This document shows positions 1 through 64,000 of a stretch of 64,000 bases of DNA, one piece after another. Made by a program: the position numbers and the translations under genes. Source of the DNA: Thermincola carboxydiphila (GTDB lineage: Bacteria > Bacillota > Thermincolia > Thermincolales > UBA2595); contig JAENYP010000001.1 in assembly GCA_016841725.1 (NCBI GenBank), forward strand, positions 548,540 to 612,539. Direction: 5' to 3'. Numbering within the stretch: the first letter of the stretch is position 1; each line of letters starts with the position of its first letter. The notes beneath the pieces were generated by a model. The model worked only from the letters and a program-made list of their open reading frames with translations, was not told the origin of the DNA and did not search any database.

Positions 1-123
1 TTAAATTTTTACAGCTTCATTATACACCCATATCCTAAATAGCGCAAGAGTTATTGTTTAATTTTGTCAAGTTTTTGTATGGTTGTGTCAATTTTTTGTC
101 AGATTTTGTTGAAAATACAGCGG

Positions 124-1035
124 CTACTCCCGATTTCCAACGGCAATCTCCTTCATAAAATCACTCTCCCCCACTAGTTCCTTCAGATATGCCGCAAACG
201 GCCCCCCCAGGTCAGGACGTGCCAGGGCAAATTCAACAGTAGCTTTCAGAAAGCCCATTTTATCACCCACATCATAGCGCCTTCCCTCGAATACATGGGC
301 ATACATCGGCTTTTGTCCTGCCAAGACCTTGAGGGCATCTGTAAGCTGAATCTCATCACCTGCTCCGGGAGCAGTGTTTTCCAGGAGTTCAAAGATCTCG
401 GGTTCTATTATGTACCGGCCAAGGACCGCAATGTTGGACGGCGAAGTCTCCACAGCAGGCTTTTCCACCAGGCTGTGTACTTTTACTGTCTGCGTTCTGT
501 CATCCCCTTCGGGGTCAATAATACCGTATTTATTCACTTCCTCTTTAGCTACCCTTTGTACCCCAAGGACACTGGCGCCTTTCTCTTCATATACATCCAT
601 CAGCTGTTTCAGGCAGGGCTTTTCACTGACAATTACATCATCACCCAGCAGGACAGCAAACGGTTCATTACCAATAAACTTCCGGGCACAATACACCGCG
701 TGTCCCAAACCGCGCGGGGACTTCTGGCGGACATAATGAATATCCACCATTTCAGAAATATCCCGGACCATGTTAAGCAGCCTGGTATTCCCCTTTTGTT
801 CCAGGAGAAACTCAAGCTCAAGAGTGTGGTCAAAGTGGTCCTCTATTGCCCGCTTATTGCGACCCGTAATTATCAGGATGTCTTCTATTCCCGAGTTCAC
901 TGCTTCCTCCACAATATACTGGATTGTGGGTTTATCAACTATTGGCAGCATTTCCTTGGGCTGGGCCTTGGTTGCCGGCAGAAACCGTGTCCCCAGCCCG
1001 GCTGCCGGTATAATAGCCTTACGAATCTTTTTCAA
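124..1035 (-). CDS. galU: UTP--glucose-1-phosphate uridylyltransferase
   Basis: Makes UDP-glucose from UTP and glucose-1-phosphate, a precursor for surface polysaccharide and glycolipid. The protein (303 aa) opens with the nucleotidyltransferase signature IPAAGLGTRFLPATK at about residues 8-22, followed by PKEMLPIVDKP, and carries the sugar-binding VEKP motif near residue 190; this is the full length for bacterial GalU. I place the start at a TTG (LKKIRKAI) because a G6-A Shine-Dalgarno lies 6 bases upstream; the open frame extends further but without a ribosome site. It lies 37 bp downstream of the phosphohexomutase gene, and the two form a glucose-1-P to UDP-glucose module next to the surface-protein cluster. 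A conserved KAIPKEM motif reads KAQPKEM here. Assignment is secure. Confidence 0.95.
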   Translation of the reverse strand: MKKIRKAIIPAAGLGTRFLPATKAQPKEMLPIVDKPTIQYIVEEAVNSGIEDILIITGRNKRAIEDHFDHTLELEFLLEQKGNTRLLNMVRDISEMVDIHYVRQKSPRGLGHAVYCARKFIGNEPFAVLLGDDVIVSEKPCLKQLMDVYEEKGASVLGVQRVAKEEVNKYGIIDPEGDDRTQTVKVHSLVEKPAVETSPSNIAVLGRYIIEPEIFELLENTAPGAGDEIQLTDALKVLAGQKPMYAHVFEGRRYDVGDKMGFLKATVEFALARPDLGGPFAAYLKELVGESDFMKEIAVGNRE

Positions 1036-1072
1036 AACAATCCCCCCCAAAACATATTGAATAGGGCTTGGA

Positions 1073-2455
1073 CTAATACTCCCATGTGAAGTCCTGAAGC
1101 CCAGCCCCAAGAATCCTTTCCTTTAAATCACCTGTGATAAAGGATAAACCCTGCGGTGTCTTGGCCTCACACCTGGCCACCAGGACCGGCTGGGTATTGG
1201 ATGCTCTTACCAGGCCCCAGCCATCGGGATAAATTATCCTGACCCCGTCAACAGTGATAGCACCATAATCCCTGAGGGCCTGATCTCTTATTTTTTCTAT
1301 GATGCCAAACTTCACCTGATCAGGGCAGTCAATCCTGGTCTCAGCGGTGCTGTAATACTGTGGCAGGTCAGCCAGCAGGCCGGACAGGTTTTCATCAGCA
1401 TGAGACAGAATCCGCAAAAGCCGTCCTGTAGCATAAAAAGCATCATCAAAACCGTAGTACTCATCAGCAAAAAACATGTGTCCTGACATCTCCCCGGTAA
1501 ACAGGGCATTAAGTTCCTTCATCTTGGCCTTAATAAGTGAATGGCCGGTCTTGTAAAAGTAGGGTTTGCCGCCCAGCTTCTCAATTTCGTCCACCAGGGC
1601 CTGAGAACATTTAACCTCTATAATGACTTGCTGCCCGGGATTTTTCCGGAGAATCTCCCTCCAATAGAGCACCATCAGCTTATCACCCCAGATAACCTCA
1701 CCGGTATCATCAACCACACCGATTCTGTCGGCATCACCGTCATAAGCCACCCCCACATCGGCCTGCTGTTTTTTTATTTCTGCCACCAGGCTGGTCAGGT
1801 TTTCTCTCTTGACCGGATCTGGGTGGTGATTGGGAAAATTTCCGTCAGGTTCACAGAATAGGGGGAATACCTCACACCCCAGAGATTTCAGGAATTTTTT
1901 GATATACATGCTGGCAGCGCCGTTGCCCGCATCTGCCACCACCTTCAGCCTGCGGGGGCCGAGTTGGATTTTGGAAGACAGCATTTCAAGGTATACTTCA
2001 GAGATCTCAGCTCTGCTAACCGTGCCTTTACATTCGCATTCGGCAATAGTGTCTTCCTCAATAATCCTCTTAATCAGCTGAATGTCTGCACCATAAATGG
2101 TTGACTTGCCACACGCCATTTTCATCCCGTTAAACTCCCCGGGATTATGGCTGCCGGTAATCATAATTCCCCCGTCTAAATCCAGGTGATGCAGCCCAAA
2201 GTAAAACATCGGGGAAGTCACTGTGCCTATATCAACGATATCCAGGCCCACAGAGGCAAGCCCCCTGATCAGGTCTTCCCGGATAACCGGTGTTGACAGG
2301 CGGACATCACCACCAATCAGAACCTTGTCAACTCCCTTGCCCAGGACAAAGGTGCCATAGGCTTGTCCTATTTTATATACCACCGGCGGGGTCAGTTCTG
2401 TTTCGGCAATACCCCTGATGTCGTATTCACGGAAGATAGCAGGATTAATGTGCAT
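1073..2455 (-). CDS. phosphoglucomutase/phosphomannomutase family protein
   Basis: Interconverts hexose-6-phosphate and hexose-1-phosphate. The 460-aa protein has the alpha-D-phosphohexomutase hallmarks in order: REYDIRG near the N-terminus, the phosphoserine loop GIMITGSHNP around residue 95, the Mg-binding loop DGDADRIG around residue 240, the sugar loop GEMSGH around 320 and a C-terminal phosphate loop (RASNTQPVLVAR). The start ATG at 2455 follows ACAGGAGGAC; the longer open frame upstream has no such site. Length fits ManB/AlgC-type enzymes (about 450-460 aa). Substrate preference (glucose or mannose) cannot be read from sequence, so no symbol is given. With galU downstream it probably feeds UDP-glucose synthesis for the envelope. 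Confidence 0.92.
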   Translation of the reverse strand: MHINPAIFREYDIRGIAETELTPPVVYKIGQAYGTFVLGKGVDKVLIGGDVRLSTPVIREDLIRGLASVGLDIVDIGTVTSPMFYFGLHHLDLDGGIMITGSHNPGEFNGMKMACGKSTIYGADIQLIKRIIEEDTIAECECKGTVSRAEISEVYLEMLSSKIQLGPRRLKVVADAGNGAASMYIKKFLKSLGCEVFPLFCEPDGNFPNHHPDPVKRENLTSLVAEIKKQQADVGVAYDGDADRIGVVDDTGEVIWGDKLMVLYWREILRKNPGQQVIIEVKCSQALVDEIEKLGGKPYFYKTGHSLIKAKMKELNALFTGEMSGHMFFADEYYGFDDAFYATGRLLRILSHADENLSGLLADLPQYYSTAETRIDCPDQVKFGIIEKIRDQALRDYGAITVDGVRIIYPDGWGLVRASNTQPVLVARCEAKTPQGLSFITGDLKERILGAGLQDFTWEY

Positions 2456-2574
2456 ATATGGTCCTCCTGTACATTTATGTAATAACAAATAAGTAATTGT
2501 ACAGTAATTAATTGTACAGGCAGCTGTAAAATTCCTGCCTGGATTGGCAAAACCACAAGTGGAGATATTTAGCG

Positions 2575-2616
2575 AAAGAAATCCCCTGTGGGGGAATTCA
2601 CTCTCCACAAGGGATT
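2575..2616 (-). terminator. intrinsic terminator-like hairpin after the 2663 gene
   Basis: On the minus strand the 12-base arms AATCCCTTGTGG and CCACAGGGGATT (one G-U pair) enclose a 13-base loop and run into TTTCTTTC. It lies between the secreted protein gene and the mutase gene and would separate them. Confidence 0.6.
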
Positions 2617-2662
2617 ATTAAACCCGAATCGTCAAACAAGAGATTGTGTAATACTATTCCGG

Positions 2663-3589
2663 CTATTCTAAACCTACCTGAATAGCATAAATCTTAACAT
2701 TATATGTACCGGTGTTGTTGAACTTGGCGGTAAATGTGCTTGTAGTATCGCTATTGAATGTAAATCCCTTTACCGGTCCCCAGTAACCCTGAAGTACCTC
2801 CGAATCCCCAATTGCTTCAACAGTAAAGGTGTTATTAATACCCTCAGTATCTTCACTGTCATTTACTTCGGTAATTTCAAAATCACCAGCAGAAGCTGCC
2901 GACCCGTCTTTAGTTACTTCAATGACAAACAGTGTATTATCTACTGAGGTAACACCATCGGCCAGCGCAGAGGTAACAGCTGCATTAAAGGTAGTACCGG
3001 GCTTAACGTTGATTGGGGTTGCGGAGTCTACTGTGTTGCCACCGATGGTCCACGACATGTTGATGGCTTTGGCTTCGGTAATTGTTACCGGCTGTTCGAC
3101 GGAAGCAAGTTCTTCATCACTGTTCACATCGACAATGGTCAGTGTAAAACTATATGTACCGGGAGTATTCCATTCCATCCGGAAATTGCTTGTTCCGTCT
3201 ATCAGCGGGAAGCCGGAATCCGGGCCAAACCAGGCCGCACCGGATGCCAAATCAAGGGGTAAATACGGTTTTTCGATAAGGGCAGTCTCTTCATAAAATA
3301 GTTCAAAGTCATCTGCAGGGGCTTCTGCGCATTCAATCTTAACTCTGACCGTTCTGTCACCGTAATCCCCTTTAGTGGTGCTCACACTAAAATAATCAAA
3401 AGTACCGGCTTGGGAAAAACGTGAGAAATCATCATTTACATCAATAGTGGGAGCATTATATGCACTTATTATTGCCTCCAGGTCATTGGAAACCACTGTC
3501 CCGGCGGGAGCGGCAGCCATAGCTGTACCTGCCAGCAGCATGACCATTGCCAGGGCAAGAATTACCACCAAAGAAAATCTTTTTTTCAT
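2663..3589 (-). CDS. secreted protein of unknown function, beta-rich
   Basis: I do not recognise the family. The 308-aa product starts with a classical Sec signal peptide (KKR, then a hydrophobic stretch to about residue 25, cleavage likely after AMAAA). The rest is rich in Thr, Val, Asp and Asn with alternating hydrophobic pattern, and it contains three segments that read like immunoglobulin-type beta sandwiches, for example TPGTYSFTLTIVDVNSDEEL near residue 150 and GTYNVKIYAIQ near the end. No SLH domain, lipobox or C-terminal membrane helix is visible, so it is probably released or held by other surface proteins. A strong AAGGAGG lies 10 bases before the ATG. It directly follows the SLH-domain gene on the same strand and is likely a cell-surface partner of it. 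Confidence 0.75.
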   Translation of the reverse strand: MKKRFSLVVILALAMVMLLAGTAMAAAPAGTVVSNDLEAIISAYNAPTIDVNDDFSRFSQAGTFDYFSVSTTKGDYGDRTVRVKIECAEAPADDFELFYEETALIEKPYLPLDLASGAAWFGPDSGFPLIDGTSNFRMEWNTPGTYSFTLTIVDVNSDEELASVEQPVTITEAKAINMSWTIGGNTVDSATPINVKPGTTFNAAVTSALADGVTSVDNTLFVIEVTKDGSAASAGDFEITEVNDSEDTEGINNTFTVEAIGDSEVLQGYWGPVKGFTFNSDTTSTFTAKFNNTGTYNVKIYAIQVGLE

Positions 3590-3706
3590 TTTAAATTAGT
3601 CCTCCTTAGCTTTTTTTGACTCAACCCAGTTAAATATGTGTTTGTATAACCCATTACACCTCCTATAAACAGATATATATCAAATTGCATTTTTACTCCT
3701 TCTCAA

Positions 3707-4486
3707 TTATTTTTTTGCATTCGTGCCCTGCACCAGGTTGTATATTCTGTTGACAACCACCGTTGCCTCGGCACGGGTAGCGTTATCATCGGGACCAAAG
3801 ACAGCGCTGGTTCTTCCGGTAACAATTCCCAGGTCCAGAGCGGCAGCAACTTCGCTTTTCGCCCACCGGGAAATTAAGCTCCGGTCTAGGAACCCTGCCA
3901 GCAATTGTTCAATCTCAGCAGCATTTAATTGTTTTCCCATCCCCTTGAATTTAATAGCCCGGAAAGCCATAATAGCCATTTGCTCCCTGGTGATAAGATC
4001 ATCGGGGCCAAAAGTGCTGGAACTGTAACCCTGCACTATTCCGGCATTAGCAGCAATATTTATTATGTCAGAGTACCATTTGTCCGGTTCAACGTCCTGG
4101 TATTTACCTACACTATTTACATTTTCCAGGCTCAGCGTTCGTACCAACAATGCCGTAAATTCAGCTCTGGTAATAGTCCTGTCCGGAGCAAAAACAACTG
4201 GGCTGATTCCCTTGACAAGCCCATTAGTATATGCTTCACCAATCTGGTTTTCAGCCCAGTGACCACTTATGTCTGTAAAAGGGCATTCCGGTGGGCCAGC
4301 TGTGGGCGGGACAGTAATAGATCCACTGCCACCTCCTCTGCTGCCGGCCTGTCTCACCGTAAAGTCTGCGGTCAGTTCATTGGAAATCAGAATAAAATTT
4401 GGGTTTGCGGCAAAAACCGGTACTGCTGAAGCCATTAGAAAAACCAGCAATAGTATGACTGTCGAAAACCTTTGGGAAACCCGCAT
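3707..4486 (-). CDS. S-layer homology (SLH) domain protein
   Basis: The 259-aa protein has a signal peptide (to about residue 27), a short Gly/Ser/Pro linker, and three SLH domains. Each shows the typical DISGHWA / WYSD / RWAKSEV opening, then a G-(I/L)V-xG motif and FxPDxxxTRAE: about residues 68-120, 128-185 and 190-250. SLH triplets bind pyruvylated secondary cell-wall polymer, so the protein is wall-anchored. Almost nothing but the anchor is present, so it may act as a small anchor subunit or spacer rather than an enzyme. Neighbours are the unknown secreted gene downstream and the TasA-like cluster upstream. Confidence 0.9.
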   Translation of the reverse strand: MRVSQRFSTVILLLVFLMASAVPVFAANPNFILISNELTADFTVRQAGSRGGGSGSITVPPTAGPPECPFTDISGHWAENQIGEAYTNGLVKGISPVVFAPDRTITRAEFTALLVRTLSLENVNSVGKYQDVEPDKWYSDIINIAANAGIVQGYSSSTFGPDDLITREQMAIMAFRAIKFKGMGKQLNAAEIEQLLAGFLDRSLISRWAKSEVAAALDLGIVTGRTSAVFGPDDNATRAEATVVVNRIYNLVQGTNAKK

Positions 4487-4854
4487 CTTTATCCCCCTTA
4501 TTTTGTATTTTCTTTAATATTTTGTATGTAATTGTACTTTATCCCTCTAATTACTAATCATACTAAATAAACATAAATATGTCTATAAATAGATGTCGTA
4601 CTATTTCGACAATTCAGCACGTTATTCGGTTTATATCGGAAATCTACACATAAGTTAATGCGTTTCATATACAATCCCAGAACGAATTAAGGTTAAGATA
4701 ACTCCTTATATCGGTTGCCTTCTGTTAAAATTTCTCTTGAAATATTAGAATCGGGGAGAATTCGACAATACGTTTATTGCTTTTTTAATTATGTTTATAA
4801 GCAAATTTTATATCTTATTAGACTTAGGGCTTTGCCAAATTATTGTATAATGAG

Positions 4855-4888
4855 AAAAAAAAGCACAGGATACCCATGCCCTGTGCTT
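4855..4888 (-). terminator. intrinsic terminator of the 4929 gene
   Basis: Arms AAGCACAGG (4861-4869) and CCTGTGCTT (4880-4888) form a perfect 9-bp stem; on the minus strand it is followed by a run of eight T. The remaining 4487-4854 gap upstream of the SLH gene is AT-rich and holds no gene I can support; an 8-base TATATCGG occurs twice (near 4633 and 4710). Confidence 0.85.
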
Positions 4889-4928
4889 GTTTACCTTTGT
4901 CTCTTTATTTCTTACAGATTAGCAGTAG

Positions 4929-5540
4929 CTACTCCAACCTGTCCCCTATATTTATCAAAAAGTCCACAGCTGCAGTTATGCTTTCAAGCTCCTCACCAGA
5001 TTGGTCATCCATGTATAAGTTATATCTCAGATCCAATGACTCATTCTTAGGAAGAATAGCCAGGCCTGACTCATTCAGTGCAAATCGCGTACTGCTGTCA
5101 TCGTTCTTATCCCAGAGCAACTCTGAAAAGGTTTTGTTATCTACCAGGGTTTCATCAAATACGAACAATTTCCCCTTCACTACAGACAATTTCATGTTCT
5201 TTAAAAGAGATTCATAGACAAAATCCCTGTCGTAACCCTCTTTAAAGCCATTAAGGAGAACATTCAAGCCGAAACTATTTATATCAACCTGTTTAAACTG
5301 GTTTGTTATTCGGATAATCCCGCTCTCCTCCTTACCGGGATACCATAGATCGGTTCCGAAAATATTACCGTTATATGTGATTCCTCCATCTTCATTTATT
5401 GTAATATGAACATCGGGGGTACTATTTTCCATAAAGGCATAGGTAATTTGTTCCGCGCCGTAAAAAATATAGCCTAACATAATTACAGAAATAATGGTAC
5501 GAATTAATTTACGAACAAATGCTCCATCTACCTTTTTCAA
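4929..5540 (-). CDS. TasA/camelysin-like exported protein (divergent)
   Basis: Unrecognised by name, but it belongs to the surrounding cluster by its features. The product (about 203 aa) has one hydrophobic segment near the N-terminus (IISVIMLGYIF), then a beta-rich domain with a WYPG motif (about residue 66) followed by GIIRITNQFKQVDINSFGLNV. This echoes the YPG-x8-I-x-N-x-G core of the neighbouring TasA-like proteins. The conserved Ala/Trp cleavage region of SipW-type signals is not clear, so it may stay membrane-anchored. Start: a TTG three bases after GGGGGGAGG; a GTG five codons upstream lies inside the G tract and is less likely. It lies 154 bp downstream of the DUF5305 gene and ends in a strong terminator, so it is the last gene of the cluster. 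Confidence 0.65.
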   Translation of the reverse strand: MKKVDGAFVRKLIRTIISVIMLGYIFYGAEQITYAFMENSTPDVHITINEDGGITYNGNIFGTDLWYPGKEESGIIRITNQFKQVDINSFGLNVLLNGFKEGYDRDFVYESLLKNMKLSVVKGKLFVFDETLVDNKTFSELLWDKNDDSSTRFALNESGLAILPKNESLDLRYNLYMDDQSGEELESITAAVDFLINIGDRLE

Positions 5541-5693
5541 AGTCCTCCCCCCCACTATAATAATTTTTTATTGTAACTCAGACTTGACTTTATGTCAGCT
5601 TGCTAACGGGGAAATTCCAATACCACGATTGTATAATTATTATGGCACAAGAGTATAAAGCAGCATTTAAAAAAAGCTCTGCATTTGATTATC

Positions 5694-6839
5694 CTATTCC
5701 CTTTTATCAAGTGATGCATTTCCCCATTGCTGCTGTTCGGGATTGTTATATACCCCGTCAAATAATTTTGAAGACCGGTCCGTCTTTTCGGATTGATATG
5801 ACATATCTTTTACATCAAATATAAATGTTATGGAATCATCGAAAACATAAAACCGGTTAATTTCCCTGATATTTGTACTATACCTGTAGATAATGGGTTT
5901 TCCTATTTCATCAGCTGCCCGAACCAGGTCATCAATGGATTTAACCTTAAACAAATTCGGGGTTCCAGAAGTGATTTCGCTGTTTAAAGCGACCAGACGA
6001 CTGCCATGTTTCTTAAATATCTTCTCAAGGGCCTTTATCAGTGGTGATTTTTCCACAGTTATTGTGAAAAAGGCCAAATAAATCAGAGCCAGCAGCAAAA
6101 CACCTAGAGATATGCTGTAAACAACAACTGTCATCCGGTCAACAGGGAGAGGAACCTTTTGGGTTGCTTCAATTTTTCCCGGTTTTTCCCCGGTTTGACT
6201 TTTCTGTATTTCGAAATACTTGGTGTTAAGAGGAATTATAATTCCCGGAGACAGTGTTTCCTTTATGGGGCCCTTTTCTGTACTTGCATCAAGATTTATA
6301 TTCATCAGCACCGATAGCTTGACCTGGGAATTTACCTTCGAATCTTTGATAACATTATTGGCAAAATCATTATACTGCCTCAGATTTACCGGGATGTCTT
6401 TTACTATGGATATCTTGTTGTCAGCAGCTGCGAAGTTTGTTTTTGGTAAAACGGTGAATTCCTTTTTCCAGACAGTTATATTCTTTTCCTCATCACTAAA
6501 ATACCCTTCCACCACGGCTAATACTTCGTAGCTGCCCTTTAGTTCAGCCGCCGCATCACCTTTAAATTCATAATTAAAATGGGTTTTAACAAGGTTTGCG
6601 TATTCAGAAATATAGATATTTCCCTCACCCAGATTATCACTATTGTATAGGATATTGGGACTAAAAAAGACCCTGTAATTCACATCAGCCTTTTGGCTGT
6701 AATTGTATAGAGCAGACTTCTTCTCCTCTACCTGAGGATATCTGACTTCCCGGAAAAGAAAGAAACCGATTATTCCAATCACAATAGTGATAAAACAAAT
6801 TAAGCCCGTTTTCAAATACTTATTCACCTTTAGTTTCAT
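5694..6839 (-). CDS. DUF5305 family membrane protein
   Basis: The 381-aa protein has an N-terminal signal-anchor helix (about residues 10-30), an extracytoplasmic beta-rich domain (about 40-230), a second membrane helix (about 236-260) and a cytoplasmic tail of about 120 residues. The sequence NYRVFFSPNILYNSDNLGEGNIYISEYA near residue 54 matches my memory of the DUF5305 family, known from haloarchaea and Firmicutes and often found beside SipW-type signal peptidases. No enzymatic motif is visible. Within this cluster it is a candidate membrane base, assembly factor or sensor for the TasA-like proteins. The family call rests on recall and should be confirmed with a Pfam profile. Confidence 0.75.
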   Translation of the reverse strand: MKLKVNKYLKTGLICFITIVIGIIGFFLFREVRYPQVEEKKSALYNYSQKADVNYRVFFSPNILYNSDNLGEGNIYISEYANLVKTHFNYEFKGDAAAELKGSYEVLAVVEGYFSDEEKNITVWKKEFTVLPKTNFAAADNKISIVKDIPVNLRQYNDFANNVIKDSKVNSQVKLSVLMNINLDASTEKGPIKETLSPGIIIPLNTKYFEIQKSQTGEKPGKIEATQKVPLPVDRMTVVVYSISLGVLLLALIYLAFFTITVEKSPLIKALEKIFKKHGSRLVALNSEITSGTPNLFKVKSIDDLVRAADEIGKPIIYRYSTNIREINRFYVFDDSITFIFDVKDMSYQSEKTDRSSKLFDGVYNNPEQQQWGNASLDKRE

Positions 6840-6964
6840 CCCAATACTCCTTGCGTCAGTATTTAAGTATTCTAATTCATTATACTATTTCAGACATTTC
6901 CTGTTAACGGACTACTTCTGTCGATTTGTAGGATTTAATAGCACAATACAGCGGCAGCGAATAA

Positions 6965-6991
6965 AAAGCAGAGCGTTAAAAACTCTGCTTT
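6965..6991 (-). terminator. intrinsic terminator of the 7011 gene
   Basis: Perfect 9-bp arms AAAGCAGAG (6965-6973) and CTCTGCTTT (6983-6991), followed on the minus strand by TTATT. The stem sequence resembles the terminators of the other TasA-like genes in the cluster. Confidence 0.85.
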
Positions 6992-7010
6992 GCTAACATT
7001 CAATTAGCTT

Positions 7011-7856
7011 TTACTCATTAAACTGTTTAAATTTGAAATGAATATCAAATACCGCTCTCTGGTTTTCAGTTTCAGGACCCGCATTCCTGGGCAGCGTGAA
7101 CCATAAACAGTTTGGTGATTCGGCATCAAAGGTTAACCCTTCCAGATCAGGTTCGTTTAAAAGGGCTTCTTTATACTCCTCATCAATGTCAAAGGTGAAG
7201 TAATCTCCGGGTTCAAGAGTCCGTTTGTTATCGTGTATCAAGGCATTAACATAGTCTTCCAGTTCGCGCAGAGTTACCAGGTTATTCCCATTGGCATTGC
7301 CGTTACCGGTTCTGGAACCGGTCCCATCATCATTGGTACTACCCAGGACTACATATTTGTCACCATACAAGGTAGCACTTGAAAGGGGTAAAGAATATGC
7401 AGCTAACTTTCTGTCTTTCCTCCAGTGCTGCATCTGTCCGCGAACCTTAATTGTATCTTTAAGGATTTCGCTCGCCCCTTGATGAAAGTCAACACTTATA
7501 TTATCAAGCGCTGCAGGTATGGTCCCAAGATTTTTAATTTTGGCCTCATACCAAATTGTAGTACCGGGATACATGTTGCACATGGTAAAAGTTGTCAGTG
7601 TCGGGCCATGGCTAAATGCAGTGATGAAAGCATCATCTGCTGTATCATTATTTGTATCATTTCCGTCAATATTTGGATAGATGTTATGCAGCTGATAGTT
7701 GTTCCCAACAGTCTGTTCCTGGACAAATTCAACCCGCATTTCCCCGGTTTGAGCTGTATTCGCGATAGTCGCAGTTTCACTCCATGCCGCATAGCCGGTC
7801 CCGATTAAAGCAAGCGCTAATACCAATGAAACTGCGGTTATCTTAACTTTTTTCAT
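7011..7856 (-). CDS. TasA/camelysin-like protein with SipW-type signal peptide
   Basis: The 281-aa protein carries the SipW-type signature MKKVKITAVSLVLALALIG followed by TGYAAWSETATI and then TGEMRVEF. In Bacillus this signal form is processed by the ER-type peptidase SipW and marks matrix proteins such as TasA. The core (about residues 95-125) reads NMYPGTTIWYEAKIKNLG then TIPAALDNI, and the protein ends in FKFKQFNE. It has no SLH domain or C-terminal anchor, consistent with secretion and self-assembly or association on the surface. Two close relatives lie upstream, each with its own terminator. Function as fibre or matrix subunit is inferred. Confidence 0.85.
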   Translation of the reverse strand: MKKVKITAVSLVLALALIGTGYAAWSETATIANTAQTGEMRVEFVQEQTVGNNYQLHNIYPNIDGNDTNNDTADDAFITAFSHGPTLTTFTMCNMYPGTTIWYEAKIKNLGTIPAALDNISVDFHQGASEILKDTIKVRGQMQHWRKDRKLAAYSLPLSSATLYGDKYVVLGSTNDDGTGSRTGNGNANGNNLVTLRELEDYVNALIHDNKRTLEPGDYFTFDIDEEYKEALLNEPDLEGLTFDAESPNCLWFTLPRNAGPETENQRAVFDIHFKFKQFNE

Positions 7857-8014
7857 ACCGGCCCTCCCGACTGTGATTTACCAGGATTTTTGTCAACACT
7901 GCTTAACGCACTTATCCTCTCAGTTTGCTGGTATTAATAGTACAGTGCGGCAAATCAAAAAGCAGAGCTTGGAAAAATTTGCTTTTGATCCTCTTAACTT
8001 GACCTCTAGTTAAT

Positions 8015-9172
8015 CTAATTCACTAAGAGGGTAATGTCTCCGCCATTTACCGGGGCTGCCGGAATTGCACTGTCATCATCTCCCGCCTGGCTGTCATAAA
8101 CTACGTCACCTGTATTGGATTCCCAAATCTTGATTCTTAGTAAATCGGGTGGAGCCCCATTATTAAATTGTCCGTCAACAGCAGTAACCAGGAACTCATA
8201 ATTTTCATTGCCATTCAATATTCCGGTCCCGGTAAAATCGGCCATATCCCCGTTGACTGTCAGCTGATTGTAACCGATACTGAGGAAATCCATAGTTCCG
8301 AAATTAAAATAAAATGTTCCTTCAGGTACACTCCCACATGACTGGTAACTAATATCAAACATAAAGCTGGCCATCCCTGTCTGATTAGGTTCAGCTATAA
8401 AAGCTCCAGGAGGAGAATCTATAAAACCAACCCCAAAAACCGAAGCATTATTCATCAGTGTTCCAACCTGAAAATCAACCGTATCAGAAGAAGGGTCGTA
8501 AGACTGGTCTCCGGAAAAACGGGCAGTCAGGTCATATGTTCCGGGTGCCATTGTATCAGGAATTGCAATAGTAGAACTAGCAACCCCGTTTGTATCCGTT
8601 ACACCCTGAGTCTGCAGACCTTCAAAAGTAAAGGTAACTATTTTGCCTGCCAGAGGGTTGTCATTATTATCTACAAGACTTGCACTAACTGTTGCAGTTG
8701 AGCCGGCAGCACCTTGCAGGTCTCCGGTATAAACAGTTTCTGTATTGGAACTGCGCACCGTCATGGTAATCGAGGGCGGATACCAATGTCCACACCAACT
8801 GCAATAGGTGTCTCCTTCAATTATAATCGTTTCTCCCGCAGTCAAATTGACACCGGAGAACACCCAGTTTTCGGCATGAACAACGCCGAGGGGCCAGTTA
8901 GAAGGGTTTAAGACCTTTTTCTCACGAGCCAGTTCTACCCCGGCCGAATTCTTAATCCATACAGTGGCATAGCGACCGTCCGGGTGATTTTCGTAATTGG
9001 GGTTACATCCGGTGCAATATTCACACTGCATCTGGACTGTGACCTCATTGTCACCTGACTGTACTGCATAATTAATATTATAGTCATAAACTGATGCATA
9101 GCTGGCTGAAGCAAATAACAGGAGACAAATTACAGTCAAAACAAAAATACGGCTAAACTTTTTGATTGACAT
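8015..9172 (-). CDS. secreted Ig-like protein with Cys motifs
   Basis: About 385 aa with a Sec signal peptide (cleavage likely after ASYAS). The mature N-terminal third carries CEYCTGCNPNY and, some 60 residues on, CSWCGHWYPP: five cysteines in two tight clusters on an exported protein, which suggests disulfides or bound metal. Residues of about 140-230 read like a bacterial Ig-like (invasin/Big) domain: ATVSASLVDNNDNPLAGKIV, then GVASSTIAIPD and GTYDLTARFSGDQSYDPSS. The C-terminal part is another beta-rich domain without a clear match. The start ATG at 9172 follows GGAGAGG; the ATG six codons earlier overlaps that site. It sits among the TasA-like genes and is transcribed with them; a weak hairpin (7949-7990) follows it. 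Confidence 0.75.
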   Translation of the reverse strand: MSIKKFSRIFVLTVICLLLFASASYASVYDYNINYAVQSGDNEVTVQMQCEYCTGCNPNYENHPDGRYATVWIKNSAGVELAREKKVLNPSNWPLGVVHAENWVFSGVNLTAGETIIIEGDTYCSWCGHWYPPSITMTVRSSNTETVYTGDLQGAAGSTATVSASLVDNNDNPLAGKIVTFTFEGLQTQGVTDTNGVASSTIAIPDTMAPGTYDLTARFSGDQSYDPSSDTVDFQVGTLMNNASVFGVGFIDSPPGAFIAEPNQTGMASFMFDISYQSCGSVPEGTFYFNFGTMDFLSIGYNQLTVNGDMADFTGTGILNGNENYEFLVTAVDGQFNNGAPPDLLRIKIWESNTGDVVYDSQAGDDDSAIPAAPVNGGDITLLVN

Positions 9173-9214
9173 ATTTACCTCTCCTTCCATTTTCAGATAC
9201 TTCCAGCCGGAATC

Positions 9215-9245
9215 TAAATAAAGCAGGGGATCCCTGCTTTATTTA
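9215..9245 (-). terminator. intrinsic terminator of the 9254 gene
   Basis: Near-perfect inverted repeat: TAAATAAAGCAGGG pairs with the opposite arm ending at 9245. The A-rich outer stem gives a T-rich tail on either strand, so it could work in both directions. Confidence 0.85.
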
Positions 9246-9253
9246 GTTACCCA

Positions 9254-9934
9254 TTACTGGTTAAACTGTTTGAAATCTATAATAATGTCAAATTGGGCAC
9301 ATTTCATCTCCACATCATTTCCCACACCACAGGCTGGCAGAGTGAAGAATAAGCAATTATCAGAATCCGGGTCATAGGCCGGAATATTTTCTGCAAGTTC
9401 TTGTTTGAAATTATCATCTATAACATCAAAACAGATGTAATCGCCAGGTTGGAGATTAAAACCATTCATAGCAGTTTCCAAAGCTCCTTCCAGGTCTCTT
9501 AACGGTACATTTACGATGTAACTGGAATCTACCGGCAATGTGCTGCCAGGTCTTTCTTGAACTGCCATACCCCAAACCCTTACGTTATCCTTTATTTCAT
9601 CAGTCGAGGCAGCCGAAAAAACTACATCAACATTGTTAAGCACAGCCGGTATGGATCCTAGGTTTTCAATGTGAGTTTCATAATAAGCCACTGCGCCCGG
9701 GTACATATTACCCATTACCACAGTAGTAATCTTGGCACCGTGGGTTATACTGTAATTCATATGCTGAGCTCCTAACATACGCGGATGATCACAATCGTCA
9801 ACAAATTCAACCTTCAGTTCACCGGTTCCCACAGCATTGTTAATTGTTGCCGTCTCACTCCATGCGGCATATCCTGCCCCCATCAGCATAAGGCCAAGAA
9901 CCAGTGTGAAGGCAATTATTCTGGTCTTATTCAA
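9254..9934 (-). CDS. TasA/camelysin-like protein with SipW-type signal peptide
   Basis: A paralogue of the 7011 and 10040 products (about 226 aa). It shows the same signal form (LMLMGAGYAAWSETATINN then GTGELKVEF), the core NMYPGAVAYYETHIENLG plus SIPAVLNNVDVVF, and the tail DFKQFNQ. The start is a TTG at 9934, placed by AAGGAGG eight bases upstream; the upstream ATG of the longer frame has no ribosome site. Two cysteine pairs (near DDCDHPRM and LPACGVGNDVEMKC) are absent from the paralogues. Expected to be cleaved by the neighbouring ER-type signal peptidase and exported; a structural surface role is inferred. Confidence 0.85.
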   Translation of the reverse strand: MNKTRIIAFTLVLGLMLMGAGYAAWSETATINNAVGTGELKVEFVDDCDHPRMLGAQHMNYSITHGAKITTVVMGNMYPGAVAYYETHIENLGSIPAVLNNVDVVFSAASTDEIKDNVRVWGMAVQERPGSTLPVDSSYIVNVPLRDLEGALETAMNGFNLQPGDYICFDVIDDNFKQELAENIPAYDPDSDNCLFFTLPACGVGNDVEMKCAQFDIIIDFKQFNQ

Positions 9935-9974
9935 AAGATGTCCCTCCTTTTTCTTTAGTGCCAATATTTTCTTT

Positions 9975-10010
9975 TTAATAAAGCAGGGCTCAACAGCCCT
10001 GCTTTATTAA
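9975..10010 (-). terminator. intrinsic terminator of the 10040 gene
   Basis: Perfect 16-bp inverted repeat TTAATAAAGCAGGGCT (9975-9990) and its complement (9995-10010) with a 4-base loop; T-rich tail on the minus strand. The stem is nearly the same as that of the next terminator at 9215. Confidence 0.9.
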
Positions 10011-10039
10011 TTAAACATTTAGAAAAATATTATCAGTTA

Positions 10040-10555
10040 TTACTGGTTAAACTGCTTGTAGATGGCAACAACATCAAATGTAAGGCTGCCATTTTCAGGA
10101 GCAGTATCCCCAACAGTCAGCTCATAAACTATGCTGCCTGAACCACCTACTGCCAGGTCTGTGGGAGCAGTTGGAGCACTTAATGTTGCCCATGATGAAG
10201 CAAAGGTATTGGTAATGTTGTCAATTTTTGCCGGGATGGTGCCAACATTACTAATCGGAACAGTAATATCTACGTGTGCACCGGGGTAAAGGTTATTTAC
10301 AGTTACAGTAGCAGTATTGTTCTCAGTATCAGTGGTATCTAGCACTGCTTCAGCTGTACGGGTGATACCTGCAGGTTCAGTTGTTCCGGCTGTGTCTGAA
10401 AAGACTGCAACTGTACCAGCTCCCAGATCAACATCCAATTCACCGGTGCAGACATTGTTATTGATTGTCACTGTCTCGGTCCACGCTGCATATCCAGCAC
10501 CCATCATCATTATGGCCACAACCAGGGCCAGAACCAAAAATCTTGATTTTTTCAT
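10040..10555 (-). CDS. TasA/camelysin-like protein with SipW-type signal peptide
   Basis: The shortest paralogue of the set (171 aa): signal MKKSRFLVLALVVAIMMMG then AGYAAWTETVTINN and CTGELDVDL, core NNLYPGAHVDITVPISNVG plus TIPAKIDNITNTF, tail IYKQFNQ. The composition is Thr/Ala/Asp-rich with few charged patches and only one cysteine, as expected for a polymerising beta-sandwich subunit. It directly follows the signal peptidase gene but is separated from it by a terminator and about 250 bp, so it probably has its own promoter and high expression. Ribosome site AAAGGAGAG is strong. Confidence 0.87.
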   Translation of the reverse strand: MKKSRFLVLALVVAIMMMGAGYAAWTETVTINNNVCTGELDVDLGAGTVAVFSDTAGTTEPAGITRTAEAVLDTTDTENNTATVTVNNLYPGAHVDITVPISNVGTIPAKIDNITNTFASSWATLSAPTAPTDLAVGGSGSIVYELTVGDTAPENGSLTFDVVAIYKQFNQ

Positions 10556-10785
10556 GTTCTTCTCTCCTTTTACTTTTTAAAATTTTAAGGTACTTCAGAC
10601 GAAAATTTCAGCCGGCCTTTGATTTTCATCTGTCTTGCTACCCACTATTATAATTACTCTTCTCCTTTATTTAAGCACCGGACCGGGTAGTTTTGTATGA
10701 TACTATGCGGCAATCTCTATAGCTACCATAAGGCTATATAATACTACTTTGGTACCATAAACCATCCATTTAACCGCAAAAAGAG

Positions 10786-10802
10786 AAAGGGCCCAGCCCT
10801 TT
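10786..10802 (-). terminator. intrinsic terminator of the signal peptidase gene
   Basis: Arms AAAGGGC and GCCCTTT with a 3-base loop, followed on the minus strand by CTCTTTTT. It ends the operon of sensor, regulator and signal peptidase. Confidence 0.75.
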
Positions 10803-10810
10803 TTAGTAAT

Positions 10811-12019
10811 CTAAAACTCAATCTCCTCAAGAGGAATTTCCCTGCGGCTCTTTATCAGAAGTGACGGCCAACCGGCATTAGGGATGACATTAATTATTTT
10901 CCCTTTTACCTGTTCAGGTTCAACAAGGTCAGTATCTGCTGCAGAATTATTGTCACCCTTGGTGCGAAAAACCGGCACTCCTTTTTCCTTATCTTGAACA
11001 ACCTCTATAATGCGATGGGAAATGGAGATACCGTCTCTTTTAAATTGGATTACATCTCCGGTCTGCAGACTATTTACATCTGTTACCTTCCTGGCCAGAA
11101 TGACATCACCCGGTTTAGTCATTGGTTTCATGCTTCCAGTGGCAATTACCGATGGATATATGGGAAACACACCGACAGAAAACCATATAATTGCAATTGA
11201 AATTATACTGGTAATCATCCATCCTACGGGCCCCTCTTCTTCTTTGTCTTTTCTATGAAACGATTTTGTTTCCGTTAAGTATAGATTCTGCATAGCCATC
11301 AAGGAAAATACGGGGCAAAGAATGCCTACCAGGGCAGTTGTAATCCACTTTAGATCTGGCAGTATAGGTGATAACCAGTGAAAGGCCTGAAGGACTCCCA
11401 TATAGATAATTGCAGGCAATGGCCCGCCCAGATAAGCCAGATACACAGCCAGCAAATTTTTTGCTAATTCAGGAGCCAGGTACTGGGCTATAAACTTGAC
11501 TATACTCTCGTAATCATTCAGCCCGGTAAACCGGGTAACCCTAAAAGCGGTCAGGGTCATAAAAAAGGCCACTGATATAAACACCAGATAATTCTCATCA
11601 TCTGAAAGGCTGTTTACCAGGTAGCTCCTCACCATTTCTCTGCCTATTAATGCCGAACCCACTACAAGTGTGTTGAGGATGATCCCTTTTAATGAGTGGT
11701 CATAAGGACTTCTGCCTAGCTCGTCTATTAGCCCCGAAACTATTAGGGCAGCTATAAACATTACAGCAAAGTTGAAAGCCCACAAACTGACAAAACTGTT
11801 CAGCCTGAGTTTCCCTTTTGGGCGTATTCGGGGAAACAGCCAAACTGTCAGAGCAACTCCCATCCACATCGAAAACTTAATGATCTGGTTAAAATAAGGG
11901 CTGTCATTAAGAGACATCACATAAGGATTGTCCAGAAAAAAACAGGCAAGAATCATCCCTGCCAACAAGATGCATCTTACCCGGGATTTGCCTGAAGGTA
12001 AATATTTTTGCCGTAACAT
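10811..12019 (-). CDS. ER-type signal peptidase I (SipW-like) with long N-terminal membrane domain
   Basis: Membrane serine protease expected to remove SipW-type signal peptides from the TasA-like proteins of this cluster. The C-terminal third has the S26 motifs: SVIATGSMKP with nucleophile Ser at about residue 296, ISISHRII with His at about 335 in place of the bacterial Lys (the Ser/His pair of ER-type peptidases and SipW), and TKGDNNSAADTD with the conserved Asp. At 402 aa it is about twice the length of Bacillus SipW (about 190 aa). The extra N-terminal 260 residues form about seven hydrophobic segments of unknown role, for example WLFPRI-bounded and YLAYLGGPLPAIIYMG regions. Last gene of an operon with the two-component system and two small substrates. 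Confidence 0.9.
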   Translation of the reverse strand: MLRQKYLPSGKSRVRCILLAGMILACFFLDNPYVMSLNDSPYFNQIIKFSMWMGVALTVWLFPRIRPKGKLRLNSFVSLWAFNFAVMFIAALIVSGLIDELGRSPYDHSLKGIILNTLVVGSALIGREMVRSYLVNSLSDDENYLVFISVAFFMTLTAFRVTRFTGLNDYESIVKFIAQYLAPELAKNLLAVYLAYLGGPLPAIIYMGVLQAFHWLSPILPDLKWITTALVGILCPVFSLMAMQNLYLTETKSFHRKDKEEEGPVGWMITSIISIAIIWFSVGVFPIYPSVIATGSMKPMTKPGDVILARKVTDVNSLQTGDVIQFKRDGISISHRIIEVVQDKEKGVPVFRTKGDNNSAADTDLVEPEQVKGKIINVIPNAGWPSLLIKSRREIPLEEIEF

Positions 12020-12101
12020 AGCCTATCCACCATGCTTCCATTTTTTTGAATCCTACTTATTGTTGTATTGGCATACCGAATATTATATGTGTTTAACTCT
12101 T

Positions 12102-12326
12102 TTAGTAAACTTCTTCCCCCACTGTTGAGTCAGTTGACTCAGTAATAACCAAATCACTTTGAATTCCGGTTACACTTTTAACCGGAGTATCTGGTAAACC
12201 AGGCTTTACAACTTCAATATTACCCCTGATAATCAAGGTTTTCTCCCAAAAACCGTATCCCATAGACATAAGAACAAATGCCACCGAAAAACTTGCCAAA
12301 ATAATCCACATTTTTTTCACCTTCAT
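12102..12326 (-). CDS. small protein with SipW-type signal and short tail
   Basis: About 74 aa: a hydrophobic signal (WIILASFSVAFVLMSMGYGF) followed by WEKTLIIRGNIEV. This is the same pattern as the SipW-type leaders next door, but only about 30 hydrophilic residues follow (VVKPGLPDTPVKSV...). No TasA-like beta domain is present, so after cleavage it would give a short peptide. The start may be ATG 12326 or GTG 12320; the latter has the better distance to a GGGGG tract. It overlaps or abuts the preceding gene and lies 82 bp before the signal peptidase gene. It could be a minor subunit, an initiator or a signalling peptide; these are guesses. Confidence 0.7.
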   Translation of the reverse strand: MKVKKMWIILASFSVAFVLMSMGYGFWEKTLIIRGNIEVVKPGLPDTPVKSVTGIQSDLVITESTDSTVGEEVY

Positions 12327-12348
12327 ACCCCCGAGATAACAGACCTGT

Positions 12349-12879
12349 TTAATCACTAACCGAAGTGTTTAAAAAAGAATCCTGTTCAATATTCCACTGT
12401 CGAAATGGCATTTCTATTTCAAAATCACACATACCCTCTTCATCTGCCTGTATAGAGAGTTTTGGATTGCCCTCCCCACTGGGAATGCACCCCTCAGGTT
12501 CAATCAGCCCAGACGGCAGTGTCAGATGAATAATTCCATCATTGGCAGGCTTGTGCTGCCCGGAATATTTTATCGGAACAGTCCCCTCATTTTTCAGGCA
12601 GTAGTTTATAAATGCCTTAAAATCAGCATATACCCTTCCCTCGACAATCATGGTGGCTCTATCATCAATGCTTATATTTAAATCCCCGTTCCCCTGTATA
12701 ATGTCTAATGAATAGTCATCACAGAACAAGGGCTCAATTATACCGGTAGAAACGGAGCTTTTAACATCCAAACCATTGTTCCAGTATGCATAGCTGATTC
12801 CTATAAAATTCAATGGTATGATGAATGCCATTAATATAATGTATGGCTGTACAATACGTCTCTTTTTCCTCTTCCTCAT
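12349..12879 (-). CDS. divergent TasA-like exported protein
   Basis: The 176-aa product has a positively charged N-terminus (MRKRKKRRI), a membrane segment ending ISYAYWNNGLDVKSSVSTG, which is a degenerate SipW-type leader, and a beta-rich body. It keeps the NCLKNEGTVPIKY core motif that matches N-x-G-x-IPA in the larger paralogues, and FRQWN near the end that matches their KQFN tail. Three cysteines lie in the mature part. It is encoded between the response regulator and the signal peptidase, so it is likely a substrate of the latter and perhaps a minor or regulatory subunit. Confidence 0.75.
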   Translation of the reverse strand: MRKRKKRRIVQPYIILMAFIIPLNFIGISYAYWNNGLDVKSSVSTGIIEPLFCDDYSLDIIQGNGDLNISIDDRATMIVEGRVYADFKAFINYCLKNEGTVPIKYSGQHKPANDGIIHLTLPSGLIEPEGCIPSGEGNPKLSIQADEEGMCDFEIEMPFRQWNIEQDSFLNTSVSD

Positions 12880-12919
12880 TGTTAAACATCACCCCATCGA
12901 TTTTATTCAATAGATGCTT

Positions 12920-13549
12920 TTATAAACAATCCCGCACCAGCCCCCTGGAATAAGCATATAAGGCGGCTTGGGTGCGGTCTCCTAGGTTCAGTTTGGCCAG
13001 AATCTGGCTTACATGTTTCTTGACCGTATTTTCGGATACATATATCCGGGAAGCAATATCACGGTTGCTCAAACCCTTCCCGAGTGCAGCCAAAACCTCT
13101 CTTTCCCTTGGGGTCAGCTCTTCGTTCAATACAGTTTCGCCCTTCATTTTGATCTCCACTATTCTGGGGTCATAATACTTTCTTCCCTGACCGATAATCC
13201 TGATTGCATAAATAATTTCCTCTGGCAAGGCTTCCTTAAGAATATATCCGCTTACCCCCAGTTGCTCGGCACATAAAAAATCCTTTTCACTTCCTGAGGA
13301 TGTGAATATGATAAATTTGCAGCTGAGTTGCTTTTTCCTTGCCTCTTCAATTATTTCCAACCCTGAGCTATTACCCAGCCTGAGGTCTATGATTACTATA
13401 TCCGGCTGCATCCGTCGCAAGACTTCAATAGACTGCCGCACATTTTCGGCTTCCCCTATTACTTCAATTGACGATTCACAGCGCAGAGCCGAGATGAGTC
13501 CCTGCCGGACCAGCGGGTGGTCGTCAACCACCACGATTTTTAATTCCAT
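12920..13549 (-). CDS. NarL/FixJ-family response regulator
   Basis: Two-domain DNA-binding regulator of 209 aa. The receiver domain (residues 1-120) has the acidic pair D9/D10, phosphoacceptor D55 in IVIIDLRL and Lys in the EALPEE region. The C-terminal LuxR-type HTH (about 145-205) reads LTPREREVLAALGKGLSN then RDIASRIYVSENTVKKHV. The gene starts within the stop codon of the kinase gene (TAATG overlap), so translation is coupled. It is followed directly by two SipW-type substrates and the signal peptidase gene, which makes control of the matrix cluster its likely job. Confidence 0.93.
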   Translation of the reverse strand: MELKIVVVDDHPLVRQGLISALRCESSIEVIGEAENVRQSIEVLRRMQPDIVIIDLRLGNSSGLEIIEEARKKQLSCKFIIFTSSGSEKDFLCAEQLGVSGYILKEALPEEIIYAIRIIGQGRKYYDPRIVEIKMKGETVLNEELTPREREVLAALGKGLSNRDIASRIYVSENTVKKHVSQILAKLNLGDRTQAALYAYSRGLVRDCL

Positions 13550-15237
13550 TACGCAATCCCTCCCTGCTTTTGTGAAACAAATTGAATATCGGGAATTTCA
13601 ACCCTAATCGCAGTTCCCCGGCCACTTTTGCTGTCCAAAATAAACCTCCCGCCAAAAGACTGGACTATATTTTTCATATTAATAAGCCCCAAACCGGTAT
13701 TCTCAGTACGTGCCTGAGCCGGTTCAAAACCTGCCCCGTTGTCTTCCACCAAAAGTACTGTAACCTTGGCATCAACCTGAAGTGAGACCTTGATAATACT
13801 GCTTTTTCCATGCTTTAATGCGTTCCCTGTTGCTTCACAGACAATTCTGTACAGGCACTTTTTTATTCTGGCTGACAGTAGTTCTTCATCCCCGGCTAAA
13901 TTCATGCTTATATTGATTCCATTCAGGTTAGCCAGGTCACTCAGATATGTTTTAATACCTGAGAAAAATATTTTTTCCCCTGATTTTCGGGTACTCATAC
14001 TATAGATCGATTGACGGAGCTCACGCATAGCAATGTTTGCCGATCCGCCTAACCTGTCAAGCTGCTCCCGGATTTCGTTCCGGTCAAGATCCTCCCAGCT
14101 GTTTTTTAATTGATACAGGGCATATCTAATCGAAAAGAGACGCTGTGATACACTGTCATGAATCTCATTGGCTATCCGGTTGCGCTCCTCAAGAATCATC
14201 AATTTATCATTAGCCTCTTCCATAGAAAAACGTTCCAGGATAATTGCACTTAAATCTGAAAGAAAAACTAACTGTCTTTCAAAGACAATTTCGGAATTAA
14301 GCCCCTGACCCCCTGATTCTATACCGAGTACACCGTATAACTTAGTGGAAGATTTGACTGGTATTGCATGAAATGTGCGGTCTGCAAGCTGTAAATTTAA
14401 TTCCGGAACACTGCCTCCAATTTCCTTACTCCTTTCCCTCAATTCACTGCAAAGAAAGCATTTTAAGTCATTGTCAGTATCAGTGTTCGTGTAAATGTGG
14501 CCGTTTTTAAACCTATCAGTGTTTACCCAGAAAAAGGACATGGGTGCTTTCGACAATTTTGCTGCATAATTGGTAAATGTCTGAAAAAAGGTTTCCAAAT
14601 GGTCCTCATTGGTAAAAGTCTCAATAATCTGATATAAGGACATGATATGTTCCAGGGCCTCCTGCTGCTTTCTGTTTGCCGTGCCCAGACGTTGCAGGAA
14701 CTGTGAAAGGAACCATACCAGTAACGTTATCAAAATAAATACCAGCAGCAGATATGAATATTCAACCAATAAATCCACAGCCTGGCCTTTATTAAACAAA
14801 CCCACTGATACCCATCCGGCTGTAACCATGTAAAAAAAGAGGTTGAACCAGCAGAACCATGGTGAGAGATACCCTGCGGCAACAAGTACAGGATTTAAAG
14901 CATACCACATAAACGGGCTGTCAAGACCTCCCGTGGGAACCAGAAGCAGGGTGATAACCAGAGTCTCTAACAGAATGATTACCCTGAGCTTACCGGCACA
15001 TGAAAGATACCGGACATACATATCGGTGATTAGTCTGGCGGCAACATACAGGGAAACAACAGCAGCCAGTTTATATGGCACTATAGTTAATGACCCTTGG
15101 ACAAGATAAAATGCAGAAGTAATCAGCAGTGAACCGTAGCGGTAAGAATAAAGGAGTTTAATTGCATCAGAATGATGGTAATGATTGAACAGCCTAGTCC
15201 AGATGGAAAAAACAGATTCACTTATGATTCGAACCAT
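13549..15237 (-). CDS. membrane sensor histidine kinase, HisKA_3 (NarL/DegS type)
   Basis: About 562 aa. Five to six membrane helices (about residues 25-185), a coiled linker (FLQRLGTANRKQQEALEH), a GAF-like domain (about 200-340), then the HisKA_3 dimerisation motif ERNRIANEIHDSVSQRLF with phospho-His at about residue 360, and an HATPase domain with N-box EATGNALKHG and G-boxes EDNGAGF and GLGLINM. The start is uncertain: ATG 15237 has a modest GGAAGTG site, while the frame stays open to 15375. It is co-transcribed with the response regulator downstream and is expected to phosphorylate it. The GAF region suggests a small-molecule or redox ligand, which is not identifiable from sequence. Confidence 0.9.
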   Translation of the reverse strand: MVRIISESVFSIWTRLFNHYHHSDAIKLLYSYRYGSLLITSAFYLVQGSLTIVPYKLAAVVSLYVAARLITDMYVRYLSCAGKLRVIILLETLVITLLLVPTGGLDSPFMWYALNPVLVAAGYLSPWFCWFNLFFYMVTAGWVSVGLFNKGQAVDLLVEYSYLLLVFILITLLVWFLSQFLQRLGTANRKQQEALEHIMSLYQIIETFTNEDHLETFFQTFTNYAAKLSKAPMSFFWVNTDRFKNGHIYTNTDTDNDLKCFLCSELRERSKEIGGSVPELNLQLADRTFHAIPVKSSTKLYGVLGIESGGQGLNSEIVFERQLVFLSDLSAIILERFSMEEANDKLMILEERNRIANEIHDSVSQRLFSIRYALYQLKNSWEDLDRNEIREQLDRLGGSANIAMRELRQSIYSMSTRKSGEKIFFSGIKTYLSDLANLNGINISMNLAGDEELLSARIKKCLYRIVCEATGNALKHGKSSIIKVSLQVDAKVTVLLVEDNGAGFEPAQARTENTGLGLINMKNIVQSFGGRFILDSKSGRGTAIRVEIPDIQFVSQKQGGIA

Positions 15238-15561
15238 CGTAAACTTCACTTCCAATAAAAATAATATAAATAATCCTTTTTTATTTTTACATATGTTAAC
15301 CGCTCTGTCCTCAAAAACGTGTCGAGTAATTCTACGCCTTGTTATGCTAAGATATGTCACTTTTTGTTTGATCAAGGGGTTATTTATGCACCTGCCTGTT
15401 ACTCGGTCCTAACCCGTTTCATCTGAATCTGCTAACATTTCGCATTTGTCCAGTTAATTCGCAAATATCACTACATTCGTAGTTAATAATTTTTCTGAGG
15501 CTTTTTGTTTTGGTTTTCGACAATGCATAGTAAATTTTTTTCACCCCGCTCCAGGCAAAAA
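15238..15561. other. intergenic region upstream of the sensor kinase
   Basis: AT-rich, no supported gene. It must hold the promoter of the kinase-regulator-signal peptidase operon and lies downstream of the 15601 gene. I found no clear riboswitch or long inverted repeat in it. Confidence 0.4.
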
Positions 15562-15583
15562 AAAAGAGCCTTTCGGCCCTTTA
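15562..15583 (-). terminator. intrinsic terminator of the 15601 gene
   Basis: AAGGGCC-GAAA-GGCTCTT stem on the minus strand followed by nine T; textbook form. Confidence 0.92.
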
Positions 15584-15600
15584 CCTGTCTTTGCTATATA

Positions 15601-18147
15601 TTAATTGTACCCATAACGTTTCCCGAGTACCACTCCAAGTATCACACCCATCAAACCCAGCATGACAGCAGCCGGTACAGTATTATCGGCGCCTGTACTG
15701 CTGCCGGTAGCCTCTCCATTCACCGCGGCGCTTCTAAACGCCAAATCAGGTCCTATCCATCCTAAACCACTCTGTGCCGCCCCCGCAGTTTCAACTGTAA
15801 GCTGAGCAAGTGGAACATCGAGTCTTACGACATAACCTGATTCATCCACACCGATTACCTGTCCGCTCACATCAGGCACTTCGGCTGTCCAAATGCCGCC
15901 TTTTGCTATAAACTGCACAGGCTCTCCTCCGGCATATACGTAGTAAATTCTAAGGGCATTAAACATCGGTTTTGCTTCCAGCAGGTATGTCCCATTATCC
16001 TGTGCCTGTTGGCTGACCTTTATCAGGGGCAGGGTGTTGTCAATTGTTATCCCGTAATTGGCCTCCCTCTCCACTCCGGCTGAATCTACAGCAATAACCC
16101 TGATTCTGTACGACCCGTCAGGTGTGCCAAAAGGTATCAGAAATGACTTCTTCCAATACCCCGGCTTCACCTCTTCAAGCTCAAGTTTCCTGCCGTCAGG
16201 GAGCTTCGCATATACCTGCACAGCACCCGCAATACTCACCGCTATTGTCGGGTCACCTGCCGGTACACACCTTGGGGAAACACTTACTCCCATATTTCCT
16301 GCCCCAAAAGCATTCTGCGCGGAAGAATCTGCTCCCGGTGCCGGTCCGGCAGTATCCGGAACTGTTATCAAGCCGCCTGTTCCGTTATCCTCACCCTGAC
16401 CTCCAGTGGCGTTGTCAGTAGCACCTTCATTAACACCTTCATCACCGGTATTGTTATCGCCTCCTGACGAACCTGAGGACTGCCTCAAAACATTAATAGT
16501 TACCTGTACAGTATCGATACCTCCGTTTTTATCACTGACCGTATAGGTGAAGGTATCAGTGCCGTATCCTCCCGGAGTATAGACCAGGGACTTGCCATCT
16601 TCACTTATGTCTACAGTACCTGCAGTAACCTCTTCATAAGCTGCCTGGGTGACAGTAAGCCCTTCCCCATAGTAATCAATATCATTTGCCAGCACATCAA
16701 TTACCCTTGTGGAAAGACCACGAATTCTAAAGATATCCTCAACAGCTTTTGGAGGTAAATAATCCGCTCCATACACGCGTACGTTTACAACTGCATTGTC
16801 CGGGTCATTTTCATCAAACCGGGCCATGTGGCTGAGATAATAATTCCCCGTTAAAATCCCCCTGAATCCGGTTTCCACCCTGAAAACAGAGTTCTTGTAA
16901 ATTTCCTTATGCACCGTTGCGGCATATACATACCCGTCAACAGCTGCTGAGGTATCTATACTCATATCGCGCCCGCCAACCTGTAACCACAACAGTTCAA
17001 TGCCTTCCCCGGAAAGCCGGAGCTCTCCAGTCAGGATTGTATCCCCTCTGTTGGCCGGCACACTGACACTTGTGCTGATATATTTCTTCCTGGGCTGAGG
17101 CCCTTTGTCCAAACCGTCAAAGAATATTGATGCACTAATATTCTCGGGTAGTTGGTTAGCCCCCTCAGGTCCGAGCTCGAAGTCAATCTCGTAATCTGTG
17201 AAACCTTTTTCAAAATGAATTGGGGATTCACTCAGGTATACTGTGGAAATAACCGTTTCCCCTATAAACAGTTTTAGCCGGATACGTTCAGCAGTTACAC
17301 CCGGCTCAGGCTTAACCTCAACGGTAACCTCACCCCGAAACCTCTTCCGGCACTCCTTTTGCGCCTCAACAGTATAGGAAGCTGTACCCTCACTTCCCTG
17401 GACAATTTTAAGTACTGTAGATTCCGCAGGATCTGCCAGTTGACTCATCTCCCAGAAAACAACGCGTTCACCCGACAAGGTAAAATTGCTGAGCTTCAAC
17501 GGCCCCTTATTAGGTGGCACAGCATCCTCATTCCCTGGACCTCCCTGGCCTCCGGAGCCGCCCGAACCACCACCACAGCCGCCGCTCTCATGGTCAGTGC
17601 CTTCATCTCCGCCGCAGCCACAGCCGCCGCTCTCATGGTCAGTGCCTTCATCTCCGCCGCAGCCACCGCCGCTGCCATGGTCAGTGCCTTCATCTTCGCT
17701 GCAGCCACCGCCGCTGCCATGGTCAGTGCCTTCATCTCCGCCGCCGCAGCCACCGCCGCTGCCATGGTCAGTGCCTTCATCTCCGCCGCAGCCACCGCCG
17801 CTGCCGCCATCCCCCTCAGCAGTATCCCCACATAAGGGTTCCACTGAAGCCGTCTCTTCAGAGTTTTCTGGTTCTGCAGAAGTTATACTATCTTCGGAAT
17901 TGGCTGTCTTATCGGGTTCCGGGGTTTCTTGAGGTCCCGTTGTCACGTTAGGCTTGAGGTTCTCTTCAAGCCCGGATTTCACCTCTGCACCAGGGACCTC
18001 TTCCAGGGCTGCCTGCTCACCAAAACTATTTGCCCCCTCATCTGACATTGCAAATACAGCCAGAGGAAAAACAAGTCCTATGGAAACAGTGAAAACAAGG
18101 ACCATTAAAATACTGAAAACCCGCAGTATATTCAGTTTTATAAACAA
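15601..18147 (-). CDS. large secreted repeat protein with C-terminal membrane anchor
   Basis: 848 aa, no single recognised family. Order: signal peptide (about 1-33); acidic Glu/Pro/Thr linker; five tandem Gly/Cys/Asp/His repeats of the type DEGTDHGSGGGC (about residues 113-195); a beta-rich region; a cadherin/VCBS-like domain (about 500-550: VIDVLANDIDYYGEGL... TDTFTYTVSDKNGG...VQVTINV); Ser/Gly linker; an Ig-like region with SVDSAGVEREANYGITIDNT-type sequence; and a C-terminal hydrophobic helix (PAAVMLGLMGVILGVVL) with a KRYGYN tail. The end resembles a sortase-sorting signal (STGADN before the helix) but lacks LPxTG. The start is TTG with AAGGAGG nine bases upstream. Probably a wall-spanning adhesin or matrix partner of the adjacent TasA-like cluster. 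Confidence 0.82.
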   Translation of the reverse strand: MFIKLNILRVFSILMVLVFTVSIGLVFPLAVFAMSDEGANSFGEQAALEEVPGAEVKSGLEENLKPNVTTGPQETPEPDKTANSEDSITSAEPENSEETASVEPLCGDTAEGDGGSGGGCGGDEGTDHGSGGGCGGGDEGTDHGSGGGCSEDEGTDHGSGGGCGGDEGTDHESGGCGCGGDEGTDHESGGCGGGSGGSGGQGGPGNEDAVPPNKGPLKLSNFTLSGERVVFWEMSQLADPAESTVLKIVQGSEGTASYTVEAQKECRKRFRGEVTVEVKPEPGVTAERIRLKLFIGETVISTVYLSESPIHFEKGFTDYEIDFELGPEGANQLPENISASIFFDGLDKGPQPRKKYISTSVSVPANRGDTILTGELRLSGEGIELLWLQVGGRDMSIDTSAAVDGYVYAATVHKEIYKNSVFRVETGFRGILTGNYYLSHMARFDENDPDNAVVNVRVYGADYLPPKAVEDIFRIRGLSTRVIDVLANDIDYYGEGLTVTQAAYEEVTAGTVDISEDGKSLVYTPGGYGTDTFTYTVSDKNGGIDTVQVTINVLRQSSGSSGGDNNTGDEGVNEGATDNATGGQGEDNGTGGLITVPDTAGPAPGADSSAQNAFGAGNMGVSVSPRCVPAGDPTIAVSIAGAVQVYAKLPDGRKLELEEVKPGYWKKSFLIPFGTPDGSYRIRVIAVDSAGVEREANYGITIDNTLPLIKVSQQAQDNGTYLLEAKPMFNALRIYYVYAGGEPVQFIAKGGIWTAEVPDVSGQVIGVDESGYVVRLDVPLAQLTVETAGAAQSGLGWIGPDLAFRSAAVNGEATGSSTGADNTVPAAVMLGLMGVILGVVLGKRYGYN
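17572..17805 (-). repeat. tandem repeat coding GTDH(G/E)SGG-Cys units
   Basis: About 42-48 bp units repeated five times inside the 15601 gene, each containing GGTCAGTGCCTTCATCT on the plus strand and coding DEGTDH(G/E)SGG with one or two Cys. Copies are nearly identical at DNA level, indicating recent expansion or gene conversion. Confidence 0.9.
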
Positions 18148-18221
18148 GAAATTTCACCTCCTTTCCGAAACAAGGTTAAATAATCTAGTTACTGCCTATA
18201 TATTAACTTGAAAGAAATAAA

Positions 18222-18249
18222 ATTTCCCGCGAAAAACATCGCGGGAAAT
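18222..18249 (-). terminator. intrinsic terminator of the ytfI-ytfJ operon
   Basis: Perfect 10-bp arms ATTTCCCGCG and CGCGGGAAAT around an 8-base loop, with TTTTATTT following on the minus strand. Confidence 0.85.
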
Positions 18250-18398
18250 AAGAACTTTTCTCCACCTTACGAGTATTAATATATAATTTTTACAGCATAC
18301 TCGATTTTTTTACCAAGTCAATGTATAGTACTACATAAAGACGTCTAATTCCTTTCCTTGTCGCTCAAGCATCGAATCAACTCGACAAAAGGACAGGG

Positions 18399-18791
18399 TT
18401 ACTCAACCCTTTTGGTTACTTCCTTTTCATTATTTTCTTTCTGCACCGTCTTCTTCAGCTTGTCCAACACTTCAGGAACCATGGCAACCACATTTTCCAG
18501 ACTGCCCCTTCCTGAAATAGGGAGCATGCTCACAGAGTCTCCTTTAATGACAATTACCGCAGCGGGGGTAAGCCTTGCTCCGGTACCGGCCCCGACGCCC
18601 CCTCCCCCCTGGTCTTTGGCATCTTTTCCTTCTCCGCCTCCGGTACCAATTCCGAAGGTCACATTAACCACAGGTACCAGAGTAACTTCTCCGATTACAA
18701 TCGGGTCACCAATTACGGTTTTTGCTTTGAACATGTTCTCTAGGTGTGAAAAAATGGTATCCATGTTCTGTTTCAAGTCCAAATCAAACAC
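18399..18791 (-). CDS. ytfJ: YtfJ/GerW family sporulation protein
   Basis: The 130-aa protein matches YtfJ throughout: TVIGDPIVIGEVTLVPVV near residue 26, the glycine-rich stretch GIGTGGGEGKDAKDQGGGGVGAG, and AAVIVIKGDSVSMLP. In Bacillus, YtfJ (GerW) is made in the forespore and is needed for normal response to some germinants. It overlaps the 3' end of the DUF2953 gene by 8 bp, the same pairing (ytfI-ytfJ) as in Bacillus, so the two are co-translated. Good evidence that the organism sporulates. Confidence 0.93.
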   Translation of the reverse strand: MFDLDLKQNMDTIFSHLENMFKAKTVIGDPIVIGEVTLVPVVNVTFGIGTGGGEGKDAKDQGGGGVGAGTGARLTPAAVIVIKGDSVSMLPISGRGSLENVVAMVPEVLDKLKKTVQKENNEKEVTKRVE

Positions 18792-19500
18792 CTCCTTTGA
18801 TACTTAAGCCCCTGGCAGCCGCCTGCCTTGGCGGGGCAGCAAGGGCAATCCATACTCTCCTTATTGCGGGATGAAATGCTGTTCTCAGAGTACGCAGCAG
18901 AATAAACATGGGCACAGCTGTAACAGCCAGCTTAACTTCGCCTGAGACAACAGGCTCAAAAAAATTTGGCCTGATATCAACTTTGGCCACCCCCCGGGCA
19001 CCGCATAAGCCATAGGCCATGCCGCATATAATGCCCGTAGCCGCCGGGTCGCCTAATCCAAGTTCTCCTGATATTTCCAGCCGCGAGTCGGTATCACCTA
19101 TCATACCCCGAAAATATCGCAACAATACAATAAAGGTGTCCGGCGTCAAGGCTCCAACCGCAGCGCTCAGCCTGCGTGGCAAGGATGCTCCTGAAATAGT
19201 ATCCTGTTCCGGAATATCTTCATATTTATTTTTGTCTTCCTGTTTGTCTTCCTCTTTGTCTTCGTGCTTGTCTTCCTGTTTCCTAAGCCTGAACCGGAGA
19301 CCCGCCATACACACTTCAGTTTCACCTGCAAAACTTGTCACGACAGTCAGGAGAAGAACTCGCTTCAGGAGCTTTAGGCGGAGTCCGGCCTCTCCCGAAG
19401 ATGATACAGTAATCAAGGCGCTCCATGGCAGTATCAAAGTAAGTAATGACAGTAAAAGAAGTGCAAATAGCATAATAAATATAACTGCCCACCATTCCAT
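18784..19500 (-). CDS. DUF2953 protein (YtfI-like), membrane-associated
   Basis: About 238 aa. One N-terminal membrane helix (WAVIFIMLFALLLLSLLTLIL), then ITVSSSGEAGLRLKLL, a highly charged Lys/Glu/Asp linker made of repeated KQEDKHEDKEEDKQEDK-type units, and a C-terminal domain containing GDTDSRLEISGELGLGDPAATG typical of DUF2953. Partner of YtfJ in spore-formers; molecular role unknown. The start ATG at 19500 follows GAGGTGG. Confidence 0.85.
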   Translation of the reverse strand: MEWWAVIFIMLFALLLLSLLTLILPWSALITVSSSGEAGLRLKLLKRVLLLTVVTSFAGETEVCMAGLRFRLRKQEDKHEDKEEDKQEDKNKYEDIPEQDTISGASLPRRLSAAVGALTPDTFIVLLRYFRGMIGDTDSRLEISGELGLGDPAATGIICGMAYGLCGARGVAKVDIRPNFFEPVVSGEVKLAVTAVPMFILLRTLRTAFHPAIRRVWIALAAPPRQAAARGLSIKGGV

Positions 19501-19556
19501 GAGTACCACCTCATGGAATTACTTCGACTTTTTTCTTGTTTTTCCTTTTTTCAACT

Positions 19557-20201
19557 TCACTGTAAGCCAGTCATCCTGACGATGCCGTCCCGAATAAAGG
19601 TGAGTGCCAGGCCAATGAGAAATGCTCCGCAAACGGCAATGATTCCGCGATATAACCTGTCAGACATTACTTTTTTCCCCCTGGCAATGGCAACAGCAAC
19701 CACCCCATACCAGGTGAAATCTGCCAGGATGTGTCCCGCAAAAAATAAAAAAAGCCCCGCTATGCCATATTCCCAGGCACTTGTTATGTAACCGAGACCT
19801 ATAGTAGCCCACCATATGCTCCAGTAGGGGTTGGAAAGGCTTACCAGAACTCCGGCCAAGACCGGTCCCATCAAGACCTTCTCCTGTCCACTCTTAAGTT
19901 CCAGTGAGATATTCCCCTGCCGGACATCCCTAAGCATCCCGTATCCCATCCAGATAAGGAACAACCCTCCAACAATACTAACGGTTATAATAAAGTACTG
20001 GTTGTTTAAAAAAGACTTCAGCCCCAGAATCAGGGCTGCAACCAGGACAAGCTCCAGGAGGGCATGCCCCACCATGATGAGCGGCCCGGCCTTAGCCCCC
20101 CGCCTCGTTGTTTCACTAACCGTTACTGTAAGCAGCGGACCGGGCATCATGGCCCCCGAAAAACCAACTATCCAGGATGTCACAAACAGTTCCAGAAGCA
20201 T
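19557..20201 (-). CDS. LysE/RhtB family exporter
   Basis: The 214-aa membrane protein has six hydrophobic segments and the LysE-family N-terminal signature WIVGFSGAMMPGPLLTVTVSE followed by RRGAKAGPLIMVGHALLE. The family exports amino acids or other small solutes (lysine, homoserine, threonine, cadmium in some members); the substrate here is unknown. It sits 17 bp downstream of a carbonic anhydrase gene and is probably co-transcribed with it. Confidence 0.88.
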   Translation of the reverse strand: MLLELFVTSWIVGFSGAMMPGPLLTVTVSETTRRGAKAGPLIMVGHALLELVLVAALILGLKSFLNNQYFIITVSIVGGLFLIWMGYGMLRDVRQGNISLELKSGQEKVLMGPVLAGVLVSLSNPYWSIWWATIGLGYITSAWEYGIAGLFLFFAGHILADFTWYGVVAVAIARGKKVMSDRLYRGIIAVCGAFLIGLALTFIRDGIVRMTGLQ

Positions 20202-20218
20202 TTTCAGGTTCCTCCAAT

Positions 20219-20776
20219 TTACTCTTTTTCAGCCTGTCCATAGCCGTTGACAACCACCTTCAACTCCCCGTTATCAGGACAAAAAATCAGCCCGTGCACT
20301 GGGATAGTCCGGGGTATCAAGTGGTGAGATTTTACCTTGGTAACAGCATCAACAACATTTTCTTCAACATCAGAAAACCCGCCCAGCCATGCTGCCAGAT
20401 CATTCTTATCAATCTCTTCCTCAGAGATACCGAACTCCTTCATCCTTTCTGAAAGTAATTCAGTATCCAGCTTTGACATACCGCAATCGAGGTGTCCGAT
20501 GACAAGTATCTCCCTCACCCCTAGCAGATAAACCGCTGCTGCCAGGCTCCTGATGGCATCATCACAGTCTTTGCGAATTCTGTTTCCGGCATTTTTAATG
20601 ATCTTGGCATCTCCTCTTCTGATGCCCAGAGCCGGTTCAAGAAATTCCACAAGCCTGGTATCCATGCACGTAAATATGGCCACATGCTTTCTCGGCTTAT
20701 GGCTGTATTTTTTTAGCAAATAACGATATTCATTTACAAAAAAGCTGTTGGCCAGCAAAATCTCCTCCAGCAGCAT
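20219..20776 (-). CDS. beta-class carbonic anhydrase
   Basis: Converts CO2 and bicarbonate. The 185-aa protein has the zinc ligands of the beta class: CMDTR (Cys37, with Asp39-Arg41 dyad) and HLDC (His and Cys at about residues 96-99), plus the KNAGN motif. It is short, like the plant-unlike beta-CA subgroup found in anaerobic Firmicutes. A role in supplying or handling CO2/bicarbonate is reasonable for an organism with CO/acetyl-CoA metabolism. Confidence 0.92.
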   Translation of the reverse strand: MLLEEILLANSFFVNEYRYLLKKYSHKPRKHVAIFTCMDTRLVEFLEPALGIRRGDAKIIKNAGNRIRKDCDDAIRSLAAAVYLLGVREILVIGHLDCGMSKLDTELLSERMKEFGISEEEIDKNDLAAWLGGFSDVEENVVDAVTKVKSHHLIPRTIPVHGLIFCPDNGELKVVVNGYGQAEKE

Positions 20777-21001
20777 GATGACACCTCCAGGCGGTATTTA
20801 TAGGGTATTTGATTTATTATACTACAAACGCTTTTGTTCGTACATAAGCATGGTCAAGGAAATCATTTTCAAAATAACATTTGATTATCAACAAAGATAG
20901 GAGCAGATTATTCCGCCGGCGAGCAGCATCCACGCCTTCCGGAACATATCTACCCCTATCTAAATCAACCATTTGATAAGTTCCAACCAAGAGAATTCCT
21001 G

Positions 21002-21991
21002 TCAGCAGACATAAAACAGGGTAAACATGGTTATTGTGGAAATTATCAAGGCCGCAATATAACCCGGCAGGTAATCCTTAAATTTCCCGGGATCGTGGTC
21101 AAGCATTCGCCTAACCCGGAATTCAATAACCCCCGCCTGCCCTAACAGGTTAGGGTGAGGCATAAAGTTATCAAAAACAATATTGTCTAAAAATTTTTTG
21201 GGTGACAGTCTCCAAACCTTAATCAGAGCCTGGGCAAATGCCATCGGCCGTCCGGTCAGCCTGACCACCATATCATCTGCAGCTTTTTCTTTTTCAGTAA
21301 TAAAATCTCTGAAGACCCAAAATATAACCGGGGTAAAAAACAAGAGGTCCCTTAAAAATACCATGGCCCAAGTCGTCACTGAATCCGCCCGGGCAATGTG
21401 CCCCAGTTCGTGGGCCGCAACTGTTTCCAGTTCCTCAGCATCAAGGACGTCCAATAATCCCTTTGAAACTACAATAACCGGCAGCCTATAACCCATTGTA
21501 AAAGACCGGGCAAACGAATCCGGTGTAACAATTATTCCAGGCTTTGTAATGTCACCCTTAAGGCACAGCTTTTCCATTATATTAAAAAGTACCGGGTATT
21601 CTTCAGCCCGGGCAAAGCCATATCTTTTGGCTATCTTCTTACCTGCGGCAATACTGATAAATGCTTTGATAACTGCCAAAAACACCACTACCAAAAACAG
21701 TGGTGTTAGAATGGTAGCCAGTACTTCAGCTGAGTAACAGAGCCAGTCATTAAACACACCCAGTGGATGCCCGTAAACCGTGCACCTGTCAATAATAAAG
21801 GGCCTGTATGCTATGTATGCAGCCAGGGGAATTATGAAAGGAAGTATATACAGAAATGCCTTTGACCTTGCATTTCGGATAACTGCAAACTGTACCATCA
21901 GAAGGGCTAGCAGATAGCTGACCAGGGAACCAATAAGGACATATACAATAAAGGGATGGACAAACTTATGAATAAAAACATCGTATGTCAT
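21002..21991 (-). CDS. M56-family (BlaR1-like) membrane metalloprotease, sensorless
   Basis: 329 aa with about four membrane helices and a zinc protease motif HELGH at about residues 194-198, followed by EKEKAADD, the third-ligand Glu region. BlaR1/MecR1 proteins share this protease core but carry an extra penicillin-binding sensor of about 250 residues at the C-terminus; here the protein ends after a last hydrophobic segment, so no beta-lactam sensor is present. It is encoded 3 bp after a BlaI-type repressor and would be expected to trigger its cleavage. The signal is unknown. A paralogous pair exists at 55547-56954. Confidence 0.88.
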   Translation of the reverse strand: MTYDVFIHKFVHPFIVYVLIGSLVSYLLALLMVQFAVIRNARSKAFLYILPFIIPLAAYIAYRPFIIDRCTVYGHPLGVFNDWLCYSAEVLATILTPLFLVVVFLAVIKAFISIAAGKKIAKRYGFARAEEYPVLFNIMEKLCLKGDITKPGIIVTPDSFARSFTMGYRLPVIVVSKGLLDVLDAEELETVAAHELGHIARADSVTTWAMVFLRDLLFFTPVIFWVFRDFITEKEKAADDMVVRLTGRPMAFAQALIKVWRLSPKKFLDNIVFDNFMPHPNLLGQAGVIEFRVRRMLDHDPGKFKDYLPGYIAALIISTITMFTLFYVC

Positions 21992-21994
21992 GGT

Positions 21995-22426
21995 TTATTT
22001 TGCCCCCTTTAACCTCCGCTCCTGAATGATTACCTCTAGCCTGCTAATATTGGTTTCATTTTCGGAACCCAGCCGTTCAACCATGTGTGAAATGGCGGGT
22101 TCAGAGAACTCCTCCATCAGACCGTCGAGCACCTCTGTAACAACCCTTTTGACAAAGTCAGGTTCACTGATGGTCGGGGTATAAACATATGCATTGCCCA
22201 CAGGCTCCTTGTCAAGAAGTCCTTTTTCGGCCAACCGGCCCATAATTGTCATTACAGTAGTATAAGCAAGGCTCCGCTCCAGCCGCAGCTGTTCATACAC
22301 GTCCCTTACCGTAGCCTTGTTCGCCCTCCAGACAATTTTCATAATGTCTGCTTCAAGGTCACCCAATACCTTTTTATACCCAATCTTGTGAGGTTTAAAA
22401 TCAGAAATCAGTCTTTTAAGAAACAC
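21995..22426 (-). CDS. BlaI/MecI/CopY-family transcriptional repressor
   Basis: About 143 aa. Winged-helix DNA-binding half: LGDLEADIMKIVW, KATVRDVYEQL, LAYTTVMTIMGRLAEKGLL; then a C-terminal dimerisation helix region. The Tyr-Thr-Thr-Val-Met recognition segment is the family hallmark. The start is GTG at 22426, placed by a G7 tract seven bases upstream. It precedes an M56 protease gene. A TACTA-N7-TACTA sequence at its transcription start suggests autoregulation. Confidence 0.92.
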   Translation of the reverse strand: MFLKRLISDFKPHKIGYKKVLGDLEADIMKIVWRANKATVRDVYEQLRLERSLAYTTVMTIMGRLAEKGLLDKEPVGNAYVYTPTISEPDFVKRVVTEVLDGLMEEFSEPAISHMVERLGSENETNISRLEVIIQERRLKGAK

Positions 22427-22448
22427 TATGATACCCCCCCATAAATGA

Positions 22449-22504
22449 CTACTATCTAGTGTACTACTTATTTCTATCATACACCAGAATTTGTATTTTG
22501 TCCA
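22449..22504 (-). promoter_or_regulatory. promoter and BlaI-type operator of the first blaI-M56 pair
   Basis: On the minus strand TGGACA (22504-22499), 17 bases, TATGAT (22481-22476): a good sigma-A-type promoter. The operator-like CTACTATCTAGTGTACTAC (22449-22467) covers the expected start site; its core is TACTA-N7-TACTA, one base away from the TACTA-N7-TAGTA found at other loci in this window. Confidence 0.65.
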
Positions 22505-22726
22505 TTAATACGCTGTATGCCCAAAATTTGCGGGGGTCAATTATGTTAATTTTCAATTTATTTCAAAAATAACATTATTTTTAAAATAACACCTTTTTCT
22601 TACCAGACTTATCATTCTAATGACCTAATTAAAATTGTCATAAAGTATTTTTGTTTCTAATAAAACTGAGAATGGGAGTGAATGATCCCATAAACCCTCT
22701 GGGTAATTAGATTGGGAGGAAGCCAA

Positions 22727-23650
22727 ATGCTGTCTCTACTTGTATTTATTGCCGGAATAGCCCTGCTTTTATTTGGCATGCGCTTCATGCGGGACGGCCT
22801 GGAAAGCGCCGCCCGCAGAAGAATGCAAGAAGCACTGAAAACACTTACGAGGAATCCCTTGGTAGGTTTTATCACCGGCACTGTAATTACAGCCCTTGTC
22901 CAGAGCAGTACAGCGGTAACGGTAATAACCATCGGTTTTGTCAATGCCGGGATTCTGACATTTTACCAGGCAGTGGGAATAATACTGGGGACAAATGTGG
23001 GCACATGTATAACCACACAAATTATATCCTTTAGGATTGAGGACATTGCCCTGCCGGCTATCGGCCTGGGAGCGCTGCTGATAGTTGTTCCCCGGCAAAA
23101 ATCCCTCCGCTGCCTGGGACAGTCAATTACGGGATTCGGGATAATATTTCTCGGAATCAATACCATCTCTGATGCCCTGGAACCCTTGAAAAATTCCCCT
23201 CTCTTTGTGGACTTACTTGCCCAGGTAAGTTCAAATGCCTTCTTTGGTGTAGTTGCCGGTACATTCTTTACAGCCCTGATCCACAGCAGCGCAACAACCA
23301 CTGGGATTGTAATTACCCTTTCCCGCCAAGGCCTGGTTGATCTGCCAACATCAATAGCAATCATCCTGGGAAGCAACATCGGAACCTGCATCACCGGAGT
23401 CCTGGCCGCTATCGGGACTCCTCCTGCGGCAAAACAGGTGGCAGCGGCACACGTCCTGCTGAATGTAATCGGTGCCATTGCAGTCATTCCGTTTATCCTG
23501 CCTTTTGCAAATCTGGTGGAAACTACGGCAGCAGCGCTCCCCCGCCAGATTGCCAATGCCCATACCATATTCAATGTGCTTAGTTCACTGGCGGTGCTCC
23601 CGTTTGCACGATATTTTGCCAGGCTGGTTCAGAAAATAGTTCCGGATTAA
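22727..23650 (+). CDS. Na/Pi-cotransporter family protein
   Basis: 307-aa membrane protein with two inverted halves, each holding the sodium-phosphate symporter repeat: GTVITALVQSSTAVTVITIGF (about residues 50-70) and GTFFTALIHSSATTTGIVITL (about 185-205), the QSS/HSS motifs, and two GTNVGTC/GSNIGTC motifs. The PhoU-like C-terminal domain found in many NptA proteins is absent. The start ATG 22727 follows GGGAGGAAG. It is transcribed alone, divergently from the blaI-M56 pair. Phosphate is the usual substrate. Confidence 0.92.
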   Translation: MLSLLVFIAGIALLLFGMRFMRDGLESAARRRMQEALKTLTRNPLVGFITGTVITALVQSSTAVTVITIGFVNAGILTFYQAVGIILGTNVGTCITTQIISFRIEDIALPAIGLGALLIVVPRQKSLRCLGQSITGFGIIFLGINTISDALEPLKNSPLFVDLLAQVSSNAFFGVVAGTFFTALIHSSATTTGIVITLSRQGLVDLPTSIAIILGSNIGTCITGVLAAIGTPPAAKQVAAAHVLLNVIGAIAVIPFILPFANLVETTAAALPRQIANAHTIFNVLSSLAVLPFARYFARLVQKIVPD

Positions 23651-23755
23651 ATGGTTCCGGACAGCGATATTTTTCCGGCGAAGTTACACAAAAACATTGT
23701 AAATTACCGGGTTTTGGGTTACTTTAATATAGTACACATCGAAAGGAGAATTGCC

Positions 23756-24127
23756 ATGCATCTTGAAGCCCTTGAAAAAGTCCTGGGAATTGCCGGAAGA
23801 AACCCAAGAGTACTGCTGAGCCCGTCCTACTTCATGAAAATTTCAGCCCGTCTGGATATCGACAGCCATATCGAAGGTGACCGCATAGTGTTACGTTATA
23901 ACGGTCGAGAAGCGGAAGCAGCAGTAATCACCCCGGAAAACTGTGAAAAATATAAATGCAGAGTACAGGAAGGGAAAAACGGCACAATGATTTACGAATT
24001 CATAAATGCCTTGGTCACCCTGCTGGCAGATGAGGAGGTGCCCCCCTCCCCTCATGATAAACTGGGGCCAACCGCCGAGTTCTACTGCAGTTGGGGCGCT
24101 GAAATATTACGAAAAAAACTTCTCTAA
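23756..24127 (+). CDS. conserved-looking protein of unknown function
   Basis: 123 aa, no signal or membrane segment. I do not recognise it. It begins MHLEALEKVLGIAGRNPRV and contains an alpha-beta mix with KYKCRVQEGKNGTMIYEF in the middle. The start ATG is fixed by AAAGGAGAA. It lies about 100 bp after the Na/Pi symporter gene on the same strand and is closed by a strong terminator. Confidence 0.7.
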   Translation: MHLEALEKVLGIAGRNPRVLLSPSYFMKISARLDIDSHIEGDRIVLRYNGREAEAAVITPENCEKYKCRVQEGKNGTMIYEFINALVTLLADEEVPPSPHDKLGPTAEFYCSWGAEILRKKLL

Positions 24128-24161
24128 AAAACGGGACTGCCAAATGGCAGCCCCGTTTTTT
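24126..24161. terminator. bidirectional intrinsic terminator
   Basis: AAAAAACGGGaCTGCC and its complement GGCAGcCCCGTTTTTTT form a strong stem with tails on both strands, placed between two converging genes (23756 plus, 24161 minus). Confidence 0.93.
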
Positions 24162-25852
24162 TACACTTTGAAGTTTTCCACCATTCTCTTTAATTCCTCT
24201 GAGAGGTTCACCAGAACTGATGCCGATGCAGCCACTTCCTCAATAGAGGCTGTCTGCTCTTCTGCCGCCGCAGCTACCTGCTCCGCGCTGGCAGCGGTTT
24301 CTTCAGAGATGCTGGCGATATTTTGCATTGCAGCTACAGCCTGTCCAGCGCCTGCGGCCATTTCTTCGGCTGCTGCCGATACCTCGAGGATTCTTCGGTT
24401 TACGTTATTAATAGAACTCACAATATCATTAAACGCCTCACCGGCTTTATTTACTATGCTGGTACCGCTTTCAACCTCCACGATACCTGATTCCATCGCT
24501 GCCACTGCCTTATCGGTCTCTTCCTGAATTTCCAATACCAGATCGGAAATCTCCTTAGCTGCATGGCCTGATTGTTCCGCCAGTTTACGTACCTCCTCAG
24601 CAACCACGGCAAAACCGCGTCCCTGCTCACCTGCCCTGGCAGCCTCAATTGCGGCATTTAATGCCAGCAGATTAGTTTGTTTGGCAATACCTGTAATTAC
24701 ATCAACTATGTATCCTATCATCTTCGATTTCTTGCCTAAATACCTAACAGTAGCGGCAGTTGAATTCACTGTGGTATTTATATTTTTCATCTGGGAAACT
24801 GCATCCTGTATGGAACTGCCACCCTTGCAGGCAGTGGTGCTGGCTTCCCCGGAAATATTCATCACATCATGGGCATGTCCGGCGACATCCTGGATACCCT
24901 TGGACATCTCTCCGATGACCTGTGATGTCTGCTCGACACTCTTTGCCTGGTCCTCGGTTCCTGTTGCCACCATGTGAATAGTTGCCGCAATCTGTTCTGT
25001 GGTTTTAGATGATTCAGCAGCTCCGTTATTAAGCAGGTCAGCTGAATTGGCCACATGTTCGGCTACTGAGTGAATCTTTTCAATCAGTCCGGCAATATTT
25101 GTGACCATACTATTAAAATTATCTCCCAGGCAGGCAAATTCATCATTTGAATGAATGTTAAGGCGTGCCGTGAGATCACCTCTTTCAGCTCTGGTCATTC
25201 CCTCAACTATTGTGGAAATAGGACTGGAAATAATTCTGGTCAGAAAATAAAAAATTATCCCTGTTCCTACCATAGCCAGGTAGGCTCCAAACATCATTCG
25301 CATCCGGATACTGTTCATAAGATCGGTGGACTCCTGCTGAGGAATCCTGACAGCCAGGAATCCGGCAATATCACCCGACTGGTCGGTAACCGGCATAACT
25401 CCGGTGAGTTCTTTAGTCCCGGCTATTTCGATCTGTTTAACAAAAGACAGGCCTTTCTGCTGCAGGTCAGACAGTAATTCAGGTTCAACCCGGTATTCCT
25501 CCGGGTCTGCTATCCCTTCAATGTTGGCAGCCACCAGTTCAGCCCCCAGATATATCAGAAACTCATTACCTGTACGCTCAGTTATTGTGTCCATTAACAG
25601 TGATTCAGAGTTGATCTCTGTTTCTCCCTTAAACAGTACGCCTCCCTCACTCCACCATTCTCCGGGATAAGTGCGTTCAACAAGCTCACCGGTAAGGTTG
25701 AGATTCTCCAAAAGCCGGCCCTCCAAAAGCGATTTCCCATATTGATCCATTGTATTGAGAGCATATAACCCAATCCCTGTGGAAATACAGAAAAGCATCA
25801 GGACAAATACTATGACAAGTTTGAAACCAAAACCTATCCGCAACAGACACAT
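24161..25852 (-). CDS. methyl-accepting chemotaxis protein
   Basis: Chemoreceptor of about 563 aa: TM1 near the N-terminus ([21 protein letters not shown]), an extracytoplasmic sensor of about 150 residues (single Cache-like), TM2 ([19 protein letters not shown]), a HAMP domain ([20 protein letters not shown]), and a long coiled signalling domain whose hairpin tip reads [21 protein letters not shown] then [20 protein letters not shown]. The start is uncertain; ATG 25852 sits just after GGGAAGGGG, and the frame is open to 25921. The ligand is unknown. No other chemotaxis genes are nearby. Confidence 0.95.
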
Positions 25853-25971
25853 CCCCTTCCCAGGACGAGTTACCTTGGCTACCATATTGATAACTATATT
25901 GATATCGATTTTGTTCGACAAATTACTGGAAATTCCTGCTTTTTAGATTGATTTTTGTTAATATGCCGAAC

Positions 25972-25995
25972 AAAAAACCCGTAAGATACGGGTTT
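25972..25995 (-). terminator. intrinsic terminator of the 26026 gene
   Basis: Perfect 9-bp arms AAACCCGTA / TACGGGTTT with a 3-base loop, followed by TTT on the minus strand. Confidence 0.85.
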
Positions 25996-26025
25996 GTGCA
26001 TAATCAGGCCACGGCTAAGCCAGCC

Positions 26026-26316
26026 TTATTTTCTGCCGTTATTCAGCTCACAGTCGAGATAACCTATGGTATAACATTCCCTTGCATGGGCTTCCAATAT
26101 CCCGGCAAGAGCAGTCATTACTGCAGCCTGGTTCTCACGGGATTTGATATACGGGAAAATCAGTTTCTTGCAGGTCTCATTGTTTTTTTGCAACAACTGC
26201 CTAATCCCACGCTTTTCATTTGTATCAAGGAGACTTATTACCCTGTCATGAAGGACCTCAAGCTCGAAATGACCGCCCGGGACAACCTTTAACAGGGGTT
26301 CACTCTTTTCTTCCAT
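26026..26316 (-). CDS. small unknown soluble protein
   Basis: 96 aa, mostly helical by appearance (VLHDRVISLLDTNEKRGIRQ, AAVMTALAGILEAHAREC), no recognised domain. The start ATG 26316 follows GGAGGTG. It is the last gene after the D,D-carboxypeptidase and a small membrane protein; two cysteines lie near the C-terminus. Confidence 0.65.
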   Translation of the reverse strand: MEEKSEPLLKVVPGGHFELEVLHDRVISLLDTNEKRGIRQLLQKNNETCKKLIFPYIKSRENQAAVMTALAGILEAHARECYTIGYLDCELNNGRK

Positions 26317-26378
26317 AAGCAACACCTCCGCAGTTAATATTATAACCGCGATTACAGGCAATTACACCTCTGGAATGA

Positions 26379-26609
26379 TCATTCATACTTTTTGTGAGAC
26401 AGCCTCCACCACAAATCAATAAAGAAAAAGGCAAAAGCCAGGAACACCATTGCTCCTGCCATACTCACATAGATGCCAAAACTATGTTTTAGCCAATACA
26501 CCAATACACAATAGGCAATCATGGCTACAACACCGAATCCCCATGTTACCAGAGCGACTGATATTTTCTTCGCTTCAGCCATAACCGCACCTTTTATTTT
26601 TCCAACCAT
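26379..26609 (-). CDS. small membrane protein, two helices
   Basis: 76 aa with two hydrophobic helices (about residues 18-40 and 46-66) and a charged C-terminus RLSHKKYE. The ribosome site CGGAGGAAC is clear. It lies 15 bp downstream of the D,D-carboxypeptidase gene, so it is probably co-transcribed. Family not recognised. Confidence 0.72.
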   Translation of the reverse strand: MVGKIKGAVMAEAKKISVALVTWGFGVVAMIAYCVLVYWLKHSFGIYVSMAGAMVFLAFAFFFIDLWWRLSHKKYE

Positions 26610-26624
26610 TCTATGTTCCTCCGG

Positions 26625-27881
26625 TTACCTGATAGAATTTCTATGCCAAGTCCTGTTCTTTCTTCTGAACCTTTGACGTCTTCTTCTCTGCTTAGTTACA
26701 TTCCATGCTACAAACAGGCCCAGCATCAGGCCCCCCGCCAACAGAGGATTAACAGGAGCTATTTGGGGTAACTCTTTTAGCTTAACTTCATTTCCGGCCA
26801 CCAGATTTACTGAACCCAGTTCTTTTTCTGAAAGATGAAAAGTTATTTTACCGAGAACCTGGCCTTTTTTCACAGGAGCCCTGATATCATCTGATACTGC
26901 CACCTTCTCAGTTACACTACCGCTTTCACCCGTGGGAACCGTATAATAAAAGTCCTCTGCTGTTTTCAGGACCACATCCCCGGTTCCATTGCTGACTGCT
27001 GCCTCTCTGACTAAAGTACCGGCATCCTTGGCTCTGATGGTATTATACCCGGAGAATCCATACTCCAGCAAGTTCTCGGCATCAGTCCAAACGACAGACC
27101 CCGGTTCCCCCAGGACTACTGCAATCATTTCCTGATTACCCCTGGCTGCTGAAGCCACCAGGCAGTTCTTGGCCTCCGAAGTGTACCCTGTCTTTATCCC
27201 GGTTGCCTCCTCGTAACGCCACAAAAGTTTGTTAGAATTTTGCAGCCATTTGACATCAGAATCATCTTTTCTCGGGATCACCTTTACCTTGGTACTCACG
27301 AACTCCCTAAATAGCGGGTTCCGCATGGCATACCTGGCAATTACCGCCAGGTCATAGGCAGTTGAATAGTGGTCAGGGTCCGGCAAACCATGGGGGTTAA
27401 CAAAATTGGAGTTTACAGCCCCAAGCTCCCTGGCCTTATTATTCATCAGCTCACTAAATGCAGGAACCGAACCGGATATATGCTCTGCAACCGCAACTGC
27501 CGCATCATTGGCTGATTTTACGAAGAGGGAATAAAGCAGATTTTCCATGGTAATGGTTTCGCCTTCATGAAGCCCGATAGCAGAAGGTATCACCAGTGTC
27601 GGGTTCTTGCCGCCGGTCACGATATCAGTAAGCTTGGTCCGCTCAATGGCAATAATGCCTGTAAGTATCTTTGTAGTGCTGGCAGGTGGCAGCTGAACAT
27701 CCGCATTATATGTATAAAGTATCTCTCCACTTTTACTGTCCATAAGCAGGGCAGCTTTTCCGGATACCTGGGGAGGTATCGCTGCCTGCTGCTGAGCAGC
27801 CGTGGCAGGAGATATGAGGCAAGTCGTTAAAAATAAAAATAATAGCACTCCGCGACCGATTCTGCGTACCAGTGTAATCAC
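26625..27881 (-). CDS. D-alanyl-D-alanine carboxypeptidase (DacF/PBP5 type)
   Basis: Trims the terminal D-Ala of peptidoglycan stem peptides. 418 aa: signal peptide (to TAAQQ), peptidase S11 motifs STTK (Ser about residue 68), SAND (about 127) and KTG in EATGIKTGYTS (about 232), a C-terminal beta domain, and a membrane helix (LLAGGLMLGLFVAWNV) with a very basic tail. Length and layout fit the sporulation-linked DacF/DacB group or the vegetative DacA. The start is not clear: the GTG at 27881 abuts AACAGGA. Confidence 0.92.
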   Translation of the reverse strand: MITLVRRIGRGVLLFLFLTTCLISPATAAQQQAAIPPQVSGKAALLMDSKSGEILYTYNADVQLPPASTTKILTGIIAIERTKLTDIVTGGKNPTLVIPSAIGLHEGETITMENLLYSLFVKSANDAAVAVAEHISGSVPAFSELMNNKARELGAVNSNFVNPHGLPDPDHYSTAYDLAVIARYAMRNPLFREFVSTKVKVIPRKDDSDVKWLQNSNKLLWRYEEATGIKTGYTSEAKNCLVASAARGNQEMIAVVLGEPGSVVWTDAENLLEYGFSGYNTIRAKDAGTLVREAAVSNGTGDVVLKTAEDFYYTVPTGESGSVTEKVAVSDDIRAPVKKGQVLGKITFHLSEKELGSVNLVAGNEVKLKELPQIAPVNPLLAGGLMLGLFVAWNVTKQRRRRQRFRRKNRTWHRNSIR

Positions 27882-28080
27882 TCCTGTTATGCTTTTTGAT
27901 TCCGGAAATTCATTGTATGTAATGACAGTACATAAAAATTATACCTTCTCATCCTCCCCAGTGCAACCCGTTCATCAGTGCAGATCATTCCCGTGTGCAT
28001 CCGGAAGTTGCTTTTTTACCGGGTTTAACCTAAAATAATATCATTACGGTAATTTTTTCTATCCAAAGGAGGAACATCCA

Positions 28081-28551
28081 GTGTCATTATTCAATCGCAA
28101 AAAGACAATTGAAGTAAATAGGCTCAGCGGAAATATTCTCGAAGTAACCGCACACATGAAAGACAATTTTCATGAAATAAAAACAATCATTGAATTTGAT
28201 AATGATTCCAAAACTATTATCGATGCCAGGGCAGAAATGATCACCGTCCCTTTTGACCTCTGTCTTGAGGTCTCTACCATGATGAAGGGACTGACAGGAC
28301 TACGACTGGAAAAAGGTGTCCGCAGGTCTATCCAGGAAGTAATCGGGGGAAAGCAAGGGTGTTCCCACCTTTATGACCTCACTATGGACTCGATGAATGC
28401 CCTGGTCCAGGCAAGTGGTTTCTGCCTGCTGCCAACCGAAATGCCCTTTGACGAAAAAATGGAAATCATTAAAAAGCTCAATAAAGGCATCTGCCATACT
28501 TACAGCAATCTGGACCGCAACCCCAGATACATAGGCTATGATAACCTGTAG
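28081..28551 (+). CDS. DUF2889 family protein
   Basis: 156 aa; begins with GTG after AAAGGAGGAACATCCA. The pattern EVTAHMKDNFHEIKTIIEFD, then IIDARAEMITVPFDLC and GCSHLYDLTMDSMNAL matches DUF2889, a family of small cytoplasmic proteins of unknown function that I recall from anaerobes. It stands alone on the plus strand. Confidence 0.82.
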   Translation: MSLFNRKKTIEVNRLSGNILEVTAHMKDNFHEIKTIIEFDNDSKTIIDARAEMITVPFDLCLEVSTMMKGLTGLRLEKGVRRSIQEVIGGKQGCSHLYDLTMDSMNALVQASGFCLLPTEMPFDEKMEIIKKLNKGICHTYSNLDRNPRYIGYDNL

Positions 28552-28588
28552 GACAGCGCCCCATAGATAACAGTTAATCAGTGTCTCA

Positions 28589-31500
28589 TCAGCGGGTGGT
28601 CTTGTTAACTACTTCTGTAAGCCGTGATATCATAGCAGCAGCCTGAGCCCTAGTGGTGTTTTGGCCGGGAGAAAAGGTGCTGTCAGCAAATCCCTTCATA
28701 AGTTTTGCCTTCACTGCAGAAGCTACATCTTCCCTCGCCCAAAGGCTAATCCTGTCGGCATCGCTAAACTCACTGAAAATCTTGGTAAGTTCCTGCTCCT
28801 TGGGTGTCTTCAGGTTGCCTGCGCGGGCCAGGAGCGCAGCAGCCTCCTCCCGGGATATGTTCCTGTCCGGCGCAAATCTGTCATGAGACACACCGGAAAC
28901 CAGCCCGGCCCTTAAGGCTGCCTCAATATACGGGAAAGCCCAGTGCCTCCGGCGTACATCACTATAAGAAGCATCTTCAGGCTCGTATTGCTGGAGTCCC
29001 AGTGTCCGCACCATAAATGTGATAAACTCCGCCCTGGTAACACTGGCATCAGGCATGAACCTGTCCCCTGTCCTCCCGGTTATTGCTCCGCGCGCCGTTA
29101 AGAATTCGATGTCTCTTTGGGCCCAGTGGTAGGTTACATCATCAAAGGTCCTGAAATAAATGGCTGCCCCAAAGTAACCCTCACTATCGGTCTCAATACT
29201 GACAGTCCGGCTCTTGGCATCAACAATCCCGCCGAGAATCTGCCACTCATCCTCTTTTGTGTCATAAAACAACACCGTTATCTTGTGAGCCTGTTTTTCA
29301 CCAACCACATCATCATATTTCAGAGTCACTTGATAGGGCTTGACAGGGTCATCACCCGACCAGCGCAGGCGGAACAGGGGCCCCACGAAAGCTGACTGGT
29401 CAGGTGCATCCTCCAGGTCGCCCGGGTCTTCCACCTCCAGCAATGATTCTGTATTGAAACCTACTGAACCTTTATCCAGTTTAATCTTTATCCAATCATC
29501 ATAGGCCTTGATTTCATCACCATCGGCAACCTCTGTCCTGACCTCAGAGCCCTCTTTTGCTATGGTATTATAATATACCGTCAGGGTCTTGGTGGTTGAG
29601 GCTTCCCCGAAACTTGCACTCAGTTCAATTTCATTCTTCCCGCCTTTCAGGGTTACACTGCGGGAAAAGCTTCCGTCAGACCTGACATCTGTCTCCGCAC
29701 CGTCAATTTCAAGGGTATTGAAATCAGCCTTTTTCAATTTGCCCTTGATAGTAACCATGTTGGAATAAATTGTGGCCCCTTCAAGAGGAGAATCAATTGC
29801 AATGGAGGGCCCATCATTATATGTCAGTGTGATTTTGCGGGAAGTTGTCCTGGGAGTTATGTTCTCACCTTGTGGGGTGACCGCCGCAGCAGTTGTAAGG
29901 CTTAACTCTATCTCATTATCTCCCGATTCCAGGGTTATCGGGCTGGAGCGGAACCGGCCGTCTGTGACCCTGCCCCTGGTATCCACGCCGTTTACGGTAA
30001 ATGTAGTGATTTCACTGCTGTCAGCGGGAAAAACTGTTCCCTCAATAATGATATCAGCCGTATCCACCGTATCCCCGTTACTGTGGGAGGATACCGTTAT
30101 GCCCGGTATTCCGCTGTAGTATAGGGACAGGGTTTTTACTGCCGCTCGTTCCCCTTTATAAGCATTGATAACGATTTCATTCTCAACTCCCGTCAGCTCC
30201 ACGTCGGCGGAAAAGCTGCCGTCACTGCTGCTAAAGGAAACTGTTTCATCATTAATTGTCAGCCCGTTCTTTTCGGTGTTGAATACCCGGCCTTCAATAG
30301 TTACTATATCCCTGACAACTACATCCCCATTGTCAGGAGAGGTAATTATAATAACAGGCCCGGATTCATAACTTATATTTATGGTAGCCGCAGCAGTAGA
30401 ATACCCGTCAGTGGCAGTAATCTTGATTTCATTGAGGCCTGCAGACAAAGCTATAGCCTTCTTAAAGTTCCCGCTGCTGTCAAAGCTAACCGCAGAATCG
30501 TTTATTTTTAACCCCCCTGAAGGAGTATTGACAACCTTTCCGGTGACAGTCACAGAATCGCTGTTTACCGTATGAGTTACCCCCTGTTCCGGAGTAAGAT
30601 TGACTAGGCCGGGTCCGCCACGGTATTCTACAGTAACAGATTCAGCAGCCTCGACACCTGCAGAGTTTAGCGCTTTAACATTGATAGTATTATATCCTGG
30701 TTTCAGGGTCAGGGTTTTGGAGAAAGTCCCTGAAGAATTAAATATAACAACCGTTCCATTGACAGTCAGTCCGCCGGATTTGGTGTTGACAACTTTTCCG
30801 GATACCGTCAGGCTGTTTGTATAGAATACATCGCCATTATCAGGCTCCTCCAGGGTAATTACCGGATTCGTCTCACAGTAGACGTCAAAGGTATGTGTAG
30901 TGACAACCCCACCCGAAGAGGCTGCTGCTATGATGATCTCATTCGACTGGTTGGCGATAAGTGTTACGGCGCGGGAAAAGGTCCCATCTGAGGCTATGGA
31001 GGTACTGTATCCGTTAACCGTAAGGGAAGCCGCATCCCGAACCGTCCCCTTCACTGTTACTGATGTAGTATAAACAGTACTGTTGTCTTCCGGTGAGACG
31101 TCATAGACCTGGGGACCCGCTTCACCGTAATATATGGTAATATCCCTGGTTTCCTTTGCCCCGGCCCCCTCTGCCGTGATGGCAATCCGGTTAGCTCCCG
31201 GCTCCAGGCTTAAATTAACATTAAAAGAATTCCCGTCAAAGTTCGGATTAACGTCCTCTTCGTTAAACTCAAGGTCTACAAAATCAGCATCAGGGGCCGT
31301 ACCTGCCAAGGTAACCGTATCGGCAGTTGCGGTAATATAATCATTAACATCAATCCCATTTACAGTGACATCAGAAATAAGGGATGACTTGGTATAGGTG
31401 AGATGCAGGGTTTCGGTGATTGTGAGCCCGGAGTTGCCGGCAGTGAATACAATCACATTATCACCGGGGACAAGGGTCACATCTGCGGTGAAACCCCCGC

Positions 31501-31996
31501 TCCCATCTAAGACAGGCACTATGTCCGTATCCCAATTTAACTTAACGTCAAGGGAATCGGCATCAGTCAGGGTCCCGCTAATACTTTGGCTTGCCGCATA
31601 AACCTGTTCATTGTCATCGTGACTGGAAATATTTATTACAGGCCTGACTGCATCAGGATCATAATGTACGGAAAGATATGTATTTGAGGTATATCCTGAA
31701 GAACTGGTGGCAGAAATCCTGATAGAATTTGTACCCTCTGACAGGTTGCGGACAGTATACGAAAAAAAGCCGCTGCTTCCAAAGGAAACACTAACGCCAT
31801 TTATCCTCAGGATTGTTGTATTTGTCACATATCCTGATACAGCTGCGGAGTTTGTGGTGACTACCGCCTCGTCAACCGGTGTGGATACCGTTATGGTGGG
31901 TCTGGTTGCCGCAAACACAGTTGGTCCGGGTAATACAAGACTGAAAACCATGATGGCAAGCAGCATTTTAGCAAAAATACTTTTCCCTTTTTTCAA
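28589..31996 (-). CDS. giant Ig-repeat surface protein with three SLH domains
   Basis: 1135 aa: signal peptide; about nine to ten beta-sandwich repeats of 80-85 residues with the recurring pattern VxGxVxNxxxLTVNG...SSGTFSKTLTLKPGxNxIxVxAxNSAG (glucodextranase-B/Ig-like type); a ZU5-like beta region (about 830-930: YQVTLKYDDVVGEKQAHKIT); then SLH domains at about 955-1005, 1018-1070 and 1080-1130 (WAQRDIEFLTARGAITG, HWAFPYIEAALRAGLVSG, WAREDVASAVKAKLMKG). It is a wall-bound rod-like surface protein, possibly an S-layer or adhesin. The start is TTG, six bases after a G7 tract. No catalytic motif is visible. Confidence 0.9.
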   Translation of the reverse strand: MKKGKSIFAKMLLAIMVFSLVLPGPTVFAATRPTITVSTPVDEAVVTTNSAAVSGYVTNTTILRINGVSVSFGSSGFFSYTVRNLSEGTNSIRISATSSSGYTSNTYLSVHYDPDAVRPVINISSHDDNEQVYAASQSISGTLTDADSLDVKLNWDTDIVPVLDGSGGFTADVTLVPGDNVIVFTAGNSGLTITETLHLTYTKSSLISDVTVNGIDVNDYITATADTVTLAGTAPDADFVDLEFNEEDVNPNFDGNSFNVNLSLEPGANRIAITAEGAGAKETRDITIYYGEAGPQVYDVSPEDNSTVYTTSVTVKGTVRDAASLTVNGYSTSIASDGTFSRAVTLIANQSNEIIIAAASSGGVVTTHTFDVYCETNPVITLEEPDNGDVFYTNSLTVSGKVVNTKSGGLTVNGTVVIFNSSGTFSKTLTLKPGYNTINVKALNSAGVEAAESVTVEYRGGPGLVNLTPEQGVTHTVNSDSVTVTGKVVNTPSGGLKINDSAVSFDSSGNFKKAIALSAGLNEIKITATDGYSTAAATINISYESGPVIIITSPDNGDVVVRDIVTIEGRVFNTEKNGLTINDETVSFSSSDGSFSADVELTGVENEIVINAYKGERAAVKTLSLYYSGIPGITVSSHSNGDTVDTADIIIEGTVFPADSSEITTFTVNGVDTRGRVTDGRFRSSPITLESGDNEIELSLTTAAAVTPQGENITPRTTSRKITLTYNDGPSIAIDSPLEGATIYSNMVTIKGKLKKADFNTLEIDGAETDVRSDGSFSRSVTLKGGKNEIELSASFGEASTTKTLTVYYNTIAKEGSEVRTEVADGDEIKAYDDWIKIKLDKGSVGFNTESLLEVEDPGDLEDAPDQSAFVGPLFRLRWSGDDPVKPYQVTLKYDDVVGEKQAHKITVLFYDTKEDEWQILGGIVDAKSRTVSIETDSEGYFGAAIYFRTFDDVTYHWAQRDIEFLTARGAITGRTGDRFMPDASVTRAEFITFMVRTLGLQQYEPEDASYSDVRRRHWAFPYIEAALRAGLVSGVSHDRFAPDRNISREEAAALLARAGNLKTPKEQELTKIFSEFSDADRISLWAREDVASAVKAKLMKGFADSTFSPGQNTTRAQAAAMISRLTEVVNKTTR

Positions 31997-32082
31997 TTAA
32001 GGCCCCCCCTGAATATTAGTCCTATATTTTCCCATATTTCGACAAAAATCCGTAAAATCCTTTGCAGGAGTGGAAAAATAAA

Positions 32083-32404
32083 TGTTGGCTTCCGGAAATG
32101 ACTGTGAAAGGTATATGGTAAGGTGCTGTACCGATTTTCCGCACTGACGCCTATGAGTCTAAGCTGCCACCCCCGGCAATAAGGCAGCGTCCCCGAACTC
32201 GATGGCTCGTTGAGCTTTTCTTGCTAGATGGCCGCCTCTCGTTTTGGCAAGCCAAAACTTCCCGGCGGCCTTCGCCATCTTCGGACATGCGGGGACTCTC
32301 TGCCTTATTGCCGGTGATTTGCAGCAAGACTCATAACGGCGTCAGTGCAAGGAAAATCTTGTACAGCACCTCACCATATGCTACAGTCATTTCCTAAGCC
32401 AACA
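32083..32404. repeat. 322-bp imperfect inverted-repeat element
   Basis: Arms of about 120 bp pair with each other: the left end TGTTGGCTTCCGGAAATGAC matches the complement of the right end, and inner blocks (AGGTGCTGTAC, ATTTTCC, CACTGACGCC, ATGAGTCT, CGGCAATAAGGCAG, GTCCCCG) are mirrored in order. The centre forms a second hairpin (AGATGGCCGCC with GGCGGCC..CCATCT and TTTTGGC-AA-GCCAAAA). No open frame is present. A partial copy lies at 63503-63549. MITE-like or structured-RNA element. Confidence 0.85.
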
Positions 32405-32440
32405 GTTAAAAAACTCTATAGTAGAATTTATGATCATAAG

Positions 32441-32478
32441 GAGAGTGGCAGTTCATATCAAAATGAACTGCCACTCTC
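32441..32478 (-). terminator. long perfect hairpin at the 3' end of splB
   Basis: 16-bp arms GAGAGTGGCAGTTCAT and its complement with a 6-base loop, 8 bp past the splB stop. The T tail is weak, so termination strength is uncertain. Confidence 0.6.
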
Positions 32479-32485
32479 TTAATTA

Positions 32486-33550
32486 TCATACAAAATATTC
32501 AACTTCTGCCTGGGGGATGCTTTGAGCCACCAGGTCGTGTAAGAAAGTTTTTATTTCTGCCATTTTCTCAGGGGGATATACATATTTACCATAACCAAAC
32601 TGGCCGTACTTGAATTTGCGGCTCTCTTCCCCCATTGGCAGAGTCGTCTCCGGGAAAATATTCATGATGTTGTTTTTGGCCCTCTGGGTAAAACGATGGG
32701 TAATCAGTTCAATGGTAAGCTGTTCCCCTGAACCAAAGTGTTTCCTCAGTTCGGAAAACACAGCCCGGTATTCCTCCTGCCAGCCCTCATACTCAATTAC
32801 CGGAGCCACAATAAACCCTGCCGGGTAACCCGCCTCATATACCTTCCGGGCAGCTTCAAGGCGCTGGGGCAGCCTTGGGGTCCTCAACTCATACCGTTCA
32901 ATAACCGAGGGGGTATTAATACTGAACCGAAACCTGGTATGGCCCTTATGTTCAAGCTTCAGCAGGCTGTCCACATTGGTAAACTTGGTAACAAACCTGA
33001 ACCTGCCCATTTCCTGGGCACCAAAATAGTTAATCGCCTTCGCCAGAGCCCCGGTGTAAGGCTCAACGGGAAGCGGGTCCGATGTGGCCGCACCCTCAAA
33101 AACTGTAACCTCCGGCTGCCTGGAAGTAATATACTCTCTGGCCTTGTCCAATATCTCTTCAATATTAACATAGATCCTGATATAGGGTTTTTTGCCAAGT
33201 GTCGTGTTCAAATAACAATATTGGCACATCCCGGGGCAGCTGGTTGCCAGGGGCAGCTGAAAGTGCGCCGAGGGCTTGCAGGTCTGAAACTCAAGAGTTT
33301 TCCTGACTCCCACAACCATAGTATTCTTGCCCTCCTGATATGCTTCCCGGGGCGTTTTTCCCGGTATCCCGGTTATCCTGTTATGGGACCCGGCCATTTT
33401 TATGTCCACTCCCATTTCTTCCAGAGTTTTGAGTATTTCTTTTCCCAGCGGGTACTCCAGGGCCGCTCTCTCAAAATAGGCCCTCCGGGGCACAAAAGGA
33501 AATGCTCCTTTATTCACGGGAATTTGTGGCTCCATCTTCAATGTCATCAT
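32486..33550 (-). CDS. splB: spore photoproduct lyase
   Basis: Radical-SAM enzyme that reverses the thymine spore photoproduct during germination. The 354-aa protein carries the CxxxCxxC cluster in TSCPGMCQYCYLNTTLGKKPYIR, and SplB-specific segments FVPRRAYFERAALEYPLG, VGVRKTLEFQTCKPSAHFQL, RFRFSINT and GRFGFGKYVYPPE-like FGYGKYVYPPE. Overlaps the small gene upstream by about 40 bp; the start could be the ATG at 33550 or 33535. A second marker of sporulation in this window. Confidence 0.96.
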   Translation of the reverse strand: MMTLKMEPQIPVNKGAFPFVPRRAYFERAALEYPLGKEILKTLEEMGVDIKMAGSHNRITGIPGKTPREAYQEGKNTMVVGVRKTLEFQTCKPSAHFQLPLATSCPGMCQYCYLNTTLGKKPYIRIYVNIEEILDKAREYITSRQPEVTVFEGAATSDPLPVEPYTGALAKAINYFGAQEMGRFRFVTKFTNVDSLLKLEHKGHTRFRFSINTPSVIERYELRTPRLPQRLEAARKVYEAGYPAGFIVAPVIEYEGWQEEYRAVFSELRKHFGSGEQLTIELITHRFTQRAKNNIMNIFPETTLPMGEESRKFKYGQFGYGKYVYPPEKMAEIKTFLHDLVAQSIPQAEVEYFV

Positions 33551-33767
33551 TGCTGTCTTTTTCTGTAATCAGAAATTCTTCATCAGCAGGACTTCCCGCA
33601 ACACTGGCAAAAACCGCCGACCCCAGTTCAGTGGGTACAAATTCCGGAGGGACCTGCAGTTTATAGTCAAGTTTCTCTTCTGTTTCTGCTGTTCGGTCTT
33701 GCTTTACCCCTGCTGCATCTTTCTTTTGTGTTCCGGTATCTTTTTGGTTCTTCTTGTGAGTTACCAT
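33510..33767 (-). CDS. small hydrophilic protein of unknown function
   Basis: 85 aa, lysine-rich N-terminus (VTHKKNQKDTGTQKKDAAG) and acidic C-terminus (DSNDDIEDGATNSRE). A strong TTTAGGAGG site supports translation. It overlaps splB and is likely translationally coupled to it; a spore-specific role is possible but only inferred. Confidence 0.65.
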   Translation of the reverse strand: MVTHKKNQKDTGTQKKDAAGVKQDRTAETEEKLDYKLQVPPEFVPTELGSAVFASVAGSPADEEFLITEKDSNDDIEDGATNSRE

Positions 33768-33828
33768 AAACCTGCCTCCTAAAAAAGATTGCTGATATTC
33801 TTATATATGTGCAAAAATAGTATACCCG

Positions 33829-34350
33829 TTATTTCTTTTTGTTATGGGATTTCCATTCGAAATCCACCATATTAAATTCAAATGGGTTCTTTTCCAGCAA
33901 TTCTTTTTCCAGAGCAGTCAGTCCCTTTTCCGGTATCACTGCCGGACCACTGCGTTCCAGCCACCAGTCATGGCTGCCGCCATAGATTAAAATCGCGCCC
34001 ATAGCAACTTTAGGGATTAGAAACCCTATCAGGAACCCCAGGGCAAAATCATATCCTCCCCTGGGTATAGTAAAGAACATAACCATGATGATTAGCCAAA
34101 ATCTCAGATAGTAATAAATAAATGTAACCACTTTTGCCCGTATCGGGGACTTAAATCTTTGGTAAATCCAAGGAACGAGGCTCAGGGCCTTATAATTCAG
34201 AACCATTAGGAAGCAGCTAATAAATATTCCCACTGTAAGAGCTTTGTGCCCCAGCAGGAATGTTACCACACAGACTGCTGCAGAGATGACAGTACTCCAT
34301 TTAGCGATTCTTCTCTGCTCCTTTGCTGAGGTAATATCAAGTTTTCCCAT
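33829..34350 (-). CDS. ATP synthase subunit I-like membrane protein
   Basis: 173 aa with four hydrophobic helices in pairs (about residues 18-35, 39-57, 73-95, 102-125) and the pattern ISCFLMVLNYKALS, FALGFLIGFLIPK common to AtpI-like proteins. No ATP synthase genes adjoin it, and a charged C-terminal tail of 45 residues follows the last helix. The family call is tentative. Confidence 0.55.
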   Translation of the reverse strand: MGKLDITSAKEQRRIAKWSTVISAAVCVVTFLLGHKALTVGIFISCFLMVLNYKALSLVPWIYQRFKSPIRAKVVTFIYYYLRFWLIIMVMFFTIPRGGYDFALGFLIGFLIPKVAMGAILIYGGSHDWWLERSGPAVIPEKGLTALEKELLEKNPFEFNMVDFEWKSHNKKK

Positions 34351-34496
34351 TGCCTATTCCTCCCATTTCTTACAAGGCGCCCCGCGCTTTGTAAACAACA
34401 CAGGCAACACTCCTCCTATTTGGTTGTCCCCTTCACCTCTTCCTACCACCCCCTAAAGAAACAAACCTCTGAAGCCATAAAATGGCCCAGAGGCTG

Positions 34497-34793
34497 TCAA
34501 ACAGGTTCTCCGGCTATCGGGACAGAAATATAAATAACAGTCCCTTCCCCCGGAGCTGTTTCCAGGACAATTTCTGCATTGATCAGCTTTGCCCTCTCAA
34601 ACATCCCTGCCAACCCAAGCTTACGGTTGCTGAGAAGGATTGCCTTCACCTCTGGAAAACCGCTAATCCCAATACCGTTGTCCCTGACCACAAACCATGC
34701 TGTATCCCTGCCAAATTCGGTACTTATGTCTACACGGGAAGCCTCTGCATGGCGGGCAACACATCTCCTTTTCCATAGAACAGCGAACCTCAG
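34497..34793 (-). pseudogene. histidine kinase relic, C-terminal ATPase domain only
   Basis: Reading from a stop at 34796 the frame gives ARHAEASRVDISTEFG, VVRDNGIGISG, RKLGLAGMFERAK and APGEGTVIYISVP: the N-box tail, G1, G2 and end of an HATPase domain of a NarL-type kinase. The dimerisation domain and everything before it are missing, and the N-box itself looks frameshifted. No ribosome site. Confidence 0.75.
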
Positions 34794-34805
34794 TTAATCC
34801 AGCTT

Positions 34806-34958
34806 TTATTCCCCGCCATCCAGTTGTTCATTTTTAATTATTCCTTGTCTTAAAGCAGTCAAAATTGCTTCTGTTCGGGAATTAACCCCAATTTTGGAAA
34901 AAACGTTTCGCAAATGAGTTTCTACCGTACGTACACCAAGAAAAAGCCTCCCAGCTAT
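34806..34958 (-). pseudogene. LuxR-type response regulator relic, HTH only
   Basis: Not a complete open frame: translation gives [45 protein letters not shown] then stop, the second half of a LuxR HTH domain. An in-frame stop lies directly upstream and no receiver domain follows. It directly precedes the kinase relic. Confidence 0.75.
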
Positions 34959-35405
34959 TTACCTGTTCCTTCCTCCTACAAATGTTAGGATATTGTTAAT
35001 AATTTCACAATCTAATTTAAAAAATATATTCCGGTTAAGGTGACAGCTGTAAATTTTGGAATTTTCTATTTTTTCTCTTATATATATTTTACTACCAATT
35101 GTTCGAACTGTCAAACGGAACTAATGTCTCCTCCTAATGGTAAGGCAGATGGTCACACCATCAGGTTAAAAAACCGGGAGCAAGGGCAATGGGAGGAAAG
35201 CCCGCCCCCGGTAACAGATTTAGTTTTACCTTCTCTTAAGCAGTTGTCTAAGTACTTCTCCCTGTATCCCCGCCCCGCTGTTATATTCCAACTGACAATC
35301 CATGGCAAAAGCAAGTTCACTAATAATAAATAAGGGCTGCCTCTTATTGAGACAACCCCAAACCACTAATTATCCGTAATGCTGACTACCCGTAATACTA
35401 GTTTT
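34959..35405. other. intergenic region between cooC and the regulator relic
   Basis: No supported gene. A hairpin at about 35329-35358 (GAGGCAG pairing with TTGTCTC through G-U) could end the cooC transcript. A GC-rich hairpin (ACCGGG...CCCGGT) sits near 35173-35215 and might be a small structured RNA or a remnant terminator. Confidence 0.35.
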
Positions 35406-36158
35406 TTAAAGACCTGCTTTGGCTATAATATCCTTTACAGCCACGACTGCCTTGGAGTTCTCCGGCAGTTCGTACAGAGCCTTACCCTTCAAGTCATATT
35501 CGGCGACCTCGGGGTCATAGGGAATAGTCCCTACCATTTTGAGACCTGTTGCTTCAATTTCCCCCATAAGGTCATCTATGCCTGTTTCCATAACCTTTGT
35601 CACAACCAGATAGATATTGTGAACCTTTGTATGCAGTGTATCAACAATCTGCTTTACCCTGCCGGCAGACCGGATGCTGCGCGCCGAAGCATCACTTATA
35701 ATAAAAAAGTGATCAATATCCTGAACTGTCTGGCGGCTCAAATGCTCCAGTCCTGCCTCATTATCAGTGACAACATAGTCATAGTTACCCCTCAGATTAT
35801 CCAGATGCCGCCGCAGCAGATCATTTGGATAACAATAACACCCCTGGCCGGTAGGAACACCCAGTACCAGCAGGTCAACATACTTGGTTTCAATCATTGA
35901 CTGGCTGAGCTTCCACTCGATAAATGCTTCCTTGGTCATCCCTGTAGGCACGTCACCGGCCTTAACAGAATCAACTGCTTCAGAAATTGTAGTATCCACA
36001 TCCAACCCCAGAGCCTCGTTAAGATTCGCATTAGGATCAGCATCAACGGCAAGGATGGCGGCTTTCTTCATATTCACCAGTTCCCGCAATACCAGGGCCG
36101 TAAAAGTTGTCTTACCAGTGCCGCCTTTTCCTGCGACTGCAATCATTTTTGAACCCAT
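35406..36158 (-). CDS. cooC: CooC-family ATPase (CO dehydrogenase nickel insertion)
   Basis: 250-aa MinD/NifH-like ATPase. Deviant Walker A KGGTGKTT at about residues 9-16, VDADPNANLNEALG after it, and the metal-binding CYCYPNDLLRRH (CxC at about 112-114) typical of CooC, which inserts nickel into CO dehydrogenase. VVTDNEAGLEHLSR is the switch II region. The start ATG 36158 follows GGAGGTGC. No CODH genes are in the window; the neighbour is a broken acyl-CoA synthetase, so the cluster may be a remnant or the CODH lies elsewhere. Confidence 0.88.
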   Translation of the reverse strand: MGSKMIAVAGKGGTGKTTFTALVLRELVNMKKAAILAVDADPNANLNEALGLDVDTTISEAVDSVKAGDVPTGMTKEAFIEWKLSQSMIETKYVDLLVLGVPTGQGCYCYPNDLLRRHLDNLRGNYDYVVTDNEAGLEHLSRQTVQDIDHFFIISDASARSIRSAGRVKQIVDTLHTKVHNIYLVVTKVMETGIDDLMGEIEATGLKMVGTIPYDPEVAEYDLKGKALYELPENSKAVVAVKDIIAKAGL

Positions 36159-36269
36159 TCTCATGCACCTCCGGACAAATTTGCAATTTTTCTGAATTTT
36201 CTTATTGCAACAGTTATTTCTATGATATACCAAAAGCCTATTTAAGGTCAAGTCCCAAAGCCCATTCCC

Positions 36270-36872
36270 TCAAAACCCTGCGGTTGTTTCGTCCTTCCCA
36301 ATTCCGGTAATCCAGCCCGGATCTGCTGTGCACCAATAGATGTCATCCCGGCAAAGGTCATGAACCCATTTGGCAGTGATATAGATGCCTACCGCTCCCC
36401 TGTGGGCATGCAGTATCCCCCTGGGCTTACCTTCCGCGCCTGAGGCACAAAGGAGCAGATAGGGGTCTTCCGGCGCTACCCGGGTGATCTCATAGTCTCT
36501 TGAAGCCTCCGCCATCTCGTTGTGCCACTGAATATCTCCCTTTTTCAGAGTTCCACAGCCACCGACGACAAATACGTGTTTCAGTTCAGGTAATTTATTG
36601 GCTGGTATCCTGTTCCTAAGTTCTGGAGTGGTAATGATGGCTTTTGCCCCACTGTCTTTAAGCCTGTCAAATACCGCATCTTCCATAAAAGCCTCAAATA
36701 GAGGGACCGCTATAGCTCCTCTTTTTACAGTTCCCAGGAAACTCATATATAATTCCGGACATCTGGACATAAAAATACCCACCCGGTCGGTTTTACCAAT
36801 TCCGTATTTTTTCAGTACATTGGCAAATTTGTTGGAATAAGCCGCCATCTGTGCAAAAGTATATATTTCACA
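36270..36872 (-). pseudogene. truncated acetyl-CoA synthetase fragment
   Basis: About 200 residues of an acs-type AMP-forming synthetase: YTFAQMAAYSNKFANVLKKY, RVGIFMSRCPELYMSFLGTV, KRGAIAVPLF, LLCASGAEGKPRGILHAHRG and CTADPGWITG. The Ser/Thr/Gly-rich P-loop region reads ASGAEGKPRG where TSGTTGKPKG is usual. It ends abruptly about ten residues after WITG, where a full enzyme has about 350 more residues, and the N-terminal 60-80 residues are also missing. Probably non-functional. Confidence 0.85.
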
Positions 36873-37043
36873 TAATTGTCACCCTCCCCCAATGATAATA
36901 AACTATTCCGAACATTCTGTCGTGATCTGTGTCCCCATACGCAAACCTAAAACGTCTAATAATCTAGACATATTCTGCCTGCACTCAATCAATTCCTTCA
37001 GACAAGAATTATTTCCTTAAAAACAATTCAATAATAGTACTCG

Positions 37044-37427
37044 CTATCCGAATAGTTTTCTGAGGTACAGGTCAATAAATACTATAATAATCCCGACTGC
37101 CCCAATTATTAGCATATAATTAACCTTTCCCCTCATGATGAGGGATAATCCTCCTAACAGCCCGGCTGCCATTATCGCATCAATGATCAGCCTTACTTTT
37201 GCAGGGGTAAGGGTTTTTTCACTCTTTTGCTGAGCCTCTTCGCCCTGGCTCTCTTTGACCTGCTCCTCCGGCAGTTCATTGTACGTTCCGGGGACATTGT
37301 TAAAATTATCAGAACCTGATTTGGGTGAAGTTCTAAACTCACGGATAAGATAAGCGAAACCTATTATAAAAATGATAATTCCTATTACAGCTAATAATAT
37401 TACAATATCTTCTTTGTTTTGTTTCAT
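37044..37427 (-). CDS. membrane protein of unknown function, three helices
   Basis: About 127 aa: TM1 (ILLAVIGIIIFIIGFAYLI), an acidic Gln/Glu-rich linker (YNELPEEQVKESQGEEAQQK), TM2 (IIDAIMAAGLLGGLSLI) and TM3 (YMLIIGAVGIIIVFIDLYL). Not recognised. The start ATG 37427 follows AAGGGGTTGGTAGGA. Confidence 0.7.
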   Translation of the reverse strand: MKQNKEDIVILLAVIGIIIFIIGFAYLIREFRTSPKSGSDNFNNVPGTYNELPEEQVKESQGEEAQQKSEKTLTPAKVRLIIDAIMAAGLLGGLSLIMRGKVNYMLIIGAVGIIIVFIDLYLRKLFG

Positions 37428-37550
37428 TCCTACCAACCCCTTTCAAGAGTTGTGTAAAACTCCATTTACATTTTATAAGTCATGAAACAAATACTATATC
37501 ACTATATTAATCGTCTTTTTTAATAATAACTTTAAGGCCGGCAGGCTAAT

Positions 37551-37596
37551 AAAAAAACAGACCTGAACCCTTGTACTATTGTACATGGCCCAGGTC
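37551..37596 (-). terminator. intrinsic terminator of the EF-G-like gene
   Basis: Outer arms CAGACCTG / CAGGTC with inner TGTAC / GTACA and an A-run on the plus strand, giving TGTTTTTTT on the minus strand. Confidence 0.85.
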
Positions 37597-37617
37597 CTAT
37601 TTTCAAAAAAATGTTTT

Positions 37618-39645
37618 CTATTTTTCGGCCGCTTCCTTATCTGCCCTGGCTTTTTCCACGATCTTATCTGCCAGCATCGCAGGAACTTCCTCGTAATGGG
37701 AGAATTCCATTGCAAATGAACCCCGTCCCTGGGTCATTGACTTCAGGTCAATAGCATAACGATACATCTCAGACATGGGGACCTGGGCCTTTACCGTTGT
37801 CAGTTTATCACCCGGTTCCATGCCCTGAATGCGGCCGCGTTTGGTATTGAAGTCACTGATGATGTCACCGGTATAGTTTTCCGGGACTCTGACCTCAACA
37901 TCGGCAATCGGTTCCAACAGCGTGGGTTTAGCCTGTTGCGCGCCTTTTTTAAATGCCTGGGCGCCGGCAATCTTGAAGGCCATTTCTGAGGAGTCGACAT
38001 TATGGTAGGATCCGTCATAAACCACGACTTTAACATTGGTAACCGGATAGCCGGCAAGAACACCGTCTGCCATAGCTTCCCTGACGCCTTTTTCAACCGC
38101 CGGTATGTACTGCCTGGGAACAGAGCCACCAAATATCTCTTCACCAAACTCGAAAGTACCCTCTGCAAGTGGTTCAATTCTCAACCAGCAGTGACCGTAT
38201 TGCCCATGACCACCGGTCTGTTTCTTATGTTTGCCTTCAACCTTGACAGTGCCTCTGATGGTCTCCCGGTAAGGTACTCTTACATCCTTTGTAATTATAT
38301 CGACCCCAAACTTCCGCTTAAGTTTATCCAGAGTGATATCAAGGTGCATCTCACCCATACCTGTAAGCAGTGTCTGGTGTGTTTCCACATTTTTCTCCAC
38401 TCTGAGGGCCGGATCTTCTTCCAGGGTCCTGCTGATAGCATTTCCCAGCTTATCCTCATCGCCTTTGGACTTGGGCTCAATAGCCACTGTAAATGTCGGC
38501 ACCGGGAATACTACAGGATCCAGTTTAACCGACTTCTCCTTGACACCCAGGCTGTCATTTGTATTGGTATCCTGCAGCTTAACCAGAACCGCGATATCAC
38601 CACACGGCACCTGGGTGGTATTTTCCTGGTGCTTGCCCCGTACAAAAAGTACCTGACCTATTTTTTCAGCTTTTTCTTTGGTTACATTATACAGAGGAAC
38701 ATCTGCCTTCAAACTGCCCGAAAATACCCTGATGAAATTCATCTTGCCCACAAATGGGTCAACAAGTGTTTTAAATACAAGGGCTGACAAAGGTTCAGAA
38801 GATTTGTCCTCCGGAGCTGTATAGAACTCTGCCATGAAGTCCATTAATTGTTTCACACCAACGTTTTTGGTTGCTGAGCCACAAAGTACCGGTGTAACTT
38901 TTCCTTGCTTGATTGCTGCTTTCAGACCGTTCATTATCTCTGTTTCAGACAATTCGTCGCCATTCAGGTACTTCTCCAAAGCCTCATCATCCATCTCAGC
39001 AGAGCTTTCCACAAGCTTTTCCCGGTAAATTTCCAGAGCATCTGCCAAATCGTCAGGGACCGGGATCTCGCTTACCTCGCCCTTATCCTTGTAGGCATAA
39101 GCCTTCTGGGTAATCACATCAACATACCCACTGAAAGTCTCCGCCGCCCCTATGGGGATTTGAACCGGAATAAAGCTGCCCGGCAGCTGCTCTTCAATTT
39201 CTCCCAATACCTTTTCAAAATTGGCATTTTCACGATCCATCTTGTTGATAAAGACTACCCTGGGAAGCTTGGCATCATTTGCCATATCCCAGATAAGTTC
39301 GGTCTGGACCTCAACGCCTGCAACCGCACAAACCATAAACAGGGCGTTATCCACTACCCTGAGGACACCTTGTACGTCACCGATAAAATCGGAAAAACCG
39401 GGTGAATCCAGCAAATTAAGTTTGGTATCGTTCCACTCGCAGGGAACCAGTGTGGTGTGAATGGTAACCTGTTTCTTGATTTCTTCCGGGTGGTAGTCTG
39501 AAGTTGTTGTACCGTCTTCTACTCTGCCTAATCTGTTTATAGCTCCAGTGTTGAACAGCATCGATTCCACCAGCGAAGTCTTACCTGCGCCACCGTGGGC
39601 AAAAATCCCGATGTTTCTCAGTTGACTCGTCTGATAGCTTTTCAA
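37618..39645 (-). CDS. elongation factor G-like GTPase
   Basis: 675 aa with all five EF-G domains: GTPase G1 AHGGAGKTSL (about residues 16-25), G2 region, LLDSPGFSDF (G3), INKMDREN (G4); then domains II-V with GMGEMHLDI and a C-terminal VPMSEMYRYAIDLKSMTQGRGSF. G1 has GGAGKTS where canonical EF-G has VDAGKTT, the mark of the second EF-G-like class (Thermus EF-G-2 type) of unclear role in translation or stress. The start is TTG after a G6 tract. It is followed by a terminator and preceded by an unusual repeat-rich intergenic region. Confidence 0.93.
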   Translation of the reverse strand: MKSYQTSQLRNIGIFAHGGAGKTSLVESMLFNTGAINRLGRVEDGTTTSDYHPEEIKKQVTIHTTLVPCEWNDTKLNLLDSPGFSDFIGDVQGVLRVVDNALFMVCAVAGVEVQTELIWDMANDAKLPRVVFINKMDRENANFEKVLGEIEEQLPGSFIPVQIPIGAAETFSGYVDVITQKAYAYKDKGEVSEIPVPDDLADALEIYREKLVESSAEMDDEALEKYLNGDELSETEIMNGLKAAIKQGKVTPVLCGSATKNVGVKQLMDFMAEFYTAPEDKSSEPLSALVFKTLVDPFVGKMNFIRVFSGSLKADVPLYNVTKEKAEKIGQVLFVRGKHQENTTQVPCGDIAVLVKLQDTNTNDSLGVKEKSVKLDPVVFPVPTFTVAIEPKSKGDEDKLGNAISRTLEEDPALRVEKNVETHQTLLTGMGEMHLDITLDKLKRKFGVDIITKDVRVPYRETIRGTVKVEGKHKKQTGGHGQYGHCWLRIEPLAEGTFEFGEEIFGGSVPRQYIPAVEKGVREAMADGVLAGYPVTNVKVVVYDGSYHNVDSSEMAFKIAGAQAFKKGAQQAKPTLLEPIADVEVRVPENYTGDIISDFNTKRGRIQGMEPGDKLTTVKAQVPMSEMYRYAIDLKSMTQGRGSFAMEFSHYEEVPAMLADKIVEKARADKEAAEK

Positions 39646-39757
39646 TATCTACGCCCCCCGATTAGTTAGTAGTACTAAAAAAAGCTTATGACAGGCCTTT
39701 GCAGCCTGCCTTTGACAAAACCCTGCTGCCTTTGCAAAAACACCTTTATTTAATTGT

Positions 39758-39796
39758 AACAAAAGTTTCTATCAAAACTTTAGGGAAACTTTTGTT
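39758..39796. repeat. 12-bp inverted repeat upstream of the EF-G-like gene
   Basis: AACAAAAGTTTC (39758-39769) and GAAACTTTTGTT (39785-39796), perfect arms around a 15-base spacer. Confidence 0.8.
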
Positions 39797-39803
39797 GATA
39801 TCT

Positions 39804-39854
39804 GGAAATTATACTTTGAGGTTATCCACAATTTTACCTCAAAGTATAATTTCC
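39804..39854. repeat. 19-bp perfect inverted repeat enclosing a DnaA box
   Basis: GGAAATTATACTTTGAGGT (39804-39822) and its exact complement (39836-39854) with a 13-base loop. The loop edge carries TTATCCACA (39822-39830), a consensus DnaA box. AT-rich surroundings, no gene in 39646-40130. Confidence 0.85.
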
Positions 39855-40130
39855 TAAATATTAAAATAAGATATTCTACAAAAACTGTTTAAATTCCTTC
39901 GCCAACATCTAACTAATCTGTCGAAATTTTCGGTTTTCCTCTATTTTCATAATTTGACCATAATCTTGAAACTATATGCATGCCTTCCGGCATTTCGCAT
40001 TTTTGAAGCCAGCCTTCCGTATAACAGCCACAATATCAGGAAAATATAATCATTGATCGTTCAATATAAATTTTTTAGCTTCAGTGTTTTCGCAGCCTGA
40101 ATAATGTTAATCAAAGAAAGGGGTTTTCGG

Positions 40131-40364
40131 ATGGCAGATGAAGTTATTATGTACACTACTAAAACCTGACCGGCATGTCATCAGGTGAAAGAGTATCTTT
40201 CACGTAAAGGGGTCGGCTTCAGTGACTTTGACGTAGCCACAGATGCCAAAGCAAGGCAGGAAATGTCTGAAAAAACAGGAAGTATGGCCGTACCGACACT
40301 GGTCATCAACGGCGAAACCGTAATCGGTTTTGACAGGAAAAAAATTGATAGGCTTATACACTAG
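40131..40364 (+). CDS. glutaredoxin-like selenoprotein (UxxC), in-frame UGA read as Sec
   Basis: Thiol/selenol redox protein of 77 residues. Translation from the ATG at 40131 (after AAAGAAAGGGG) meets TGA at codon 13 (40167-40169) and then continues in frame to TAG at 40362. Reading TGA as selenocysteine gives MYTTKT-U-PACHQVKEYLS, which is the glutaredoxin/NrdH active site CPxC with the first Cys replaced, followed by MAVPTLVINGETVIGFD, the conserved cis-Pro and C-terminal motif. A stem-loop begins 15 bases after the TGA. Not found by ordinary gene callers because of the stop. It is followed by a terminator-like hairpin that overlaps the end of rnhA. sel genes are not in the window. Confidence 0.88.
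40185..40203 (+). promoter_or_regulatory. candidate bacterial SECIS stem-loop
   Basis: GTGAAAG-AGTAT-CTTTCAC: perfect 7-bp stem with a 5-base loop containing GU, its loop 23-27 bases after the UGA. Distance and loop fit bacterial SECIS elements bound by SelB. Confidence 0.7.
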
Positions 40365-40369
40365 CAAGG

Positions 40370-40394
40370 AGCGGGTTCATCAGGCCCGCTTTTT
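40370..40394 (+). terminator. terminator of the selenoprotein gene
   Basis: AGCGGG (40370-40375) and CCCGCT (40385-40390) followed by TTTT; it overlaps the last codons of the convergent rnhA. Confidence 0.7.
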
Positions 40395-40817
40395 AATTTC
40401 ATCCCGGGCCAGCCGGTCACACCTGTTATTGTATTCATTATCGGAATGGCCTTTTACCTTAACCCACTCCACCATATGCTTTCCGGTTAGCTCCAGCAGC
40501 TGTTTCCAGAGGTCCTGGTTTTCCACAGGACCTTTGTTGCTGGTTTTCCAGCCATTACGCTGCCATTTCTCCAGCCAGTTCTGTTTAAAGGTATTTACCA
40601 GATAGGCGCTGTCACTATATAAACTCACTCTGCAGGGTTCCTTCAGCGCCTCGAGGGCCTTAATTGCAGCAGTCAGTTCCATCCGGTTGTTTGTGGTGTG
40701 GGCTTCATATCCCGAAATCTCCTTTTCAGTGGAACCAAACATCAGGACTGCCCCCCAGCCGCCGGGTCCAGGGTTGTGGGAGCAAGCCCCGTCAGTATAT
40801 ATCGTTACTTCTTTCAT
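40380..40817 (-). CDS. rnhA: ribonuclease HI
   Basis: Degrades the RNA strand of RNA-DNA hybrids. 145 aa with catalytic acids: [13 protein letters not shown] (Asp9), [11 protein letters not shown] (Glu46), YSDSAYLVN (Asp68) and [10 protein letters not shown] (Asp near 133), plus the basic handle region [22 protein letters not shown]. Length is standard for bacterial RNase HI. Convergent with the selenoprotein gene. Confidence 0.96.
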
Positions 40818-40928
40818 GAAGTTGCTCCTTTATTTTTTATGCCATTGACCTTTATATTTATGCATTTAAAACTCAAATCCCTGCCAACTTAATAATTTTT
40901 TGCCAAAAGTTAACATACCAAAAGTTTA

Positions 40929-42596
40929 TTAACTTCGTCCGGCCGCGGAAGCAGGCTCTCTCTGCGGCCTGCCCTTACTCATAATATCAATAAGGTGGGC
41001 GGCTGTCCGGGCGGCAATGGCCATTACCGTCTCTGTGGGATTTGCTCCCCCGGAAGTCACAAAAACACTGGCATCACAGATGTAGAGATTAGGGATATCG
41101 TGGCTCTGGCAGAACCGGTTGACCACCGATTTCTGTGGGTCACTGCCCATCCGGCATCCCCCGTGAAGGTGTGCGGTATCAGGGACGACAAAGGCCGGCC
41201 GGCCTCCGGCAGCTTCGAGTATCTCATTGGCCCTGGCCACCCCGTGAGCTATCATTCTATTGTCATTTTCCCCATAGCTGAAGGTAACCAGCGCCCTAGG
41301 CAGGCCATACTCATCCTTTTCATCAGCGAGTGTAACCCTATTATCTGGTGATGCAAGCACTTCCCCCACGAGGGTAACCCGGGCATAGAAATTGAAGTCA
41401 GTCATAATCTCCCTGAGCTGTTTCCCCCAGATGCCGGCGCCGGATGCCAGTGTTTTAGCCATGGTTACCGGACGGCTGCCATGGGCGTTAAAGGTATAGC
41501 CCCTGACAAATCCCCTCTTCAGGTCAGTCTCATAGAATTCCTGGCTGACAGCCAGAACAGGAGTCCCCTTATAAAAACGGATCTCATCATCAAACCTGGC
41601 ATAGATATCATGTCCGGTGTGAGGCATAATATATTTCCCCACCAGTCCGCTGCAGTTAGCCAGGCCTCCGGGATGCCGGGATGTGGCCGAATTAAGCAGC
41701 AGCCTGGGAGTTTCTACCACAAAAGCAGAAATAACCACCACCCTGGCTTCCTGATGATAGGTTTGCCCATCATGGACAAATTCGACCCCTGTTACCCGTT
41801 CCCCGTTCCTGTCAGTCAGCACCCGTGTCACCATGCTATCTGTCAGGATTTCCGCTCCATAGCCTATGGCCCTGGGGATATGATGTATCAGGGCGCTGTA
41901 CTTGGCGTTAGGCATACAGCCCTGGTTGCAGAAGCCCCTGTTGGTACACGGGGGCCGTCCGTCAAAAGGGGCGGACAGAATAGCCAGGGGGGCAACTGTA
42001 CTCCTGATACCCAATGCCTCACACCCTCTCCGGAAAACCTGTGCATTGGCACTTACCGGCTCCCGCTCCGGATATGGGTAAGGCCCGTGGAAGGTGCCCC
42101 AAGGAAACACCCTGGGGCCGGAAACCCTGATATCCTGTTCAATTTTGCTGTAATAAGGCTCCAGGTCCTTATAGGTAATGGGCCAGTCTTCTCCTACACC
42201 GTCAAGTGTTTTAGTACGGAAGTCACTCTCATGGAAACGGTAAAAGACTCCGGTAAAGTGTACCGTGCCTCCTCCGGCCCCTCTTCCGGAGTTATTATGA
42301 CCCATGCTGAGAGGGTCACTGCCGGCAACAATGCGGGTATCATTCCAGGCCAGTTTCTGCATTGCCAATTCATCACTGGCAAAATCCGTCTGGGGATTCC
42401 AGAAAGGCCCGGCCTCAATAACCACAACTTCCAGACCGGCCCTGCTCAGCTCACAGGCCACCACACTTCCTGCCGCACCTGCCCCCACAATACAGACATC
42501 CACCTCTTTAGAACCAAATTTTCTTTTATTCATATGATCATATCTGTGGTCACTGTAATGGTCACAGTTGTGTTTTACAAAATCCCTATTTTCCAT
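40929..42596 (-). CDS. GMC-family oxidoreductase (gluconate/sorbosone dehydrogenase large subunit type)
   Basis: About 555-aa FAD enzyme oxidising an alcohol or sugar acid. Rossmann motif VCIVGAGAAGSVVACELSRA (about 33-52), then EAGPFW, NNSGRGAGGGTVHFTG, the cysteine-bearing CTNRGFCNQGCMPNAK insert seen in membrane-bound dehydrogenase large subunits, and C-terminal HLHGGCRMG and GGANPTETVMAIAARTA with the catalytic His region. It overlaps by 11 bp the gene for a subunit-3-like protein and has a membrane protein gene above that. The usual third partner, a multi-haem cytochrome c, is absent here. Substrate unknown. Confidence 0.92.
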   Translation of the reverse strand: MENRDFVKHNCDHYSDHRYDHMNKRKFGSKEVDVCIVGAGAAGSVVACELSRAGLEVVVIEAGPFWNPQTDFASDELAMQKLAWNDTRIVAGSDPLSMGHNNSGRGAGGGTVHFTGVFYRFHESDFRTKTLDGVGEDWPITYKDLEPYYSKIEQDIRVSGPRVFPWGTFHGPYPYPEREPVSANAQVFRRGCEALGIRSTVAPLAILSAPFDGRPPCTNRGFCNQGCMPNAKYSALIHHIPRAIGYGAEILTDSMVTRVLTDRNGERVTGVEFVHDGQTYHQEARVVVISAFVVETPRLLLNSATSRHPGGLANCSGLVGKYIMPHTGHDIYARFDDEIRFYKGTPVLAVSQEFYETDLKRGFVRGYTFNAHGSRPVTMAKTLASGAGIWGKQLREIMTDFNFYARVTLVGEVLASPDNRVTLADEKDEYGLPRALVTFSYGENDNRMIAHGVARANEILEAAGGRPAFVVPDTAHLHGGCRMGSDPQKSVVNRFCQSHDIPNLYICDASVFVTSGGANPTETVMAIAARTAAHLIDIMSKGRPQREPASAAGRS

Positions 42597-43206
42597 TTCT
42601 TCTCGCCTCCCATGGCTCAACCAGTCCTTCTTCTATCCTGACATAGATTTGCGGGTACATCGGCCCCCCGTAACCTATCTCTGACCAGACAGCAGGATGG
42701 GAATAGTATGCAGATACCATTTCAGAAGCAAGCTTATTAAACAGCGCCTTCTGGGGAACCAGTGACCATTGGGGAATATAGGCTGCCTTTCCCTGCTGCA
42801 GGTCTGCCAGGAGTTGAAACTGCTGTTCTACATCAAGGCCTCCAAAATCACAGCCATAGCTCAATCGGGCGGCATGGTCCAGGGCCTTAAGCCCTTCCCT
42901 GATAAGAATTTTTTCAGGAGGTATGCCCTTTTTCCGTTCCCCTTCACCTGTTTCATCGGCAAATTTCCGGTCACAGTGATGTACAATCCATTCAATAATA
43001 TCTGCCCTGTTGTCATAAACTATATGTTCCGCTATAATTGACAAATATGCCCATTCCCGTTCTGAGAGAAACTGTCGCTCAGGGAAAGGCCCCAGGCGCC
43101 TCCTGACAATTTCTTTGGTATGGGAATCCCACTCATCCATACGGTTCAACACATTATAACCCGCATAGTGGCTGTTAACAGTACTCATATTTTCACCTGT
43201 CATCAT
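42586..43206 (-). CDS. gluconate 2-dehydrogenase subunit 3 family protein
   Basis: About 206 aa. Pattern FLSEREWAYLSIIAEHIVYD, IIEWIVHHCDRK, GLKALDHAARLSYG and MVSAYYSHPAVWSEIGYGGPMYP matches the gamma (subunit 3) family that accompanies GMC dehydrogenases; in proteobacteria it has a Tat signal, here no signal peptide is visible. The start is taken at ATG 43206 after GGAGG. It overlaps both neighbours, so the three genes are one translational unit. Confidence 0.85.
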   Translation of the reverse strand: MMTGENMSTVNSHYAGYNVLNRMDEWDSHTKEIVRRRLGPFPERQFLSEREWAYLSIIAEHIVYDNRADIIEWIVHHCDRKFADETGEGERKKGIPPEKILIREGLKALDHAARLSYGCDFGGLDVEQQFQLLADLQQGKAAYIPQWSLVPQKALFNKLASEMVSAYYSHPAVWSEIGYGGPMYPQIYVRIEEGLVEPWEARRNGK

Positions 43207-43610
43207 TACCACCTCCAGTACAGGGCGATAAGCCCCAGGAGAGACATGGCTGTTACCATTAAGGGCAGTGTTATCGGGGGGCCAACCAGAAAGTTATTCA
43301 GCCGGTAACCGTCAACCCGTTCACCTACTCCTTCAAAGTGAAGGACAAATCCGCCAACTCCCGCCAAAGCCCCTATAGATAGCAGCACAAGCAGAATTGT
43401 CCGCATCGCCGGGACGTTGTAAAAACCAGCTGCCAGCAGCAAAAACCCCAATGCCGGGGAAGCTGCTACCGGCACCCACATAGTCCAGTTCCTAAAATTC
43501 TGCCTGTAGTGAAACAGGGTCACCTGTAAACCTATCAGCAGAAAGGCCATCCCGGTAAACAATATAATCACCCTCTGCCACGGCCATCCGGTCCAGAACA
43601 ATGTCATCAT
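43206..43610 (-). CDS. membrane subunit of the GMC dehydrogenase operon
   Basis: 134 aa with four hydrophobic helices (about residues 14-32, 44-62, 69-88, 113-132) and no cysteine, so it cannot be a haem-c subunit. It is the first gene of the three-gene operon. It might anchor the complex or bind quinone or haem b; two His residues lie near membrane segments. Family not recognised. Start ATG 43610 abuts AAGGAGG; TTG 43601 has better spacing. Confidence 0.72.
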   Translation of the reverse strand: MMTLFWTGWPWQRVIILFTGMAFLLIGLQVTLFHYRQNFRNWTMWVPVAASPALGFLLLAAGFYNVPAMRTILLVLLSIGALAGVGGFVLHFEGVGERVDGYRLNNFLVGPPITLPLMVTAMSLLGLIALYWRW

Positions 43611-43960
43611 CCTCCTTAGTGTGTTTGGTCCTTATTATCTCCCGGAGGACTAAATTATACTTTCCAGAAATTATTTTTAAAAATGCTTGGAACCTTTTTA
43701 ATTTAGAACTGTCATTCACATTAAAATGGAAATTTTGTTAAAATTCCACTGTATAGAAGGAATATGAATGAAAAGGAAACAACGGTACACGGAAACAGAA
43801 ATATCATATGAGGTTGACCCATCACTTATAAAATTGCCAAAATTAAAAGCCAAATCAGAAATAGCAACACTTTTAAAATCAACCTCCGAACTCTGGGTCA
43901 GAGAGATTTTTTCTTTGATGTTGACCAAATGGGTAACCCTGGTTAAGAATATCTCTATCC

Positions 43961-43999
43961 AAAAAACAGGCTTTCCGGCAAATTCCGGCAAGCCTGTTT
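43961..43999 (-). terminator. intrinsic terminator downstream of the 44122 gene
   Basis: Arms AAACAGGCTT (43964-43973) and AAGCCTGTTT (43990-43999) with an inner CCGG/CCGG pairing; TTTTTT follows on the minus strand. The rest of 43611-44121 shows no gene I can support. Confidence 0.8.
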
Positions 44000-44121
44000 A
44001 CATTGATTATGTCTCTATAGAATTTTATGTGAAGCATCCCCTACAAGATTTAAAAAGTTCTTGAAAAAAACATTGCAAAGCCGTATTGAATCAAACTCTT
44101 ATTCGTTTGAATGTCTTTGCT

Positions 44122-44547
44122 CTATTCGTTACAATTTTTTATTTTATCAAAATTATTTAATATTGAAAAACCACATAATATACCATTGACCAAAAAAAAC
44201 GTTTTGTTTTGAAAAATAGCGCCTAGCGCTAAGTATCTAATTGGTGTATTAAAGTAAATAAGTGGTAACATAGCCATCAAAAAAGTGGGTATCGTTATAG
44301 TACAAAATTTAATCCAATCAAATTTCCATGGGCCCCTTATTTTTGATTTGTATTTAATAGATACCCCTCCGATAATTATTCCTACTAGTATAGGAAAAAT
44401 CAAAAGAAAGCCTTCATAGGGATAATAATTAGGATTTTTCTGACCTTGAATTCTTAAATACTCCTGCAATATGCTGCTATAATACAAAAAAACTGTGAAG
44501 AACGCTACAAATAAAATGCACCTTAATCCTCGCCTAAACTTTTCCAA
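44122..44547 (-). CDS. membrane protein of unknown function
   Basis: 141 aa, four hydrophobic helices, Lys/Asn-rich loops; AT-rich gene in an AT-rich island. Not recognised. An 11-bp inverted repeat (GGAATCAAGGG at 44722-44732 with its complement at 44756-44766) lies in the gap upstream. Confidence 0.65.
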   Translation of the reverse strand: MEKFRRGLRCILFVAFFTVFLYYSSILQEYLRIQGQKNPNYYPYEGFLLIFPILVGIIIGGVSIKYKSKIRGPWKFDWIKFCTITIPTFLMAMLPLIYFNTPIRYLALGAIFQNKTFFLVNGILCGFSILNNFDKIKNCNE

Positions 44548-44839
44548 GTTTAAATCCTCCTACCCACAGCTTGCCTAATCTTAGTCTGTGGTTTAACTGA
44601 AAACCATATTTATCAAACAAATTTTAATAGATAAAATTTTCTCCTTGGTTCTTCCCTAACCCTGTCCTCGTCAGTAGCTAGGCGCCCCACCCACTATTTA
44701 ACAGGATTCAATAATATCAAGGGAATCAAGGGTCAAGATAAACTCAGTCTTCTCGCCCTTGATTCCAAAATACATGTAGCTCTCATATTAAAAATAAATG
44801 TTTTTTACAATTCTAACTATAAATCTTATCGTTAACTCT

Positions 44840-45655
44840 TTATTGGATTACAACCATCGTATTTATAGTAGCTACCTTATCATAAGCATCCCAAATATCA
44901 CTAATGGACCCTGATTGATGATTTTCATTCAAATTAACCGGTTGAATATATGGCCAACTACTGTACGAACTACTATTAATATAATAATTGTTAGTTTTAT
45001 ATGTTGTGTTCCAAGAAGGATCAAAATAATTTGGATAACCATCAGGAATCGCATAAGTTACCCCAATATGGGGTTCAACTATAGTATTCCCTTGCATACG
45101 AGTATATAAATATGCATCATATACTTGTAAATTGGCCCTGTCCCTTTCCCACCAAGATTTATTTAAAACTGGCTTGCAATATTCAATCCCATCATGAGGT
45201 ATAACATCCCATTCTGCATATGTATAGGCTGTCATTACGCTGTAAACGGCCGAATCCTGACCAAAATCGATGGTAGCGTAAGCTGGTGAACTGCCAAATA
45301 TTCGTTGCACAATATTTTGCTTTTCTTTAGTCTTTACTTTAACTGGAGCGCTAATCTGACTTTGTATTCTATATATTGTTTGACCGTTCTCAACTCTTTT
45401 TCCTTTCAACTTATGTATCGCTTTGTAGTTAATCTTTTGTTTTTTGCCATTATTGTCTATAACTTCAGCCTTACCCGAAAATTTCATATCAGAAAGTTCA
45501 TCCGGTAATTTTTCAATAATATTTTCAGATTCACTTAATCCTCCAATAATTTCCCGTTCAATTTCAGGTTGGGTTACTGCATTTACTATTACTGGGATTA
45601 AAACAAAGACCAATGCCATCATAAAAATGCACATTTTCTTAATGCTTTTTTCCAT
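44840..45655 (-). CDS. secreted protein of unknown function
   Basis: 271 aa with a signal peptide (MCIFMMALVFVLIPVIVNAV). The mature part is rich in Tyr, Ser, Asn and Trp, with one Cys (EYCKPVLNKSWWERDR) and the C-terminal YYINSSSYSSWPYIQ. Not recognised. The Tyr/Asn-rich end and lower GC differ from the core genes around it and suggest acquisition with the 44-48 kb island. Confidence 0.7.
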   Translation of the reverse strand: MEKSIKKMCIFMMALVFVLIPVIVNAVTQPEIEREIIGGLSESENIIEKLPDELSDMKFSGKAEVIDNNGKKQKINYKAIHKLKGKRVENGQTIYRIQSQISAPVKVKTKEKQNIVQRIFGSSPAYATIDFGQDSAVYSVMTAYTYAEWDVIPHDGIEYCKPVLNKSWWERDRANLQVYDAYLYTRMQGNTIVEPHIGVTYAIPDGYPNYFDPSWNTTYKTNNYYINSSSYSSWPYIQPVNLNENHQSGSISDIWDAYDKVATINTMVVIQ

Positions 45656-45679
45656 ATTTCCTAACCTCCCAATTAATCA

Positions 45680-45922
45680 TTATGAACAGTTAGCATAAAA
45701 TCTCACTGGGTAGATATTGTTAAATGCCTTACCCCTCCTTTCTGTCATTACCATCTTTTCTAAATTAGACGAGACATCTAGTAGGACCCATACTGTTTCT
45801 CCTCGCGGCAGTTTCCAGCCTGTCAGGTCAGTTGACAAAACCGAATTAGATTCAAATAATCTCATGGGCTCCACTAAAAGTTCGCCCGCTCCATTTTTAC
45901 CACATTTTCCCACGCTAATCAA
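45680..45922 (-). CDS. possible small protein
   Basis: 80-codon frame starting TTG, with a plausible segment (LTGWKLPRGETVWVLLDVSS) but weak ribosome site. It may be a real small protein or the end of a lost gene; placed next to the orphan regulator. Confidence 0.35.
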   Translation of the reverse strand: MISVGKCGKNGAGELLVEPMRLFESNSVLSTDLTGWKLPRGETVWVLLDVSSNLEKMVMTERRGKAFNNIYPVRFYANCS

Positions 45923-46013
45923 TCCAAATTTGCCATATGGGTTATTATTCAGTTAAAAGGGTTAAGTTTTTCATCAAGGCGATAAACAGGAAAAATGTAT
46001 TTTCTGATAGTTT

Positions 46014-46733
46014 TTACTTAATTTTAAACATATTCCTGATAACTCTTTCTCTTTTTCGGCTCAATAAAACTTTGTCACCAGTGGTTAATATCATTTCAAA
46101 AGTTCGTCCTGATGGCATAATTTCTTTCACATATTCCAAATTTACAATATATCCCTTGTGGCTCCTGAAAAACCCATGTTGTAAAAGTATGTTTTCAAAA
46201 GTATGTAAATCACCTTTGGCCAGATATTGATTGTTAACAGTTTTTATAAAAATTTTTGGCTTTCGGCTTTCAACAAAAAGCGTTTCGCCTGGATTAATAA
46301 AAACCTTCCTTTCGCCTGTATCAATGAGTAACTCCTCATTTTTCCGGTCTCGGGCTACAGTTTTGTTGGCGACTCTTTCTTTTAACTTTTGGATAGTATT
46401 ATGTACCCTTTCCCTTTTAAATGGTTTTAAAATATAATCAATAGCATATATTTCATATGCTTCCAAAGCGTAGTCAGAATAACCTGTAACAAACACAATA
46501 CTTATACCAGGATAGTTTCTTGCCACATCGCGGGCAATGTCTAACCCCGATATATCAGGCATATTAATATCCAAGAATATTGCATTAGGCTTACATTTAT
46601 TAACACACTTAATGGTTTCAATTCCGTTGTCTGCTGTCATAACAACTTTTGTATCCGGCACTTCTTCGATTATATTCTTTAAATGTGTTACTATATGTGG
46701 TTCATCATCAGCCACTACAATTCTTAAAGTCAC
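46014..46733 (-). CDS. LytTR-family response regulator
   Basis: 239 aa. Receiver domain with D9/D10 acidic pair, phosphoacceptor Asp55 (AIFLDINMPD), VTGYSDYAL and Lys103 in YILKPF; linker; LytTR DNA-binding domain with FFRSHKGYIVNLEYVKEI and KVLLSRKRERVIRNMF. Start GTG behind a G6 tract. No sensor kinase is adjacent, so it is an orphan; targets are probably the secreted-protein genes downstream. Confidence 0.92.
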   Translation of the reverse strand: MTLRIVVADDEPHIVTHLKNIIEEVPDTKVVMTADNGIETIKCVNKCKPNAIFLDINMPDISGLDIARDVARNYPGISIVFVTGYSDYALEAYEIYAIDYILKPFKRERVHNTIQKLKERVANKTVARDRKNEELLIDTGERKVFINPGETLFVESRKPKIFIKTVNNQYLAKGDLHTFENILLQHGFFRSHKGYIVNLEYVKEIMPSGRTFEMILTTGDKVLLSRKRERVIRNMFKIK

Positions 46734-46983
46734 TATTATTCCCCCCGCACATTTATCCGATGACTAACCGCCTTTGCATCTGCTTTTATTTTGCTTTATA
46801 TACACTTTCTTCCTTTTTGCTTCATTCCCTTTTTTGTGTGGAACTCCGTTTTAAATTCTCTGGAACCCCCATAATTATAGCAAATAATTTCTGTTCCCTT
46901 AATTCATATCTGATTTTTCTATGCCGGAGGTTACGGCGTTTTTTTATCTGTTAATTCTTGACACTTATGTCCATATTAACTAA

Positions 46984-47252
46984 GAAAAGAAAACGAAAGA
47001 GCATCTCCTACCACAGTTAGACAGCGTTTCGTTAAGAAGAATGACCTTAAATCCGCAAGGAATCCTAACATAAAAGACCGCAAGGCTTTTGAAGAGGAAT
47101 TTCAGTGTGACATGTACCAGGCGGACACCCGCCACAGCGTTTATATCACGGAAAACGGCATCAACAGGAAGACTTTTTTATTCCACGTGATTGACGATAA
47201 TCTATGGAAACTACAAGATTATCAAAGTTCTCGTGGTTACACTTCTGATTAA
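46984..47252 (+). pseudogene. DDE transposase/integrase-core remnant
   Basis: Reading 47016-47252 gives RQRFVKKNDLKSARNPNIKD, AFEEEFQCDMYQADTRHSVY, ITENGINRKTFLFHVIDDN then divergence and stop. This is the start of an rve-type catalytic core (first Asp in QADT, second in VIDD) as in IS481-like elements. No complete frame. Confidence 0.75.
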
Positions 47253-47326
47253 GGCTTTTTATGCGGTTTTACTTTCCATAGTTATTGTGTATTCTTACCT
47301 TATCAAAATATGAGGAGGTAAGAATC

Positions 47327-48058
47327 ATGAAGTTACAATAAGAAAAACCAATTGATGAACTGATACGGAATGCAATCCAATACATCTCCACGCAATGCTA
47401 CTCAGCGGTCAGCGTCTATTACTACATCTGGATATGGCGGAAACTATTAAAGTATGCACATGAGAAACAGGCACAATATTACCCCATTGCTCTTGGGGTA
47501 TAAATTCTTTCATTAGATTACAGGAATAGATCCTGCCACTAGACCGGATAAAAAAAGGCATGTGTAAGATTCAAGCATTAAAAGTACTGAATGATTTGTC
47601 ACTGGGAAGGTAAGTCAAGAGAAAATACATTTTTGAGGAGCCATCCGTTCCGGAACCCTTTATTGAAATACTGGAAGCATCTGTCAAAGAAAGGACAGAA
47701 GAAAAGAACTGTAGAAACCAAGTTGTCCCGCATACGGGTATTCTTGCGCTATCTTGGCCTCCATGGTATCTGGCTTGAGGTTATTGATTTTCAGGCAATA
47801 GCTGGTTTTTATCTATTCCTATCTGATGAATATGCGGCTAATGTGAGAAGCAATATCCAGTTTACACTGCGTGATTTTTTGGTTTTCGTCGAGAACATCG
47901 GCTCCGTCAGGCCTGCCACATCAAAACTAATAACAACCATTTACAGCAATAAGCATGTAATGGCCCATTCCCACTTTATTTTCAGACCTGGCAGCATAAG
48001 GCATTCTTTGTTTCTGGTTAAGGAGTCAGATAGCGTTTATGCCGCGAAAGCCTCTTGA
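47327..48058 (+). pseudogene. tyrosine recombinase remnant
   Basis: An ATG after GAGGAGGTAAGAATC opens a frame stopped at codon 5 (TAA 47339) that then reads IDELIRNAIQYISTQCYSAV and YYYIWIWRKLLKYAHEKQAQ. A further frame (47591-48058) has KKRTVETKLSRIRVFLRYLG and FTLRDFLVFVENIG, the SAM-like core-binding domain of phage integrases. The catalytic domain is missing. Interrupted by stops and truncated, so inactive. Confidence 0.7.
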
Positions 48059-48067
48059 TATGGAGCG

Positions 48068-48153
48068 GCACCCTCTGGTACAATCTTGAAGGCGGAAAAC
48101 CGCCCCATGGCAAAAGGTTATTTCCGCCTAATACAAGGGAGGCCGGAGGGTGC
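48068..48153. repeat. nested inverted repeat at the edge of the mobile-element scar
   Basis: GCACCCTC (48068-48075) pairs with GAGGGTGC (48146-48153); inside, GGCGGAAA pairs with TTTCCGCC. Possible element end or structured RNA. Confidence 0.55.
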
Positions 48154-48284
48154 AGGGGACCCCATGTCAAGAGGACCGTGGAATAAATGCGAAATTAGGA
48201 GTAAGTTAATAAAACTTTAGGGAATTATGAGGTATGCTCACGAAACAGTGTCCAGAAAACTGAGAATGGCTCACACGGCACACC

Positions 48285-48818
48285 TCACCGGTTTTCCTGC
48301 ATAACCTGGCGTTCAATTTCTGCTATATCCATCGCAAAATCAGATACCGGTCTCCCTTCGGCAATACCCCGGGTCACGCCCTTTATTCTGGACACAGTGT
48401 CCTTATCTGTTGTTACATAGACCCTGGCCAGCCGCCTGTCAGCCCCCATTATGCGGTCAGCAATCTCTTTTTTGGCTGTCCCCGGCAGCGCACCTGCCCT
48501 GTTTTCCATTTCAATTCCCACAAAGGCAGCGGTATTTGCCAGGGCTACATAGGCCCTGTCCACCCCCGGAACACCGGAAGCCAGTGAAGCCAATCCGGAA
48601 GCCGCTCTGTCGAGCTCTTCAGGTGTTACCGGCATCCCCTTGGGAGCAGGCTGCCTGGCCTGGTCGGTAGACAACCTTGGCATTGTCTTGGGCAGCAGCT
48701 TGTTATCCGGATTAATTGGTTTCTTGGCTGGTGTACAGCCACCTGCAGGCACAATAATAACTGTAACCACAAAAAACACCGCAAGCATTTTTTTCAACAA
48801 CTGCAGCAGCTTGTTCAA
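48285..48818 (-). CDS. YhcN/YlaJ family sporulation lipoprotein
   Basis: About 177 aa. Lipoprotein signal with lipobox (VIIVPAGGC), then a domain with ELDRAASGLASLASGVPGVD, AYVALANTAAFVGIEME and ADRRLARVYVTTDKDTVSRI, the usual YhcN/YlaJ pattern. Family members are associated with spore inner membrane or germination. TTG at 48818 is the likeliest start; the site AAAAGGGG lies 12 bases upstream. Confidence 0.88.
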   Translation of the reverse strand: MNKLLQLLKKMLAVFFVVTVIIVPAGGCTPAKKPINPDNKLLPKTMPRLSTDQARQPAPKGMPVTPEELDRAASGLASLASGVPGVDRAYVALANTAAFVGIEMENRAGALPGTAKKEIADRIMGADRRLARVYVTTDKDTVSRIKGVTRGIAEGRPVSDFAMDIAEIERQVMQENR

Positions 48819-48967
48819 TATTGTGTCATCCCCTTTTCCGAAACCGCAGGACATTTGTCATCAGAAATCCCTTGGTCGTTTTGTTGTTATTATGAGAAGA
48901 AAAGGGGAAAAAAATGTGCTCTATGTCTCTCTTTGTATACCGCAAGACATCCGGCTTTTTAAATAGG

Positions 48968-50212
48968 CTACTGCCCAAACACAGAAAGATTTACCAATTC
49001 CATCAGGTGTTTGACCCTGATGTCAGACTCTGCCTTGGCAGCTCCGGTCTGAAGGCCCAGAAAACAGGTGGGGCAAGGTGTGACGATAGCTGCGGCCCCT
49101 GTCCTTTCCGCTTCTTTTATCCGCTCCGCAGCGGCCAGAGCCTGAATTTCGGGGAATCCCATCTTCAAGCCGCCCCCCATGCCGCAGCACCTGGAATTTT
49201 GCCTGATGCGCTCCATTTCCACCAGTTCCACCCCCGGCACAGCCTGCAGGACCCGCCTGGGCGCATCATATATCCCATTATGACGGCCCAGATGACAGGG
49301 ATCGTGATAAGTCAGTTGCACCGGAACCGGGTTAACCAGCTGCAGCTTCCCTTCCCGAATCAGCATATCTATATACTCTATTGCATGATATACCTTAAAA
49401 TTGATTTCCTTGATCCTGGGATAATCCTGAAAAATGGTTTTATAGCAGCCGGCACAGTTAGTAACCAGAGTATTTATACCAAGGCTGTTCAAAAGGTCTA
49501 TATTCTCAATTGCCTTTGCGGCAAAATCACCGTCACCCATGCGGCGGAGTTTGCCCCGGCAGCAGTTCTCCTGATTGCCCAGGACACCAAATTTCACCCC
49601 TGCCTTATGCATCAGGTTAGCTACCCACTGGGCTACCAGGTTGATCTCCGGATTATAACTTGCTGTACAGCCCAGATAGAAAAGCACCGGCTGAGGTGAT
49701 TGCGTAATCAGCGGCAGGTCCTGGTAGAGAGTCCCCTGCTCCAGCCCCCTTGGCACCCACAGACCACGGTTCTCCTGTGGTTCCTTAAAAGGATTCTCAT
49801 ATTTTTTCAGAACCCGGAGGTACTCAGCCTGATTGGGGAGCGGGCCCAAACCTGCTTCCACAACCGCCTCCCTAAGGGCTTCCCAAAGTTCGGCAGTGTC
49901 AATCCTGGCCGGACAGACAAAGTGACACTGACCGCAGGCAGTACATTCATAAAGAACCTCAATCAGGCGGTCCACCTGTTCTTTACTGAACCGGTCCCCC
50001 GCAAACAGCCTTGCCCTGAGTCCATGCTGACTTTTCAACAGCTTCTTCAGTGCAGCAATCCGGTTGCCGGGAATCAGGTCCTCAGATCTGTCAACAGCAT
50101 AAATGGGGCACCATTTCATACACTCCCCGCAGCGGGAACAGGCATCAAGTTCTATTAGCTGTCTGGGGCTCAAACAACTCAGCGGTATTTTATTCTTAGC
50201 GGAGATACCCAT
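48968..50212 (-). CDS. HdrD/DsrK/GlpC-like Fe-S electron-transfer protein
   Basis: 414 aa. Two [4Fe-4S] motifs, CSRCGECMKWCP (about residues 28-39) and CTACGQCHFVCP (about 90-101), then two CCG domains: CTASYNPE with CCRGKLRRMGD and NCAGCY (about 185-255), and PCHLGRHNG with CCGMGGGLKM (about 308-360). CCG domains bind a noncubane or [4Fe-4S] cluster for disulfide-type chemistry in HdrB/HdrD; in DsrK-like and GlpC-like proteins they pass electrons from quinol or to thiols. It overlaps the cytochrome-b-like gene upstream by 17 bp, so the two form one membrane complex. Physiological acceptor unknown. Confidence 0.9.
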   Translation of the reverse strand: MGISAKNKIPLSCLSPRQLIELDACSRCGECMKWCPIYAVDRSEDLIPGNRIAALKKLLKSQHGLRARLFAGDRFSKEQVDRLIEVLYECTACGQCHFVCPARIDTAELWEALREAVVEAGLGPLPNQAEYLRVLKKYENPFKEPQENRGLWVPRGLEQGTLYQDLPLITQSPQPVLFYLGCTASYNPEINLVAQWVANLMHKAGVKFGVLGNQENCCRGKLRRMGDGDFAAKAIENIDLLNSLGINTLVTNCAGCYKTIFQDYPRIKEINFKVYHAIEYIDMLIREGKLQLVNPVPVQLTYHDPCHLGRHNGIYDAPRRVLQAVPGVELVEMERIRQNSRCCGMGGGLKMGFPEIQALAAAERIKEAERTGAAAIVTPCPTCFLGLQTGAAKAESDIRVKHLMELVNLSVFGQ

Positions 50213-50990
50213 ATAAATCCCCCCTTAACTCTTCTTCAGAAGCGTTGATCACTATTTCGGCAGGCGCTGCAAATATGTGTACCATCTTACTGAAGGGTAT
50301 ATAGGCCACAAAAGCGGCAGTAAGGGTGGCATGAAAGGTCCAGAGTGCAGTCATCAGGGACCCCGGTACCTGCCTGCCGGCAACTAATCCCGCCATGAAG
50401 TCAGCCACGAAAGAATACTCAAATGCCGGAGCCCATGGGGTAGCAGCAAGCCGCAGAGCTTCAAGCAGGAAACCGGTTAAAACCAGCAGCAGCAGGAAAC
50501 CCAAGGCAGCAGTATCAGTTAACCGGGTATCAATACTGTCAGGCCCGGTGGTAAAACGCCCGATTAGGGCTGCGGCTGCCCCGGCAAGAACCATCAACCC
50601 GGCTAGGTCACCGGCAAATTTATAATAAAGGTATCCGGATCCCACCGTAAAAAATTCGAAAAATGCCGAATCACCGGGGACTATTTTGAGTAATACTCCT
50701 ATTGCAGAAAGACTCAGTAACCCCAGGAAACCCCAGAATATCAGAATATGGTTCAGCCACCTGAAAAAGCCCCGGGCAAAAAACTGTCTCTGCAGCAAGA
50801 TCTCATTAAAAAACACCTTTATCATCGCCCCAAGGCTGGGGTTATTCCTAAACGACCTGGCCTTCCCCCTATAATAAAAGTTCAGGTTATCAGCCATACC
50901 CATGATAAAAATTGTCAAACCAATTGTCTGGATAATAATGAAAAACAACCACGGTTTGTAGTAAATCAAATCTGTTCCAAAAGGACTCAT
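50196..50990 (-). CDS. NarI/HdrE/DsrM-like cytochrome b membrane subunit
   Basis: 264 aa, six hydrophobic helices, with His residues placed to ligate haem b (RWLNHILIFWGFLG and FHATLTAAFVAYIP, KMVHIFAAP). This is the respiratory nitrate-reductase gamma-subunit fold that pairs with HdrD/DsrK-type proteins. Strong site GGTAGGAGGAGC before the ATG. Likely exchanges electrons between the menaquinone pool and the Fe-S partner. Confidence 0.9.
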   Translation of the reverse strand: MSPFGTDLIYYKPWLFFIIIQTIGLTIFIMGMADNLNFYYRGKARSFRNNPSLGAMIKVFFNEILLQRQFFARGFFRWLNHILIFWGFLGLLSLSAIGVLLKIVPGDSAFFEFFTVGSGYLYYKFAGDLAGLMVLAGAAAALIGRFTTGPDSIDTRLTDTAALGFLLLLVLTGFLLEALRLAATPWAPAFEYSFVADFMAGLVAGRQVPGSLMTALWTFHATLTAAFVAYIPFSKMVHIFAAPAEIVINASEEELRGDLYGYLR

Positions 50991-51027
50991 AAAATCGCTC
51001 CTCCTACCCTTTAGTCTTTATAAATAG

Positions 51028-51117
51028 GATATACCGCCTGGTATGTTTTCACAGTGCGGTATATCACAGTCTGAACATTTATTTGTCACTCTATCTGAAC
51101 ATTTATCCGTCACTTTA
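51028..51117. repeat. inverted repeat and 24-bp tandem repeat upstream of the Hdr-like operon
   Basis: GATATACCGC (from 51028) pairs with GCGGTATATC (to about 51065). It is followed by two tandem 24-bp units beginning TCTGAACATTTAT (51070-51093 and 51094-51117), 21 of 24 bases alike, the second running into the stop codon of the ABC permease gene. Confidence 0.7.
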
Positions 51118-52275
51118 TATGAACCTCAGGGCCTCTGCCGGATCCAGCTTGGCTGCCTTTGATGCCGGATAGAGACTGGCCAGAAGCCCTGCTGCCACCG
51201 CACCTGTCAGGACAGCGGCACCCAGCAGCGGGTTCCAGGAAATACTCAGTTGGAAATCTGCGAACAGAGGGGCAGTAAGCCAGGCCGCACCCATACCGGC
51301 AAAGTAACCGGCCACAGCGCTGATACCGCTGATAATCCCTGCCTCCAGCAGTATTATCCTGGTAATATGGCCCTTTCTGAAACCTATGGCGCGCAGTATC
51401 CCTATTTCCCTGGTCCTTTCATTAACAGATGCGGTAATCGTCGAAGCTATTATCAGAACCGCTATCACAGCCATCACCAGGGAGACCACCAGGGAAAATC
51501 TGCTGAACCTTTCCACAAGTTCCTGTCTGGCTTCAGACGCCTCTTTGATAACCCTTACCCTGGTGTCGGGAAGTTTTTTGGAAAGTTCCCCCGAAACCCT
51601 TGCCGCCAGGGCATCATCCCGTTCAGTAGTAATCTCAACAAAACTATACCCCTCAGGCTTATCCAGAACCTTCCGTGCGGAGGCTATCCCGGTGAAAACT
51701 ATGCCGTCCTCCTCTTCCCCGGTTTCCTTAAGAATACCGGTTACAGTAAGCTTCTGGCCATTGACCTTTATGGCGCTGCCCAGGGAAGGCCTGTATTTGT
51801 CAGCAACCCTGGAGCCTACCAGGGCCTGTCCTTCCCGGACGGGCGAACTGCCGACCATGTCCCACCAGGGCTTTAGCTTAAGTTCACTCTCAAAATCCAC
51901 TCCAACCAGTAACACCCTAGCGCCTTCCATGGCCGCCATCCCCATAACTTTTGGGGCAATTACCCTGATCTTTTCAGCATCAGTTACGGAACGGATCACC
52001 TCCGGTGTATCCGCAGGAAGGTCTGTTACATCATATGAGACGCCTGACACCACCGGAATACCGCCCACGGAAAATGAGGCCGATTCAGTTTCCGGTGATA
52101 CCGCTAGTTTAATACCTGTTTCACTGATCTTCCGGTTCACGCTCTGTTCCATAGCCCCTGTCAGTGTAAACAGGGTTACTATTGTGGCAATACCGAAAAA
52201 TATCCCAAATACCATAAATAACAGCTTTATTTTGCGGCGCTGCAGGTTTTTCAGGGCTATATCTCTTAACTGCAT
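51115..52275 (-). CDS. ABC transporter permease, FtsX/MacB type
   Basis: 386 aa: one N-terminal membrane helix (LLFMVFGIFFGIATIVTLFTL), a large extracytoplasmic MacB-type domain (about 40-260), and three C-terminal helices with the FtsX motif NERTREIGILRAIGFRKGHI. It is a paralogue of the 53013 gene with the same layout. In this family the complex does mechanotransmission or lipid/peptide/metal-chaperone export rather than classical uptake. Last gene of the operon with DUF2318. Confidence 0.9.
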   Translation of the reverse strand: MQLRDIALKNLQRRKIKLLFMVFGIFFGIATIVTLFTLTGAMEQSVNRKISETGIKLAVSPETESASFSVGGIPVVSGVSYDVTDLPADTPEVIRSVTDAEKIRVIAPKVMGMAAMEGARVLLVGVDFESELKLKPWWDMVGSSPVREGQALVGSRVADKYRPSLGSAIKVNGQKLTVTGILKETGEEEDGIVFTGIASARKVLDKPEGYSFVEITTERDDALAARVSGELSKKLPDTRVRVIKEASEARQELVERFSRFSLVVSLVMAVIAVLIIASTITASVNERTREIGILRAIGFRKGHITRIILLEAGIISGISAVAGYFAGMGAAWLTAPLFADFQLSISWNPLLGAAVLTGAVAAGLLASLYPASKAAKLDPAEALRFI

Positions 52276-52286
52276 CTGCCTGCCTC

Positions 52287-52985
52287 CTATACTGCAATTC
52301 TGCTGCCCGGGTGCCTGGATTGATCAAGCACTCCGTCTCTGATGAATATGGTCCGTTTCACATGAGTCAAAAATTCCTCATTATGTGTTACCATTATTAT
52401 AGTCTGGCCTTCCTGGTTCAGGTATTTAAACAGGCTCATGATTTCTTCACTGTTCTTAGAATCAAGGGCGCCTGTAGGCTCATCGGCAAACAGGATCGGT
52501 GGTTCGTTGACAATGGCCCTGGCAATTGCCACTCTCTCCTGTTCACCACCGGACATTTGGTTGGGCAGTCTGCCTTCCTTACCTCCAAGCCCTACCTTTT
52601 CCAGGACTTCTTTGGCCATCCTGATCTGCTCCCTGTTGGATTTTCGAGTTATCGCCAGTGGCAGCATGACGTTTTCCAATGCCGTAAGGTATGGGATCAG
52701 CTGAAACTGCTGAAACACAAACCCCAGGTACTCACTCCGGAAATCTGCCCTTTTCTCTGCTGTCAGGCTGTATACATCAATTCCATCTATTTCAACAATT
52801 CCCGAAGTTGGAGGGTTCATCGCCCCAAGCATGGTCAGGAGGGTACTCTTGCCGGAACCGGAAGGACCCATCAGGGCAACAAAATCGCCTTCCGGGACTT
52901 TAAAGCTGACTCCCCCAAGTGCAGTTACACTGCCTTCCCCGCCTTTGAAAACCTTGGTTACATTATCCACTTTAATTAAGTTCAT
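52287..52985 (-). CDS. ABC transporter ATP-binding protein, LolD/MacB type
   Basis: 232 aa with Walker A GPSGSGKST (about 40-48), Q-loop FQQFQLIPYLTALEN, signature MSGGEQERVAIARA, Walker B ILFADEPTGALD and His switch MVTHN. Lies between the two FtsX-type permease genes with gaps of 11 and 27 bp; it powers the pair. Confidence 0.95.
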   Translation of the reverse strand: MNLIKVDNVTKVFKGGEGSVTALGGVSFKVPEGDFVALMGPSGSGKSTLLTMLGAMNPPTSGIVEIDGIDVYSLTAEKRADFRSEYLGFVFQQFQLIPYLTALENVMLPLAITRKSNREQIRMAKEVLEKVGLGGKEGRLPNQMSGGEQERVAIARAIVNEPPILFADEPTGALDSKNSEEIMSLFKYLNQEGQTIIMVTHNEEFLTHVKRTIFIRDGVLDQSRHPGSRIAV

Positions 52986-53012
52986 CCCAAACTCCCCCTC
53001 TGCATAAGATAC

Positions 53013-54170
53013 CTAAATAAACCGCAGGGCCTCAACAGGGTCCTGTCGTGCTGCCCTGAAAGCAGGAAGCAAACCTGCCGCCAGACCCATGATTACAGCT
53101 ACCCCCATAGCCATTAGCCCGGTCTGGATATCCCAGGGAACGGTAACCTCCATTTTGGCAATCACCGGAGCTGCCACTCTGGCACCTGCCATTCCGGCCA
53201 GGTATCCCAGCAAACCGCCAATGATACTGATAAAACCTGCCTCCATAAGGATAATCCCGATTACATGGCTCTTTCTGAAGCCTATGGCCCGAAAAATACC
53301 GATCTCTCTGGTCCGTTCATTAACTGCTGACATCATGGTGGTCAGCACCACAAGTGAACCTATTACCAGGACTATTACAGATACTGAAATGCCCAGCTGG
53401 GAAAAGCGGTCTACAAAGTCCTGGCGCGCCTGGACAACTTCCCTGATGGCGCTGACTTTGGTCCCGGGCAGCTTTTCCGAGATCTGTGCGGTTATTTCCT
53501 CGATAGGGCAGGTATAGCACAGAGCCGCAACCTCAATAAAACTGACAGCCCCCGTCTTGGCGGAAAGCCGCTGCAGGCTGCCAAGGTCCGTCAGGACAAT
53601 TGAATCTTCCTGGCTGCCTGTTTCCCTGATTATTCCACTAACCTTATGTTCAACGCCATTTATGGCAACAGTCTCTCCGGGCCTTTTACCCAAACGTTCC
53701 GCGGCCCGGAAACCCAGCAGAATCTCAGTGGAACTACCAGGCGCTTTGCCGTCTACCTTCCACCAGCGCTTCATCTTCAGTTCATCCTCAAACCGCACAC
53801 CCATTACCGTCATGTTCTTATCATCAACCTGCAGTGTTTCCAGAAGCTTTGGAGAAACAACAGCGATATTCTCCTTATTCTTGATAGTGCCTATCCTGGC
53901 CACATCCTCCATGGTCATCTGCCTGACCCCGCCGGCAATATCAGAGGCGCTGATTCCTTCATATGAAGTACTCAGAGCCTCTGTCCGGGGCACAATCGTC
54001 ATATTTGACCCAATCTGGTCGAACTTGTCCGATATTTCCTTTTCCATGGCCCCGGTCACGGTAAACAGGACCACAATTGTGGCGATACCTATCACCATGC
54101 CGGCTACCAGGAAGGCCATTTTGGCCTTCCTGCGCCTGATATTGTTTAGTGCAATATTATGCAGCTTCAC
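53013..54170 (-). CDS. ABC transporter permease, FtsX/MacB type
   Basis: 385 aa, same topology as its paralogue at 51115: N-terminal helix (MAFLVAGMVIGIATIVVLFTV), extracytoplasmic domain, and three C-terminal helices with NERTREIGIFRAIGFRKSHV. The extracytoplasmic domain holds a distinctive CYTCPIEE pair of cysteines (about residue 228), absent in the other permease, which could bind metal or accept electrons from the DUF2318 partner. Confidence 0.9.
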   Translation of the reverse strand: MKLHNIALNNIRRRKAKMAFLVAGMVIGIATIVVLFTVTGAMEKEISDKFDQIGSNMTIVPRTEALSTSYEGISASDIAGGVRQMTMEDVARIGTIKNKENIAVVSPKLLETLQVDDKNMTVMGVRFEDELKMKRWWKVDGKAPGSSTEILLGFRAAERLGKRPGETVAINGVEHKVSGIIRETGSQEDSIVLTDLGSLQRLSAKTGAVSFIEVAALCYTCPIEEITAQISEKLPGTKVSAIREVVQARQDFVDRFSQLGISVSVIVLVIGSLVVLTTMMSAVNERTREIGIFRAIGFRKSHVIGIILMEAGFISIIGGLLGYLAGMAGARVAAPVIAKMEVTVPWDIQTGLMAMGVAVIMGLAAGLLPAFRAARQDPVEALRFI

Positions 54171-54185
54171 TATTGTGCACCGCCT

Positions 54186-54725
54186 TTAACTAATTACATA
54201 TAAAGGGCCGCCCTGATAACCATAACTGCGCACCACAGCGCCGCTTTCCTCAAGAATGTCCACCTGAAGATGGCAGCCGAAGTTGGTCACTTTTGCCTCA
54301 GCGCCGTCTTTACCGGTTTCTTCTTTATATTTATCCATAGCAAGTCCCTTCAGTTCATCATTAAGGGCTTCCCCGCTTCCGCCGTCTGATGCATCCCCAA
54401 CAGCGCCGCCGGTCATACCGCAGCCTCCCCCGCCGCTGCCCGGGGTCACACAGCAACTGCCTCCGGAACCTGTAGAGGCCGCCAGGGATACACCGGAATA
54501 ACTACTACTGTTGAAACCATCTCCACCGCCCAAAAACGCTGTTTCCGGACCAGGTTCACCATACACATAGGTTACAATTCCAAGTCCCAGCATCAGGGCC
54601 ACAAACACCCCGCCAAAGGCCTTAATCAACCGGTCCCGCCTGCGGAGTTTTTCCGCTTCCTGCTGAAGTCTGAGCACAGTTTCATTTTTGGCTGTTTCAT
54701 TTCCCGTGCTGTCCATCTTTTCCAT
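54186..54725 (-). CDS. membrane-anchored Cys/Gly-rich protein
   Basis: About 179 aa, not recognised. A charged cytoplasmic N-terminus with coiled-coil look (LRLQQEAEKLRRRDR), one helix (AFGGVFVALMLGLGIVTYVYG), then an exported Ser/Gly-rich region with SGGSCCVTPGSGGGGCGMTGG (three Cys) and a C-terminal domain with a further Cys (NFGCHLQVDILE). The vicinal CC and Cys-Gly spacing suggest metal binding. The start ATG 54725 follows AAAGGAGTG. Sits between DUF2318 and the ABC genes. Confidence 0.75.
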   Translation of the reverse strand: MEKMDSTGNETAKNETVLRLQQEAEKLRRRDRLIKAFGGVFVALMLGLGIVTYVYGEPGPETAFLGGGDGFNSSSYSGVSLAASTGSGGSCCVTPGSGGGGCGMTGGAVGDASDGGSGEALNDELKGLAMDKYKEETGKDGAEAKVTNFGCHLQVDILEESGAVVRSYGYQGGPLYVIS

Positions 54726-54745
54726 ACTTAACACTCCTTTAAACA

Positions 54746-55333
54746 TTACACAGCCCTTGGCTGCCAGTTTTCCAGTACCGCCCTGTCAATAATCAGCTTA
54801 TCCCCTTCAATGTTATAATCAATCATCTCCGGGGGATAAGTGGTGCAGCCACCCGAAATACCCTGTAAACCATCCAGGGACCAGCGTGTCCCACAGGCAT
54901 TGCAGACCAGTTGGTCACCTTCAATATGGAAGGCAACACCGCTGCAGGGTTCACAAAGGCTGGCAGCCACAACGATATTCCCCTTATCAGAAACATATGC
55001 CAGCAGAGGCAGGTAGTCAAAAGCTGTACCGTTATTCAGAGTGAAGTTGACTCCCTGGACATCAAATGTCAGGCTCTTCTTATTCTTAATTTCATTTAAG
55101 TCCAGAACGATCTTTCCACCCGAGTCCTCAGCCTCTACGGCGCTGAAATCAACGGCAGTGCTGCCATATTCCACGGCACCCACATTAGTAAGCCCCGCAC
55201 TTCCTGATTTCCCGAAGAGCATAAAGGCTCCACCTACAATAACCGCTGCCGCTGCTAACCCTATCAGAAAATATGTCCCGCTGCGCGGCTTCTTTTGAAC
55301 TACAAATTTAGTTTTCTTGGAATCTCTTGACAT
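54746..55333 (-). CDS. DUF2318 (FtrD-like) membrane-anchored protein
   Basis: 195 aa: N-terminal anchor helix (about 21-40), then the DUF2318 domain with LCEPCSGVAFHIEGDQLVCNA followed by CGTRWSLDGLQGISGGC and TYPPEMIDY. The CxxC / CxxC pairs are predicted to bind a metal or Fe-S centre. The same domain occurs with two FtsX permeases and an ABC ATPase beside P19/FTR1 iron uptake genes in Campylobacter and other bacteria, so an iron or copper redox role for this operon is the best guess. First gene of the operon, preceded by two BlaI-type operators. Confidence 0.87.
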   Translation of the reverse strand: MSRDSKKTKFVVQKKPRSGTYFLIGLAAAAVIVGGAFMLFGKSGSAGLTNVGAVEYGSTAVDFSAVEAEDSGGKIVLDLNEIKNKKSLTFDVQGVNFTLNNGTAFDYLPLLAYVSDKGNIVVAASLCEPCSGVAFHIEGDQLVCNACGTRWSLDGLQGISGGCTTYPPEMIDYNIEGDKLIIDRAVLENWQPRAV

Positions 55334-55388
55334 TTACATCCCCTCCAAAAATAATTGAATTATCAACAATAATCCTGATTCAACATTT

Positions 55389-55487
55389 CTACTATGCCTT
55401 GTAGTAGCATGTTATTATAATACCCTCTCCGCTGTGTTTGGTCAATAGGGTTTCTGAAGAAAATGTTTCTACTACAGTTACTAGTAA
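55389..55487 (-). promoter_or_regulatory. promoter flanked by two BlaI-type operators
   Basis: Minus-strand promoter TTGACC (55445-55440), 17 bases, TATTAT (55422-55417). Operator 1 CTACTATGCCTTGTAGTAG (55389-55407) lies just downstream of the start site; operator 2 CTACTACAGTTACTAGTAA (55469-55487) lies upstream of -35. Both have the core TACTA-N7-TAGTA. Confidence 0.75.
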
Positions 55488-55546
55488 TTTGTTCCAAATT
55501 AAACGGCCTCCTGTAATTCATAACACTTACAGAAGACCGGAACCTA

Positions 55547-56521
55547 TCAGCAAACCCACTGAAGGACAAATACTGATAAACCTGTTATAACCATCACTGC
55601 TGCAGCTGTAAACCCGAAGCTGCCAATAACCGTGTGTTCTCCGTCAAGAAGCCTCTCCACCCGTTTTTCCAGGACCTCGCCGTTAGCGGCCAGGCTGGGA
55701 TAGGGCAAGAGTTCGTCAATAATACTATGCCTTGACATTTTCCAGACCTTTATCAGGGCCTGGGCAAATGCCATTGGTTTACCTGTAAGCCTTATGGCAA
55801 AGTCATCTGAAGCCTTTTCCTTCTCTGCCGAATAATTATGAAAAACCATGTTTGCCAAGGGAACGAAAAACATAATATCCTTCAGGAAAAGAAGTATCCT
55901 GTTTAAGAGGGAATCCCCCCTAACGATGTGCCCCAATTCGTGTGCAATAACAGTCTCTAACTCGTCTTCATCCAGCCCGTTAAGCAGCCCCTCAGAAACA
56001 ACGAGTACCGGGGAACGAAATCCCATTGTAAAAGCCCTGGCAAATGCATCCCGGGTAACAATAACCCCCGGAACCTTTATTTCTGCTTTAAGGCAGAGTA
56101 TTTTCAGGATGGTATACAGCTTTGGCCTGTCTGCATATAACGCATAGCCGTATTTCTTTACAAACTTACGTGATGCATAAACACTGAGAGCAATTCTGGC
56201 AGCAGCAAAAATTACTGAGGCAAAAAATAACGGAGTCAGGACAACGGCCAGGATATTCCCTGCAAAACAGAGCCAACTATCGATCTGCCCGATGCTGTGG
56301 CCGTATACGGCACACCTGTCAAGCCGGAGCGGCCCCCTGAGTACATAGGCGGCAACCGGAACAACCAGGGGAATACCAAATAGTACCGCCCTCGACCGGG
56401 TGTCCTTAAACAGCGGCAGCCGCAGCAAAAGCAGTACCGGCAGATAAGCTGCCAGGGTCCCGAACAATACATAAAGGATAAAGGGGTGTACATAGTTCTT
56501 GACCAGCATGGTGTAAAACAT
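55547..56521 (-). CDS. M56-family (BlaR1-like) membrane metalloprotease, sensorless
   Basis: About 324 aa, paralogue of the 21002 product along its full length (YVHPFILYVLFGTLAAYL, DRCAVYGHSIGQIDSWLC, HELGHIVRGDSLL, EKEKASDDFAIRLTGKPMAF). Zinc site HELGH plus the distal EKEKASDD. It lacks the C-terminal beta-lactam sensor of BlaR1. The start ATG 56521 follows AAGGGGGATGG, one base after the repressor stop codon. Expected to relieve repression by its BlaI partner. Confidence 0.88.
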   Translation of the reverse strand: MFYTMLVKNYVHPFILYVLFGTLAAYLPVLLLLRLPLFKDTRSRAVLFGIPLVVPVAAYVLRGPLRLDRCAVYGHSIGQIDSWLCFAGNILAVVLTPLFFASVIFAAARIALSVYASRKFVKKYGYALYADRPKLYTILKILCLKAEIKVPGVIVTRDAFARAFTMGFRSPVLVVSEGLLNGLDEDELETVIAHELGHIVRGDSLLNRILLFLKDIMFFVPLANMVFHNYSAEKEKASDDFAIRLTGKPMAFAQALIKVWKMSRHSIIDELLPYPSLAANGEVLEKRVERLLDGEHTVIGSFGFTAAAVMVITGLSVFVLQWVC

Positions 56522-56522
56522 A

Positions 56523-56954
56523 CTAACCATCCCCCTTTGTCCTAAGCTCCTTTATACGTTTCTCTAATTCGTCCAGTCTGGCAGGGTTCCCTTCAGTCAA
56601 CCTGTCTACCATGTGAGAAAGAGCCGGCTCAGCAAAATCCTCCATCAACCCGTCAAGGACTTCACCGGCAACCATGCTGGCAAATTGCGCCTCTGACACG
56701 GCAGGGCTGTAAACAAACGCATTGCCTTTGGGTTCTTTCTCCAAGAGCTTCTTGTCAGCAAGGCGGCTCATAATGGTCATTACCGTAGTATAAGCCAGTT
56801 CCCTGTGCAAAAGCAAATGTTCATGAACCTCCCTGACCGTAGCTTTTTCCTTTTGCCACATAATCTTCATAACATCAGCCTCCAGGTCGCCAAGCACCTT
56901 TTTTAGGCCCAGCTTATGCGGCTTGAAGTCGGAAATAAACTTTGAAAGAAACAT
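56523..56954 (-). CDS. BlaI/MecI/CopY-family transcriptional repressor
   Basis: About 143 aa, close paralogue of the 21995 product (SDFKPHKLGLKKVLGDLEAD, LAYTTVMTIMSRLADKKLL). The start ATG 56954 follows AGGGAGTGA. Two TACTA-N7-TAGTA operators lie upstream, one centred on its -35 box. A likely repressor of its own operon and of the other loci carrying the same dyad. Confidence 0.92.
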   Translation of the reverse strand: MFLSKFISDFKPHKLGLKKVLGDLEADVMKIMWQKEKATVREVHEHLLLHRELAYTTVMTIMSRLADKKLLEKEPKGNAFVYSPAVSEAQFASMVAGEVLDGLMEDFAEPALSHMVDRLTEGNPARLDELEKRIKELRTKGDG

Positions 56955-57034
56955 CCTGTATTCACTCCCTTCACAAAACACGTAATACGCGTGTTTTGTC
57001 CTTCTACGGACAATATAATTATTGCTATTAATTT

Positions 57035-57095
57035 TTACTACTTTTATTAGTACTAAATTAAGTTTACTATCTCCCACTACTATGGTCAATAGTAG
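57035..57095 (-). promoter_or_regulatory. promoter with two BlaI-type operators
   Basis: TTGACC (57089-57084), 17 bases, TAAACT (57066-57061) on the minus strand. CTACTATGGTCAATAGTAG (57077-57095) is a dyad centred on -35; a second core TACTA-N7-TAGTA (57036-57052) lies just past the start site. Confidence 0.75.
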
Positions 57096-57127
57096 AATTC
57101 TGGTTTCTCCGCCGGTATATGCCCTTT

Positions 57128-58045
57128 TTAGCCGATTTCATTAAGATTAAAGGGAGTTTCCTGATAGACGAAATAATTTAACCAGTTGGCAAACAAGAGA
57201 TTGGCATGACCCCTCCAGTTGACTACTGGCGCTATTGCCGGGTCATCCCCGGGAAAATAATTGCTTGGCAGGTCAATCTCCAGTCCCTTACCGATATCCC
57301 GCTCATACTCTGCCTTAAGGGTCAATGGTTCATACTCCGAATGTCCGGTAACAAATACATGCCTGCCGTCCAGTGCGGCTGCCAGATAGACCCCCGCCTC
57401 GTCAGACTCGGCAAGGATTTCCAGCCCGGAACCCTTTTCAATGTCTTCACGGCGGTTTTCCGTGTGCCTTGAATGGGGCGCATAAAAGATGTCATCAAAG
57501 CCTTTCAGGAGCCTATGATTTTTCTGATTCACTCTGTGGGGGAAAACGCCAAAAATTTTTTCCTGCAGTCTGTGCTTGGGTACCCCAAAATGGTGATAAA
57601 GTCCGGCCTGAGCGCCCCAGCACAGGTAAAGCACTGCGTAAACATTCCTGAGTGACCAATCCATGATTTTCTTCAGTTCATCCCAATATGCCACCTCAGA
57701 GAATTCAAGATGCTCAACAGGAGCCCCTGTAATAATCATCCCGTCAAATTTAGCATACCTGACTTCATCAAAAGTCTTATAAAATGCAAGCAGGTGGTCC
57801 CTGGGAGTGTTTTGGGACATATAAGTACCCGGGTGCAGGAATTCCACCTCCAGCTGAATCGGGGTATTTCCCAGCAGCCTAAGGATTTGTGTTTCTGTGA
57901 CAATCTTGGTAGGCATCAGGTTCAGGAGCAGTATTCTTAAAGGCCGGATATCCTGATGAAAAGCCCTGGTCTCATTCATCACAAATATATTTTCCCCGGC
58001 CAGTATTTTTGCCGCCGGAAGGTTATCCGGAATTTTAATCGGCAT
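57128..58045 (-). CDS. metA: homoserine O-acyltransferase (MetA family)
   Basis: Acylates homoserine in methionine synthesis. 305 aa with MetA landmarks: [30 protein letters not shown], the nucleophile Cys in [16 protein letters not shown] (about residue 142), HSRHTE and VTGHSEYEP with catalytic His. Length is typical. MetA enzymes in Firmicutes often use acetyl-CoA, which fits the metY gene 1 bp away. Third gene of the SAM-riboswitch operon. Confidence 0.95.
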
Positions 58046-58046
58046 T

Positions 58047-60313
<2,267 letters not shown>

Positions 60314-60398
60314 TTACATTACCTCCGTTCTTTTCGGTATACAGTACTAGTTTGACTCCGTCACCAGTGTTAAATCCCTTGCCGGGCCTTTTTTTATG

Positions 60399-60451
60399 AA
60401 AAATGGGACCATCCCAAGGCAGAGAGGAGGCAACCTTTGGGATAATCCCAT
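60399..60451 (-). terminator. riboswitch-controlled terminator
   Basis: ATGGGATTATCCCAAAGG pairs with CCTTGGGATGGTCCCAT and is followed by TTTTC; GAGAGGA upstream can pair instead with TCCTCTC in the loop, the alternative antiterminator. Confidence 0.8.
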
Positions 60452-60458
60452 AATCCTC

Positions 60459-60570
60459 TCTTATCTTTCAGGAAACTCCTGCAGGAATTGGCACATTTCC
60501 GAAAATCCCCTCAGGGATTTGGCTGTTGCCGGGCATCATAGGGCCTGTCCCTCCGCCACTCTTGATAAGA
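60459..60570 (-). promoter_or_regulatory. SAM-I (S-box) riboswitch aptamer
   Basis: Minus-strand leader with P1 TCTTATC/GATAAGA, the S-box core GAGTGGCGGAGGGACAGGCC, CCTATGATGCCCGGCAAC, and GTGCCAATTCCTGCAG then GAAAGATAAGAG. Order and spacing are those of the SAM-I family. Binds S-adenosylmethionine to favour termination ahead of the cysK-like, metY and metA genes. Confidence 0.95.
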
Positions 60571-60592
60571 TTTTATTCTTATGTTTTTATAA

Positions 60593-60621
60593 ATACTATC
60601 ACTCGTAGTAGGTTTTGTCAA
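60593..60621 (-). promoter_or_regulatory. promoter with a BlaI-type operator in its spacer
   Basis: TTGACA (60621-60616), 17 bases, TAGTAT (60598-60593) on the minus strand. The core TACTA-N7-TAGTA (60594-60610) fills the spacer and overlaps -10, upstream of the SAM-I riboswitch. Confidence 0.75.
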
Positions 60622-60645
60622 CAGAAATCAAGAATTTTCATGGGG

Positions 60646-61572
60646 TTATATGTTTGCAAATAGAGCTGTTGAAAGGTAGCGTTCGCCGGTATCAGGAAAC
60701 ACTACTAGGATTCTTTTGCCCTTATTTTCAGGACGGCTGCCAGCCTTAAGCCCGGCATAAAGGGCCGCACCGGCTGATATGCCCACCAGGATTCCTTCAC
60801 TGGAAGCTGCTTTTCTGGCTAAATCCATTGCTTCGTCATCTGTAACGGTGATGATTTCATCAATAACATCCCTGTTCAAGACTCCGGGGACAAAACCTGC
60901 CCCGATGCCCTGGATTTTATGGGGACCGGGAGAGCCGCCGGAAAGTACCGGAGAATTTGCAGGCTCAACTGCAATCACCTGTACATGGGGATTCAGTTCC
61001 TTAAGTTTTTGGCCAACTCCGGTAACTGTCCCTCCTGTGCCAACCCCGGCAACAAATATGTCAATATTACCGTCAGTGTCATCCCAGATTTCCCGGGCAG
61101 TTGTGCTGCTGTGAATTTCGGGATTGGCCGGGTTCTCAAACTGCTGTGGCACAAAAGAGTCCTGGTATTTCCCGGATAATTCCAGGGCCTTGTTTACTGC
61201 ACCCTTCATACCCTCCACCCCTGGGGTCAGAACAAGCTCAGCACCATAAACCTTTAGCAGATTCCTTCTTTCCACACTCATAGTATCAGGCATAGTTAAT
61301 ATCAGCCTATACCCTCTGGCAGCAGCAATCATTGCCAACCCAATTCCGGTGTTCCCGCTGGTTGGTTCGATGATTACAGTATTACTGCCGATTCTGCCTT
61401 CCCGTTCAGCCTGTGCAATCATACTAAGACTAATGCGGTCCTTTACACTTCCACCGGGATTGAAGGATTCCAGCTTAACCAGAATATCAGCCCCGGTATT
61501 ATTCAGTTTTTGCAGCCTTACCAGTGGTGTGCTGCCAACCAGTTCGGTTATGCTTTCATAAATGTTACCCAT
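60646..61572 (-). CDS. cysK: cysteine synthase A
   Basis: O-acetylserine (thiol)-lyase, 308 aa. [38 protein letters not shown] (PLP Lys42), [34 protein letters not shown] and [13 protein letters not shown] are all canonical CysK motifs. Start ATG behind a G6 tract. Has its own promoter; terminates before the riboswitch-controlled operon. Confidence 0.96.
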
Positions 61573-61637
61573 CTATATCCCCCCGTTTGTTTTTTTATTA
61601 CAAAGCCCTCATTTCAGGGCTTGGTTATTTGTTTGTT

Positions 61638-61666
61638 ATGTTAGCAAATGGCCGGATAATTGTCAA
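61638..61666 (-). promoter_or_regulatory. promoter of cysK
   Basis: TTGACA (61666-61661), 17-base spacer, TAACAT (61643-61638) on the minus strand, about 65 bp before the start codon. No BlaI-type dyad overlaps it. Confidence 0.65.
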
Positions 61667-61802
61667 ACCCCTGGAAATTTCGATTTAACAAATTTGAGTT
61701 TGCGTTACGGTCTCAATTTAAGATTTGACAGTAAACAGTCGATTTCCCGAGAAAAATACTGATAATCAGCCGGTCATCTTTTATAACCACTTTATTTAGA
61801 GC

Positions 61803-61964
61803 TTGTTCAAATGAGAACTAAACCGTATAATGAATTTGTTACTACACGTCGTAGTAATGGGATCCCGTTACCCTGCTGCTTGTTGTAATAACGGTTTTCT
61901 TTTTTGCCCGGTCTACTATAGCCCGTAGTAGCTGCTTATTTATAACTACTATACTGCATAGTAG
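61803..61964 (+). promoter_or_regulatory. ccm operon promoter with three BlaI-type operators
   Basis: TTGTTC (61803-61808), 17 bases, TATAAT (61826-61831). Operator A TTACTACACGTCGTAGTAA (61839-61857) sits on the start site; B CTACTATAGCCCGTAGTAG (61913-61931) and C CTACTATACTGCATAGTAG (61946-61964) lie in the leader. All are 19-bp dyads with core TACTA-N7-TAGTA. The leader to the first gene is about 200 nt. Confidence 0.78.
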
Positions 61965-62043
61965 GGTTTTTGTCCATCTTTATTATGCTATATAGCAGTA
62001 TATCACATACACACATCACCAAATTAATGGGAGGTTTTTTCAG

Positions 62044-63051
62044 ATGAAAACTTTTTTCAAGGCTTCAAGGATGGCTCCTCTTGTTCTGATGCTGGCAGCG
62101 CTGCTGGCCGCAGGTGTTCTGGTCCCTCTCCCGGCACAAGCTGCCACAGCCGAAGACGGCAGCCTGGAAGTAAAGGAAATGGACCTGCAGATTTGGCCCG
62201 AATATGACGATCCCCGTGTTCTGGCAATATATACAGGAACACTCACCAATTCTTCCGGAAAAGAATTTAACGGAAGAGTTTACTTTAATGTACCCAAAGA
62301 AATCGAGGTCCGGATGGCCTGTGAGCTGATAAACGGGGGCCAGCATTCCTGTCAGCCCTATGAACTTGAAGACCGGGGTGACTACCAGGTACTCAGCTGG
62401 AAAACCACCAAGCCTATAGCTCCGGGTGAAGACTATCCCATATGGCTGGAGTATTATTGGAATCCAATCCAGGGGTATCCTGACAAAACCATTGACCTGG
62501 ATTATGTTCCTTATTATAAAACAGGGGCCCTGAAACTGACTGTAAAAGAACCACTCAAATCCACCAACTTCAAAACAGACCCGGCACCCGCTTCCAAGGG
62601 TCAGGACGGTGAGGGCTTTGCCAGTGACAACTTTAACTTTACCAGTATTGGTCCCGATAAACCGGTCACACTTAATATAAGCTATACCAGGTCTGAAAAA
62701 GAACCCTCAGTGGAACCGCTGGACCCGAACACCGGCCAACAGGGAGACGCTTCTGAACCTCTGGGCACATCTGCATGGAAAAAACCGGAAGTCATAGTCC
62801 CGGTCATCCTGTTTGTAATCGTACTGGCATTGTTTATCTTCTATTCTGTTAACCGCTCCCAAAATGCCCCTCCCCTGGACAGGGTGAATCGCATCCACAA
62901 AAAATACGGCGGTAAAAATGGCAATGTCCCCGATACCCGCAGGGAAGCGGCGCCAAAAATGACAAAAGAGAAGAAACGTATCCGCCAGATGCTCCTGGAC
63001 GGCAAAATCAGTGAAGAAACCTACCGGGAACTGATTGATGAACTGGAGTAG
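62044..63051 (+). CDS. membrane-anchored exported protein of the ccm operon
   Basis: 335 aa. Signal peptide (to PAQAA), an exported beta-rich domain (about 38-225; LEVKEMDLQIWPEYDDPRVL, TGTLTNSSGKEFNGRVYFNV) with two Cys, one membrane helix (about 243-262, VIVPVILFVIVLALFIFY) and a basic cytoplasmic tail ending in a SHOCT-like segment (KRIRQMLLDGKISEETYREL). Not recognised by name; position suggests a role in cytochrome c maturation or haem handling. It is the first gene after three operators. Confidence 0.8.
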   Translation: MKTFFKASRMAPLVLMLAALLAAGVLVPLPAQAATAEDGSLEVKEMDLQIWPEYDDPRVLAIYTGTLTNSSGKEFNGRVYFNVPKEIEVRMACELINGGQHSCQPYELEDRGDYQVLSWKTTKPIAPGEDYPIWLEYYWNPIQGYPDKTIDLDYVPYYKTGALKLTVKEPLKSTNFKTDPAPASKGQDGEGFASDNFNFTSIGPDKPVTLNISYTRSEKEPSVEPLDPNTGQQGDASEPLGTSAWKKPEVIVPVILFVIVLALFIFYSVNRSQNAPPLDRVNRIHKKYGGKNGNVPDTRREAAPKMTKEKKRIRQMLLDGKISEETYRELIDELE

Positions 63052-63117
63052 CAGCCTCCCGGGATGACAGTTTGTGACTTTGGTGAGGTAATGTACCGGG
63101 GAGAAAGGAGTTAATTA

Positions 63118-63504
63118 ATGAATAAAAAGCTAAAAACCGGGATAGCGGTTGTTGTCATTACAGGAGCTATGGCAATGCTCATCGGAAGCGGCCTGAAGGA
63201 TAACACGGGCTCCTACCTGACAATCAAAGAAGCCCTGGCAGTACAGCAGACTTCTGCCGGGAAGTATATCCAGATGGAAGGCTACCTTAAGGAAGGCAGC
63301 AGCCTCTGGGATGCAGATACCGTAACCCTGAAATTTACCCTGACAGATGAACAAAAGGATATTGAAGTCACCTACAATGGCGTTAAACCCGATAACTTCG
63401 ATTCCGGATACCCAATTATTGTGGAAGGAAAATTCGATGCCGATTCCAGGTTTACGGCAGAAAGTTTAAAGGTAAAATGTCCCTCCAAGTATGAAGCAGA
63501 ATAA
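63118..63504 (+). CDS. ccmE: cytochrome c maturation protein CcmE, CxxxY type
   Basis: Haem chaperone, 128 aa: N-terminal anchor helix, then the OB-fold core (TVTLKFTLTDEQKDIEVTYN, PIIVEGKFDADSRFTAESLKVK). The haem-binding motif, HxxxY in most bacteria, is C121-P-S-K-Y125 here. Cys-type CcmE is known from Desulfovibrio, other deltaproteobacteria and archaea (system I*). Ribosome site GAGAAAGGAG. The stop codon overlaps a repeat remnant. Confidence 0.93.
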   Translation: MNKKLKTGIAVVVITGAMAMLIGSGLKDNTGSYLTIKEALAVQQTSAGKYIQMEGYLKEGSSLWDADTVTLKFTLTDEQKDIEVTYNGVKPDNFDSGYPIIVEGKFDADSRFTAESLKVKCPSKYEAE

Positions 63505-63549
63505 GGTGAGGTGTTGTACCTATTTTCCGCACTGCCGCCTATGAGTCTA
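63503..63549. repeat. partial copy of the 32083 inverted-repeat element
   Basis: GGTGAGGTGTTGTACC then ATTTTCCGCACTG and CGCCTATGAGTCTA match the arm of the 322-bp element with few differences, inserted between ccmE and ccmF. Confidence 0.8.
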
Positions 63550-63601
63550 TAAAAAAAATTCTTATTTCAGGAGTCTTAGAAAATAGGGGGGATAACTTAA
63601 A

Positions 63602-64000
63602 ATGGCTGATATCGGATATATATCACTGGTTATCAGTTTTATCCTGTCAATCTATGCCATAGCCGGGCAGCTGGCAGGCCACAGGCTGAATAACAGGAAT
63701 CTGGTGAAGAGCGCCAGGGGTGCAGTCATGGCAGCTGCCATCCTGTCTACCACAGCCTCTCTGGCCCTGGTATACCTGCTGGTCACAAGTGACTTTTCAA
63801 TTAAATATGTATATGACTATACCAGCACAGACCTGCCCCTGTTCTATAAATTCGCCGCACTTTGGGCCGGAAACGGCGGTTCCCTGCTTTTATGGCTCTG
63901 GGTGCTGACGGTATTTGCTGCGCTAGTCACCTATGCAGATAAAATAAAAGAACTTACCACCTATGTGTCTTCAATACTGATGGGAAATGCCGTCTTCTTC
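63602..64000 (+). CDS. ccmF: cytochrome c maturation protein CcmF (5' part)
   Basis: Haem lyase/transport subunit, cut by the window end (133 codons visible). ATG after G6. Membrane helices begin at residue 6; KFAALWAGNGGSLLLWLWVL matches the WAGxxGSxLLW haem-handling motif of the CcmF/CcsA family. Delivers haem from CcmE to apocytochrome c. Spacing 97 bp from ccmE. Confidence 0.93.
   Translation, partial: MADIGYISLVISFILSIYAIAGQLAGHRLNNRNLVKSARGAVMAAAILSTTASLALVYLLVTSDFSIKYVYDYTSTDLPLFYKFAALWAGNGGSLLLWLWVLTVFAALVTYADKIKELTTYVSSILMGNAVFF

Follow-up and report, generated by a model that had tools for sequence, protein, structure and literature searches.

A conserved hairpin and an in-frame UGA predicted to encode selenocysteine in a glutaredoxin gene of Thermincola carboxydiphila

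The 64,000-nucleotide stretch of Thermincola carboxydiphila DNA analysed here, hereafter the window, contains a gene for a 77-residue glutaredoxin that is almost certainly a genuine selenoprotein, with selenocysteine inserted at UGA codon 13 by means of SelB and a hairpin located downstream of the codon (Table 1). We infer the insertion itself, as well as the catalysis, substrate, and reductant of the protein. The reading frame extends from the ATG at 40131 to the TAG at 40362–40364, and its sole interruption is the TGA at 40167–40169. When the TGA is translated as selenocysteine (U), the product is MADEVIMYTTKTUPACHQVKEYLSRKGVGFSDFDVATDAKARQEMSEKTGSMAVPTLVINGETVIGFDRKKIDRLIH. The selenocysteine occupies the first, catalytic position of the active site U13-P-A-C16. 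The product matches the glutaredoxin family PF00462 of Pfam with 69.4 bits (cut-off 22.9, E=2.9e-19) and the YruB-family glutaredoxin-like model TIGR02196 of NCBIfam with 94.8 bits (cut-off 88.55). The translation and the two matches agree with the initial annotation of this DNA, which placed UGA codon 13 at the first position of a U-P-A-C motif in a 77-residue glutaredoxin. The good ribosome-binding site and normal stop codon that it described are also present, the former as AAAGGGG separated from the ATG by 7 nt.

Table 1 Features of the predicted selenocysteine glutaredoxin gene in the window
Feature	Position	Strand	Evidence
Probable ribosome-binding site AAAGGGG	40117–40123	+	Sequence; AAGGGG also 5′ of the orthologue at locus L025
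Selenocysteine glutaredoxin gene (77 amino acids, UPAC active site)	40131–40364	+	Translation with TGA as U; PF00462 and TIGR02196 matches above cut-offs; kept in relatives
In-frame UGA, predicted to be read as selenocysteine, residue 13	40167–40169	+	24 sequences (the window's included) share this TGA, 13 have a Cys codon
TGT, resolving Cys16 of the UxxC motif	40176–40178	+	Invariant in the protein alignment
bSECIS hairpin, 7-bp stem GUGAAAG/CUUUCAC, loop AGUAU with conserved GU	40185–40203	+	Folding; synonymous-recoding control; inner five pairs in 24/24
Probable intrinsic terminator, GCGGG...CCCGC followed by T5	40371–40394	+	Read from sequence; overlaps the end of the convergent rnhA

The hairpin GTGAAAG-AGTAT-CTTTCAC begins 15 nt 3′ of the UGA, which bears out the earlier report of a 7-bp stem-loop with a GU loop at that distance. 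Bacterial SECIS elements have been described as stem-loops positioned shortly 3′ of the UGA, with a small apical loop containing a G (PMC1088965). Judged by its sequence, the putative element in the window fits this description in its 7-bp stem, AGUAU loop, and 15-nt spacing. Of the 2387 TGA triplets found in the window on both strands and in any frame, only 5 have, 12–18 nt downstream, a 7-bp stem whose loop contains GU. Furthermore, when codons 18–26 of the gene were recoded synonymously at random 500 times, no variant folded as stably as the native sequence. These two results, together with the conservation of the arrangement in 24 distinct sequences, argue that the UGA and the hairpin are not associated by chance.

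Homologues of the gene were found in 43 of the 149 related genomes searched, and the best of them nearly all contain a single internal TGA. A scan of public genomes identified 11 related loci, of which five have TGA at the corresponding codon and six have cysteine or are of a more distant form. After the removal of duplicates, the comparison set comprised 24 TGA sequences, including that of the window, and 13 cysteine sequences. The TGA sequences are nearly all from Bacillota, and one is labelled Abditibacteriales. The comparison with cysteine homologues that the initial annotation had suggested gave a Cys codon at the position of the UGA in the 13 sequences and TGA in the 24. Residue 13 is either Cys or TGA in the homologue alignments, and Cys occurs in the more distant homologues. 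The nearest named relative, from Thermincola ferriacetica (L025), is 90% identical and has matching neighbours, elongation factor G upstream and, on the other side, genes for ribonuclease HI and a GMC-type oxidoreductase, which by itself would suggest that the window comes from Thermincola or a near relative. This conservation bears on the alternative that a Cys codon, TGC or TGT, was turned into TGA by mutation or sequencing error, so that the gene is dead or misread. TGA differs from a Cys codon by one base, and the frame is broken if the TGA is a stop. However, the same TGA is present in 23 other distinct sequences with identities down to about 44%, the remaining frame of which is intact, and the hairpin is conserved along with it. 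We therefore rejected a pseudogene or sequencing error, which is extremely improbable, in favour of a predicted selenocysteine codon.

The hairpin accompanies the TGA and not the cysteine codon. Its core is located at the same distance from the TGA in all 24 TGA sequences, and the motif used in the search matched 23 of them. The remaining one (L048) has the stem CUGAAAG/CUUUCAG, in which the outer pair is changed on both sides. In contrast, the hairpin is absent from all 13 cysteine homologues compared. Glu21 is encoded by GAG and Leu23 by CTT throughout the TGA set despite the availability of synonyms, whereas both codons vary in the cysteine set. The mean stability z-score relative to synonymous recoding is −3.3 for the TGA set and −0.3 for the cysteine set. 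Stem positions are paired in 93.5% of cases, and with the stem shifted, this value is never above 64%. As the inner stem is nearly invariant, covariation is thin among the 24 sequences, with one two-sided change and five one-sided changes to GU. U20-A36, the second pair counted from the base, does not form in 9 of the 24 sequences, and thus firm conservation is limited to the loop and the five inner pairs. The DNA identity over the hairpin region is in part due to the conserved peptide VKE[YF]LS.

The TGA sequence labelled Abditibacteriales is located on a metagenome contig (L029:2501-2731). Its glutaredoxin is 51% identical in protein sequence to that of the window, and its 19-nt hairpin, GTGAAAGAGTATCTTTCAC, is identical. 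The GC content of the gene is 0.56, compared to 0.62 in its flanks. Horizontal transfer, mis-binning, or a strong constraint on the SECIS element are possible explanations.

The genome that contains the window is 3.88 Mb long and rated 99.99% complete. It encodes SelA (631.5 bits, cut-off 267.9) and SelB (357.7 bits, cut-off 242.25), and a selenocysteine tRNA that scores 71.7 bits against Rfam RF01852 and was called by ARAGORN as tRNA-SeC with the anticodon TCA. Two copies of selD (L020 and L021) contain one in-frame TGA each, and SelD thus appears from the sequence to be itself a selenoprotein twice over. The initial annotation had held that a selenocysteine pathway is implied in the organism and had proposed a search for selA, selB, selC, and selD; all of these genes were found, and neither of the counter-indications that it named, a lack of the machinery or a TGC/TGT codon, occurred. 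A homologue is present in 42 other genomes, 28 with a TGA form and 14 with cysteine forms only; selA occurs in 27 of the former and 7 of the latter (Fisher p=0.0008, calculated irrespective of kinship and, for the weakest TGA matches, of the position of the TGA). The only genome with a TGA homologue but no selA (G008) is 63% complete.

The machinery is also relevant to the alternative that UGA is recoded throughout the genome as another residue, such as tryptophan, which yields the same open frame. Nevertheless, TGA terminates 8 of the 28 mechanically called open reading frames of at least 300 codons in the window, the genome has a selenocysteine tRNA with the TCA anticodon and the full selenocysteine machinery, and the aligned residue in homologues is cysteine. 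A genome-wide reassignment was rejected because of the long open reading frames ending with TGA, the machinery, and the conservation, and we give it next to no probability compared to the local reading of UGA13 as selenocysteine.

Adjacent to selB, a gene for a formate dehydrogenase-like alpha subunit (FdhA; L001:1-1098, minus strand) contains an in-frame TGA in the context ARI-U-HSSTVAGL and is predicted to be another selenoprotein gene of the genome. When the window was scanned by a hexamer-based method for additional genes with in-frame TGA codons, none were identified, at thresholds that also missed the glutaredoxin gene itself. Elsewhere in the window, a 192-residue open frame at 36270–36848 on the minus strand matches residues 80–265 of the 574 of an acetate-CoA ligase (NF003313) and lacks both ends. 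It is probably a truncated remnant beside a gene for a CooC/MinD-like ATPase.

Selenocysteine-containing glutaredoxins with a PF00462 domain and a UxxC motif are an established selenoprotein family (PMC13188914, PMC1794560, PMC1088965). The gene in the window has the domain, a UGA at the catalytic position with a Cys codon three residues later, and the machinery in the same genome, and is a further example of this family and not a new kind of protein. The product exceeds the curated cut-off of the YruB family, and in this member selenocysteine takes the place of the first active-site cysteine. The closest relative in the PDB is glutaredoxin 1 of Clostridium oremlandii (cGrx1; PDB: 7c10, E=4.5e-20; structures also 7c12 and 7c13), a native selenoprotein with catalytic residue 13 in a U/CPXC motif (PMC7642778), in keeping with the earlier remark that UxxC glutaredoxin-like selenoproteins are known in anaerobes. 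The two proteins are of about the same size, align end to end, and share the selenocysteine at position 13 and the UPxC motif. However, they differ in organism and sequence, and UPAC of the window protein aligns with CPHC of the crystallised cysteine form. Moreover, cGrx1 is paired with a selenocysteine-containing MsrA, whereas the PMSR match in the Thermincola genome has no in-frame stop. Selenocysteine glutaredoxins have also been reported from Geobacter sulfurreducens, Moorella thermoacetica, Alkaliphilus metalliredigenes, and marine metagenomes (PMC1794560, PMC1088965). They belong to the same listed family but to other lineages, and the comparison with them is one of family membership.

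UXX-star proteins (NF041212, NF041114) are likewise small and glutaredoxin-like and can bear selenocysteine (PMC13188914), and the window protein has a weak match to NF041212. Nevertheless, the score of 55.5 bits is below the cut-off of 66, whereas TIGR02196 exceeds its own cut-off, and the protein retains the resolving cysteine in its UxxC motif. Furthermore, a separate cysteine-type protein of the same genome (C32, L010) is the one that exceeds the UXX-star cut-off. We therefore rejected the assignment to UXX-star, which is very unlikely, and retained that of a YruB-type glutaredoxin. The UXX-star member of the genome, encoded at L010:1495-1704, has a CPHC motif and scores 98.2 bits against the cut-off of 66.

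By homology, the following mechanism can be proposed. The hairpin just 3′ of UGA13 would recruit SelB with Sec-tRNA(UCA), enabling the ribosome to insert selenocysteine at UGA13 instead of terminating. The mature product would be a 77-residue thioredoxin-fold protein with the active site U13-P-A-C16. In the redox cycle of the selenolate and thiol, attack of the U13 selenolate on a disulfide or mixed disulfide would give a selenenylsulfide, which Cys16 would resolve.

The gene content of the genome bears on the possible reductant. Searches for two families of gamma-glutamylcysteine ligase, PF04107 and PF04262, gave no match in the 99.99% complete genome, and therefore the natural electron donor of the glutaredoxin may not be glutathione. 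The bacillithiol synthesis genes bshB1 and bshA are adjacent at L074:1480-3349 on the minus strand, with both BshA and BshB1 above the cut-off, and two thioredoxin reductases are also above the cut-off. Judged by this gene content, with these genes present and the ligase not found, a role linked to bacillithiol or thioredoxin reductase is no less likely than one linked to glutathione. We tentatively suggest that in this lineage the selenocysteine glutaredoxin could work without glutathione, as a bacillithiol-linked redoxin ("seleno-bacilliredoxin") or a thioredoxin-reductase-linked one. Among the titles retrieved, none pointed to a paper linking a selenocysteine glutaredoxin with bacillithiol. 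The bacillithiol synthesis genes occur here in a selenocysteine-using bacterium.

The gene adds a selenoprotein backed by comparative genomics to a Thermincola-like bacterium, of a kind that gene finders treating UGA as a stop easily lose or shorten. As no glutathione synthesis was detected, it raises the question of which reductant serves a seleno-glutaredoxin in bacteria that make bacillithiol. The core of the SECIS element is exceptionally conserved, with synonymous sites frozen across families, which makes it a test case for how recognition by SelB constrains a coding sequence.
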